Position numbers and translations under genes: made by a program
Shown: in pieces, positions 1 to 38,139 of the stretch
How positions within the stretch are numbered: position 1 is the first letter of the stretch
How the letters are laid out: each line of letters opens with the position of its first letter
Notes under the pieces: generated by a model
The model's input: the letters and a program-made list of their open reading frames with translations, nothing else
Told to the model about the DNA's origin: nothing
The model's database searches: none
Source of the DNA: an uncultured Pelagibacteraceae bacterium
GTDB taxonomy: Bacteria; Pseudomonadota; Alphaproteobacteria; Pelagibacterales; AG-422-B15
Direction: 5' to 3'
DNA: 38,139 bases
Assembly: GCA_902624455.1 (NCBI GenBank)
Contig: CACNXQ010000009.1
Coordinates: forward strand, 1 to 38,139

Positions 1-2
1 GT

Positions 3-851
3 ATAGGACTTGCACCAACCAAAACACTTTCAAAGGTTGCAAATCACAAAGCAAAGAAAGATGAGTCACTTAATGGTGTCTGTTCTTTTATTGGAAAAGA
101 TAACCTTAACGATATTTTAGAAGCAACAGAAGTAGGAGATATATGGGGTATCGGAAGGCGCTTATCTAAAAAACTTATTAATCAAGGTGTCTATAACGCC
201 CGCCTATTAAAGGACTCCAGTGACTCTTGGGTAAGAAAGATGATGAGTGTAAATGGTTTAAAAACTATTACAGAGCTAAGGGGAATTTCATGTATTCCTC
301 TTGAGGAAAGTTCAATGACAAGAAAGAGCTGTTGTACGACACGGTCTTTTGGTAAGTCTTTAACAACACTTGAAGATGTTGAACAAGCTGTCATTACTTT
401 CGCCCGCAGAACAACAGAACGAATACGCTCTGAAAGCCTTGCGGCATCATGTGTTTCTGTTTTTGTGAGAACAAATCCTTTTGATAAGAAAAGCCCGTAT
501 TATTCCAATGGGGCCTCAAAAACACTTCCTTATCCTACACACGATACAACTCTTATAGTCAAGACAGCGCTCTCTCTTACGAAGCGAATATTCAAAAAAA
601 ATTATAAATATAAAAAGGCAGGCGTTTTATTAAGTGGATTTTGCGATGAGTCAGAAATACAGGAAACCTTATTTGATAAGAACTATAATCATAATACAGA
701 TTTAATGTCAGCTTTAGACTCGATTAATAAAAAATATGGACGTGATACTGTACAACTTGCATCAGAATGTCAGTCGGGTCAATGGAGACAAAAAAGAAAA
801 AGTCTCACTCAAAATTATACGACACAAATTGACAAATTACCTCTTGTTTAA
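3..851 (+). CDS. umuC: UmuC, Y-family DNA polymerase V catalytic subunit (3' part)
   Basis: The frame is open from base 3, so the gene begins before the window; about 282 of the family's usual ~420 residues are visible. The first visible residues (IGLAPTKTLSKVANHKAK) match the end of the UmuC palm region, where the 'GIG-TKTLAK-AN' motif lies. They are followed by the fingers/thumb helix-hairpin-helix segment (GDIWGIGRRLSKKL) and the little-finger domain. The C-terminus (SGQWRQKRKSLTQNYTTQIDKLPLV) has the typical UmuC ending. The protein would be the error-prone translesion polymerase of the SOS response, working with UmuD' and RecA; any umuD partner would lie upstream, outside the window. The stop overlaps the 3' end of the convergent hydrolase gene by 15 bases. 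The family call is firm; the regulatory region is not visible. Confidence 0.93.
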   Translation: MGLAPTKTLSKVANHKAKKDESLNGVCSFIGKDNLNDILEATEVGDIWGIGRRLSKKLINQGVYNARLLKDSSDSWVRKMMSVNGLKTITELRGISCIPLEESSMTRKSCCTTRSFGKSLTTLEDVEQAVITFARRTTERIRSESLAASCVSVFVRTNPFDKKSPYYSNGASKTLPYPTHDTTLIVKTALSLTKRIFKKNYKYKKAGVLLSGFCDESEIQETLFDKNYNHNTDLMSALDSINKKYGRDTVQLASECQSGQWRQKRKSLTQNYTTQIDKLPLV

Positions 852-1793
852 ACTATTATTGAGAAACTCTGTAAATATAGTAATCAACTCTTGAACTATT
901 TTACTGCCACCGCCATGACCACCAGAAAAAGTAAAGCTTTCTGTTCGGGGAATAATATTTAGGACGTTCTTGACTGTTTGTGGATCAATCTCGTCATCAT
1001 CAATTGCATAGGCGATGTGTAATGGAATTGTAGTTTTCGAAAATGATAAATAAGAAGGCATGTAATTTTTATTGGCAATATTCCTAATTGAAGAAAGAAT
1101 CGATTGTTCTGTTCCTGGAAGAACTAACTGTTGAATATATCTATCTATAAATTCTTTTTGTTTAGGATCTTCTTGTACCCACTGTTCAGCTCGTCTCTTT
1201 GCAAAAGGGATTCCTGCAACTCTTAGAATAAAGTTACCTAAAATAGGAACTTGCATAAATTTTAGAAAGATACTCTGAGAATTGACAAGCGGAACTTGAA
1301 GACCAACAGCAAGTACTTTTGAAGAATGCTTATTAGCAAAATTTATAGCAATAGGAGCGCCCATAGATGAACCGTACAAAATTACTTCGTCAACTGAAAG
1401 GAATCCGAGCAGCTCTTCTAATTGATCAGTATATAAATCCATATTGTATTTGATGTTAGGACGATCGGAGTAGCCTCTTCCATACTGATCATAACAAACT
1501 ACCTGGTAACCTTTAGAACTTAGTCCTTCACAAAAACCTTCATAGCCTTCAGACGGGAGTGTGGCTCCGTGGATCACAACTATTGTTTGGTCTTCAGCCT
1601 TACCAAATGTTTGATATGCTGTGAGACCCTTGGATAACTCAACAAAGTTGTAATTAGATGTACTCTGATAGGACTTTAAGTTACCTTCCTCAAAACTTGA
1701 TAAAAGATAAAAAAAAGACAATAAAGCACCAATTATTGCTAATAAAATGACAAAAGTTGAGCTCATGCAGATAAAAATAGTCGTTTTTTTCAA
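837..1793 (-). CDS. Membrane-anchored alpha/beta hydrolase
   Basis: This is a 318-residue alpha/beta-hydrolase-fold protein. An N-terminal hydrophobic segment (about residues 8-32) looks like a signal anchor, so the catalytic domain probably faces the periplasm. Fold landmarks are the oxyanion-side HGA (75-77), YDQYGRGYSD (101-110) and the nucleophile elbow GSSMG (141-145, Ser143). The likely acid is among Asp265-Asp267 and the likely base is His293 in GGHGG. A complete Ser-Asp-His triad is therefore plausible. Substrate is unknown; esterase, lactonase or peptidase-like activity is possible. It is transcribed divergently from the Liv binding protein across an 87-base gap, and its 3' end overlaps umuC. 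The start at 1793 places the hydrophobic segment correctly. Confidence 0.85.
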   Translation of the reverse strand: MKKTTIFICMSSTFVILLAIIGALLSFFYLLSSFEEGNLKSYQSTSNYNFVELSKGLTAYQTFGKAEDQTIVVIHGATLPSEGYEGFCEGLSSKGYQVVCYDQYGRGYSDRPNIKYNMDLYTDQLEELLGFLSVDEVILYGSSMGAPIAINFANKHSSKVLAVGLQVPLVNSQSIFLKFMQVPILGNFILRVAGIPFAKRRAEQWVQEDPKQKEFIDRYIQQLVLPGTEQSILSSIRNIANKNYMPSYLSFSKTTIPLHIAYAIDDDEIDPQTVKNVLNIIPRTESFTFSGGHGGGSKIVQELITIFTEFLNNSLNKR

Positions 1794-1814
1794 CTATAGA
1801 AGTTAATTAATTAA

Positions 1815-1826
1815 ATTCAATTGAAT
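1815..1826. promoter_or_regulatory. 12-bp perfect palindrome in divergent hydrolase / binding-protein gap
   Basis: ATTCAATTGAAT is a perfect palindrome in the 87-base gap between the divergent hydrolase and Liv binding-protein genes. It lies about 55 bases upstream of the binding-protein start. A weak TTGATT (1835-1840) / TAATAA (1857-1862) pair lies downstream of it. It could be an operator, but the sequence is AT-rich and a 12-bp palindrome may arise by chance. Confidence 0.25.
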
Positions 1827-1880
1827 GAGCTTTTTTGATTTGTTAGCATATTTTCATAATAAAACGGGAGAAACAGAAAA

Positions 1881-3089
1881 ATGAAAAAATATATATTCAG
1901 TCTTATAGCCGTATTAGCTCTTGGTCTATTTTATGGATGTGACCAATCTGACCAGGCTTCAACAGACGAAATTAAAATCGGAGTTATTCTTGGGTTCACT
2001 GGACCTATTGAATCTCTAACTCCAACAATGGCATCAAGTGCTGAACTTGCGATGAAAGAAGTTAGTGACTCTGGTCTACTACTTGGCGGCGCAAAGGTAA
2101 GTTCTGTAAGAGCCGACTCAACTTGTGTTGATGCCGGAGCAGCTACTTCTGCTGCAGAAAGGCTTGTAACGTCTGACAATGTTGCTGCTATTATGGGAGC
2201 AGATTGTTCAGGAGTAACAACTGCCATTGCAAATAATGTTGCAGTACCAAATGGTGTAACAATAATTTCGCCATCTGCAACTTCGCCAGCTCTTACTGAC
2301 ATAGATGATAAGGGATACTTTTTTAGAACAGCTCCATCTGACGCTAGACAAGGGCAAGTTTTAGCTCAAGTTGTTATGGACAGAGGCATCAATGAGGTAG
2401 CAGTTACTTTTACAAACAATGACTATGGTAAAGGTTTGTCAGATAGCTTTGTGAATGCATTTAAAGCTATGGGCGGCTCAGTGACAGCTGAAGTTCCTCA
2501 TGAAGATGGTAAAGGCGATTACTCAGCTGAAGTCTCAACACTATCAGCTTCTGGAGCAAAAGAAGTGGCGGTTCTAGGATATGTTGACCAAGGCGGTAGA
2601 GGCATTATTCAGAATTCAATGGAAACTGGAGCATTTTCAAGATTCATTCTTGCAGATGGTATGATAGGTGACTCATTGATAGAAAATGTTGATGGTGATT
2701 TAAGTGGAACATTTGGAACACTTCCAGGTTCTGAGTCTGAAGGTGCAAACATGTTTAAGTCACTTGCATCATCAAACGACATACCTGGCGATGGACCTTT
2801 TGAACCTGAGTCATATGATGCAGCAGCATTAATAATGCTTGCGATTCAAGCTGGTAATTCAGCTGACAGATCTTCTATTGCTCAAAATGTTATGGGTGTA
2901 GCAAACGCTCCTGGAACAGAAATATTCCCTGGTGAACTTGCTAAAGCACTTGAAATTTTGAAAGATGGTGGAGAAGTTAACTATCAAGGTGCAACAAACG
3001 TCGAATTTTCTGACGTTGGTGAAGCCTCTGGTTCTTATAAAGAATTAGAAATCGGAAACGGTAAATTCAATACTGTTACGGTTCGCTAA
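1881..3089 (+). CDS. Branched-chain amino acid-type ABC transporter substrate-binding lipoprotein
   Basis: This 402-residue protein belongs to the Leu/Ile/Val-binding (periplasmic binding protein type 1, PF13458-like) family. It begins with a lipoprotein signal: positively charged MKK, a hydrophobic core, then a lipobox ending LFYGC with Cys20 as the expected lipidated residue. The mature part starts with the family-typical 'IKIGVILGFTGP' strand and includes SATSPAL and NDYGKG, which match the ligand-binding cleft pattern. It would capture a ligand in the periplasm and hand it to LivHM/LivFG. It is encoded convergently with livM rather than inside the permease operon. A purine-rich GGGAG lies 12 bases before the ATG. 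The ligand may not be an amino acid, since this family also binds amides, urea and aromatic acids. Confidence 0.9.
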   Translation: MKKYIFSLIAVLALGLFYGCDQSDQASTDEIKIGVILGFTGPIESLTPTMASSAELAMKEVSDSGLLLGGAKVSSVRADSTCVDAGAATSAAERLVTSDNVAAIMGADCSGVTTAIANNVAVPNGVTIISPSATSPALTDIDDKGYFFRTAPSDARQGQVLAQVVMDRGINEVAVTFTNNDYGKGLSDSFVNAFKAMGGSVTAEVPHEDGKGDYSAEVSTLSASGAKEVAVLGYVDQGGRGIIQNSMETGAFSRFILADGMIGDSLIENVDGDLSGTFGTLPGSESEGANMFKSLASSNDIPGDGPFEPESYDAAALIMLAIQAGNSADRSSIAQNVMGVANAPGTEIFPGELAKALEILKDGGEVNYQGATNVEFSDVGEASGSYKELEIGNGKFNTVTVR

Positions 3090-3109
3090 TTTTTTACCGT
3101 TTTTAGGAG

Positions 3110-3142
3110 AATAGGGGTTTCTTTTAGAGGCCCCTATTTTCT
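3110..3142 (+). terminator. Rho-independent terminator of the binding-protein gene
   Basis: AATAGGGG (3110-3117) pairs perfectly with CCCCTATT (3131-3138) across a 13-base loop, and the stem is followed by a T-rich run. It sits 20 bases after the binding-protein stop. Its right arm overlaps the stop codon of the convergent livM gene. The T tail is only on the + strand side, so it serves mainly the + strand transcript. Confidence 0.75.
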
Positions 3143-4504
3143 TTTAATCCTCTCAGGAATTACCCCTTTAGGCATAAACCGCAGAGCCAACAATAATAAA
3201 AGACCCATTATAAATAGTCTTAAGTGTGCAGCACTTCCAATTAAATGCATTCTTAATGGATTGTCATATGAAAGACCACTTGCAAGTAGATTAACAAATC
3301 CAAGTGAAAGAGGCTCTGCCTCAATCCAAATAAACCAAATAAAGAAACCTCCAAATATGGATCCAAGATTGTTTCCAGATCCACCAACAATAACCATAAG
3401 CCAAATTATAAATGTAAATCTTAATGGACGATATGAACCAGGTGTGAATTGACCATCCAGAGTGGTTAACATAGCACCTGCAATTCCAATAATAGCGCTT
3501 CCGATTATAAAAATTTGAAGATGTTGTGAAAAGATATTTTTACCCATTGCACTCGCAGCTTCTTCATTATCTCTAATTGCTCTTAGCATACGTCCCCATG
3601 GTGCATTAAGAGCAAGCTGACTTAAATAGAAAATTAATAGTAAAACAGAGGCAAACAATCCTGCATAACAAAGTTTTACAAAAATTCCTGAACCATCAAT
3701 AATTAAATCAGATAATAAGTCTTGCCGTTCTGAGAATGATTGAGCAACAGACAATTTTGAGTAATTTATACTTTCAATAATGTTTATAAACCATTCTGAT
3801 TGCTGTAATTCAATTTCATATGGTACAGGACGATCTAACCCTGAGACATTTTTAACACCTCTTGATAACCAGTCTTCATGTTTAACAACTGCAATAACTA
3901 TTTCAGAGATACCTAATGTTGCGATCGCTAGATAATCTGATCTTAGTTTGAGAGTGATCCTACCTATAACCCATGCGATTAAGCCAGCTACTCCAGCTGC
4001 AAATAACCATGAAACTACAATTGGTAATCCTAAGCCGCCAAGAAAACCTGTCTTTGCTGGGTTAATGGACTCAATAATATCAACTGATGGACCATAAAAA
4101 TTATTAATACCAAAAAATGCGACAATCACAGTAAGAATGATGGAAAAGTTTTTAACAAATGAATTCTTTATTGAGCGATATAAATAAAGAATAAGCGTGA
4201 TACTTAAAATAAAAATAATAGCACTGATGATTATGCCTACTCCTGCTTTGTCCCATGCTTCATGCACAGGATCGTGAGATATAAGGACAGCCGTTAAACC
4301 TCCCAGCGCAGTAAAACCCATAACACCAGCATTAAATAACCCTCCAAAACCCCACTGGAGATTTACACCTATAGCCATGATGGAGGAAATTAGGCATAAA
4401 TTAATTATACTTAACGAGACAGACCAAGATTGAGTAAAGCCCACAATTGCAAGAAGTAGCGCCATAATTGAAAATGCAACAGGAGCTCTATATTCTTCTC
4501 TCAT
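3134..4504 (-). CDS. livM: Liv-type ABC transporter permease LivM
   Basis: This is a 456-residue polytopic inner-membrane permease of the BPD_transp_2 (LivM) family. Conserved features are the early 'NLQWGFGGLFNAGVMGF' membrane segment, 'LRSDYLAIATLGISEI', and the cytoplasmic coupling loop 'APWGRMLRAIRDNEEAASAMG' that docks on the ATPases. It is longer than the E. coli-type LivM. The extra length lies in a hydrophobic N-terminal section and a polar stretch (about residues 220-270) between the LAIATLG segment and the later membrane helices. It pairs with LivH to form the channel. Its ATG overlaps the livH stop by four bases (ATGA), indicating translational coupling. It is the last gene of the EamA-livG-livF-livH-livM run. 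Confidence 0.9.
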   Translation of the reverse strand: MREEYRAPVAFSIMALLLAIVGFTQSWSVSLSIINLCLISSIMAIGVNLQWGFGGLFNAGVMGFTALGGLTAVLISHDPVHEAWDKAGVGIIISAIIFILSITLILYLYRSIKNSFVKNFSIILTVIVAFFGINNFYGPSVDIIESINPAKTGFLGGLGLPIVVSWLFAAGVAGLIAWVIGRITLKLRSDYLAIATLGISEIVIAVVKHEDWLSRGVKNVSGLDRPVPYEIELQQSEWFINIIESINYSKLSVAQSFSERQDLLSDLIIDGSGIFVKLCYAGLFASVLLLIFYLSQLALNAPWGRMLRAIRDNEEAASAMGKNIFSQHLQIFIIGSAIIGIAGAMLTTLDGQFTPGSYRPLRFTFIIWLMVIVGGSGNNLGSIFGGFFIWFIWIEAEPLSLGFVNLLASGLSYDNPLRMHLIGSAAHLRLFIMGLLLLLALRFMPKGVIPERIKRK

Positions 4505-5517
4505 ATTACTTTTCCTCTAACGATACCAGTTGGTCTTACAACTAAAACAATTACTAGTATAATGAATGAAATAGCAAATTTATAATCCGTTGATAATATT
4601 TGTGCCAATCCGTCTGGCTCAAGTGATTCTGGAAGTAAATAAATGAAAAATTTCTTATAAGCGTATGTAAGTGTAATTTCTGAAAATGCAATCACATATC
4701 CACCTATAACAGCACCAATGGGAGAACCAATTCCACCAACAATTGCAGCTGCAAACATTGGAAGTAAAAGATTAAAATAAGTGAAAGGTTTGAAACTTTT
4801 ATCTAGACCATATAGAACCCCAGCGATTGTGACTAATGTTGATGCAATTATCCAAGTAACAATAACAACCCTCTCAGGATTTATTCCTGATAATAATGCA
4901 AGATCTTCATTATTTGAGTAAGCGCGCATTGATTTACCCATTTTTGTTTTTTGTAAAAAATAAAATAAAACCGCCATTGATATTAAGGCTATAACCACAG
5001 TAATTACTTGAGTAGATTTTATAGTCAGCCCTTCTTCAAGTCCAAAATAGGCTTTGAAATCCAGAGCATGAATAATAAATTTTTCACCATCAAAAAATTT
5101 TCTATCATTAGGCCCAATTATAAATCTTACAATTGCTTGTAGCACAAACATTACTCCAACTGATACAATCATTAGAACTATGGGTTGACTTTTCTTTTTT
5201 CTATAAAAACTGTAAACCGTTTTATCCATGAACAAACAAAAGATTGACGTTACTACAATTGCAAATGGTAATGCTAATAAAGCAGTTGGAAGAATTCCAG
5301 CTGTTATGCCAATACTTTGAAAGAGCCAGGTAAATAATATTGTTGTCATTGTTCCAAATGACATCCAATCTGCTTGAGCAAAATTTGAAAATCTTAAAAC
5401 CCCATAAATTATTGTCAGACTCAATGTAGCTAAAGCCAATTGACTGCCATATGAAACTGCTGGCACAATTACAAAGTTAGCTAAAAGCACGAGAGCATTT
5501 AAAATATCAATATCCAT
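4501..5517 (-). CDS. livH: Liv-type ABC transporter permease LivH
   Basis: This is a 338-residue BPD_transp_2 family permease with about eight to nine hydrophobic segments. Signatures include 'IYGVLRFSNFAQADWMSFG' near the N-terminus and the EAA-like coupling loop 'TKMGKSMRAYSNNEDLALLSGINPERV'. The C-terminal 'AAAIVGGIGSPIGAVIGGYVIAFSE' segment is typical of LivH. It forms the transmembrane channel with LivM. The start shares one base with the livF stop and the stop overlaps livM by four bases, so the four liv genes form one translationally coupled unit. The imported substrate cannot be determined from the permease. Confidence 0.9.
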   Translation of the reverse strand: MDIDILNALVLLANFVIVPAVSYGSQLALATLSLTIIYGVLRFSNFAQADWMSFGTMTTILFTWLFQSIGITAGILPTALLALPFAIVVTSIFCLFMDKTVYSFYRKKKSQPIVLMIVSVGVMFVLQAIVRFIIGPNDRKFFDGEKFIIHALDFKAYFGLEEGLTIKSTQVITVVIALISMAVLFYFLQKTKMGKSMRAYSNNEDLALLSGINPERVVIVTWIIASTLVTIAGVLYGLDKSFKPFTYFNLLLPMFAAAIVGGIGSPIGAVIGGYVIAFSEITLTYAYKKFFIYLLPESLEPDGLAQILSTDYKFAISFIILVIVLVVRPTGIVRGKVI

Positions 5518-6224
5518 TAACCACCTAGAAAACTTTTCCTGACATCTTGATCATTTAATAATTCGTGACCATGGCCCTCATATTTATTTTCACCGCCTAC
5601 TAAAACATAACCAAAATCAGCAATATTTAGAGCCTGTTTTGCATTTTGTTCCACTATGACTATTGCAACTCCATTGTTTTTTATTTGTAAAATTCGGTCG
5701 AAAATTTCATCCATAACTATGGGAGAAACTCCAGCAGTTGGTTCATCCAACATCAATACTTCAGGTTTTGTCATTAATGCACGACTAACAGCAACTTGTT
5801 GTCTCTGACCACCAGAAAGTTCACCTGCTAGTTGATTACGTTTTTCTCTCATAGCAGGAAAAAGCTCATATATTTCACTGATCGTTTCTTGGATATCATC
5901 AGATCTTAAAAAAGCTCCCATTTCTAAATTTTCTTCAACTGTGAGTTCACTAAAAATATTCATCGACTGTGGGACAAACGCAATTCCTGCAGCAACTCTT
6001 TTTTGTGGTGAATAGTCTGATATATTTTCGCCATTAAGAATGATGCTTCCACTTTTTAATGCAATCATACCTAACATAGCTTTCATTGCTGTACTTTTTC
6101 CAGCGCCATTGGGACCAACAATGACTGATATCTGACCTTTATCAACTTCGATATTGCAATTTTTAATAATATCTTCACCACCATAACCACCAGTCATACT
6201 TGTACAGCTGAGAAATTTACTCAT
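5517..6224 (-). CDS. livF: Liv-type ABC transporter ATP-binding protein LivF
   Basis: This is a 235-residue ABC ATPase. It has Walker A GPNGAGKST (37-45), a Q-loop in 'FVPQSMNIFSELTVEENLEMG', signature LSGGQRQQVAVSRAL, Walker B VLMLDEPTAG with a following 'VSPIVMDEIF' D-loop region, and the switch region VIVEQNAKQAL. The LivF-specific Q-N-A switch distinguishes it from LivG. Its length matches the LivF family. It hydrolyses ATP with LivG to drive import through LivHM. The start overlaps the livG stop by four bases. Confidence 0.93.
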   Translation of the reverse strand: MSKFLSCTSMTGGYGGEDIIKNCNIEVDKGQISVIVGPNGAGKSTAMKAMLGMIALKSGSIILNGENISDYSPQKRVAAGIAFVPQSMNIFSELTVEENLEMGAFLRSDDIQETISEIYELFPAMREKRNQLAGELSGGQRQQVAVSRALMTKPEVLMLDEPTAGVSPIVMDEIFDRILQIKNNGVAIVIVEQNAKQALNIADFGYVLVGGENKYEGHGHELLNDQDVRKSFLGG

Positions 6225-6985
6225 TGTGTTCCACCTCTACCAAGGTAAGCTTCAATCACTTCTTCGTTCTGTGTGACTTCTTCAATACTTCCTTCTAAAA
6301 GAACTGAACCTTCTGTCATGACGATAACCTTATCACACAATTTGGATAAGAAACTCATGTCATGCTCAATCATAAAAAATGTATAATTTTTCTCTTTATT
6401 AAGTTTGATTATTGTATCTGCAATATCATTCAAAAGAGTTCTATTAACCCCTGCGCCAACTTCATCCAATAAAACAATTTTGGCATCTACCATCATAGTC
6501 CTTCCAAGCTCAAGTAATTTTTTTTGTCCACCTGAAAGATTGCCTGCAAGTTCATATGTAAGATGACTTAGATTTAGAAACTCAATAACTTCAAGTGCTT
6601 TCTCCTTAATCACTTCTTCTTCAATCTTAATTTGTTCTCTTTTGAACCAAGTATTTAAAATACTTTCTCCAGTTTGCTGTCCTGGTACAACCATCAAGTT
6701 TTCTAAAACAGTCATATTAGAAAATTCGTGAGCTAATTGAAATGTTCTAAGGACACCTTTGTGAAATAACTCATAGTCGGGGAGGGCAGTAATATCCTCA
6801 CCGAGAAGTGAAACTTGGCCATAAGTTGGTTTTAAGTTTCCAGCAATAACATTAAACAATGTAGTCTTACCCGCACCATTTGGCCCGATAAGGCCGGTGA
6901 TTTGTCCTTCTTCAATCGTCATAGAGGCTTTATCAACGGCTTTGATACCACCAAAATTGATTGATATATCTTTGATTTCTAACAT
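6221..6985 (-). CDS. livG: Liv-type ABC transporter ATP-binding protein LivG
   Basis: This ABC ATPase has Walker A GPNGAGKTT, the LivG-type 'GVLRTFQLAHEFSNMTVLENLMV' Q-loop region, signature LSGGQKKLLELGR, Walker B IVLLDEVGAG and H-loop MIEHDMSF. I chose the ATG at 6985 (254 residues, beginning MLEIKDISINFGG) because LivG proteins begin at this strand. An in-frame ATG at 7021 would add 12 residues with no family similarity. A weak GTAAAGAA precedes the chosen start. It partners LivF. Note LDEVGAG instead of the commoner LDEPxAG; the catalytic Glu is kept. Confidence 0.91.
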   Translation of the reverse strand: MLEIKDISINFGGIKAVDKASMTIEEGQITGLIGPNGAGKTTLFNVIAGNLKPTYGQVSLLGEDITALPDYELFHKGVLRTFQLAHEFSNMTVLENLMVVPGQQTGESILNTWFKREQIKIEEEVIKEKALEVIEFLNLSHLTYELAGNLSGGQKKLLELGRTMMVDAKIVLLDEVGAGVNRTLLNDIADTIIKLNKEKNYTFFMIEHDMSFLSKLCDKVIVMTEGSVLLEGSIEEVTQNEEVIEAYLGRGGTQ

Positions 6986-7026
6986 TTCTTTACAGAATAA
7001 GCATATGTCACTTGTGAGCAATAAAT

Positions 7027-7923
7027 TTATCTTGAAGATATATGATTAAGGTAAAGAGCACATAAAATCATTGTGAGTGAGATTAAAACATTAAATTTTA
7101 TTATCTCACCAAGAAATATGACACCAGAGAAATATGCAATCAATGGAATTTGAAAGTTGATTAGGCTTAAAAAAACTGGCCCTTTCAGTTCGATGATTTT
7201 AAAAAACATTAAATTTGCAAGAGCAGTTCCTAGAATGCCCTGGAAAGTTATCGCAATAATTGATTGAGTTCCAAAATCTTCTAACCAGAACGGTTCAGCT
7301 ATTATTGCAAAAGGAGTAATTAAAATAGCACTAGCTATTGTTGTTCCTGTTGCAAGTGAAATGAAATTAATCTTTGGAACTAATTTTGAAACAATGGAAT
7401 TCACACCATAACAAATTGCAGCAAGCAAAACTATCAATTGAGCTATAAACTCTGCTCTATTATTGCCACCTAATTGTGATAAATTTTCAAATCCAAAGAG
7501 GACGACTAACCCAAACGCTGCAATGAAAAAACTCAAAACTTTTAAAAAATTAATTTTTTCATTACGAAGAATTATTGCTGAAAGCGCAAGTGTAAGCAAA
7601 GGCATCGGACTCATCAATACACCGGCAAGACCTGCATCTATAGTTTGTTCGGCACTTGATATAAGAAAGAATGGTATGGCAGAACCTAGTGATCCAATTG
7701 CGATATAAAAAATAATGTATGTTCTGGTGAGAATTAATCTATTTCCAGAAAATCTCATAAAAATGTATAGCAATAATGCTGCCATCACGAGACGACCCCA
7801 AACATTTGTAACAGGACCAACTTCAGCAACAGCTAATTTGATAAAAAGAAAATTTACTCCCCATATAGTAGCTAGACTTACGAGTAAAATATAACTTAAG
7901 TAAATTGAATTTATTTGTTTCAT
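7027..7923 (-). CDS. EamA/DMT-family transporter
   Basis: This 298-residue protein has ten predicted membrane segments and two EamA repeats. The first repeat contains 'LATIWGVNFLFIKLAV' and 'RLVMAALLLY'; the second begins near 'LAAICYGVNSIVSKLV'. Drug/metabolite exporters of this superfamily export amino acids or other small metabolites, but the substrate here is unknown. It lies just upstream of livG on the same strand (41 bases from the chosen livG start). It is probably the first gene of the liv operon, so it could be an efflux or exchange partner for the imported compound or its product. Only 41 bases separate its start from the divergent SH3-like gene. Confidence 0.85.
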   Translation of the reverse strand: MKQINSIYLSYILLVSLATIWGVNFLFIKLAVAEVGPVTNVWGRLVMAALLLYIFMRFSGNRLILTRTYIIFYIAIGSLGSAIPFFLISSAEQTIDAGLAGVLMSPMPLLTLALSAIILRNEKINFLKVLSFFIAAFGLVVLFGFENLSQLGGNNRAEFIAQLIVLLAAICYGVNSIVSKLVPKINFISLATGTTIASAILITPFAIIAEPFWLEDFGTQSIIAITFQGILGTALANLMFFKIIELKGPVFLSLINFQIPLIAYFSGVIFLGEIIKFNVLISLTMILCALYLNHISSR

Positions 7924-7964
7924 TTAATGTTGGTGAAAGGTATTATTTAAATACTTTAAAGTAA

Positions 7965-8474
7965 ATGAAATATTCCTTTATCATTTTTGTTTTAATTTCT
8001 GTTTTATTTAACAGCCCATTGTTGTTTGCAGAGGATTATCCAACTCCTCGATTTGTAACCAATAAAAATGAAATTAATTGTCGTAGCGGCTATATGGTGG
8101 ATGAGCAGGGAACTCCATTGGGAAGTATTAAATATACTTACCTTAAAAAATATTATCCCTTTGAAGTGACTAAAAATATAAATGATCAATGGGTAGAAGC
8201 TAAAGACCCGCTCACAGATGAAATTTGCTTTTTATATAGACCTATATTAAGTGGTGTTCGAGGAGCCATTACCATAGAAGAAGTATTAGCTTACAATAAT
8301 CCTCGTGAAAAAAAGGTCATTGCAAAACTTGCTAAACATGTTCATGGCATTATTAAAAAAGCAGACTCTGTTTACGCACTTTTTGAGGTAGAAGTTGAAG
8401 ATGATGGAAAAACAAGAAAATTTTACGTTCCTAAAGACAAACTTATAGGTATTTATCAGCACGAAATGTTTTAA
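7965..8474 (+). CDS. Secreted SH3-like (SH3_4 type) protein
   Basis: This is a 169-residue protein with an N-terminal signal peptide (hydrophobic residues 4-21, likely cleavage after LLFA). The mature part follows the alphaproteobacterial SH3_4 pattern: PRFV at the mature start, N-x-RSG (here NCRSG), an aromatic 'YPFEV' strand, a central W (QWVEA) and an LSG-x-RG segment. A second, more degenerate repeat lies near residues 125-165. Such proteins are periplasmic and thought to bind cell-wall components, but function is not established. The single-gene unit lies between the divergent EamA gene and the LLM operon. Start context is weak. The family call comes from pattern similarity, not a search. 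Confidence 0.7.
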   Translation: MKYSFIIFVLISVLFNSPLLFAEDYPTPRFVTNKNEINCRSGYMVDEQGTPLGSIKYTYLKKYYPFEVTKNINDQWVEAKDPLTDEICFLYRPILSGVRGAITIEEVLAYNNPREKKVIAKLAKHVHGIIKKADSVYALFEVEVEDDGKTRKFYVPKDKLIGIYQHEMF

Positions 8475-8479
8475 AAAAA

Positions 8480-8509
8480 TTGTGATTTCTGCTATCCTTT
8501 TACTACATA
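8480..8509 (+). promoter_or_regulatory. Candidate sigma-70-type promoter of the LLM/TPP/ALDH operon
   Basis: TTGTGA (8480-8485) and TACATA (8504-8509) are separated by 18 bases, about 75 bases upstream of the LLM start. The same spacing and -10 sequence appear upstream of trxA. A locally GC-rich stretch with short inverted arms (AGCG/CGCT, 8534-8549) follows and could be an operator. This is pattern evidence only. Confidence 0.35.
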
Positions 8510-8584
8510 GCGATACATAACTCACCAAATTTGGAAGCGGGATCGGTCGCTCATTTTATTGTTAATTTAATAAAAGGAGTAACA

Positions 8585-9760
8585 ATGATTTTTTCTAAAT
8601 TTTTAAACGCCACTAATTGGCATAAGCGTCCATATACAGAAATACTAGATGAAGTAAGAGAGATTACCGAATACTTAGATCAACATTCAAACTTTAAACA
8701 AGTCTGGTTAAGTGAACATCATTTACAGACCACTAATAATTGGACAATGGAATGCGTTCCTAATCCTATTTTACTCGGCGCCGACCTTGCATCTCGAACT
8801 AAAAATATAAGAATTGGTTTGGCCGCCGCTATTGCAACATTTTGGAATCCTCTTAGACTTGCAGAAGATGTTGCTCTACTCGACAATCTAGCTTCTGGAA
8901 GACTTGACGTAGGTTTAGGAAGAGGGGTTTTTGGAAAAGAAGCTATTCACATGAACCTTGAAGCTGATTTAAAAGATCAACCAAAAAACTTTAGATTATT
9001 TGTTGAAACATTAGAGATATTAAAAAAAGCATGGTCTCAAGATTATTTTTCTCACAGTGGTGAATTTTATACTTATCCAGCACCTGATTTCAAATATTCA
9101 AATCCATTATTGAATGAAACATCTGATGTAGTTGATCCTGAAACTAATGTTTTGAAAAAAATTAGTATTGTACCTAAGCCATATCAAAAAGAACTTCCTC
9201 TTTGGCAAGTTGTGGACAGTCCAAGTTCAATCGAGTTTGCTGCTAAGAATGGACTTAACTGTTTGATGTGGCTGCCTACTATTGCCTCTTTAAAATCTCG
9301 CTTTGAAATTTATGCAAATGCGAAATCTGAAGTTGAGCAAAGAGATGTGCCAATGGGTGAAGGTATTGCTCTTGTTCGTGATTGCTTTATTGCCGATACT
9401 ATGGAAGAAGCAAAAGAGTTAGCTGGCAAACATTTTTTACGTTATTTGGTTAGTGTGTGCGGTGGAGGAAGAGGGGTAAGCATTTTTGCAAATCCTGGTG
9501 AAGAGCTTCCAAAAACAGAAAACCCAATTGATCTTTTAACGTATGATTGGATCCATCCGAGAAACCAACTTGTAGGAACGGCTGAATTTGTGACTGAAAA
9601 AATTCATGAGCTAAAGACTGAGCTAAATCTTCAGCACTTAGCAATCTGGTCAAACCCTCCAGGAATGCCTCATGATGCATCTATGAAATCGTTAAAATTA
9701 TTTAATGAAAAGGTTGCTCCACATTTTAGTGATGACAAGTTGATAAAGAAAGTTTCTTAG
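8585..9760 (+). CDS. LLM-class flavin-dependent monooxygenase
   Basis: This is a 391-residue bacterial-luciferase-like (LLM) TIM-barrel protein. The characteristic 'VWLSEHHLQ' strand-loop (Glu44-His45-His46) is followed by 'TKNIRIGLAAAIATFWNPLRLAEDVALLDNLASGRLDVGLGRG', the LLM core motif for flavin phosphate binding. The family uses reduced FMN and O2 to oxygenate small molecules and needs a flavin reductase; none is encoded nearby. I chose the ATG at 8585 because AAGGAG (8574-8579) lies five bases upstream. An upstream in-frame ATG at 8531 would add 18 residues without a ribosome-binding site. It is the first gene of a five-gene operon; its TAG shares a base with the next start. Confidence 0.88.
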   Translation: MIFSKFLNATNWHKRPYTEILDEVREITEYLDQHSNFKQVWLSEHHLQTTNNWTMECVPNPILLGADLASRTKNIRIGLAAAIATFWNPLRLAEDVALLDNLASGRLDVGLGRGVFGKEAIHMNLEADLKDQPKNFRLFVETLEILKKAWSQDYFSHSGEFYTYPAPDFKYSNPLLNETSDVVDPETNVLKKISIVPKPYQKELPLWQVVDSPSSIEFAAKNGLNCLMWLPTIASLKSRFEIYANAKSEVEQRDVPMGEGIALVRDCFIADTMEEAKELAGKHFLRYLVSVCGGGRGVSIFANPGEELPKTENPIDLLTYDWIHPRNQLVGTAEFVTEKIHELKTELNLQHLAIWSNPPGMPHDASMKSLKLFNEKVAPHFSDDKLIKKVS

Positions 9761-11457
9761 TGTCCTCAAAAAAAATGACTGGTGGCGAAGCTGTAGTCGA
9801 AACTTTAATTGCCAACGATGTTGAAGTTGTTACTGGATTAATCGGTTCATCTACCTTGGAAATACTGGACGGACTTTATAATAATGCTGATAAAGTGCGA
9901 TACATTGGATGCCGGCACGAGAGTAATGGCATGATTATGATGGATGCATATGCCAGATATACTGGGAAAAATGGTGTCTTTCTTAGTGGTCAAGCTGGGC
10001 CTGGAGTCAGTAATACAGTAACAGCAATGGCTCAAGCAAAGGCCGCATTCTCACCAGTTGTTAATCTCGCTGGTGCAATAGCATCGGACCATAAGGGTAA
10101 AGATGCTTTTCAAGAGATTGATCAAGTTAGTTTGATGCAGGCAGTATCAAAAAAAGTTTTTGAAGTTAGAGATGTCGAAACAATTCCCCATGTTTTAAAT
10201 GAAGCAATGCAAACAGCACTAACTCCTAGGTCAGGACCTGTACATGTTGATATGCCCAGGGATGTGCTTGGCCAAACTTGCGATTTTGAGAAAGCATCAA
10301 AGTTTGAGACGATTGCAAATCCTATTGCGGATGAAGACAATTTAAGAAAAGCTGTAAATTTGTTAAGCGAAGCAAAGAAACCTGTCATATTAGTTGGTGC
10401 AGGAATAAAAAATTATGGAACAATTGCAGCTGAGAGTGTTTTGAAGTTAGCTGAATTATTAAATGCACCATGCACCATGTCACCAGGCCACGGTGATTCC
10501 CTTCCATATGGCCATCCATTAAATGCTGGATCAGCTGGACCAAGAGGCTCTGGAATTGGTACACAACTTTTAAAAGAAGCTGACGTTATTTTGGTTTTAG
10601 GAAGTCGCTTAGGATTTAACACAACGTTTTATTCATATGATAACCTGAACGAAGATGCATCAATTATACAATGTGAAATTGATCAAAATTCAATTGGTCG
10701 ATATTTTACGGTTGAAGTAGGCATTCATGCTGATGCTAAAACAGTTGCAGATCAACTATTCAATCTCCTTGGGGATCATAAAGCTAAAAAAGAAGTAGAG
10801 GTGTGGGCAGATCAATTTAAAGATAATAAAAAAAATTATCTTAAACAAAGAGATGCTGAAGCTGATATGAGTAGTGTTCCAATTATGCCATCAGGTTTGT
10901 TTAAAGAATTAAGAAATGTATTACCTAATGATAGTGTTGTGACATTAGATGCTGGTACGATGTGTCTTCAATTAACTGACGCACTGCATTACCATCAGCC
11001 AAAGAGTCTATTTTCTCCACTAGATTTTGGATTGGTAGGATTTTCCTATCCAGCTGGTTTAGGAATTAAGTTGGCAGCACCTGAAAGAACTGTTGTTAGT
11101 TTTCATGGCGATGGAGGTGCGTCTATGATTCTCCCTGAACTTTCAACAGCAGTTGAAAATAATATTAATACAGTGTGTGTCGTTATGAATAATGGAACAT
11201 GGGGCGCTGAAGCTGCATACCAAAAAGATTTTTTTGAAGGTCGATATATAGGAGCACATATAACGACTCCTGAATTTGATAAAGCTGCAGAAATCTATGG
11301 GTGTAAAGGCATAAAGGTCGAAAAAGCAACAGAAATTGGTGATGCTATTCAAGCTGCTATTGACGCTGAATGCCCAACAGTAATCGATGTTCAATGTTCA
11401 CCTGATGCATTATATTCTTTCAGGCAAGACTCTTTTAAACATAAAATAAAAAAGTAG
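9760..11457 (+). CDS. Thiamine-diphosphate-dependent enzyme (acetolactate synthase / benzoylformate decarboxylase-like)
   Basis: This 565-residue protein has the three-domain architecture of the POX/IlvB superfamily. The N-terminal PYR domain carries the catalytic Glu54 (CRHE) and 'GQAGPGVSNTVTAMAQAKAA'. A central domain begins near 'AKKPVILVGAGI'. The C-terminal PP domain has the ThDP/Mg motif GDG (450-452) ending in NN (477-478). Such enzymes decarboxylate or ligate 2-oxoacids, or cleave C-C bonds. No small regulatory subunit is adjacent, which argues against a biosynthetic IlvB. The listed start is a GTG overlapping the upstream stop by one base. The ATG at 9775 (MTGGEAVVETL) is an equally possible start. 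The neighbouring aldehyde dehydrogenase could oxidise an aldehyde product (inference). Confidence 0.88.
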   Translation: MSSKKMTGGEAVVETLIANDVEVVTGLIGSSTLEILDGLYNNADKVRYIGCRHESNGMIMMDAYARYTGKNGVFLSGQAGPGVSNTVTAMAQAKAAFSPVVNLAGAIASDHKGKDAFQEIDQVSLMQAVSKKVFEVRDVETIPHVLNEAMQTALTPRSGPVHVDMPRDVLGQTCDFEKASKFETIANPIADEDNLRKAVNLLSEAKKPVILVGAGIKNYGTIAAESVLKLAELLNAPCTMSPGHGDSLPYGHPLNAGSAGPRGSGIGTQLLKEADVILVLGSRLGFNTTFYSYDNLNEDASIIQCEIDQNSIGRYFTVEVGIHADAKTVADQLFNLLGDHKAKKEVEVWADQFKDNKKNYLKQRDAEADMSSVPIMPSGLFKELRNVLPNDSVVTLDAGTMCLQLTDALHYHQPKSLFSPLDFGLVGFSYPAGLGIKLAAPERTVVSFHGDGGASMILPELSTAVENNINTVCVVMNNGTWGAEAAYQKDFFEGRYIGAHITTPEFDKAAEIYGCKGIKVEKATEIGDAIQAAIDAECPTVIDVQCSPDALYSFRQDSFKHKIKK

Positions 11458-11466
11458 GATCATATT

Positions 11467-12048
11467 ATGACACTTGAAATCAGAAAAATGTGCAAGTTTG
11501 TTGATACAACTTACATTGAGGATTTTAAAAAATGTGAAGAGCCAGTTGAGCTCGTATCTGTTGCTGCTGTCATAGCTAATCCATGGGTTGACAAAGGGTA
11601 TGTTGAGGATTTGAAGCCAGAAATTCTCGATATTGCTCCTAAGCTTGGCGATTTTTTAGTTAAATCACTACTTGATGAAATTGGTTCACCTGAAAGGGTT
11701 TTAGCATATGGCAAGGCGAGCATGACAGGAATGAGAGGCAGCATACAACACGCTAGTGCCCTAATTCATACCTTGCACTTTGGAAATAAGTTTAGAGATG
11801 CTGTAGGGGGAACATCTTATCTTTCATTTACAAATGTAAGAGGATTAGCTGCCTCAAAAATATCGATACCAATGATGCATAAAACCGATCCTGGCTTAAG
11901 GCAGTTCTATTTAACTCACGAATTTACTATTCATGATGCTCCGGGACCTGCTGAGCTGATTATTGCAATTGGAGCGAGTACAACACCACAAGCTCATCAC
12001 CGTATTGGAAATAGGTACGAAGATGAAAAGGAAATGGGTCTTAAGTAA
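11467..12048 (+). CDS. PF06684/DUF1185 'amino acid synthesis' family protein
   Basis: This 193-residue protein matches the DUF1185 family, usually named 'amino acid synthesis family protein', although no reaction is firmly established to my knowledge. Family hallmarks visible are 'VAAVIANPWVDKGYVEDLKPEI', 'GKASMTGMRGSIQHASALIH', 'KISIPMMHKTD' and the C-terminal 'HDAPGPAELIIAIGASTTPQAHHRIG'. Family genes often sit beside LLM oxygenases and catabolic enzymes (recalled knowledge, not checked). A GGA-containing element precedes the ATG and the gene starts nine bases after the TPP enzyme stop. It is probably a cytosolic enzyme acting on an intermediate of the operon's pathway. Confidence 0.82.
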   Translation: MTLEIRKMCKFVDTTYIEDFKKCEEPVELVSVAAVIANPWVDKGYVEDLKPEILDIAPKLGDFLVKSLLDEIGSPERVLAYGKASMTGMRGSIQHASALIHTLHFGNKFRDAVGGTSYLSFTNVRGLAASKISIPMMHKTDPGLRQFYLTHEFTIHDAPGPAELIIAIGASTTPQAHHRIGNRYEDEKEMGLK

Positions 12049-12051
12049 TTA

Positions 12052-12840
12052 ATGAAACGCGAAGGACTTGATGATCAAGGTTCCTATTTCAGTATCAATC
12101 AAGTAAGTGGAACAGAACCAATTCTTTTCTGTCATGGAGTTGGTTTATCTTCAAAAATTTGGTATCCGCAAATTAATTTTTTTGAAAATAAACAAACAAC
12201 GATAGTCTATGATTTATTGAATCATGGGCACACAACAAGTTATTCAAGAGATTTAAATTTTGATGATTTTTCAAGCCAAATTGATGGATTACTTCAGTAT
12301 TTACAATATCCTAAGATTAATATAGTTGGTTTTAGTTTAGGTGCACTAATAACTGCACATTATGCATCAATTCACTCCAATAAAGTAAACAAGATCGTTC
12401 TTTTCGGATCAATTCACAAAAGATCAAAATCACAACAAGAAAGTGCACAACATAGATATGAGGAAGTGACAGAAAATTATTTTGATATTCCAAAGCAGTT
12501 ACAGAGATGGTTTAATGAAGACTACTTAAATAAAGATAAGAAAGACGCTGATCTTATTTCAGAAATATTAAGTTCAAACAATCATCAAGATTTCTTAAGA
12601 GCCTATAAACTCTTCGCGTATTTTAAAGATGATATGATTTCTTATGATCAAATTTTAAATAAAACCCTGATAATTACAGGTGAAAATGATATTGGCAGTA
12701 CAAAAGAAATGTCACTAGAGCTTGGAAATACTATTAAAAATGCAGAAGTTAAAATCATTTCTAATGGCAAGCACTTATCTGGTATAGAATGTTCATCAGA
12801 TGTAAACGCAATAATTGGAGATTTTTTAGGCGAGTTTTAA
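12052..12840 (+). CDS. Alpha/beta hydrolase (enol-lactonase-like)
   Basis: This 262-residue cytosolic alpha/beta hydrolase has no signal peptide. It shows HGVGLSSKIW at the oxyanion region (residues 28-37), the nucleophile elbow GFSLG (93-97, Ser95), a probable acid Asp213 (GEND) and base His241 (GKHLSG). It therefore has a complete triad. Size and pattern resemble 3-oxoadipate enol-lactonase and RutD-like hydrolases. It starts three bases after the DUF1185 stop and ends immediately before the ALDH start. In the operon it would plausibly hydrolyse a lactone, ester or amide made by the monooxygenase (inference). The substrate is unknown. Confidence 0.86.
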   Translation: MKREGLDDQGSYFSINQVSGTEPILFCHGVGLSSKIWYPQINFFENKQTTIVYDLLNHGHTTSYSRDLNFDDFSSQIDGLLQYLQYPKINIVGFSLGALITAHYASIHSNKVNKIVLFGSIHKRSKSQQESAQHRYEEVTENYFDIPKQLQRWFNEDYLNKDKKDADLISEILSSNNHQDFLRAYKLFAYFKDDMISYDQILNKTLIITGENDIGSTKEMSLELGNTIKNAEVKIISNGKHLSGIECSSDVNAIIGDFLGEF

Positions 12841-14301
12841 ATGGTTGAAGCTTATAAAATGTATATTGATGGTAATTTTGTAGACTCTGCAAATAAAGTT
12901 ACGTTTGAAAGTTACAATCCTGAAAACAATACAGCCTGGTCAACTTTCCCAGAAGCTTCGATTGATGATGTTGATAAAGCCGTGGGCTCAGCAAAAAAAG
13001 CATTCAAAACATGGTCAGTATTAGATGTAAAAGTTAGAGCAGAATATTTAAGAGCGATTGGTGATCAATTATTTGATAACGCTGAACATATAGGAAGAAT
13101 TGAAACTATTGATAGTGGAAAGCTATTTAAGGAAACCAAATTTCAAGCTCAGTATATGAAAGAGTATTTTCACTATTATGCTTCACTCTTAGAAGAAATG
13201 AGTAATGAAAAAATAATTCAAGATATTGATAAACCGGATATGGAAGTAGTTGAAGTATCTGAACCCATTGGTGTAATCGCTTGTATTATACCTTGGAATT
13301 CTCAAATGTTTCTAACGGCAACAAAAGTTGCACCAGCATTGGCTGCAGGAAATACAGTGGTAATCAAATCATCTGAACTTGCGCCAGCTCCTCTCGCAGA
13401 ATTTGCAAAGCTTATAGATAAAACAAATTTACCTGCTGGCGTAATCAATATTCTTAGCGGTGGAATAGATACTGGTAAAATTTTAACGTCTCATAGTGAT
13501 ATTGGTAAGGTTCTATTTACTGGAGGCACTGAAACAGGACGTCATATAATTAAAAACACATCTGAGAATTTTGCACAATTAACCCTTGAGCTTGGAGGAA
13601 AGTCCCCTGTTATAGTCTTTGATGATGCTGATATTGATAACGCTTTAAACAATATAACCACTGCAATTTTCTCTGGTAATGGCTGTAGTTGTATTGCTGG
13701 TTCAGTCTTAATTTTGCAAAATGGTATCTACGACAGCTTTTTAAATTCATTAAAAGAACGTGCAGAGAATATTAAGCTTGGTTCACCTTTAGAGGAAGGC
13801 TCTCAAATGGGACCACTAAATAATATTAAGCAAGTTGAGTTCATTGAACAAAATATTGAGTCATCGATACAGCAAGGAGCTAACATCATAACGGGAGGGA
13901 AGCGAGTTGAAGGGTGCTATTTTCCACCAACTATTATTGAGTGTCCAGATAGAACAGTTAATACTGCTAACACAGAATTATTCGGACCAGTGTTATCAGT
14001 GATTAAATTTAAAACTGAAGAAGATGCCATTCAAATAGCTAACGATAATGATTATGGTCTGTCATCAGGTGTATTTTCTGAGGATGAAGAGAAATGTAAA
14101 AGAGTAAGCAAATCAATTGAAGCAGGAATTTGCTTTACTAATTGCTATAGATTTATTTCTTATGCCGCTAGTTTTGGAGGTAGAAAAAATAGTGGATATG
14201 GTAGAGAAAGTGGATCGGATGCAATCAGAGATATGCAACTAAAAAAAACAATTTGGGTCTCAAAAGCAAAAGTTACTGAAGATCCATTTAAAATTAGGTA
14301 A
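12841..14301 (+). CDS. NAD(P)-dependent aldehyde dehydrogenase
   Basis: This is a 486-residue ALDH-superfamily protein. Motifs in order are IPWNSQMF with the oxyanion Asn, the nucleotide-binding FTGGTETGR, general base Glu250 in LELGGKSP and catalytic Cys284 in GNGCSC. The C-terminal 'PTIIECPDRTVNTANTELFGPV' and 'GGRKNSGYGRE' segments are typical. It oxidises an aldehyde to the acid. Two details are unusual: the usual G-Q-x-C before the nucleophile is G-C-S-C, and the Arg usually found after CxAGS is Val. The gene starts with no gap after the hydrolase stop and is the last gene of the operon. Its stop abuts the convergent UPF0114 gene with no terminator visible. Confidence 0.92.
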   Translation: MVEAYKMYIDGNFVDSANKVTFESYNPENNTAWSTFPEASIDDVDKAVGSAKKAFKTWSVLDVKVRAEYLRAIGDQLFDNAEHIGRIETIDSGKLFKETKFQAQYMKEYFHYYASLLEEMSNEKIIQDIDKPDMEVVEVSEPIGVIACIIPWNSQMFLTATKVAPALAAGNTVVIKSSELAPAPLAEFAKLIDKTNLPAGVINILSGGIDTGKILTSHSDIGKVLFTGGTETGRHIIKNTSENFAQLTLELGGKSPVIVFDDADIDNALNNITTAIFSGNGCSCIAGSVLILQNGIYDSFLNSLKERAENIKLGSPLEEGSQMGPLNNIKQVEFIEQNIESSIQQGANIITGGKRVEGCYFPPTIIECPDRTVNTANTELFGPVLSVIKFKTEEDAIQIANDNDYGLSSGVFSEDEEKCKRVSKSIEAGICFTNCYRFISYAASFGGRKNSGYGRESGSDAIRDMQLKKTIWVSKAKVTEDPFKIR

Positions 14302-14883
14302 CTATTTTTTATTGTTCGTTAGTGAGGCAAGGTAATCCATTAGAGCAAGTAGAACTCCAGAAAAAATAAATACAACATGCACAATAATCATCCATCGTAT
14401 TTCACGATCGGAAACAATCGACTCTCCCAAATCGTCAACATAGCCGATAGACATAAACGCCTCTAAAAGATTAATACCCGAAATAGCAACGATAGAAGCC
14501 ACTAATTTTAATTTAAGATCAGTAAAATCAACATGACCCATCCAACTTGGTTTATCTGGACTTTGTCTTGCTACATCAATTCTAGATACAAAGTTCTCAT
14601 AGCCAGCAAAAATTATCATAAGAACCAAATTACCAATTAGAGCCATATCAACTATTTTTAGAACGAAAAGTAGAACTTCTTTCAAATTCATTTCTACCAT
14701 AAATGGAAGACTTACAATGAAGTGTTGCAATACTTTAAAAGTGATTAAAGCAAGTGATAGACATAAGATGACATAAATTGGTGCCATCAACCACCTACTA
14801 GCGAACATTCCAGTTTCTATTGATGTTTCTATATTAGATTTGATTGAGATTTTTTTTTCTGACATAAAAGATTTTTTTTTCAT
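14302..14883 (-). CDS. UPF0114 (YqhA/TIGR00645) family inner-membrane protein
   Basis: This 193-residue protein has about four hydrophobic segments. The family pattern is present: 'RWLMAPIYVILCLSLAL', 'LIGNLVLMIIFAGYENFVSRID', and 'PSWMGHVDFTDLKLKLVASIVAISGINLLEAF'. Members are conserved integral membrane proteins of unknown function. The N-terminus is about 20 residues longer than the first family motif and very Lys-rich. AAAAGG lies about six bases before the ATG at 14883, supporting this start over Met7. It is convergent with and directly abuts the aldehyde dehydrogenase gene. Confidence 0.85.
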   Translation of the reverse strand: MKKKSFMSEKKISIKSNIETSIETGMFASRWLMAPIYVILCLSLALITFKVLQHFIVSLPFMVEMNLKEVLLFVLKIVDMALIGNLVLMIIFAGYENFVSRIDVARQSPDKPSWMGHVDFTDLKLKLVASIVAISGINLLEAFMSIGYVDDLGESIVSDREIRWMIIVHVVFIFSGVLLALMDYLASLTNNKK

Positions 14884-14951
14884 ATTAACCTTTTGTTATA
14901 ATAAATCATAGAAATTTAAATATTTCATGAGATTATTGATAAATAATTTGG

Positions 14952-14985
14952 TGATATAATCATTAGAATCAGACAAAAATGATTC
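14952..14985 (+). promoter_or_regulatory. Extended -10 promoter with dyad upstream of sbcB-rmuC
   Basis: TGATATAAT (14952-14960) matches the extended -10 consensus TGnTATAAT; no good -35 is present, as expected for that class. Right at the predicted start lies a dyad, GAATCA (14966-14971) / TGATTC (14980-14985). An overlapping longer-range pair is AATCATT (14958-14964) / AATGATT (14978-14984). Its position suggests an operator, but no known box (for example the alphaproteobacterial LexA direct repeat) is recognisable. Confidence 0.45.
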
Positions 14986-15005
14986 AAAAAAATATTTATA
15001 TTTAA

Positions 15006-16433
15006 ATGAAAAAATACATTTTTTGGGATCTAGAGACAAGTACACTAAGCGCACCTTATGGATCAATAATACAGGCCGCTGCTATATGTACTGATGAAGA
15101 TTTTAATATAATTGATCAGTTTGACTTGAGGGGAAGAATGAAAAGAGAGTTTCCAATTCCTTCAGCTAAAGCTTTATTAGTCAATGGAGTTTCAATAGAT
15201 CAACTTAAGAACCACAAAAACAGCAACTTTGGTCTTATTTCAGAGGTACAATCAAAATTTTTGTCTTGGGGTGAATCACTTTTTATTGGCTATAACTCAA
15301 TCAGTTTTGATGACAATCATTTACGACAGTCATTATATCAGTCTGCACTTCCACCTTATATTACAAATACAAATGGAAACAAAAGAGGTGATGCCATGAA
15401 ATTATTGCATTCCGCTGCTGCTGTTTATCCAAATGCATTCGTTAGACCTTTAGATGATAATACTGGCAAAATAACTTTCAGGTTGGAAAAATTTGCTGAA
15501 GCAAATGGTATTGAGCACACTAACGCACATGACGCACTCTCAGATGTTGAAGCAACACTTAGAGTTTGTAAATTAATAAAAGAAAGATGCAACGATGTTT
15601 GGGAAAGTTCATTGAAAACAGCATCAAAGCAAGACGTTCACAGTTATGTAAATCAAGATAAAGTATTTTGTGCAAGTCGTTTTTTTAGAGGTAAAGAGTA
15701 TACGCATGGTCTTACTTTTCTAGCTAAAGACCCATCTTACGAAAATCATGTTTATTGTTTTGATCTCTCATTTGATCCAGATCTGATATTTCAACAGGAT
15801 AGAAGTGAATTATTAAAAATGTTCAAAGGAAAAAATAAATGCTTTCATATGATAAAAGCGAATGAACAACCTATTCTTGTAAATGAGGAATACCTATATA
15901 GATCAGAAAGCTATAAAGAACTATCACCTGAGATAGTTAACGATAGAATGAAAAAAATTAGGTCTAATAAAGAATTTATTGAAAAGTTCACAAACCTGCT
16001 CATTGACAAAAGCGAAGATCGTGAGCTTACTCAAGATCAATCTGAAAAACCCTTAGAAGAACAAATATATAATGGCTTTCCTTCGTCTAAAGATAATTAT
16101 TTGATGTTAGATTTTCATGCCGCAGAGTGGGAAAAAAAATATGAGATTGCAGAAAAGATAGCTGACGTTAGATCAAAAGAATTCGCTAAAAGAGTGATAT
16201 ATAATGAAAACCCAGATTTCCTGCCAAAAAATGAGGTAGTTAAGAGAGATCAAAAAATAGCAGAAAATGTATTATCTATGGATAAACATCCATGGCACAC
16301 AATACCAGAGACGATGAACGAAATAGATGATATTCGAGAAAATGAAGATGACTTAGATCATGATAGAATTAATGAGATTGATGAATACATACAGGAACTA
16401 GAGGATTATCATAAAAATAAACTAAATGGATAG
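15006..16433 (+). CDS. sbcB: Exodeoxyribonuclease I
   Basis: This is a 475-residue protein, the same length as E. coli ExoI. The N-terminal DEDDh exonuclease domain has the D-x-E pair (Asp8, Glu10 in FWDLETS), 'FIGYNSISFDDNHLRQSLY' with the third acidic residue, and HDALSDVEAT (His175, Asp180). The ExoI-specific SH3-like and helical C-terminal domains follow, ending in a charged tail. It degrades single-stranded DNA 3' to 5' in recombination and mismatch repair. There is no clear Shine-Dalgarno before the ATG, which lies about 40 bases after the predicted transcription start. It overlaps rmuC by eight bases and forms a DNA-maintenance pair with it. Confidence 0.93.
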   Translation: MKKYIFWDLETSTLSAPYGSIIQAAAICTDEDFNIIDQFDLRGRMKREFPIPSAKALLVNGVSIDQLKNHKNSNFGLISEVQSKFLSWGESLFIGYNSISFDDNHLRQSLYQSALPPYITNTNGNKRGDAMKLLHSAAAVYPNAFVRPLDDNTGKITFRLEKFAEANGIEHTNAHDALSDVEATLRVCKLIKERCNDVWESSLKTASKQDVHSYVNQDKVFCASRFFRGKEYTHGLTFLAKDPSYENHVYCFDLSFDPDLIFQQDRSELLKMFKGKNKCFHMIKANEQPILVNEEYLYRSESYKELSPEIVNDRMKKIRSNKEFIEKFTNLLIDKSEDRELTQDQSEKPLEEQIYNGFPSSKDNYLMLDFHAAEWEKKYEIAEKIADVRSKEFAKRVIYNENPDFLPKNEVVKRDQKIAENVLSMDKHPWHTIPETMNEIDDIRENEDDLDHDRINEIDEYIQELEDYHKNKLNG

Positions 16434-17424
16434 CTTGTATTACATTATCATATTCTTAAGTGGTCTAGTTATAGGAAGCATATTAACTTATATCTATTTT
16501 AGCAAAAACAAAAATAGAGATAATAATTCTGAATATATTACCGACGTAAAAGAACTTGTACAAAATTTAAGTAATCAAATTTCTATTAGAGATGGAAAAG
16601 ATGACGAGCGTTACGAAGTTATTAATAAGATTACATCAGCATTTACAGGAAACACCAAAAGACAGGGGGCAGTTGGTGAGATCTTGTTATTAAATATCCT
16701 GCAGCGAGCTGGACTTAGAGAAGGAAAAGATTTTGAGATACAAAAAAAATTTGATAACGAAGTAGATGGCGATTTAAAGCGAAAGTATCCTGATGTAATA
16801 CTACATTTACCAAATGAACGAGACATCATAATAGACTCTAAAATATCTCTTACTGCATGGATGGATTACTGTGATGCAAATAATGAAGATGAGAAAAAAG
16901 AAGCTCATAAAAGACATATTCAATCAATTAGAAATCATATAAAAAAACTCAGTGAGTCTAATTATCAAAAAATTTTTGACATCAAAACTTTAGACGCAGT
17001 AATAATGTTTATGCCCTATGAAAGCTCGTTTGAGTCTTTGCTTGATAAAACAGAAGATATAATTTTGGAAGCAAACAGATGCAAAGTCATACTTGCCAGT
17101 CCATCAACTTTAATTTCAGTTTTAAAAATTATTGAAAATATGTGGTCCATAAATGAAAGAAATAAAAATGCTGACCTTATAGCAAGCACCGCTATAGAAA
17201 TTTATGCTCAAGTTGAGAAGGTACATAGCGCCTTCGAAAATGCAGGAAATGAACTACAAAAATCTATGAGTTCAGTTGAAAATGCTAAATTAAGATTGAG
17301 AGATGGGAGAGGTAGTTTAGTTTCAAGAGTTAAAAAAATGATGAAATTAGGTGGACTGAAGCCTGATAAGGAAATACCTGATTATACAGATGATCAGAGT
17401 GGAAAAATAAAAAAAATCAAGTAA
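16426..17424 (+). CDS. rmuC: DNA recombination protein RmuC homologue
   Basis: This 332-residue protein has an N-terminal membrane segment (about residues 4-25) and a short linker. It then has the RmuC nuclease-like domain: 'RQGAVGEILLLNILQRAGL', 'KYPDVILHLPNERDIIIDSKISLTAWMDY', 'AVIMFMPYESSFESLL' and 'VILASPSTLISVLKIIENMW'. It is shorter than the ~475-residue E. coli protein because most of the N-terminal coiled coil is missing. RmuC limits DNA inversions; the conserved D...DSK pattern resembles PD-(D/E)XK nucleases. The start overlaps sbcB by eight bases, so the two are co-transcribed. Confidence 0.9.
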   Translation: MDSLYYIIIFLSGLVIGSILTYIYFSKNKNRDNNSEYITDVKELVQNLSNQISIRDGKDDERYEVINKITSAFTGNTKRQGAVGEILLLNILQRAGLREGKDFEIQKKFDNEVDGDLKRKYPDVILHLPNERDIIIDSKISLTAWMDYCDANNEDEKKEAHKRHIQSIRNHIKKLSESNYQKIFDIKTLDAVIMFMPYESSFESLLDKTEDIILEANRCKVILASPSTLISVLKIIENMWSINERNKNADLIASTAIEIYAQVEKVHSAFENAGNELQKSMSSVENAKLRLRDGRGSLVSRVKKMMKLGGLKPDKEIPDYTDDQSGKIKKIK

Positions 17425-17456
17425 AAACAATAGTTTAAATCTTAAAAAGGATCTAT

Positions 17457-17510
17457 TTGACCTTGACTTTCCGGGACCATTACATACATTACACTCAACA
17501 ATTAGGAGGG
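17457..17510 (+). promoter_or_regulatory. trxA promoter and strong ribosome-binding site
   Basis: TTGACC (17457-17462) with TACATA (17481-17486) at 18-base spacing, or the overlapping TTGACT (17463-17468) with TACATT (17485-17490) at 16, are good sigma-70-type matches. AGGAGGG (17504-17510) lies seven bases before the trxA ATG. It is the strongest ribosome-binding site seen in the window, consistent with high trxA expression. Confidence 0.6.
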
Positions 17511-17517
17511 AATCACT

Positions 17518-17841
17518 ATGGCAACAATTCAAGTTACAGACTCAACTTTTGAAGAAGAAGTTCTTAAATCTGATAAACCTGTTGTATTAGACTTTTGGGC
17601 ACCATGGTGTGGACCTTGCAAGCAAATCGGTCCATCTCTTGAGGAAATATCTGAGGAAATGGGAGACAAGATTACAGTTGCAAAAGTTAATATTGATGAA
17701 AACCCTGTTACACCAACCAAATACGGTGTGAGAGGTATCCCTACGATGCTTGTATTTAAAAATGGTGAAGCAGCTGCTACAAAAGTTGGTGCTATTCCAA
17801 AAAATGCAATTGTTGAATGGATAGAAGAGTCTATCTCTTAA
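17518..17841 (+). CDS. trxA: Thioredoxin
   Basis: This is a 107-residue thioredoxin of standard length. The active site WCGPC lies at residues 30-34 (Cys31, Cys34) within 'FWAPWCGPCKQIGPSLEEI'. The cis-Pro loop is 'GVRGIPTMLVFKNGE', and the buried Asp25 in 'VVLDFWAPW' is kept. It reduces cytosolic protein disulfides using thioredoxin reductase. It is convergent with folC and overlaps it by four bases. In many alphaproteobacteria trxA lies beside folC, which supports the synteny. Confidence 0.97.
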   Translation: MATIQVTDSTFEEEVLKSDKPVVLDFWAPWCGPCKQIGPSLEEISEEMGDKITVAKVNIDENPVTPTKYGVRGIPTMLVFKNGEAAATKVGAIPKNAIVEWIEESIS

Positions 17842-19127
17842 CTTAATTCAAGTACTTTACCCGCAAGATATAAAGAACCGCAGATCAGTATTCTTGCATC
17901 TGGAAAAGCTTCAGCAGTAGATTTAACTGCCTCTTCAATCGAGTTAGATTGTTTTGTATTTTTTACATTATTTAAAAATATATTTTTCAGTTCTTCTGCG
18001 CTGAAAGAATTTTCTTCATCTGGAATAGTTATTGTAGTTAGTAATTCCAAATTATCATATTCAGATATGTATCTTAGAGGATCTTTCGTATTGATCATAC
18101 CTACTATTAAACATAATTTTTTCTCTGGCAGTTCTTTTAATGCATCATTGATATTTTTACTACCGTCCTGATTATGACTGCCATCAAGGTAAAGCTCATT
18201 TTGGTCACTTATTAATTTGTTGAGTTTATTGCTTTCTAACTTTTCAAATCTTCCAGGAAAATAAACTTTTTGATGTAAGTCATTCATTAAAAAATCTTTC
18301 ACTCCGATTTTATAGAGCTGAAGGCATGTAGCGATCGCAGTAGCAAGGTTTTTTATTTGAAACTTGCCATTCTGATTTTTCAATTTATTGAATTTTATTC
18401 TGTGGTCAGGATCTTCGTAAATCAATTGATCATTATCCTCGCTAATAAAGAAATCGTATCCGTAAATAAATGTTGGACATTCTAGATATTGCGCTTGATC
18501 AATTAGTATTTGCTTTGCTTCTTTGTAGGGTTGGTAACCAATAACAACAGGCACATTCTTTTTGATGATTCCAGATTTCTCAAAAGCAATCTGTTCAATT
18601 TTATCTCCGAGGAAGTCCTGATGATCTAGAGATATTGAGCTAATAACTGATATTAAAGGGTTAATTACATTACTGCTATCAAGTCTTCCACCCAATCCTA
18701 CTTCTAGAAGCGTGTAATCAGCCGTATGTTTTGATGCAAGTTCAAAAAATGCTGCCGAAGTTATTTCGAAGAATGTGATGGGATCATTATCATTTTTATC
18801 TTTTATATTGATTAATGTATTGAGAAGAGTTTCATTATCAACCTGCTTGTCTTTTAATTCAAATCTTTCATTGAATCTTATCAAATGAGGAGAAATATAC
18901 GCGTTAGTAGTTTTATTATTATATCTTAAAATCTCCTGAAGATATCTGAGAGTAGAATATTTTCCATTAGTACCTGCAACATGGATTATATTTTTAATTT
19001 TACTCTGTGGTTCATTTATCTTTTTGAGTAAATTTATTATTCTACCAAGAGACAGATCTATTCTTTTTGGGTGAAGCTCTAACAGCTCTGATAAAATATT
19101 ATCAATTTGTTGATTAGTAATAGTCAA
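17838..19127 (-). CDS. folC: Bifunctional dihydrofolate synthase / folylpolyglutamate synthase
   Basis: This 429-residue Mur-ligase-fold protein has the ATP P-loop GTNGKYST (52-59). It also has 'YISPHLIRFNERFEL', the DHFS/FPGS substrate loop, 'TFFEITSAAFFELASKHTADYTLLEVGLGGRLDSSNVI' and 'SSISLDHQDFLGDKIEQIAFEKSGIIK'. The C-terminal domain includes 'YLDGSHNQDGSKNINDAL'. It adds glutamate to dihydropteroate and extends folate polyglutamates. It starts directly after the accD stop and is the last gene of the ihfB-to-folC run. Confidence 0.95.
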   Translation of the reverse strand: MTITNQQIDNILSELLELHPKRIDLSLGRIINLLKKINEPQSKIKNIIHVAGTNGKYSTLRYLQEILRYNNKTTNAYISPHLIRFNERFELKDKQVDNETLLNTLINIKDKNDNDPITFFEITSAAFFELASKHTADYTLLEVGLGGRLDSSNVINPLISVISSISLDHQDFLGDKIEQIAFEKSGIIKKNVPVVIGYQPYKEAKQILIDQAQYLECPTFIYGYDFFISEDNDQLIYEDPDHRIKFNKLKNQNGKFQIKNLATAIATCLQLYKIGVKDFLMNDLHQKVYFPGRFEKLESNKLNKLISDQNELYLDGSHNQDGSKNINDALKELPEKKLCLIVGMINTKDPLRYISEYDNLELLTTITIPDEENSFSAEELKNIFLNNVKNTKQSNSIEEAVKSTAEAFPDARILICGSLYLAGKVLELS

Positions 19128-19982
19128 CTAAGCAGCTCTTTTTAGTAGTAACGATAGTATTTGAGCTATTTTAGTTTTTAATTCTTTACGATGCACGACC
19201 TGATCAATAAATCCATGTTCTAGTAAATACTCAGACTTTTGAAAACCATCTGGTAGTGTTTCACCTACAGTATTTGATATAACTCTTGGGCCTGCAAAGC
19301 ATATTAGAGCGTTTGGTTCAGCTAATGTTATATCGCCAAGGGATCCAAATGAAGCAGACACTCCTCCACTTGTGGGGTTGGTATTAACGACAATGTATGG
19401 AAGCTTAGCATCTTTGACCATCTGCACTGCAATCGTAGTTTTAGGTAATGATTGAAGAGAATATTGGTTCTCATCCATGCGCGCTCCACCTGAACATGTA
19501 AAGACAATCAGTGGTGTATCATTTGTCACTGCATGTTCGGCTGCTTTTATCATCGCTTCTGCTGCTGATGCTCCAACTGAACCACCCATGAAATCAAAGT
19601 TTTGAGCTGCAATGGTTACATTGATATTTTCGATTTTACCAAAACCAATAAGAAAGCAATCATCCATTCCGGTTTTAGTTTTAGCTTCATTGAATCTTTC
19701 TTTGTAAGTTTTAAGAGCTTTAAAATTTAAAGGGTCTGAAAAACCAGAAGGGTATTTGATTTCTTCAAATACACCCCCATCAAAGAGAGCTTTAAATCTA
19801 ATCTCTGGATGAATTTTTAAATGCTCATCACAGTTTGGGCATACATACTGTTCCTTAACTAAGTCAGAGGAATAGAGCATTGTTTGGCATTGGCTGCATT
19901 TCATCCATGCATTTTCACCGATATCCAAGCTCTTTTTTTTCTTAGGAAATACTTTTGATATGGTTCTTGTAAGCCAATTCAT
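19128..19982 (-). CDS. accD: Acetyl-CoA carboxylase carboxyltransferase subunit beta
   Basis: This is a 284-residue AccD. An N-terminal zinc ribbon has four Cys (29, 32, 48, 51). The carboxyltransferase crotonase-fold domain follows with 'GMDDCFLIGFGKIENINVTIAAQNFDFMGGSVGASAAEAMIKAAEHA', 'FTCSGGARMDENQYSLQ' and 'TNPTSGGVSASFGSLGDITLAEPNALICFAGPRVI'. It makes malonyl-CoA for fatty-acid synthesis together with AccA. The start shares one base with the trpA stop. The trpA-accD-folC order is typical of alphaproteobacteria. Confidence 0.97.
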   Translation of the reverse strand: MNWLTRTISKVFPKKKKSLDIGENAWMKCSQCQTMLYSSDLVKEQYVCPNCDEHLKIHPEIRFKALFDGGVFEEIKYPSGFSDPLNFKALKTYKERFNEAKTKTGMDDCFLIGFGKIENINVTIAAQNFDFMGGSVGASAAEAMIKAAEHAVTNDTPLIVFTCSGGARMDENQYSLQSLPKTTIAVQMVKDAKLPYIVVNTNPTSGGVSASFGSLGDITLAEPNALICFAGPRVISNTVGETLPDGFQKSEYLLEHGFIDQVVHRKELKTKIAQILSLLLKRAA

Positions 19983-20785
19983 TAACTAAGCCTTTCTTTG
20001 AGATCATTTACTATTTGGCCAATCTTTGTGGCAGGATTTTGACCATCATTAATTGAAGATGTGATGTTTCTACAGAGTTCAGAACCAACAACGCAGGCAT
20101 CTGTCCCTTTAAAATCTGAAATGGTATCTTGTGTAATTCCAAAACCAATAATGCATTTTTTTTCAGGCGAAATGCTCTTGATCTGATTAAATTTCTTTAT
20201 TATTTCTTCTGAACCAACCTTTAGCTTTTGACCCGTAGTTGAAAGCATTGAAATATAATAAACAACATCGTGTGCGTCAGACAATATTGATTTTAATCTG
20301 TCATCACTAGTTGTAGGACAAAGAAGTTGAATAAAAGTTAAATCGCTTGCTTTACATTTATTTGCAAAATCTAAATTAAGAGGCCACGGCCAATCAACAC
20401 ATATAATACCTGAAACAGAACTCTCATTACATTTTTTTATAAAATTGTCCTTTCCATAAGACATAATTTTATTTTGATAAGTCATAATAATGATATTTTG
20501 TTCAAATTCTTTTTTGAAATCTTTTATAATTTTAAAGACATCATCAGTTTTAATACCATTTGACAAAGCTCTGTATGTACTGTCTTGGATAGCGCCGCCA
20601 TCACCTATGTTAGCACCATGACCAAGACCACATTCAATAATGTCTGCTCCAGAGTTTGCAATCGATTTAAATATCTCTAGTGATATATCTGCGTTTGGAT
20701 CACCTCCAACTGTGTAAGTTAATAGAGCTGTTCTATTTTCATCACCAATTTTTTGAAATGTGTTTAGTAAGTTTTTTGAACTCAT
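19982..20785 (-). CDS. trpA: Tryptophan synthase alpha chain, divergent
   Basis: This is a 267-residue TIM-barrel protein of normal TrpA length. The catalytic pair equivalent to Glu49/Asp60 is present (Glu51, Asp62). 'GFGIT' and the phosphate-site 'VVGSEL' are kept, as is the loop-6 Thr (Thr184). The loop-2 signature, normally close to 'ELGIPFSDPLADGPTIQ', reads ECGLGHGANIGDGGAIQ (51-67): same length, but the Pro-Phe-Ser-Asp-Pro core is replaced and the Asp56 equivalent is Ala58. Loop 6 is SMLSTTG rather than SRAGVTG. TrpA normally cleaves indole-3-glycerol phosphate to indole and glyceraldehyde 3-phosphate. Position in pyrF-trpF-trpB-trpA-accD marks it as the ortholog. Its start overlaps trpB by four bases. 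True substrate is uncertain; see findings. Confidence 0.85.
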   Translation of the reverse strand: MSSKNLLNTFQKIGDENRTALLTYTVGGDPNADISLEIFKSIANSGADIIECGLGHGANIGDGGAIQDSTYRALSNGIKTDDVFKIIKDFKKEFEQNIIIMTYQNKIMSYGKDNFIKKCNESSVSGIICVDWPWPLNLDFANKCKASDLTFIQLLCPTTSDDRLKSILSDAHDVVYYISMLSTTGQKLKVGSEEIIKKFNQIKSISPEKKCIIGFGITQDTISDFKGTDACVVGSELCRNITSSINDGQNPATKIGQIVNDLKERLS

Positions 20786-22014
20786 ATTTTATAACCAAGT
20801 CTCTCAGCTATAATTTTTGAGTCTTTGGCTGAGTCTCCACAAGAATCTACAACAATAATTGTATCTTTACTTAATTTAGGAGCAATTTTGATTGCTTCTG
20901 CAAATGCATGAGAAGGCTCAAGAGAAGGGCTAACAAATCCCTCATTTTTACTGACCAATTGAAAAGCTTCCAAAGCTTCCTCATCTGTTGCAGATGTATA
21001 TCTTGCTCTTTTTGTTTCTTTAAGAAAACAATGTAGCGGGCTTACACCTGGGTAATCAAGACCCGCGCTGATAGAGTCAGTTTCTTCTATCTCACCTTGA
21101 TCGTCTTGAATAACATATTGGGTTGCTCCGTGAAGAACACCAAGTGGTGAGTCATTGGATAAAGGAGCTGCATGTTTGTTTGAACCTTCTGGACCACCAG
21201 CTTCTACACCTATCAATTCCACATTGTCATGATCGATCCACTCATTCCAGAAACCCATTGCTGATGAACCACCTCCAACACAATTTATTAATTTCATATC
21301 CTTTGGAATCTCTCCAAACGTTTCTAACACCTGCTGTTTCATTTCTCTTGAAATTTGAGCAGTAGACCAAGCACAAATTTTTACAAATATTGTTGGACCA
21401 ACTGTAGAACCAACACACATATGTGAGCTTTCATTTTCACTGGTCCACCATCTCATACATTCTGACACTGCATCAACAAGTGTTTGAGAGCCAGAGTGAA
21501 CTGGAACTACTTCAGCACCATAACTTCTCATAGAGAAAACATTAATAGATTGTCTTTCTACATCTTTTGCACCCATGAATATTTTGCATTTAAGATTAAA
21601 TTTTGCTGCAGCCATGCTGAGCATTTTTCCAGCATAACCAGCACCAGTATCTCCTCCAATATAAGTCTTTCCTAGTCGTTTACATATGAGACTGTGAACT
21701 ACTGCATTGTAGGCCTTGTGCGCACCACCAGTTGCTTTTGAAACTAGCTTACAATAAATTTGTGCACCACCCAGATGATTTGTGAGATTCTCTAATTTAA
21801 TAAAAGGAGTAGGGGCACCTATAAAATTTTTAAAATAATAGTCTCTTTCCTTAATGAATGTTTCATCATGTCTAAGAATTTCAAATTCCTTGGTTAATTG
21901 TTCAATTGGATAGTTAAGACTTTCAGCAATTTGATTTCCACCAAATACACCACCCCAATAGCCATTTTCATCATGCTGATCTATTAATGGTACACCTTTT
22001 TTAATATCCATCAT
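20782..22014 (-). CDS. trpB: Tryptophan synthase beta chain, divergent
   Basis: This is a 410-residue fold-type II PLP enzyme. It has the Schiff-base lysine Lys100 (GGAHK), phosphate loop GGGSSA (247-252), 'MGAKDVERQSINVF', 'SISAGLDYPGVSPLH' (Asp320) and 'DEEALEAF'. Several near-invariant TrpB features are changed. The catalytic Glu109 position is Asp122. Loop TGAGQH is TGAGYA (123-128). Lys167 is Val180. The HPYP block after GTAAGP is absent. KREDL is KLVSK, and the Ser377 position is Cys392. TrpB normally joins indole and serine. The gene lies one base after trpF and overlaps trpA by four bases. The start could be Met1 or Met2. It is called TrpB by synteny and fold; activity is uncertain. 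Confidence 0.85.
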   Translation of the reverse strand: MMDIKKGVPLIDQHDENGYWGGVFGGNQIAESLNYPIEQLTKEFEILRHDETFIKERDYYFKNFIGAPTPFIKLENLTNHLGGAQIYCKLVSKATGGAHKAYNAVVHSLICKRLGKTYIGGDTGAGYAGKMLSMAAAKFNLKCKIFMGAKDVERQSINVFSMRSYGAEVVPVHSGSQTLVDAVSECMRWWTSENESSHMCVGSTVGPTIFVKICAWSTAQISREMKQQVLETFGEIPKDMKLINCVGGGSSAMGFWNEWIDHDNVELIGVEAGGPEGSNKHAAPLSNDSPLGVLHGATQYVIQDDQGEIEETDSISAGLDYPGVSPLHCFLKETKRARYTSATDEEALEAFQLVSKNEGFVSPSLEPSHAFAEAIKIAPKLSKDTIIVVDSCGDSAKDSKIIAERLGYKI

Positions 22015-22015
22015 A

Positions 22016-22633
22016 TTACGTTCTTGCGTTTAAAATAAATTGTTCTATTAATTTTTTATCTTTTATACCTACTCTTTGTTCAACACCAGAACTTACATCT
22101 ATATATTTAGTGCCTGTTTTTTCGATTGCTTTAGAAATATTATCTGGATTTAATCCTCCAGAGAGGAAAAAATCCTTATTTATTTCTCTATCTCTGAGAA
22201 TGTCCCAATCAAATACTTTTCCAGATCCTGAGCTCTTTGAGTCAAATAAATAAAAATCTGCAATATCTTGATATTCAATCACATCATTTAAATCAACACT
22301 TGATAGTATATTAAATGCTTTAATAATTCTCATACCTGTCGCATTTTTTATTTCAGCTAACTTATCTGGCAATACACTTCCATGTACCTGAATAAAATTA
22401 AACGGTAAATTAGAAATTTTTTCAATTAAAGGTTCAGAGGGATCATTAGTAACAGCGACTAGGTTTATTCGATTTTTTATTTTTTCTAAAGTTTCTGAAA
22501 TATTTTTATTCATTATATTTCTTGGCGAATGCTCATAAAAAACAAATCCCAAGTAGTTAGCATTTTGATCAATACAAAATTCAGCTGACTCTAAATCCGT
22601 TATACCACATATTTTTATTACTGTATCTTTCAC
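22016..22633 (-). CDS. trpF: Phosphoribosylanthranilate isomerase
   Basis: This is a 205-residue TIM barrel of standard TrpF size. The catalytic Cys is in KICGIT (residue 9) and the catalytic Asp is in 'FYLFDSKSSGSGKVFDW'. The phosphate-binding 'FFLSGGLNPDNI' and 'YIDVSSGVEQRVGIKD' motifs are intact. Unlike its trpB and trpA neighbours, its active-site motifs look normal. It converts phosphoribosylanthranilate to the carboxyphenylamino-deoxyribulose phosphate in tryptophan synthesis. It overlaps pyrF by four bases and precedes trpB by one base. Confidence 0.94.
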   Translation of the reverse strand: MKDTVIKICGITDLESAEFCIDQNANYLGFVFYEHSPRNIMNKNISETLEKIKNRINLVAVTNDPSEPLIEKISNLPFNFIQVHGSVLPDKLAEIKNATGMRIIKAFNILSSVDLNDVIEYQDIADFYLFDSKSSGSGKVFDWDILRDREINKDFFLSGGLNPDNISKAIEKTGTKYIDVSSGVEQRVGIKDKKLIEQFILNART

Positions 22634-23316
22634 TGTATTGATTCATAAATGGATCTAGCGGCATCTGATGGACTATCTGCCTGTGTTATAGGTCTTCCAA
22701 TAACTAAAATATCTGCACCAGCCTTCAATGCCTCTTTTGCAGTTAAAGTTCTTTTTTGGTCGTCAGTTTGTGAGTCACTCATTCTAATACCAGGAGCTAT
22801 TACTTCTAATTTAAATTTACTCTTGATATATGATATTTCGTGTGGGCTGCAAACAATTCCATCTAACTTACAACTCTCTGCTAGGCCTGAAAGCAAGTTA
22901 ACATTTTCTACTACATTTCTATCTATTCCTATTTCATTAATTTCCTTATCGTCAAAACTTGTTAGCATAGTGACCCCTATGAGTTTCGTTGAACTGTTTG
23001 CTTTGATTTTTTCTTTAACACAATTTTCTAGCATTCTTCTTCCCCCAGAAATATGTAATGTTGTATATTCTGGCTTGAGTGCAAGAATATTCTTTAAGGC
23101 AGCTGCGACAGTATTTGGGATGTCGTATAATTTTAAGTCAATAAAAAGAGGCTTATTAAATTTTTTAATTTCTTGAATTCCTTTTATTCCCAAAGAAGTA
23201 AAGAATTCAAGGCCGACCTTTATACCTCCAATGTAAGGAGCAATTTCAGTTAATAGTGAGGTTGCTTTATTAATATCATTTGTGTCTATGGCACAAAATA
23301 TTGGGTTTCGCGTCAA
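22630..23316 (-). CDS. pyrF: Orotidine 5'-phosphate decarboxylase
   Basis: This is a 228-residue OMPDC with 'FCAIDTNDINKA' and the catalytic D-x-K-x-x-D motif in 'PLFIDLKLYDIPNTV'. The C-terminal phosphate loop is 'VIAPGIRM' and 'GADILVIGRPITQADSPSDAA'. It makes UMP from OMP, the last step of pyrimidine synthesis. It starts 15 bases after ihfB and overlaps trpF by four bases, so pyrimidine and tryptophan genes are translationally linked. Confidence 0.96.
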   Translation of the reverse strand: MTRNPIFCAIDTNDINKATSLLTEIAPYIGGIKVGLEFFTSLGIKGIQEIKKFNKPLFIDLKLYDIPNTVAAALKNILALKPEYTTLHISGGRRMLENCVKEKIKANSSTKLIGVTMLTSFDDKEINEIGIDRNVVENVNLLSGLAESCKLDGIVCSPHEISYIKSKFKLEVIAPGIRMSDSQTDDQKRTLTAKEALKAGADILVIGRPITQADSPSDAARSIYESIQ

Positions 23317-23331
23317 AATATATTTTATTTA

Positions 23332-23649
23332 TTAGTTATTACCTTGTTCTGGTTCTGAGCTAACTTTATTATTAAGTTTTAATCTTAATTCCTTACCTGT
23401 TTTGAACCGTGGTATAAATTTTTCATCAACATTAACTGACTCTCCAGTTCTTGGATTTCTTCCAATTCTTTGTTTTCTGTGTTGGACAGAGAATGCTCCA
23501 AATCCTCTAAGTTCAACTCTTTTTCCATCAGCAAGTGATTGAGTAATTTCATTGAAGATAGTATTCACTATTCTTTCAACATCTCTTACAAAGAGGTGGG
23601 GATTTGAGTCAGTAATATTTTGTATTAGCTTTGATTTAATCAAACTCAT
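23332..23649 (-). CDS. ihfB: Integration host factor subunit beta
   Basis: This is a 105-residue HU/IHF-fold DNA-bending protein. It starts '[12 protein letters not shown]', contains '[33 protein letters not shown]' with the beta-arm Pro-containing tip, and ends in a polar tail. Placement after rpsA is the classic rpsA-ihfB arrangement, supporting IHF-beta over HU. It binds as a heterodimer with IhfA. No Shine-Dalgarno precedes the ATG and a good -10 lies only seven bases upstream, so the mRNA may be leaderless (see the promoter entry). Confidence 0.94.
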
Positions 23650-23656
23650 AAAGTTG

Positions 23657-23684
23657 ATTATATGGCAATGACAGTGAATGTAAA
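23657..23684 (-). promoter_or_regulatory. ihfB promoter, possibly giving a leaderless mRNA
   Basis: On the - strand TTTACA (23684-23679) and TATAAT (23662-23657) are 16 bases apart. Transcription would begin about 6-8 bases beyond the -10, at or next to the A of the ihfB ATG (23649). The gap holds no ribosome-binding site, so both signs point to leaderless or near-leaderless initiation. Confidence 0.5.
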
Positions 23685-23708
23685 TAATTGAATCTAATGA
23701 ATAATAGA

Positions 23709-25403
23709 TTAATCTTTGTTTTCTCTTCCTAAGGCTTTTCCGAGAATTGCACCTAGCGAAGCTCCTGAGTCCTTTGAACCATATTTCTCCATTGCTTCTT
23801 TTTCAATTGCTTCTTCCATAGCTTTAATAGAAAGGCCGATTTTATAATTGGGCAGATCAAGAGTGGTAATTTTTGCATCTAGTTTATCATTTTTAGCCCA
23901 TCTTTCTGGTCTTGCATCAGCTTTTCTTAGTGCCAATTCATTTTTCTTGATAGTTGTAATTGGTCCATTTTCAGCAACTCTAACTTTCACTCCAAAATCG
24001 CCTACTTCAAGTACATTACAAGTTATTATATCACCTTTAGTTTTATCATTTAGTATGTCAAATGGATTGCCATCAACTTCCCTTATCGATAGAGCAACTT
24101 TTTCGTTTTCATTAGAGGTAATCTTTGCTTTAATTTTATCGCCAACTTTATATTTCTTTATTTCTTCTTTTGGATCATTTTCCCAACTTAAATCTTTGCT
24201 AAAGACTGCTCCATCAATTTCATTATCTAAAGAGCAAAACATTATTCCATCTTTTATTGATATTATTTCTGTTTCTATTACTGAGCCTAAAGGGTTATCT
24301 TCATTAAATTTATTCCATGGGTTAGGTGTAAGTTGTTTAACACCCAAGCTTAACCTTCTTTTATCATGGTCAATTTCAAGAATTTGACAGTCCACAGTTT
24401 GTGACCTTGCATATAAGTTTCCAGGTTTTGAATTCATTTTTTGGCTCCATGTAAGCATGTCTTTGTGACAAAGACCTTCAACACCATTTTCAATTTCAAT
24501 AAAAATTCCATAATCAGTTACATTAGTTACAACACCTGTGACTTTGTCATTAACATTAAATTTACTTTTAACATTAAGCCATGGATCCTCTTCTAATTGT
24601 TTCATGCCTACTGAGACTCTATTCTTTTCAGGATCAACTTTAATTATTTTTACCTTTACTTGTTGGTCAATTTTGAGAACTTCTGATGGATGACCAATTC
24701 TTTTATAAGTAATATCACTACTGTGTAGTAGAGAGTCATAGCCTCCTAAGTCTACAAAGGCTCCATAATCGGTGATAGCTTTGATCTTCCCATCAACAAT
24801 GTCGCCAAGGCTAAGTTGAAGAAACCTTTCTTCTCTAACTTCCTTATGCATCTCTTCTAGGACCGCTCTTCTACTCACCACAATATTATTTCTCTTGAGG
24901 TCCATTTTTAATATTTTTAATTTCTGAGGAACATTTAATAAGTGAGAAATATCCCTTACTGGCCTTGTATCAATTTGACTGCCAGGCAAAAAAGCGGTTA
25001 CACCAATCTCACATGATAAACCTCCTTTAACTTTGCCTGTGATTACGCCCTCAATTAGCTCGCCTGCCTCGAAAGATTTTTCTATTTCACCCCAAATTTC
25101 TTTAGACTTAGCTTTTGATCTTGATAATATACATTCACCATTATGATTTTCAATTTTTTCTAAATAAACATCAATTTCATCACCTACAGCCAATTCCTTG
25201 TTGTCTTTCTGAAATGAGAATTCTCTCTTAGAAATTCTTCCCTCTACTTTAGCTGCAATGTCCACAATTACTGCATCGTCTTCAATTTCAGTAATTATTC
25301 CTTTGATTATTGAGCCTTCTTTTAGATTTGATTTTTCGATTGATTGAGCAAGCAGAGTATCGAACTCGTTTGAATGATTTTCAGTGGTAGGGTTTGTCGC
25401 CAT
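23709..25403 (-). CDS. rpsA: 30S ribosomal protein S1
   Basis: This 564-residue protein contains six S1 (OB-fold) repeats. The first two are the more divergent ribosome-binding repeats (about 30-100 and 112-180). Repeats three and four are canonical ('[17 protein letters not shown]', '[18 protein letters not shown]'). Repeats five and six are weaker. It helps the 30S subunit bind and unfold mRNA. There is no Shine-Dalgarno before the ATG, only an AT-rich stretch, consistent with S1-dependent autoregulated initiation known in E. coli. The ATG shares one base with the stop of a possible 30-codon upstream ORF. The C-terminus ends in an acidic/basic tail. Confidence 0.97.
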
Positions 25404-25495
25404 TAAATTAATAAATATTGTTTATGTTCTGAAGCTCTATATCTAAAAAAGCAAAAAGTAGCAAGTACGAAAATTAAGCTTGCTATTAAAGTCAT
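25403..25495 (-). CDS. Possible 30-residue membrane peptide upstream of rpsA
   Basis: An ATG at 25495 opens a 30-codon frame. It encodes an N-terminal hydrophobic stretch (about residues 2-17) followed by a basic/polar tail (RYRASEHKQYLLI). Its TAA overlaps the rpsA ATG by one base (TAATG), the arrangement typical of translational coupling. AAGG (25506-25509) lies ten bases before its ATG. It fills part of the gap where cmk normally lies but has no resemblance to Cmk. It may be a real small protein, a regulatory leader ORF for rpsA, or chance; no family is recognised. Confidence 0.3.
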   Translation of the reverse strand: MTLIASLIFVLATFCFFRYRASEHKQYLLI

Positions 25496-25640
25496 TGTTT
25501 TGAAGCCTTACGTTTGTTATAGCAATTTGAAATCTTTGCCAGCAGTCTAATATTTGTTGATTATTCAGGCTTTTTAAACTTTTTTTGAAAATTAAACCTC
25601 TATCTATGCATTATCATTTCTTGAGCGCTAATGTGGAAAT
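25404..25640. other. aroA-rpsA intergenic region, no cmk
   Basis: This 237-base gap is the longest in the window. It contains the possible 30-codon ORF next to rpsA and an extended -10 element. It also has AT-rich sequence with no hairpin-plus-T-run terminator that I can support. Neither strand shows a cytidylate kinase fragment, although alphaproteobacteria usually carry cmk between aroA and rpsA. Confidence 0.5.
25516..25524 (-). promoter_or_regulatory. Candidate extended -10 promoter for rpsA
   Basis: On the - strand TGCTATAAC (25524-25516) matches the extended -10 form TGnTATAAT with one mismatch. No convincing -35 is seen. It would start transcription about 14 bases before the small ORF and about 105 bases before rpsA. 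Confidence 0.4.
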
Positions 25641-26924
25641 TTATTTTTTTAGAAGACTTTTTAAGTCCTTTTTGAACTTAGGATAACTGACAGAAATACA
25701 TTTCTCGTTATCAATTTTTATATTTTTATTTAAAAGTGCTAAAATCATAAATGAACAAGCAATTCGGTGGTCACCAAAAGTTTTTATTTTACAAATTTTT
25801 TTATTTAAACTTGAAGAACCAGTAATATGAATATTATCTCCAATATTTTTGGCTTTAACTCCAACTTTCTTGAGATTCAAAACTATACTTTTTATTCTAT
25901 CACTTTCTTTATGACGTAACTCACTAACACCATTCATTATCGTTTCTCCAGTTGCGCAACTAGCAGCAATAGATAGAATTGGATACTCATCTATTAAAAA
26001 AGGAGATAGTAATTTATTTATGTTTATTCCTCTGAGCTTGCTATAACAAACAGAAATATTTCCACACTGTTCACCAGAGACATTATTAGTTTTTTTTACA
26101 GAAATTTTGCCACCCATTTTTTTTAAAATTTTTAAGTATTCAATCCTTGTTGGATTAAGCATTACATTTTTAAGAGTAATTTTTGATCCAGGTATAATTA
26201 AGGCTCCCACAATGAAGAAAGCTGCGCTCGAGGGATCGCCTGCAACTCTAATATTTTTTGAGTAAATTTCATATGGACCTTTTAGTTCAATTAAATTAGA
26301 TCCATCTTTTCCTTTTATTATTTTATGTTTAACGTTTAAGTATTTAAGCAGTTTTTCTGTGTGGTCGCGAGTAAGTACTTTTTCGCGTATTGAAAACTTT
26401 CCACCCATATTAAGTCCAGCAAAAATGAGAGCGGTTTTAATTTGTGCTGAAGGTTTTTTTATTGTTATTTCTTCCGGAATAAGTTTACTTGTCCCAAAAG
26501 TTTTCAGTGGCAAATAATCATTTTTAGTAAGCTTAAATCTTGCTCCAAGTTTTTCTAAATATACAGTCACACGACTCATTGATCTTTTACTGAGAGATTT
26601 ATCTCCTGTAAATCTACATTTAATTGGATTTGAACTTACTGCACCTATCATTGTACGAGCTGTTGTCCCACTGTTTAGCGCGTTGAGATCTTTTTTAGGT
26701 TGTAAGAAACCATTTGTACCATTACCGTAAACTATCCATTTTCCTAATTTCTTATGTATTGTTATGCCTAATTGTTTCAGTATTTTTATCGTTGCTTTTA
26801 TATCATCTGCTTCCAATAAATTAGTAATTTCAGATTTACCTATTGACATAGATGAAAGTATTAGAGCACGGTGAGATACTGATTTATCGCCTGGAATATT
26901 TAATGTCCCGAATAATTTATACAC
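25641..26924 (-). CDS. aroA: 3-phosphoshikimate 1-carboxyvinyltransferase (EPSP synthase, class II-like)
   Basis: This is a 427-residue EPSP synthase with the N-terminal 'IPGDKSVSHRALILSSMS' and 'ALNSGTTARTMIGAV' motifs. Features resembling class II enzymes (CP4 type) are 'LTRDHTEKLLKYL', 'AGDPSSAAFF' and 'NPTRIEYL'. The normally RPM-containing phosphate-site motif reads 'GDKSLSKRSMSRV', with Ser for Pro. The residue equivalent to the CP4 Ala100 appears to be Gly. It joins shikimate 3-phosphate and PEP in aromatic amino-acid synthesis. The protein is unusually Lys-rich. It is divergent from the FYDLN-acid gene. Confidence 0.94.
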   Translation of the reverse strand: MYKLFGTLNIPGDKSVSHRALILSSMSIGKSEITNLLEADDIKATIKILKQLGITIHKKLGKWIVYGNGTNGFLQPKKDLNALNSGTTARTMIGAVSSNPIKCRFTGDKSLSKRSMSRVTVYLEKLGARFKLTKNDYLPLKTFGTSKLIPEEITIKKPSAQIKTALIFAGLNMGGKFSIREKVLTRDHTEKLLKYLNVKHKIIKGKDGSNLIELKGPYEIYSKNIRVAGDPSSAAFFIVGALIIPGSKITLKNVMLNPTRIEYLKILKKMGGKISVKKTNNVSGEQCGNISVCYSKLRGININKLLSPFLIDEYPILSIAASCATGETIMNGVSELRHKESDRIKSIVLNLKKVGVKAKNIGDNIHITGSSSLNKKICKIKTFGDHRIACSFMILALLNKNIKIDNEKCISVSYPKFKKDLKSLLKK

Positions 26925-26931
26925 TTTTATA

Positions 26932-26965
26932 TTGTCAATTTTTTTGGTTAGGATAAAATTATACT
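26932..26965. promoter_or_regulatory. Overlapping divergent promoters of aroA and the FYDLN-acid gene
   Basis: In the 87-base divergent gap, the + strand has TTGTCA (26932-26937) and TAAAAT (26954-26959) at 16-base spacing, facing the FYDLN-acid gene. The - strand has a perfect TATAAT (26963-26958) facing aroA, without a good -35. The two -10 elements overlap, so the two promoters probably compete. Confidence 0.4.
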
Positions 26966-27011
26966 ACATTAGATTTTATCTTAAAATAATTAGTATTCAA
27001 ATTACATAAAT

Positions 27012-27380
27012 ATGCCAAAAGCTGAATGGGGTCTAAAAAAATATTGTCCGAGTTGTGAAAAGAAGTTTTACGACCTGAATCGAAAACCCCCGGTCTGCCC
27101 GATATGTGGCGCTGAAATTGAAGAAACAGAAGTATCGATTTCAACTACTCTCACCAAACAGGTATTTACTAGTAATTTGGATGTCCCTTCTGATAACAAT
27201 CTAGTTGGTAGTGATCCATCAGAGTCTATTGCTGAAGTTGAGGATATTGCAATTGATGATGCAATTGATGAAGAAACAATAAGCCTAGAGGACACAGAGG
27301 ATAATGTAGATGTTGATGTAATCGATGATGAAGTTGATGATCTAGGCATTGAAGACGAAAACACTGAAAGTATAGACTAA
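27012..27380 (+). CDS. FYDLN-acid (TIGR02300) zinc-ribbon protein
   Basis: This is a 122-residue protein of the TIGR02300 family, typical of alphaproteobacteria. The N-terminus begins MPKAEWGLKKYCPSCEKKFYDLN, with Cys12/Cys15 and Cys29/Cys32 forming a zinc ribbon around the eponymous FYDLN. From about residue 65 to the end the chain is strongly acidic (Asp/Glu-Val repeats) and likely disordered. Function is unknown. The conserved neighbourhood with aroA and tRNA-Ala confirms identity. It ends 12 bases before the tRNA gene. Confidence 0.92.
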   Translation: MPKAEWGLKKYCPSCEKKFYDLNRKPPVCPICGAEIEETEVSISTTLTKQVFTSNLDVPSDNNLVGSDPSESIAEVEDIAIDDAIDEETISLEDTEDNVDVDVIDDEVDDLGIEDENTESID

Positions 27381-27392
27381 TAGAATTTTCAC

Positions 27393-27465
27393 GGGGCTAT
27401 AGCTCAGCTGGGAGAGCACTTGGATGGCATTCAAGGGGTCGGCGGTTCGATCCCGCCTAGCTCCA
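27393..27465 (+). tRNA. tRNA-Ala, anticodon GGC
   Basis: A 73-base cloverleaf folds cleanly. The acceptor stem is GGGGCTA/TAGCTCC with one G-U pair. The D arm is GCTC...GAGC. The anticodon stem is CTTGG/TCAAG with loop ATGGCAT, giving anticodon GGC (Ala, reads GCC/GCU). The T arm is GGCGG-TTCGATC-CCGCC, with discriminator A73. The 3' CCA is not encoded, so CCA-adding enzyme is needed. The 3' end lies three bases from the convergent lptB stop, leaving no separate terminator. Confidence 0.96.
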
Positions 27466-27468
27466 CAT

Positions 27469-28221
27469 TCAAACTTTAAAGGTCTCGCCTAAGTAAAATT
27501 TCCTCGCTTCTTTATTGCCTACTATAGTATTGCTATCACCTTCGGCTATTATTTCTCCTGAATGCATAACATAAGTATAATCACATATATCTAAACAAGC
27601 TCTTGCATTATGGTCAGTTATTAAGCAAGCGATATTTTTTGTGTTTAATTGTTTAATTAATCTCTTAATATCTTCAATTGCAAGAGGATCAACTGCTGAG
27701 AGCGGCTCATCAAATAAAATAATGCTTGGTTCTGAACAAAGCGCTCTTGCAATTTCGCATCTTCTGGACTCTCCTCCACTAAGCATGCTTGGAAACGCAC
27801 TTCTTAAGTGTGTGAGCGAAAATTCAGTTAATAATTCTTCAAGAAGTGTCTCCCTTTTTTCGTTTGAATATTTTTTAGTTTCTAATATTGCTAATAAATT
27901 ATCTTCAACAGATAGACCTCTGAAGATTGATCTTTGTTGTGGCAAATAACCAAGACCATGCCTTGCTCTTTTATACATTGGTAAAGAGGTAATATTTTTG
28001 TCGTCTAAAATTATTTCTCCACTATCACAGTTTAAAAGACCCATGATAACAGTCATTAAAGTAGTTTTGCCCGCTCCATTCGCACCCAATAAACCTATAG
28101 TAGTTCCACGTTCTATTTTTAGCGATACATCTCTTACAATTTGTTTATTAGAAATAGATTTACGAATGTTTTTTGCAACAAGACCATTGGTTGAAGAGAC
28201 GATTTTTGGTTTACTATTCAT
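27469..28221 (-). CDS. lptB: LPS export ABC transporter ATP-binding protein LptB
   Basis: This is a 250-residue ABC ATPase with Walker A GANGAGKTT (46-54), 'GLGYLPQQRSIFRGLSVEDNLLAIL' (the LptB Q-loop), signature LSGGESRRCEIARAL, Walker B IILFDEPLSAVDP and H-loop CLITDHNARACLDICD. It powers LPS extraction from the inner membrane with LptFG and LptC. It overlaps lptA by eight bases. In most alphaproteobacteria rpoN follows lptB; here a convergent tRNA gene does. Confidence 0.95.
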   Translation of the reverse strand: MNSKPKIVSSTNGLVAKNIRKSISNKQIVRDVSLKIERGTTIGLLGANGAGKTTLMTVIMGLLNCDSGEIILDDKNITSLPMYKRARHGLGYLPQQRSIFRGLSVEDNLLAILETKKYSNEKRETLLEELLTEFSLTHLRSAFPSMLSGGESRRCEIARALCSEPSIILFDEPLSAVDPLAIEDIKRLIKQLNTKNIACLITDHNARACLDICDYTYVMHSGEIIAEGDSNTIVGNKEARKFYLGETFKV

Positions 28222-28678
28222 TATTCGACTTATTTATTTGAGCAGTAACTCTGCTGTTCGATTCCGCGGTCATTATACTTGTAGAGTTTGCTAAATCTAG
28301 TATTAATTGATCGCTTCGAATTTTATTTTCTTTTTCTATTACAACAACATCTCCCTTTAGTAAAATCTCTTCATTATTTACCTGATACTTTGAGAAATTC
28401 CCATATGCTGTCACACCGTTCACAATTAATTTGATATTATCTTCAGCGATAATTTCGTTTATACTTTTGTTTGCTTCATTGTAAAAGATTGATATTTTAT
28501 CCGACCACAATTTAATTGTATCATCTTCTGCGTAAACATTTCCGGAAAAAACTGAAATATTTTTATCTCGGAATACATTAAGTTTTTCAGATGAAATTTT
28601 AATAGAGTCAGAGTATGCCGTGATTAAATTGAACACACAAATTAAAAAAGTTATATTAAATGTATATTTATTTCTCAT
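28214..28678 (-). CDS. lptA: LPS transport periplasmic protein LptA
   Basis: This is a 154-residue OstA/LptA-like protein. A signal peptide covers about residues 1-23. The rest is a repetitive beta-jellyroll pattern: 'IKISSEKLNVFRDKNISVFSGNVYAEDDTIKLWSDKISIFY', '...AEDNIKLIVNGVTAYGNFSKYQ', 'ILLKGDVVVIEKENKIRSDQLILDL'. It would bridge the periplasm and carry LPS from LptC to LptD. The start overlaps lptC by four bases and the stop overlaps lptB by eight. Confidence 0.9.
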   Translation of the reverse strand: MRNKYTFNITFLICVFNLITAYSDSIKISSEKLNVFRDKNISVFSGNVYAEDDTIKLWSDKISIFYNEANKSINEIIAEDNIKLIVNGVTAYGNFSKYQVNNEEILLKGDVVVIEKENKIRSDQLILDLANSTSIMTAESNSRVTAQINKSNNE

Positions 28679-29169
28679 TTTAATATTTCAGTTATAACGT
28701 TTCCTTCGTGAAGTATATTATCGAAATTATTTGATATTGTTGTCGTATCAGAATTTATTCTAAAATCCTTATTTTCATGAAAGACATTTTTTCTTAGTAT
28801 TATTAAATCCTCATTCATTTTGAAAATTGCGTTGTTTGATGTAATTTTATCACCATCATCGGTATAAAATTGTACATTATCAGATAATTTAATAGTATTT
28901 TTTGTTTGCTCGTAATCACCTTCATCTGCATTCATGTAAATCCATAATCCATCGTTAGTCTTAAATTTTCCTTCTACATCAAATAAAACAAGTTTTTCAC
29001 TAGATCTTAGTCCTTTTTGAGCTTTAATTTCATATGATTTCTGATCTAGACCTTTTTCTGAGAATCGAGGCTGATCAATTTCAATTACAGTTTCATTGTT
29101 ATTAGCTGCAGCGCTCAAAATATTTAAGAAAAATAAACCAAAAATAAAAGATCTATTTAAGAAAATCAT
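28675..29169 (-). CDS. lptC: LPS export system protein LptC
   Basis: This is a 164-residue LptC-like protein. An N-terminal hydrophobic segment (about residues 3-22) acts as signal or membrane anchor. It is followed by a beta-jellyroll domain with 'QPRFSEKGLDQKSYEIKAQKGLRSSEKLVLFDVEGKFKTNDG' and 'INADEGDY'-like repeats ending 'LHEGNVITEI'. It receives LPS from LptBFG and hands it to LptA. It is shorter than many alphaproteobacterial LptC proteins. Its gene overlaps kdsD and lptA by four bases each. Confidence 0.87.
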   Translation of the reverse strand: MIFLNRSFIFGLFFLNILSAAANNNETVIEIDQPRFSEKGLDQKSYEIKAQKGLRSSEKLVLFDVEGKFKTNDGLWIYMNADEGDYEQTKNTIKLSDNVQFYTDDGDKITSNNAIFKMNEDLIILRKNVFHENKDFRINSDTTTISNNFDNILHEGNVITEILK

Positions 29170-30125
29170 CCAACGTACTGTAATATCTGATGCAAATGAA
29201 TAATTCCAGTTGCTTTTAAATTAGTTTCTGAATTTGAAACAAATAAACATGTAATTTTTTTCTTATTCATAATCTTTAGTGCATTAATGAGCAGTTCCTC
29301 ATGATTTATCATAATGGGATTTTTTGTCATTATATCTGAGGCACACAAATTAAATAGATTCCTCTTAAAGCCTCTCCTTAAATCTCCATCTGAAATAATA
29401 CCAACTAATTGACCTAATTTATTTTTTACCCCTACGTGTCCAAAAGATTTTTTACTCATTTCTAATATTACAGATTTCATAGATGCATTTAGTGAGACAA
29501 CTGGCATTTTGTTGCCTTTGTACATGACATCTTTTATCTGCATCATCGACTCTCCAAGGGAACCTCCAGGATGAATTTTTTTGTAATCAGTAACTTTAAA
29601 ATTTTTTATTTTCATCAATGATACGCATATCGCATCACCTATTATTAAAGATAATGTTGTAGAAGTGGTTGGCGCGAGTCCAATTGTGCAAGCTTCTTTA
29701 GCATTAGGTAAAATAATTTTGTAATTTGAAGATTTTGCTAAATGACTTTTCTTGTTTGAAGTTATCGCAATTGTACAAATAGAATTTTCATTTGCATATT
29801 TAATTATTTCATTAAGTTCTGAACTACTCCCGGAATTTGAAATAAAAATAATAGCATCATTTTTTTTTACAATACCTAAATCCCCATGAGCCATTGATGT
29901 GGGATCTACGCATTGAGACGGAGTTCCAGTAGAGCTCATAGTACTCGAAATTTTGCTAGCAATTATTAGCGATTTTCCTACACCAGTAACAATCACTTTA
30001 CCTTTAATTTTTGATAATTTTTTAATTGCGTCTGCAAATTCTTTATCAATTGACTTATGTAATTTAGTAATTCCAGTAATTTCTACATCTAAGACTTTTT
30101 TTGCTGTATTAATTATATTTTTCAT
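29166..30125 (-). CDS. kdsD: D-arabinose 5-phosphate isomerase (KpsF/GutQ family)
   Basis: This 319-residue protein has an N-terminal SIS domain ('VTGVGKSLIIASKISSTMSSTG', 'PTSMAHGDLGIVKKNDAIIFISNSGSSSEL') and two C-terminal CBS repeats (about residues 200-319; 'GVKNKLGQLVGIISDGDLRRGF'). This is the KpsF/KdsD architecture at its normal length. It converts ribulose 5-phosphate to arabinose 5-phosphate, the first step to Kdo, and so pairs logically with lptC-lptA-lptB. It ends with a four-base overlap with lptC and starts six bases after the rnd stop. Confidence 0.94.
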   Translation of the reverse strand: MKNIINTAKKVLDVEITGITKLHKSIDKEFADAIKKLSKIKGKVIVTGVGKSLIIASKISSTMSSTGTPSQCVDPTSMAHGDLGIVKKNDAIIFISNSGSSSELNEIIKYANENSICTIAITSNKKSHLAKSSNYKIILPNAKEACTIGLAPTTSTTLSLIIGDAICVSLMKIKNFKVTDYKKIHPGGSLGESMMQIKDVMYKGNKMPVVSLNASMKSVILEMSKKSFGHVGVKNKLGQLVGIISDGDLRRGFKRNLFNLCASDIMTKNPIMINHEELLINALKIMNKKKITCLFVSNSETNLKATGIIHLHQILQYVG

Positions 30126-30131
30126 AGTGTT

Positions 30132-30749
30132 TTACGAAGAGTGAGCAAAAATATCATTCTCCCATCCTCTTAAATCTAATTCAACTCTTGTTTGCAAAAA
30201 TGAAAAACATGACTTTGCCAATGACATCCTGTTTTGTCTGTTCAGTATTTCATCTAATCTACTTTTTATTTCATGAAGGTACAAAACATCGTTAGCCGCA
30301 TAGTTTATTTGTTCTTCAGACAAATCAGGATTAGACCAATCACTTGATTGATGTTTTTTTGAAATTTCAACTTTTAATAATTCTTTACATAAGTCTCTGT
30401 AGCCATGAGATTGTGAATAAGTTCTTGCAATTTTACTTGCAATCTTTGTACAATAAACGTTTTTTAACATTATATTTAGATCATGATAGATCGCCGCCAT
30501 ATCGTGTCTTCCATAATGAAATATAAATGTAGCGTCGCTACTTAGAATTTTTTTTAAATTAGGTGCACTGTAATCTCTATTTGTAAAATGAATTAAATGA
30601 CAATCACCTTCAGCATCATAAAGTTGGATTAAACATAATGGATCTCTTTTTGGTTGCAGTCCCATCATTTCGCAATCAGCAGCTATAAGACTTGAAAACT
30701 GTACGTCTCCATCAATATCATCCTTATGAAATGTAACCTTGGCTTGCAT
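30132..30749 (-). CDS. rnd: Short RNase D-type 3'-5' exonuclease
   Basis: This 205-residue DEDDy exonuclease has Asp25 and Glu27 (AADCEMMG), Asp83 (FHYGRHDMA), Tyr150 and Asp154 (NYAANDVLYLHE). It lacks the HRDC domains of E. coli RNase D and has the short size common in alphaproteobacteria next to kdsD. It probably trims RNA 3' ends. It is the first gene of the rnd-kdsD-lptC-lptA-lptB run and is divergent from the NDUFA9-like gene across 53 bases. Confidence 0.9.
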   Translation of the reverse strand: MQAKVTFHKDDIDGDVQFSSLIAADCEMMGLQPKRDPLCLIQLYDAEGDCHLIHFTNRDYSAPNLKKILSSDATFIFHYGRHDMAAIYHDLNIMLKNVYCTKIASKIARTYSQSHGYRDLCKELLKVEISKKHQSSDWSNPDLSEEQINYAANDVLYLHEIKSRLDEILNRQNRMSLAKSCFSFLQTRVELDLRGWENDIFAHSS

Positions 30750-30802
30750 TAATCAAAATTTATTATATTTCAAAATAGTTTTCTAAAGTATATTTGTTAA
30801 AG

Positions 30803-31705
30803 ATGAAGAAAAAAACAGTGACATTATTTGGTGGAAGTGGGTTTTTAGCTAAATACATAGTTTCTAAGCTCATAAAAGAAGGTCATAAAGTAAATGCCAT
30901 TTGTAGGAATCCACATCTCAATACAGAACTTAGACTGCTTGGTCCAATAGAGAGCTTGGACATATTTAAAGGCAATATATTACAAAAAAGTTCAATTGAG
31001 AGATATGTTGAGGGAGCTGATGTAGTCATAAATCTCGTTGGCATACTTTTCGAAACAAGAGCTCAAAATTTTTTTGAAGCCCATGCGCAAGGAATAAAAA
31101 ACATAGCCGAATTGTCAAAAAAATATGACATTCAGCAATTAATCCATTTTTCTAGTATTGGTTCAAATATAAATGGTGAAGCTAAATATCAGAAAACAAA
31201 AGGTGAAGGTGAAAATTATTTAAAAAGTACTTTTCCAAAAGCAATTATATTAAGACCGTCTATTGTTTTTGGTCCAAAAGGTTTCCTTCCTATTCAATCG
31301 AATATATTAAAAAATTTACCCTTTGCAGCAACATTCAGTGATAATAAATTTCAACCAATTGACGTAAGAGATATTGCATCAGTAGTTTCAAAAATAATAA
31401 ATGATGAAAATATACAGGGTGAAATTTATGAATTGGGTGGACCGGATATACTTAATCTAAAAGAAATCTATCCGTTAATTCTTCAGGCATTAAATATAAA
31501 AAGATTTATTATTCCAATGCCAGTTAATTTTGCAAAATTAATTGCTATAGCTTCAAAGCCCTTACCCACTCCCATAATAACTTTTGACCAAATAAAAATG
31601 CTTAATCAAGATAATGTAGTTACAAAAAATTTCAAAAATACAATACAGTCACTTGGCATTACACCAATCTCTGCTGCAGATTCTATTAATTATCATTTAG
31701 GCTAA
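30803..31705 (+). CDS. NDUFA9-like NAD(P)-binding protein (atypical SDR)
   Basis: This 300-residue protein has an N-terminal Rossmann motif GGSGFLA (near residues 9-15). It then has 'DVVINLVGILFETRAQNFFEAHAQGIKNIAEL', 'LIHFSSIGSN', 'YQKTKGEGENYLKSTFPKAIILRPSIVFGPKG' and 'FQPIDVRDIASVVSKII'. This is the atypical short-chain dehydrogenase pattern of the complex I accessory subunit NDUFA9 and bacterial homologues. The usual catalytic Tyr-x3-Lys is kept as YQKTK. Function in bacteria is unclear; a role in complex I or quinone biology is possible. The ATG at 30803 is preferred to an in-frame TTG at 30794. It is convergent with uppP, one base apart. Confidence 0.87.
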   Translation: MKKKTVTLFGGSGFLAKYIVSKLIKEGHKVNAICRNPHLNTELRLLGPIESLDIFKGNILQKSSIERYVEGADVVINLVGILFETRAQNFFEAHAQGIKNIAELSKKYDIQQLIHFSSIGSNINGEAKYQKTKGEGENYLKSTFPKAIILRPSIVFGPKGFLPIQSNILKNLPFAATFSDNKFQPIDVRDIASVVSKIINDENIQGEIYELGGPDILNLKEIYPLILQALNIKRFIIPMPVNFAKLIAIASKPLPTPIITFDQIKMLNQDNVVTKNFKNTIQSLGITPISAADSINYHLG

Positions 31706-31706
31706 A

Positions 31707-32510
31707 TCAGTTAAAAGAAATATATAAAAGTATAGTACCAAAAATTATTCTATAAATAACAAATGGTAACATAGAATAAGATTGCAAAAATCGCAATAAC
31801 ACAGTAATTGAGAAATAAGCTACAAATGCTGATATAAAAAAACCAACTATTGCATAGAAAATATTTTCTATGATTGGTTCTCTTGTTAGTTCTATTATTG
31901 GTATCGCGGATGACATTAATATAACTGGAATTGAAATAATCATTGCATATTTAGCAGACTCGACTCGATTAATTTTTAAAAACCTAGTTGCGGTAAAAAC
32001 CACTCCTGCTCTGCTTGCCCCTGGTATTACTGAAAAGACTTGAGCAAATCCAACTAATATCGCCTCTGTATTCTTAAGCTCTTTAATAGATTTTCCTCTA
32101 TCCTTTTGATCTTTGTCTGCATAGTAAAGCAATAAAGCAAACACAATTGTGCTAAGTGCTATAATTTCAATATTTCTTAATTTATCTGCTAATCCTGATA
32201 AAAAAATTATCCCACCTATAAAAATAATTGGAATGGATGATAGGATTACATTTAAACTAAGCAATTCGTTTTCACTTTTTTCTTTGTTTATAATGCCAGG
32301 TAGGCCTCTCAAAATATCAAATATTTCTCTATTAAAATATAAACATACCGCACAAAGCGAACCGAGATGCATGCTCACATCCAATAATAATCCATGATCC
32401 CCAAAATTTAGGAAATATCCAAATATTACAAGATGGCCAGAGCTCGAAATTGGAAGAAATTCTAATAAACCTTGTGTGACAGATAAAATTAAAATTGGCA
32501 GAAAACTCAT
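31707..32510 (-). CDS. uppP: Undecaprenyl-diphosphatase
   Basis: This 267-residue polytopic membrane protein of the BacA/UppP family has both active-site motifs: 'QGLLEFLPISSSGHLVIF' near the N-terminus and 'PGASRAGVVFTATRFL' in the middle. It recycles undecaprenyl pyrophosphate for peptidoglycan and LPS O-antigen synthesis. It has no ribosome-binding site. A TATAAA on the - strand (32520-32515) ends five bases before the ATG, with a weak TTGGCG (32542-32537) 16 bases further up, so it may be leaderless. It is divergent from gltD. Confidence 0.95.
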   Translation of the reverse strand: MSFLPILILSVTQGLLEFLPISSSGHLVIFGYFLNFGDHGLLLDVSMHLGSLCAVCLYFNREIFDILRGLPGIINKEKSENELLSLNVILSSIPIIFIGGIIFLSGLADKLRNIEIIALSTIVFALLLYYADKDQKDRGKSIKELKNTEAILVGFAQVFSVIPGASRAGVVFTATRFLKINRVESAKYAMIISIPVILMSSAIPIIELTREPIIENIFYAIVGFFISAFVAYFSITVLLRFLQSYSMLPFVIYRIIFGTILLYISFN

Positions 32511-32602
32511 AAAATTTATACAAAAATAGTTCTTTACGCCAAATAGGCAAGGAAAACTTGTATTTAAGTCATAGATGATGACTATTTTTTGAACTTAATT
32601 AG

Positions 32603-32611
32603 TGATATAGA
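32603..32611 (+). promoter_or_regulatory. Candidate extended -10 promoter of gltD-gltB
   Basis: TGATATAGA (32603-32611) resembles the extended -10 form TGnTATAAT. TTGAAC (32589-32594) upstream is too close to pair with it as a standard -35. Transcription would start near 32618, just before the mini-ORF ribosome-binding site. Confidence 0.35.
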
Positions 32612-32627
32612 ATCTCTAACTAATTGA

Positions 32628-32661
32628 GAGGAGTCATTTTATGTCACATCATATGACATAA
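32628..32661 (+). promoter_or_regulatory. Six-codon leader ORF with strong RBS inside a dyad, upstream of gltD
   Basis: GAGGAG (32628-32633) is placed seven bases before an ATG at 32641, which opens a six-codon frame (MSHHMT) ending in TAA at 32661. Only eight A/T bases separate this stop from the gltD ATG, and those bases contain no ribosome-binding site. The mini-ORF is in a different frame from gltD. It is spanned by a perfect 7-bp inverted repeat, TATGTCA (32640-32646) / TGACATA (32654-32660), with a seven-base centre. As RNA this would form a hairpin; as DNA it could be an operator. It is probably a translational or transcriptional control element of glutamate synthase; mechanism inferred. 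Confidence 0.45.
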
Positions 32662-32669
32662 TTTTTATA

Positions 32670-34109
32670 ATGCTTAAGTTTACTGATTTAGACCAACAAT
32701 ATCCTGACAAGCGTTCAGCTAATGAGAGGAAAGCTGACTTTGGAGAAGTGTACGAAAACTTCATTAAGTCAAATGCTAAAGAACAGTCGAGCAGATGTTC
32801 TCAGTGTGGTGTTCCATACTGTACTGTTCATTGTCCTCTTCATAATCATATCCCTGACTGGTTAAAATTAGCAGCGGAAGATAGATTAGAAGAAGCTTAT
32901 TCAATTTCTTCAAGCACAAACAATATGCCTGAAATATGTGGCAGGATATGTCCTCAGGATCGATTGTGTGAAGGTAACTGTGTGATTGAACAATCTGGTC
33001 ATGGATCGGTCACAATAGGCTCAGTTGAAAAGTACATTACCGACAAGGCCTTTGAGGAAGGTTGGATTAAACCATTGTCTATTGATCCTAAAATCGAAAA
33101 AGATTTTAGTATTGGAATAATCGGAGCAGGTCCAGCAGGATTAGCAGCTGCGGAGGAATTAAGAAAAAAAGGATATAAGGTTCATGTGTATGACCGGCAC
33201 GATAGAGCTGGTGGTTTATTAATATATGGAATTCCAAACTTCAAGCTTGAAAAAGATATTGTTAAAAGGAGAATGTCTTATCTTGAAAATTCAGGAATAA
33301 ACTTTCATCTAAATATCAATATTGGACAAGACATTACTTTTCAAGATCTAAGAAATAAACACGAGGCAGTATTGATTGCGACAGGAGTTTATAAAGCTAG
33401 AGAACTTCCTATTGAAGAAAAATATGAAAATGTATTTCCTGCACTTGATTATTTAATTGCGTCCAATCGAAAAGGACTTGGAGATGATGTGCAACTTTTT
33501 GACGACGGTACGCTGAATGCAAAAAACAAAGATGTAGTAGTAATAGGTGGTGGTGATACAGCTATGGACTGTGTAAGGACAGCTATTCGTCAAGAAGCTC
33601 GTTCTGTAAAGTGTCTTTACAGACGTGATAAGGAAAATATGCCTGGATCAGCTAGAGAAGTTAACAACGCTGAAGAGGAGGGTGTTGAATTTATTTGGAA
33701 ATCACTACCTAAAGACTTTATTGGGAATGGTAAAGTGCAAGAAATAAGTTGTGTGAAGATGAGTCTTAGTGATCCTGATGAAGACGGAAGGCAAATCCCT
33801 TTAGAAGTTGAGGGATCAGACTTTAAAGTTAAGTCTGATATGGTCATTGCTGCATTGGGTTTTTCACCTGAAGAATTGCCTGTTTTATTCAATGAACAGG
33901 ATTTACCAGTAACAAAATGGGGAACAGTGAGAGTAGGTTTTGATACCATGATGACAAGTTTAGACGGAGTTTTTGCTGCAGGTGATATCGTAAGAGGCGC
34001 ATCACTTGTCGTTTGGGGCATTAGAGATGGAAGAGAGGTCGCAAATTCAATTCATGACTATATTCAAATGAAAGAAATGGGTTCTGAGAAGAAAGTAGCA
34101 TCACTATGA
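32670..34109 (+). CDS. gltD: Glutamate synthase small subunit
   Basis: This 479-residue protein has the N-terminal iron-sulfur module: 'RCSQCGVPYCTVHCPLHNHIPDWL' and 'EICGRICPQDRLCEGNCV'. The FAD Rossmann motif is 'IGIIGAGPAGLAAAEELRKKGYKVHVYDRHDRAGGLL'. The NADPH motif is 'DVVVIGGGDTAMDCVRTAIRQ', and the C-terminal FAD segment is 'GVFAAGDIVRGASLVVWGIRDGREVA'. It passes electrons from NADPH to GltB for glutamine-dependent glutamate synthesis. The gene comes before gltB, the reverse of E. coli, and overlaps it by four bases (ATGA). The ATG has no Shine-Dalgarno; the leader ORF just upstream does. Confidence 0.96.
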   Translation: MLKFTDLDQQYPDKRSANERKADFGEVYENFIKSNAKEQSSRCSQCGVPYCTVHCPLHNHIPDWLKLAAEDRLEEAYSISSSTNNMPEICGRICPQDRLCEGNCVIEQSGHGSVTIGSVEKYITDKAFEEGWIKPLSIDPKIEKDFSIGIIGAGPAGLAAAEELRKKGYKVHVYDRHDRAGGLLIYGIPNFKLEKDIVKRRMSYLENSGINFHLNINIGQDITFQDLRNKHEAVLIATGVYKARELPIEEKYENVFPALDYLIASNRKGLGDDVQLFDDGTLNAKNKDVVVIGGGDTAMDCVRTAIRQEARSVKCLYRRDKENMPGSAREVNNAEEEGVEFIWKSLPKDFIGNGKVQEISCVKMSLSDPDEDGRQIPLEVEGSDFKVKSDMVIAALGFSPEELPVLFNEQDLPVTKWGTVRVGFDTMMTSLDGVFAAGDIVRGASLVVWGIRDGREVANSIHDYIQMKEMGSEKKVASL

Positions 34110-37100
34110 GTAAATGGTTTGATAGATATAATAGTAATAAAAAAATTCTATCAGACGGTCATCTATATCGTAATCAAGATGAGCATGACGCATGTGGAGT
34201 TGGGTTTGTTGCATCAATAGATGGTAAACCACGAAGAAAAGTTGTCGAAGGTGGCATTGATGCACTTAAAGCTGTTTGGCATAGGGGAGCAGTAGATGCT
34301 GATGGCAAAACTGGAGATGGATGTGGTTTACTAACTCAAATACCTGAGGGTTTTTTTGATGATGAAATAGCAAAGACTGGTCATGAGAAAAAGGATAGCA
34401 AACTAGGTGTCGGTATGATTTTCTTGCCTAGAAACGATTATGCAGCTCTCGAAAAATGTCGAACCATAATTGAATCTGAGCTTTTAGACCATGGATATTA
34501 TATTTACGGTTGGAGACAGGTACCAATTGATAACAGAGTCATTGGAGAAAAGGCAAACTTAACTAGACCTGAAATTGAGCAAGTTCTGTTTGCAAATAAC
34601 GTTGATCGACCAAAAGATTTTGATTATTCAAAACAGTTGTATCTTGTAAGAAGAAGAATTGAAAAAAGAATACAAAGACAACAAATAGGTGACTTTTATA
34701 TCTGCTCAATGAGTTTTGATGTAATTATCTATAAAGGACTCTTTCTAGCAGAGGAGCTTTCAACATTTTATCCCGATTTAATGAATGAAAATTTTATTTC
34801 TTCTTATTCAATTTTTCACCAACGATATTCAACAAATACTTTTCCGTCCTGGGGTTTAGCTCAGCCATTTAGAATGCTAGCACACAATGGTGAGATTAAT
34901 ACCATCTCAGGCAACACAAACTGGATGAGGAATCATCAGACACGAATTGCTGAAGAAATTTTTGGTGACGATAGTGAACAAGTTAAGCCAATAATTGAAA
35001 AGAATGTTTCAGACTCAGCTGCTCTTGATGCTGCATTCGAGTTATACGTAAGAGCTGGTCGCTCTGTACCCCTAGTTAAAACATTATTAATGCCTGAAGC
35101 TTGGTCGAAGAGAAGTGAGTTATTGCCTATCGAACACAGGAATATGTATGAATTTTCCAATGCAATTGTTGAACCATGGGATGGCCCCGCTGCAATTGCG
35201 GCAGTGGATGGAGATTGGATTATCGGTGGTATGGACAGAAACGGATTAAGGCCGATGCGATATTCAATTACAAGAGATAATCTTATTTATGCTGGTTCAG
35301 AAACTGGAATGGTGCAGCTTGAGGAGGCAAACATTTCTGAAAAGGGCAGACTCGGGCCTGGTGATATTATTGGTGTAAATTTCAAAGAAGGTAAATTGTA
35401 TCGAAATAAAAGCCTCAAAGATCATTTAGCATCCGAACAACCATATGACGAATATGTTAAGAAAATTATAAGACTTGATAAAAGGCTCGTTGTTAATAAG
35501 GAAACAACACTTACAGATCCATCTAAACTTAGAAAGAAGATGATAGCGGCTGGATATACGATGGAAGAATTAGAACTTATATTGCATCCAATGGCGACAG
35601 ATGCAAAAGAATCAACCGGAAGCATGGGTGATGATACTCCGATAGCTGTATTATCAGACAAATATAGACCTCTTTCACATTTCTTCAGGCAAAAATTTAG
35701 CCAAGTGACAAATCCCCCAATTGATAGTCTTAGAGAGCAGAGCAGAATGAGCCTTAAAACAAGGTTTGGAAACCTGCAAGATGTATTGAATCCGAATCCA
35801 TATGAAGAAAATGTATTCGTTATTGATAGCCCCTTCATTACTAACGGTCTATTTAAGAAAATATATACTCGTGGAAGTAAAAATGTTGAGTACATTAATT
35901 GTGTAGCATCAAAAGAGTCATTTAATCTTAAAGATGAAATTAACAGAATACAAACTGAAGCAGAACGCGCTGTATTGAGTGGTAAATCTCATATTGTTCT
36001 TTCTGATGAAGATGCTGATGAAAATTTAATATCATTACCAATGATATTGATTACGTCGGCAGTTCATACTGATTTGACTAGGAAAGGTATACGATCATTT
36101 GTCTCTATTCATGTGCGTTCAGCTGAATGCATTGATACGCATTATTTTGCAGTTCTCATCGGAGTAGGAGCAACCACAGTAAATCCATATTTAGCACAAG
36201 ACTGTATCTACGAAAGACATCAAAAGGGACTTTTAGGTGAAAATACTTATGAAGATTGTGTTCAAAGATACAAAAAAGCAATCGACCAAGGCCTTTTAAA
36301 AGTTATGTCTAAGCTTGGAATATCTGTAATAAGTGCTTATAGGGGCGGATTTAATTTTGAGGCCATTGGATTAAGCAGATCAATGGTTAATGAGTATTTC
36401 CTTGGTGTTCAAAGTAGAATGTCAGGCATTGGACTTACAGGTATAGAAAAAAAACTAACTGACCTTCACGAATATGCTTATTCAGATTCAGTACAAACTC
36501 TCCCAATTGGAGGCATTTATCGTTATAGGAACGGTGGAGAAAAACATGCATTTGAAGGAAAGTTAATTCATTTGCTTCAGACGGCAGTTTCAAACGACTC
36601 TTACCAGTTGTATAAAAAATTTTCTAACTCAATGCAAAATTTTTCACCAATAAATGTCCGTGATTTGCTAGAGTTTAAAGAAAGCGAAAACTCAATTGAT
36701 ATTTCCGAAGTCGAATCGATTACATCAATCAGAAAAAGATTTGGTACAGGCAGTATGTCTCATGGTGCTCTTTCAAAAGAAGCACATGAAACACTTGCAA
36801 TTGCAATGAATAGAATTGGTGGTGCTTCTTGCTCTGGTGAGGGAGGTGAATCAATTAATAGGTCGCTTACAAAAGAAAATGGGGATACAGCTAACTCTAG
36901 AGTTAAGCAAGTTGCTTCAGCCAGGTTTGGAGTTACAACAGAGTATCTTAATAATTGTGAAGAAATTGAAATAAAGATAGCCCAAGGAGCAAAGCCTGGA
37001 GAAGGAGGACAGTTGCCGGGATTCAAGGTAACCGCTGAAATAGCAGGATTGAGACACTCAACACCAGGAGTGACACTTATAAGCCCGCCTCCACATCATG

Positions 37101-38139
37101 ATATATATAGTATCGAAGACTTAGCCCAACTGATCTTTGATTTAAAACAAATAAATCCTAGAGCTAGAGTTTGTGTAAAGTTGGTTGCATCATCAGGTAT
37201 CGGAACTATCGCAGCAGGAGTTGCAAAAGCCAAAGCTGATGTAATCTTAATTTCTGGTCATAATGGTGGAACTGGCGCAAGTCCTCAAACAAGTATTAAG
37301 TATGTGGGCATCCCATGGGAAATGGGGTTGACCGAAGTTAATCAAGTTTTAACACTTAATGGATTGAGACAAAACGTTGTTATTAGAACAGATGGTGGCA
37401 TAAAAACTGGTAGAGATGTGGTAATCGCTGCAATTATGGGAGCAGAAGAGTTCGGAGTTGCAACGACTTCGTTGGTCGCAATGGGCTGTATAATGGTTAG
37501 GCAGTGTCATTCTAATACTTGTCCAGTTGGAGTCTGTACACAAGATGAAGATTTAAGGGCTAGGTTCTCTGGGACACCAGAAAAGGTGGTTAACTTATTT
37601 AGTTTCATTGCAGAAGAAGTCAGAGAAATACTAGCAAGGCTTGGTTTTAAAAGTCTAAAAGATATTATTGGTAGGACCGATTTACTATATCAAATATCTA
37701 GAGGTTCTACTCATCTCGATGATCTAGATTTAAACTCACTTCTTATTCAAGCTGAAAAAGATCCAAGTGTTGAATATTTTAATCACAGAGACATAAATGA
37801 TGCAGGCTCTACCATCGATGAAAGAATTATTGAAGATGCACACAAATTTTTACAAACAGGCCAAAAAATCGAATTAAATTATCCAATTAAGAATACAGAT
37901 CGGGCTGTAGGAACTAAACTTTCATCAAAAATTTATACAACATTTAAATCACGTTATGGTTCTAAAGAGTGGGACTCGAATATTAATAAAGATCATTTAA
38001 ACATTAACTTGACTGGAAGCGCTGGGCAATCGCTGGGCGCTTTTGCAACCAAGGGACTCAAAATTAATCTATTTGGAGATGCTAATGATTATGTCGCGAA
38101 AGGTCTATCAGGTGCCACAATTTCCATAAGGCCTCATAA
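34106..38139 (+). CDS. gltB: Glutamate synthase large subunit (3' end beyond window)
   Basis: About 1,344 codons of the family's ~1,500 are present. The frame is open to the last base; the TAA formed by the final three bases is out of frame. Cys30 in 'DEHDACGVGF' is the nucleophile exposed by removal of a 29-residue propeptide. The glutamine amidotransferase domain follows ('IFHQRYSTNTFPSWGLAQPFRMLAHNGEINT'). A central domain comes next, then the FMN synthase domain ('GHNGGTGASPQTSIKYVGIPWEMG'). A 3Fe-4S site has Cys1128, Cys1134 and Cys1139. The beta-helix C-terminal domain is cut at 'GLSGATISIRPH'. It makes two glutamates from glutamine and 2-oxoglutarate with GltD. Confidence 0.96.
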   Translation, partial: MSKWFDRYNSNKKILSDGHLYRNQDEHDACGVGFVASIDGKPRRKVVEGGIDALKAVWHRGAVDADGKTGDGCGLLTQIPEGFFDDEIAKTGHEKKDSKLGVGMIFLPRNDYAALEKCRTIIESELLDHGYYIYGWRQVPIDNRVIGEKANLTRPEIEQVLFANNVDRPKDFDYSKQLYLVRRRIEKRIQRQQIGDFYICSMSFDVIIYKGLFLAEELSTFYPDLMNENFISSYSIFHQRYSTNTFPSWGLAQPFRMLAHNGEINTISGNTNWMRNHQTRIAEEIFGDDSEQVKPIIEKNVSDSAALDAAFELYVRAGRSVPLVKTLLMPEAWSKRSELLPIEHRNMYEFSNAIVEPWDGPAAIAAVDGDWIIGGMDRNGLRPMRYSITRDNLIYAGSETGMVQLEEANISEKGRLGPGDIIGVNFKEGKLYRNKSLKDHLASEQPYDEYVKKIIRLDKRLVVNKETTLTDPSKLRKKMIAAGYTMEELELILHPMATDAKESTGSMGDDTPIAVLSDKYRPLSHFFRQKFSQVTNPPIDSLREQSRMSLKTRFGNLQDVLNPNPYEENVFVIDSPFITNGLFKKIYTRGSKNVEYINCVASKESFNLKDEINRIQTEAERAVLSGKSHIVLSDEDADENLISLPMILITSAVHTDLTRKGIRSFVSIHVRSAECIDTHYFAVLIGVGATTVNPYLAQDCIYERHQKGLLGENTYEDCVQRYKKAIDQGLLKVMSKLGISVISAYRGGFNFEAIGLSRSMVNEYFLGVQSRMSGIGLTGIEKKLTDLHEYAYSDSVQTLPIGGIYRYRNGGEKHAFEGKLIHLLQTAVSNDSYQLYKKFSNSMQNFSPINVRDLLEFKESENSIDISEVESITSIRKRFGTGSMSHGALSKEAHETLAIAMNRIGGASCSGEGGESINRSLTKENGDTANSRVKQVASARFGVTTEYLNNCEEIEIKIAQGAKPGEGGQLPGFKVTAEIAGLRHSTPGVTLISPPPHHDIYSIEDLAQLIFDLKQINPRARVCVKLVASSGIGTIAAGVAKAKADVILISGHNGGTGASPQTSIKYVGIPWEMGLTEVNQVLTLNGLRQNVVIRTDGGIKTGRDVVIAAIMGAEEFGVATTSLVAMGCIMVRQCHSNTCPVGVCTQDEDLRARFSGTPEKVVNLFSFIAEEVREILARLGFKSLKDIIGRTDLLYQISRGSTHLDDLDLNSLLIQAEKDPSVEYFNHRDINDAGSTIDERIIEDAHKFLQTGQKIELNYPIKNTDRAVGTKLSSKIYTTFKSRYGSKEWDSNINKDHLNINLTGSAGQSLGAFATKGLKINLFGDANDYVAKGLSGATISIRPH

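Follow-up and report, generated by a model that had tools for sequence, protein, structure and literature searches.

The locus examined here raises two questions: which compound is degraded by the compact operon at positions 8585 to 14301, and what controls its expression. The window, that is, the whole stretch of 38,139 nucleotides analyzed, belongs to a SAR11/HIMB59-like genome of 1.32 Mb that is 99% complete, and its closest public loci were SAR11/HIMB59-type single-cell genomes and MAGs catalogued as Pelagibacteraceae. SAR11 cells dominate the surface ocean and are among the most abundant marine microbes. They possess few regulators, and few pathways by which they handle aromatic nitrogen compounds are known.

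The operon consists of five uninterrupted open reading frames (ORFs), all on the + strand, whose products scored above the Pfam cutoffs for Bac_luciferase, TPP_enzyme N/M/C, AA_synth (PF06684), Abhydrolase_1, and Aldedh. The first gene (8585 to 9760) encodes an LLM-class flavin monooxygenase (PF00296, E 8.9e-41), the proposed ring-opening oxygenase in a TgnB-like role. It starts with an ATG shortly downstream of an AGGAG, and the longest version of the ORF begins with a TTG at 8531. The remaining genes encode an accessory ThDP-dependent enzyme with a GTG start (9760 to 11457), a PF06684/DUF1185 protein (11467 to 12048; 184 bits against a cutoff of 27), an alpha/beta hydrolase (12052 to 12840; PF00561), proposed to act as an N-formyl-enamide hydrolase in a TgnD-like role, and an aldehyde dehydrogenase (ALDH; 12841 to 14301). 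The LLM and ThDP genes overlap by the one base common to TAG and GTG, and gaps of 9, 3, and 0 bases follow. The tight five-gene operon described in an earlier sequence-only reading was therefore exact in ORFs, families, and spacing, and its view that the genes serve oxidative catabolism, with an LLM oxygenase acting first, also held.

A neighborhood survey of PF06684 with LLM and ThDP genes, suggested by the same reading, was conducted on 80 public loci with PF06684 relatives, of which 63 (SAR11/HIMB59) had complete context. In all 63, the LLM gene preceded the PF06684 gene, and the hydrolase and ALDH genes followed it on the same strand, and the arrangement is therefore not due to chance. The ThDP gene was located between the LLM and PF06684 genes in only 15 of the 63 loci, so that the core comprises four genes with ThDP as an optional addition. 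Across the order, PF06684 was present in 47 of 147 sampled genomes and in 36 of the 106 good ones.

Soil bacteria open the nitrogen-containing ring of trigonelline with the tgn gene set. The degradation pathway, said to have been described by Perchat et al. in 2018, reportedly passes through an N-formyl enamine that is hydrolyzed to formate, an amine, and an acid. A reference cluster, tgnF-D-A-B-C, is annotated in Acinetobacter sp. PK01 (NZ_CP094644). The PF06684 protein of the window shared 54% identity with the TgnF-position protein of this cluster, the ALDH was 45% identical to TgnC, and the hydrolase was 26% identical (E 1e-35) to the protein in the TgnD position. In phylogenetic trees, both the PF06684 protein and the ALDH grouped with tgn-type proteins, the latter falling with the TgnC type at 99 to 100% SH-aLRT and apart from SSADH. 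The LLM was 25% identical to TgnB (25 to 28% when two further LLMs in the TgnB position were included), and its clade was separate from that of TgnB. Many tgn-type clusters were among the top matches of the ALDH search (10,572 ALDH places), and several of the top plasmid matches of the hydrolase were located in such clusters. PF06684 proteins on plasmids formed two clearly separated groups, with approximately 47 to 55% and 28 to 30% identity to the window protein. Where annotated regions from the first group were opened, an LLM and an ALDH were encoded nearby, mostly together with a flavin reductase and a hydrolase, while the one member of the second group that was opened had a context different from that of the TgnF clade. 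The PF06684, ALDH, and hydrolase searches thus converged on the same clusters, and this was counted in favor of a tgn-type cassette.

Hence, a pathway that had been called unassigned contains two proteins, PF06684 and the ALDH, that belong with the trigonelline cassette and a hydrolase that probably does, and the operon is probably a SAR11/HIMB59 variant of a known LLM-initiated ring-opening cassette. Nor does the PF06684 protein have to be the key unknown step that it had been considered, since its homologue TgnF is reported to stimulate the succinate-semialdehyde step (PMC7913881). No second (succinate-semialdehyde) dehydrogenase was found within the operon. Flavin reductase (PF01613) was likewise absent from the operon, as had been noted previously, and its sole match in the genome was on another contig. 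Clusters of tgn type with the same components occur in other genera. A variant cluster without a visible reductase was found in Parasedimentitalea marina (L104, 4902 to 13300), where the LLM, PF06684, hydrolase, and ALDH genes were accompanied by RidA, CoA transferase, and carnitinyl-CoA dehydratase-like genes. Plasmid pDCT5 of Arthrobacter dokdonellae (L143, 1353 to 6068) carried two PF06684 genes with hydrolase, ALDH, tautomerase, and LLM genes, a possible pyridine-type pathway in an actinobacterium. In Sulfitobacter (L147, 519 to 7585), two adjacent copies from the second PF06684 clade were located beside a molybdopterin oxidoreductase and UPF0280.

A link between both kinds of cluster was provided by a gene set in a larger alphaproteobacterium (G211; locus L108), which combines an LLM of the window type (same clade, 46% identity) with tgn-like genes. 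This set encodes a LysR regulator, a Rieske enzyme, a flavin reductase, the LLM, PF06684, a hydrolase, and an ALDH, the last three being TgnF-, TgnD-, and TgnC-like, and it contains no ThDP gene. The best NCBIfam model for the Rieske enzyme was GbcA, a betaine demethylase, at a score far below the cutoff. Two distant lineages encode GbcA-like Rieske oxygenases, also below the cutoff, close to the cassette (L108, 10504 to 15019; L010, 14041 to 15192), which hints at a substrate with quaternary nitrogen.

The ThDP enzyme fits less readily into such a cassette: no counterpart was found in the tgn clusters examined, and a thiamine-dependent reaction, which had been suggested as part of the pathway, is not a core step because 48 of the 63 intact loci lack the gene. 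Its best NCBIfam match was Xsc, but it scored below the cutoffs, with 397 bits for TIGR03457 (cutoff, 676) and 427 bits for PRK07525 (cutoff, 620), and in the tree it branched separately, next to Xsc and an enzyme of Ruegeria. The latter, SPO_RS21380, was its nearest relative identified outside SAR11 (41% identity). The gene for this Ruegeria enzyme is located on the Ruegeria pomeroyi megaplasmid (L082, 2351 to 11671) in an operon with genes for an MttB-like methyltransferase, a class III aminotransferase, and two FAD oxidoreductases, and the substrate of that operon is perhaps a quaternary amine.

The reading that we prefer, with a probability of about 0.62, is that the operon would be the SAR11/HIMB59 form of a pyridinium ring-cleavage cassette, with translation under the control of a leader RNA. 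We infer each reaction of the following pathway by analogy. With reduced flavin supplied by a reductase encoded elsewhere, the LLM would insert oxygen into a small N-heteroaromatic betaine or carboxylate and open its ring, giving an N-formyl enamine that bears an aldehyde. The TgnC-like ALDH would oxidize the aldehyde, and the TgnD-like hydrolase would split the N-formyl enamine, with formate, an amine, and a C4/C5 acid as products, the acid entering central metabolism. The PF06684 protein may aid a late reaction, as TgnF reportedly does, and in some lineages only, the ThDP enzyme may act on a side product or in an alternative branch. Counting against this reading are the position of the LLM outside the TgnB clade, the low identity of the hydrolase to TgnD (26%), the lack of a reductase and of a second dehydrogenase in the operon, and the absence of a ThDP counterpart from the tgn clusters examined. 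Since the LLM occupies a clade of its own apart from TgnB, the simplest view is a common ring-opening cassette that begins with another enzyme, and the substrate is likely a ring related to, but different from, trigonelline. Among candidate substrates, we would place homarine first, followed by trigonelline and, after it, some other pyridine carboxylate. Ring opening by TgnA/TgnB, with which trigonelline degradation starts, is thought unlikely on homarine (PMC8269262). A conserved homarine pathway was reported in a 2026 paper, according to PMC13390433, where it is cited.

Two further candidates for evidence on the substrate were considered and rejected. A LivKMHFG-type set lies beside the operon (1881 to 7021), and among 59 loci of the 70%-identity group, 54 had such a set within 6 kb of the operon, although the closest relatives of the window did not have it nearby. 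LivK was found in 109 of the 147 genomes of the order, most of which lacked the operon; because Liv is common irrespective of the operon, it was not taken as a dedicated importer or as evidence on the substrate. An N-methylglutamate dehydrogenase as support for homarine was also set aside, as the related large oxidase (35%) could not be distinguished from sarcosine oxidase.

One alternative is that the cassette is of tgn type and acts on trigonelline itself, the divergent LLM merely reflecting an old split. This would agree with the identities of the PF06684 protein and ALDH to trigonelline-cluster proteins, but the substrate-specific step is that of the LLM, which is only 25 to 28% identical and whose separate clade was also found with other neighbors. 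Moreover, trigonelline is scarce in marine particles (1 to 300 pM, compared with 0.6 to 67 nM for homarine; PMC8269262), and we consider this alternative unlikely. A sulfonate pathway, in which the ThDP enzyme would act like Xsc and the LLM as a desulfonating monooxygenase, appears less probable still. Alkanesulfonate monooxygenases do belong to the LLM enzymes, and no NCBIfam model matched the ThDP enzyme better than Xsc, but the score of 427 bits is below the cutoff of 620 and the enzyme is outside the Xsc branch. SfnG-type models matched the LLM weakly, far below the cutoff; the ThDP gene is missing from 48 of 63 intact loci, and neither PF06684 nor a TgnC-like ALDH is known to act in such a pathway. 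The least probable alternative, a Rut-like pathway for a pyrimidine or a related amide ring, would account for an LLM beside an alpha/beta hydrolase, and the RutD model did match the hydrolase (E 2e-16). However, the match reached 60 bits against a cutoff of 238, no RutB-type amidohydrolase or RutC was encoded in the operon, and PF06684 and the ALDH pointed to tgn-type clusters. The resemblance to the Rut pathway in outline, which the sequence-only reading had drawn, therefore extends to the LLM and the hydrolase, while the other partners differ and the tgn cassette is the closer parallel; the same reading was right that the substrate is probably not pyrimidine.

With regard to control, the statement that no regulator is adjacent was correct for proteins, but a conserved RNA element was found directly upstream. 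In the alignment, the region 5' of the LLM gene contained strongly conserved blocks even in loci with LLM proteins just 55% identical. A structured leader RNA was delineated there (8508 to 8552, + strand). Its closing stem, P1, pairs A8509-A8513 with U8547-U8551; a second stem, P2, pairs C8525-A8528 with U8531-G8534 in a hairpin of variable length among loci; and the internal loop contains a nearly invariant UACAUAACUC and an invariant GGGAUC. Changes on both sides were observed for 7 of 13 pairs, a level reached in 0 of 500 shuffles, although derivation of the structure from the same sequences favors this result somewhat. Slid pairings scored far worse than the proposed structure.

A covariance model of the leader, R1, matched the window with E 8.7e-10 and was found in 48 of the 147 genomes of the order, compared with 47 for PF06684. 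There was a single match per genome, except for one genome with two (G404), and apart from the second copy in G404, the LLM gene was directly 3' of the leader in every genome opened. The mismatches between leader and PF06684 were attributable to contig ends that cut the locus: three genomes with the leader and no PF06684 match (G417, G419, and G430) had sequences ending in mid-operon, and in two with PF06684 and no leader (G386 and G405), the contigs started too late to hold it. The orphan copy in G404 (contig C2; L184, 1802) was located beside Amdase-family and M24 peptidase-like genes, which adjoin the operon in another locus (L033), and looks like a remnant, a scar of deletion or relocation. 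Outside the order, R1 had no match among 385 genomes of the class under strict filters that may lose weak matches. No Rfam family matched the leader, with nothing near 8500, and viral contigs held no exact copy of the leader RNA pattern; scans for promoters and terminators gave site numbers not above those of shuffles. The main texts of RNA surveys described no such leader motif. The leader is thus conserved, covarying, strictly linked to the operon, and uncatalogued in Rfam, and it probably controls the operon.

How it may do so was suggested by its surroundings. A hairpin of UUUUAUU and AAUAAAA (8554 to 8575, + strand), obtained by folding and with two pairs in which both partners are altered in 7 of 25 sequences, abuts the ribosome-binding site of the LLM gene, AGGAG (8575 to 8579, + strand). 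Some of the bases able to pair with this site also belong to the 3' strand of P1. In folding calculations, the ribosome-binding site was free at a mean of 0.50 with P1 formed and 0.23 with the P1 5' strand blocked, and in 24 of 25 leaders the formation of P1 left it more accessible (mean gain, 0.27). Controls with shuffled spacers gave a mean gain of 0.17, and because 29% of them reached the observed 0.27, the P1 switching model is not established. The architecture is nevertheless suggestive of a translational on-switch, and we propose that the leader may be a substrate-sensing translational switch. The P1 closing stem would compete with pairing around the ribosome-binding site, and ligand binding to the RNA would turn on translation of the operon; that a small molecule is bound, and that switching runs in this direction, is what we infer. 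If the leader is a riboswitch, its ligand should be a compound of the pathway.

A conserved, covarying 5' leader structure in front of one kind of gene, as found here, is a riboswitch trait. Long invariant internal-loop segments between covarying stems, resembling riboswitch aptamers, and the fixed place by the ribosome-binding site with freely varying loop lengths argue in the same direction and against a protein-binding or other leader structure. Such a structure nevertheless comes fairly close to an even chance, given that there is a single target operon and that the switching energetics are not significant. The most specific form of the riboswitch proposal, a new class limited to SAR11/HIMB59 that would sense a marine N-methylpyridinium compound (e.g., homarine) and turn on an LLM-initiated ring-opening pathway in about one-third of genomes, is accordingly tentative and, taken as a whole, doubtful. 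A pyridinium-opening operon in approximately one-third of the sampled genomes would tie SAR11 to an abundant pool of phytoplankton metabolites. The leader RNA is a more surprising part of the locus than the operon. It opens the question of the substrate to direct testing, and an operon-specific RNA provides a direct handle on that substrate.

Several known systems can be compared with this locus. The pyridine pathway pyrA-E of Arthrobacter sp. 68b starts with two-component flavin-dependent ring cleavage; by description alone, it and the homarine pathway resemble the proposed route as aerobic pyridine catabolism leading to central metabolites. Other SAR11 leader RNAs, namely, SAM-V (PMC2704228) and the TIGR03647, fcbT1, and RS05825 candidates (PMC6429828), are likewise positioned by the ribosome-binding site, but the main texts of these two papers describe none upstream of an LLM operon. 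The G211 cassette shares the LLM clade and the four core enzymes with the window, and it alone has the reductase, Rieske, and LysR genes, whereas no RNA leader was found there. The tgn cluster, finally, also combines PF06684, ALDH, hydrolase, and LLM oxygenase in one compact unit. It differs in that the window has an LLM of another clade, an inserted ThDP gene, a different gene order, and no flavin reductase (TgnA), and in that many tgn-type clusters have a GntR regulator beside them, whereas the window has an RNA leader.
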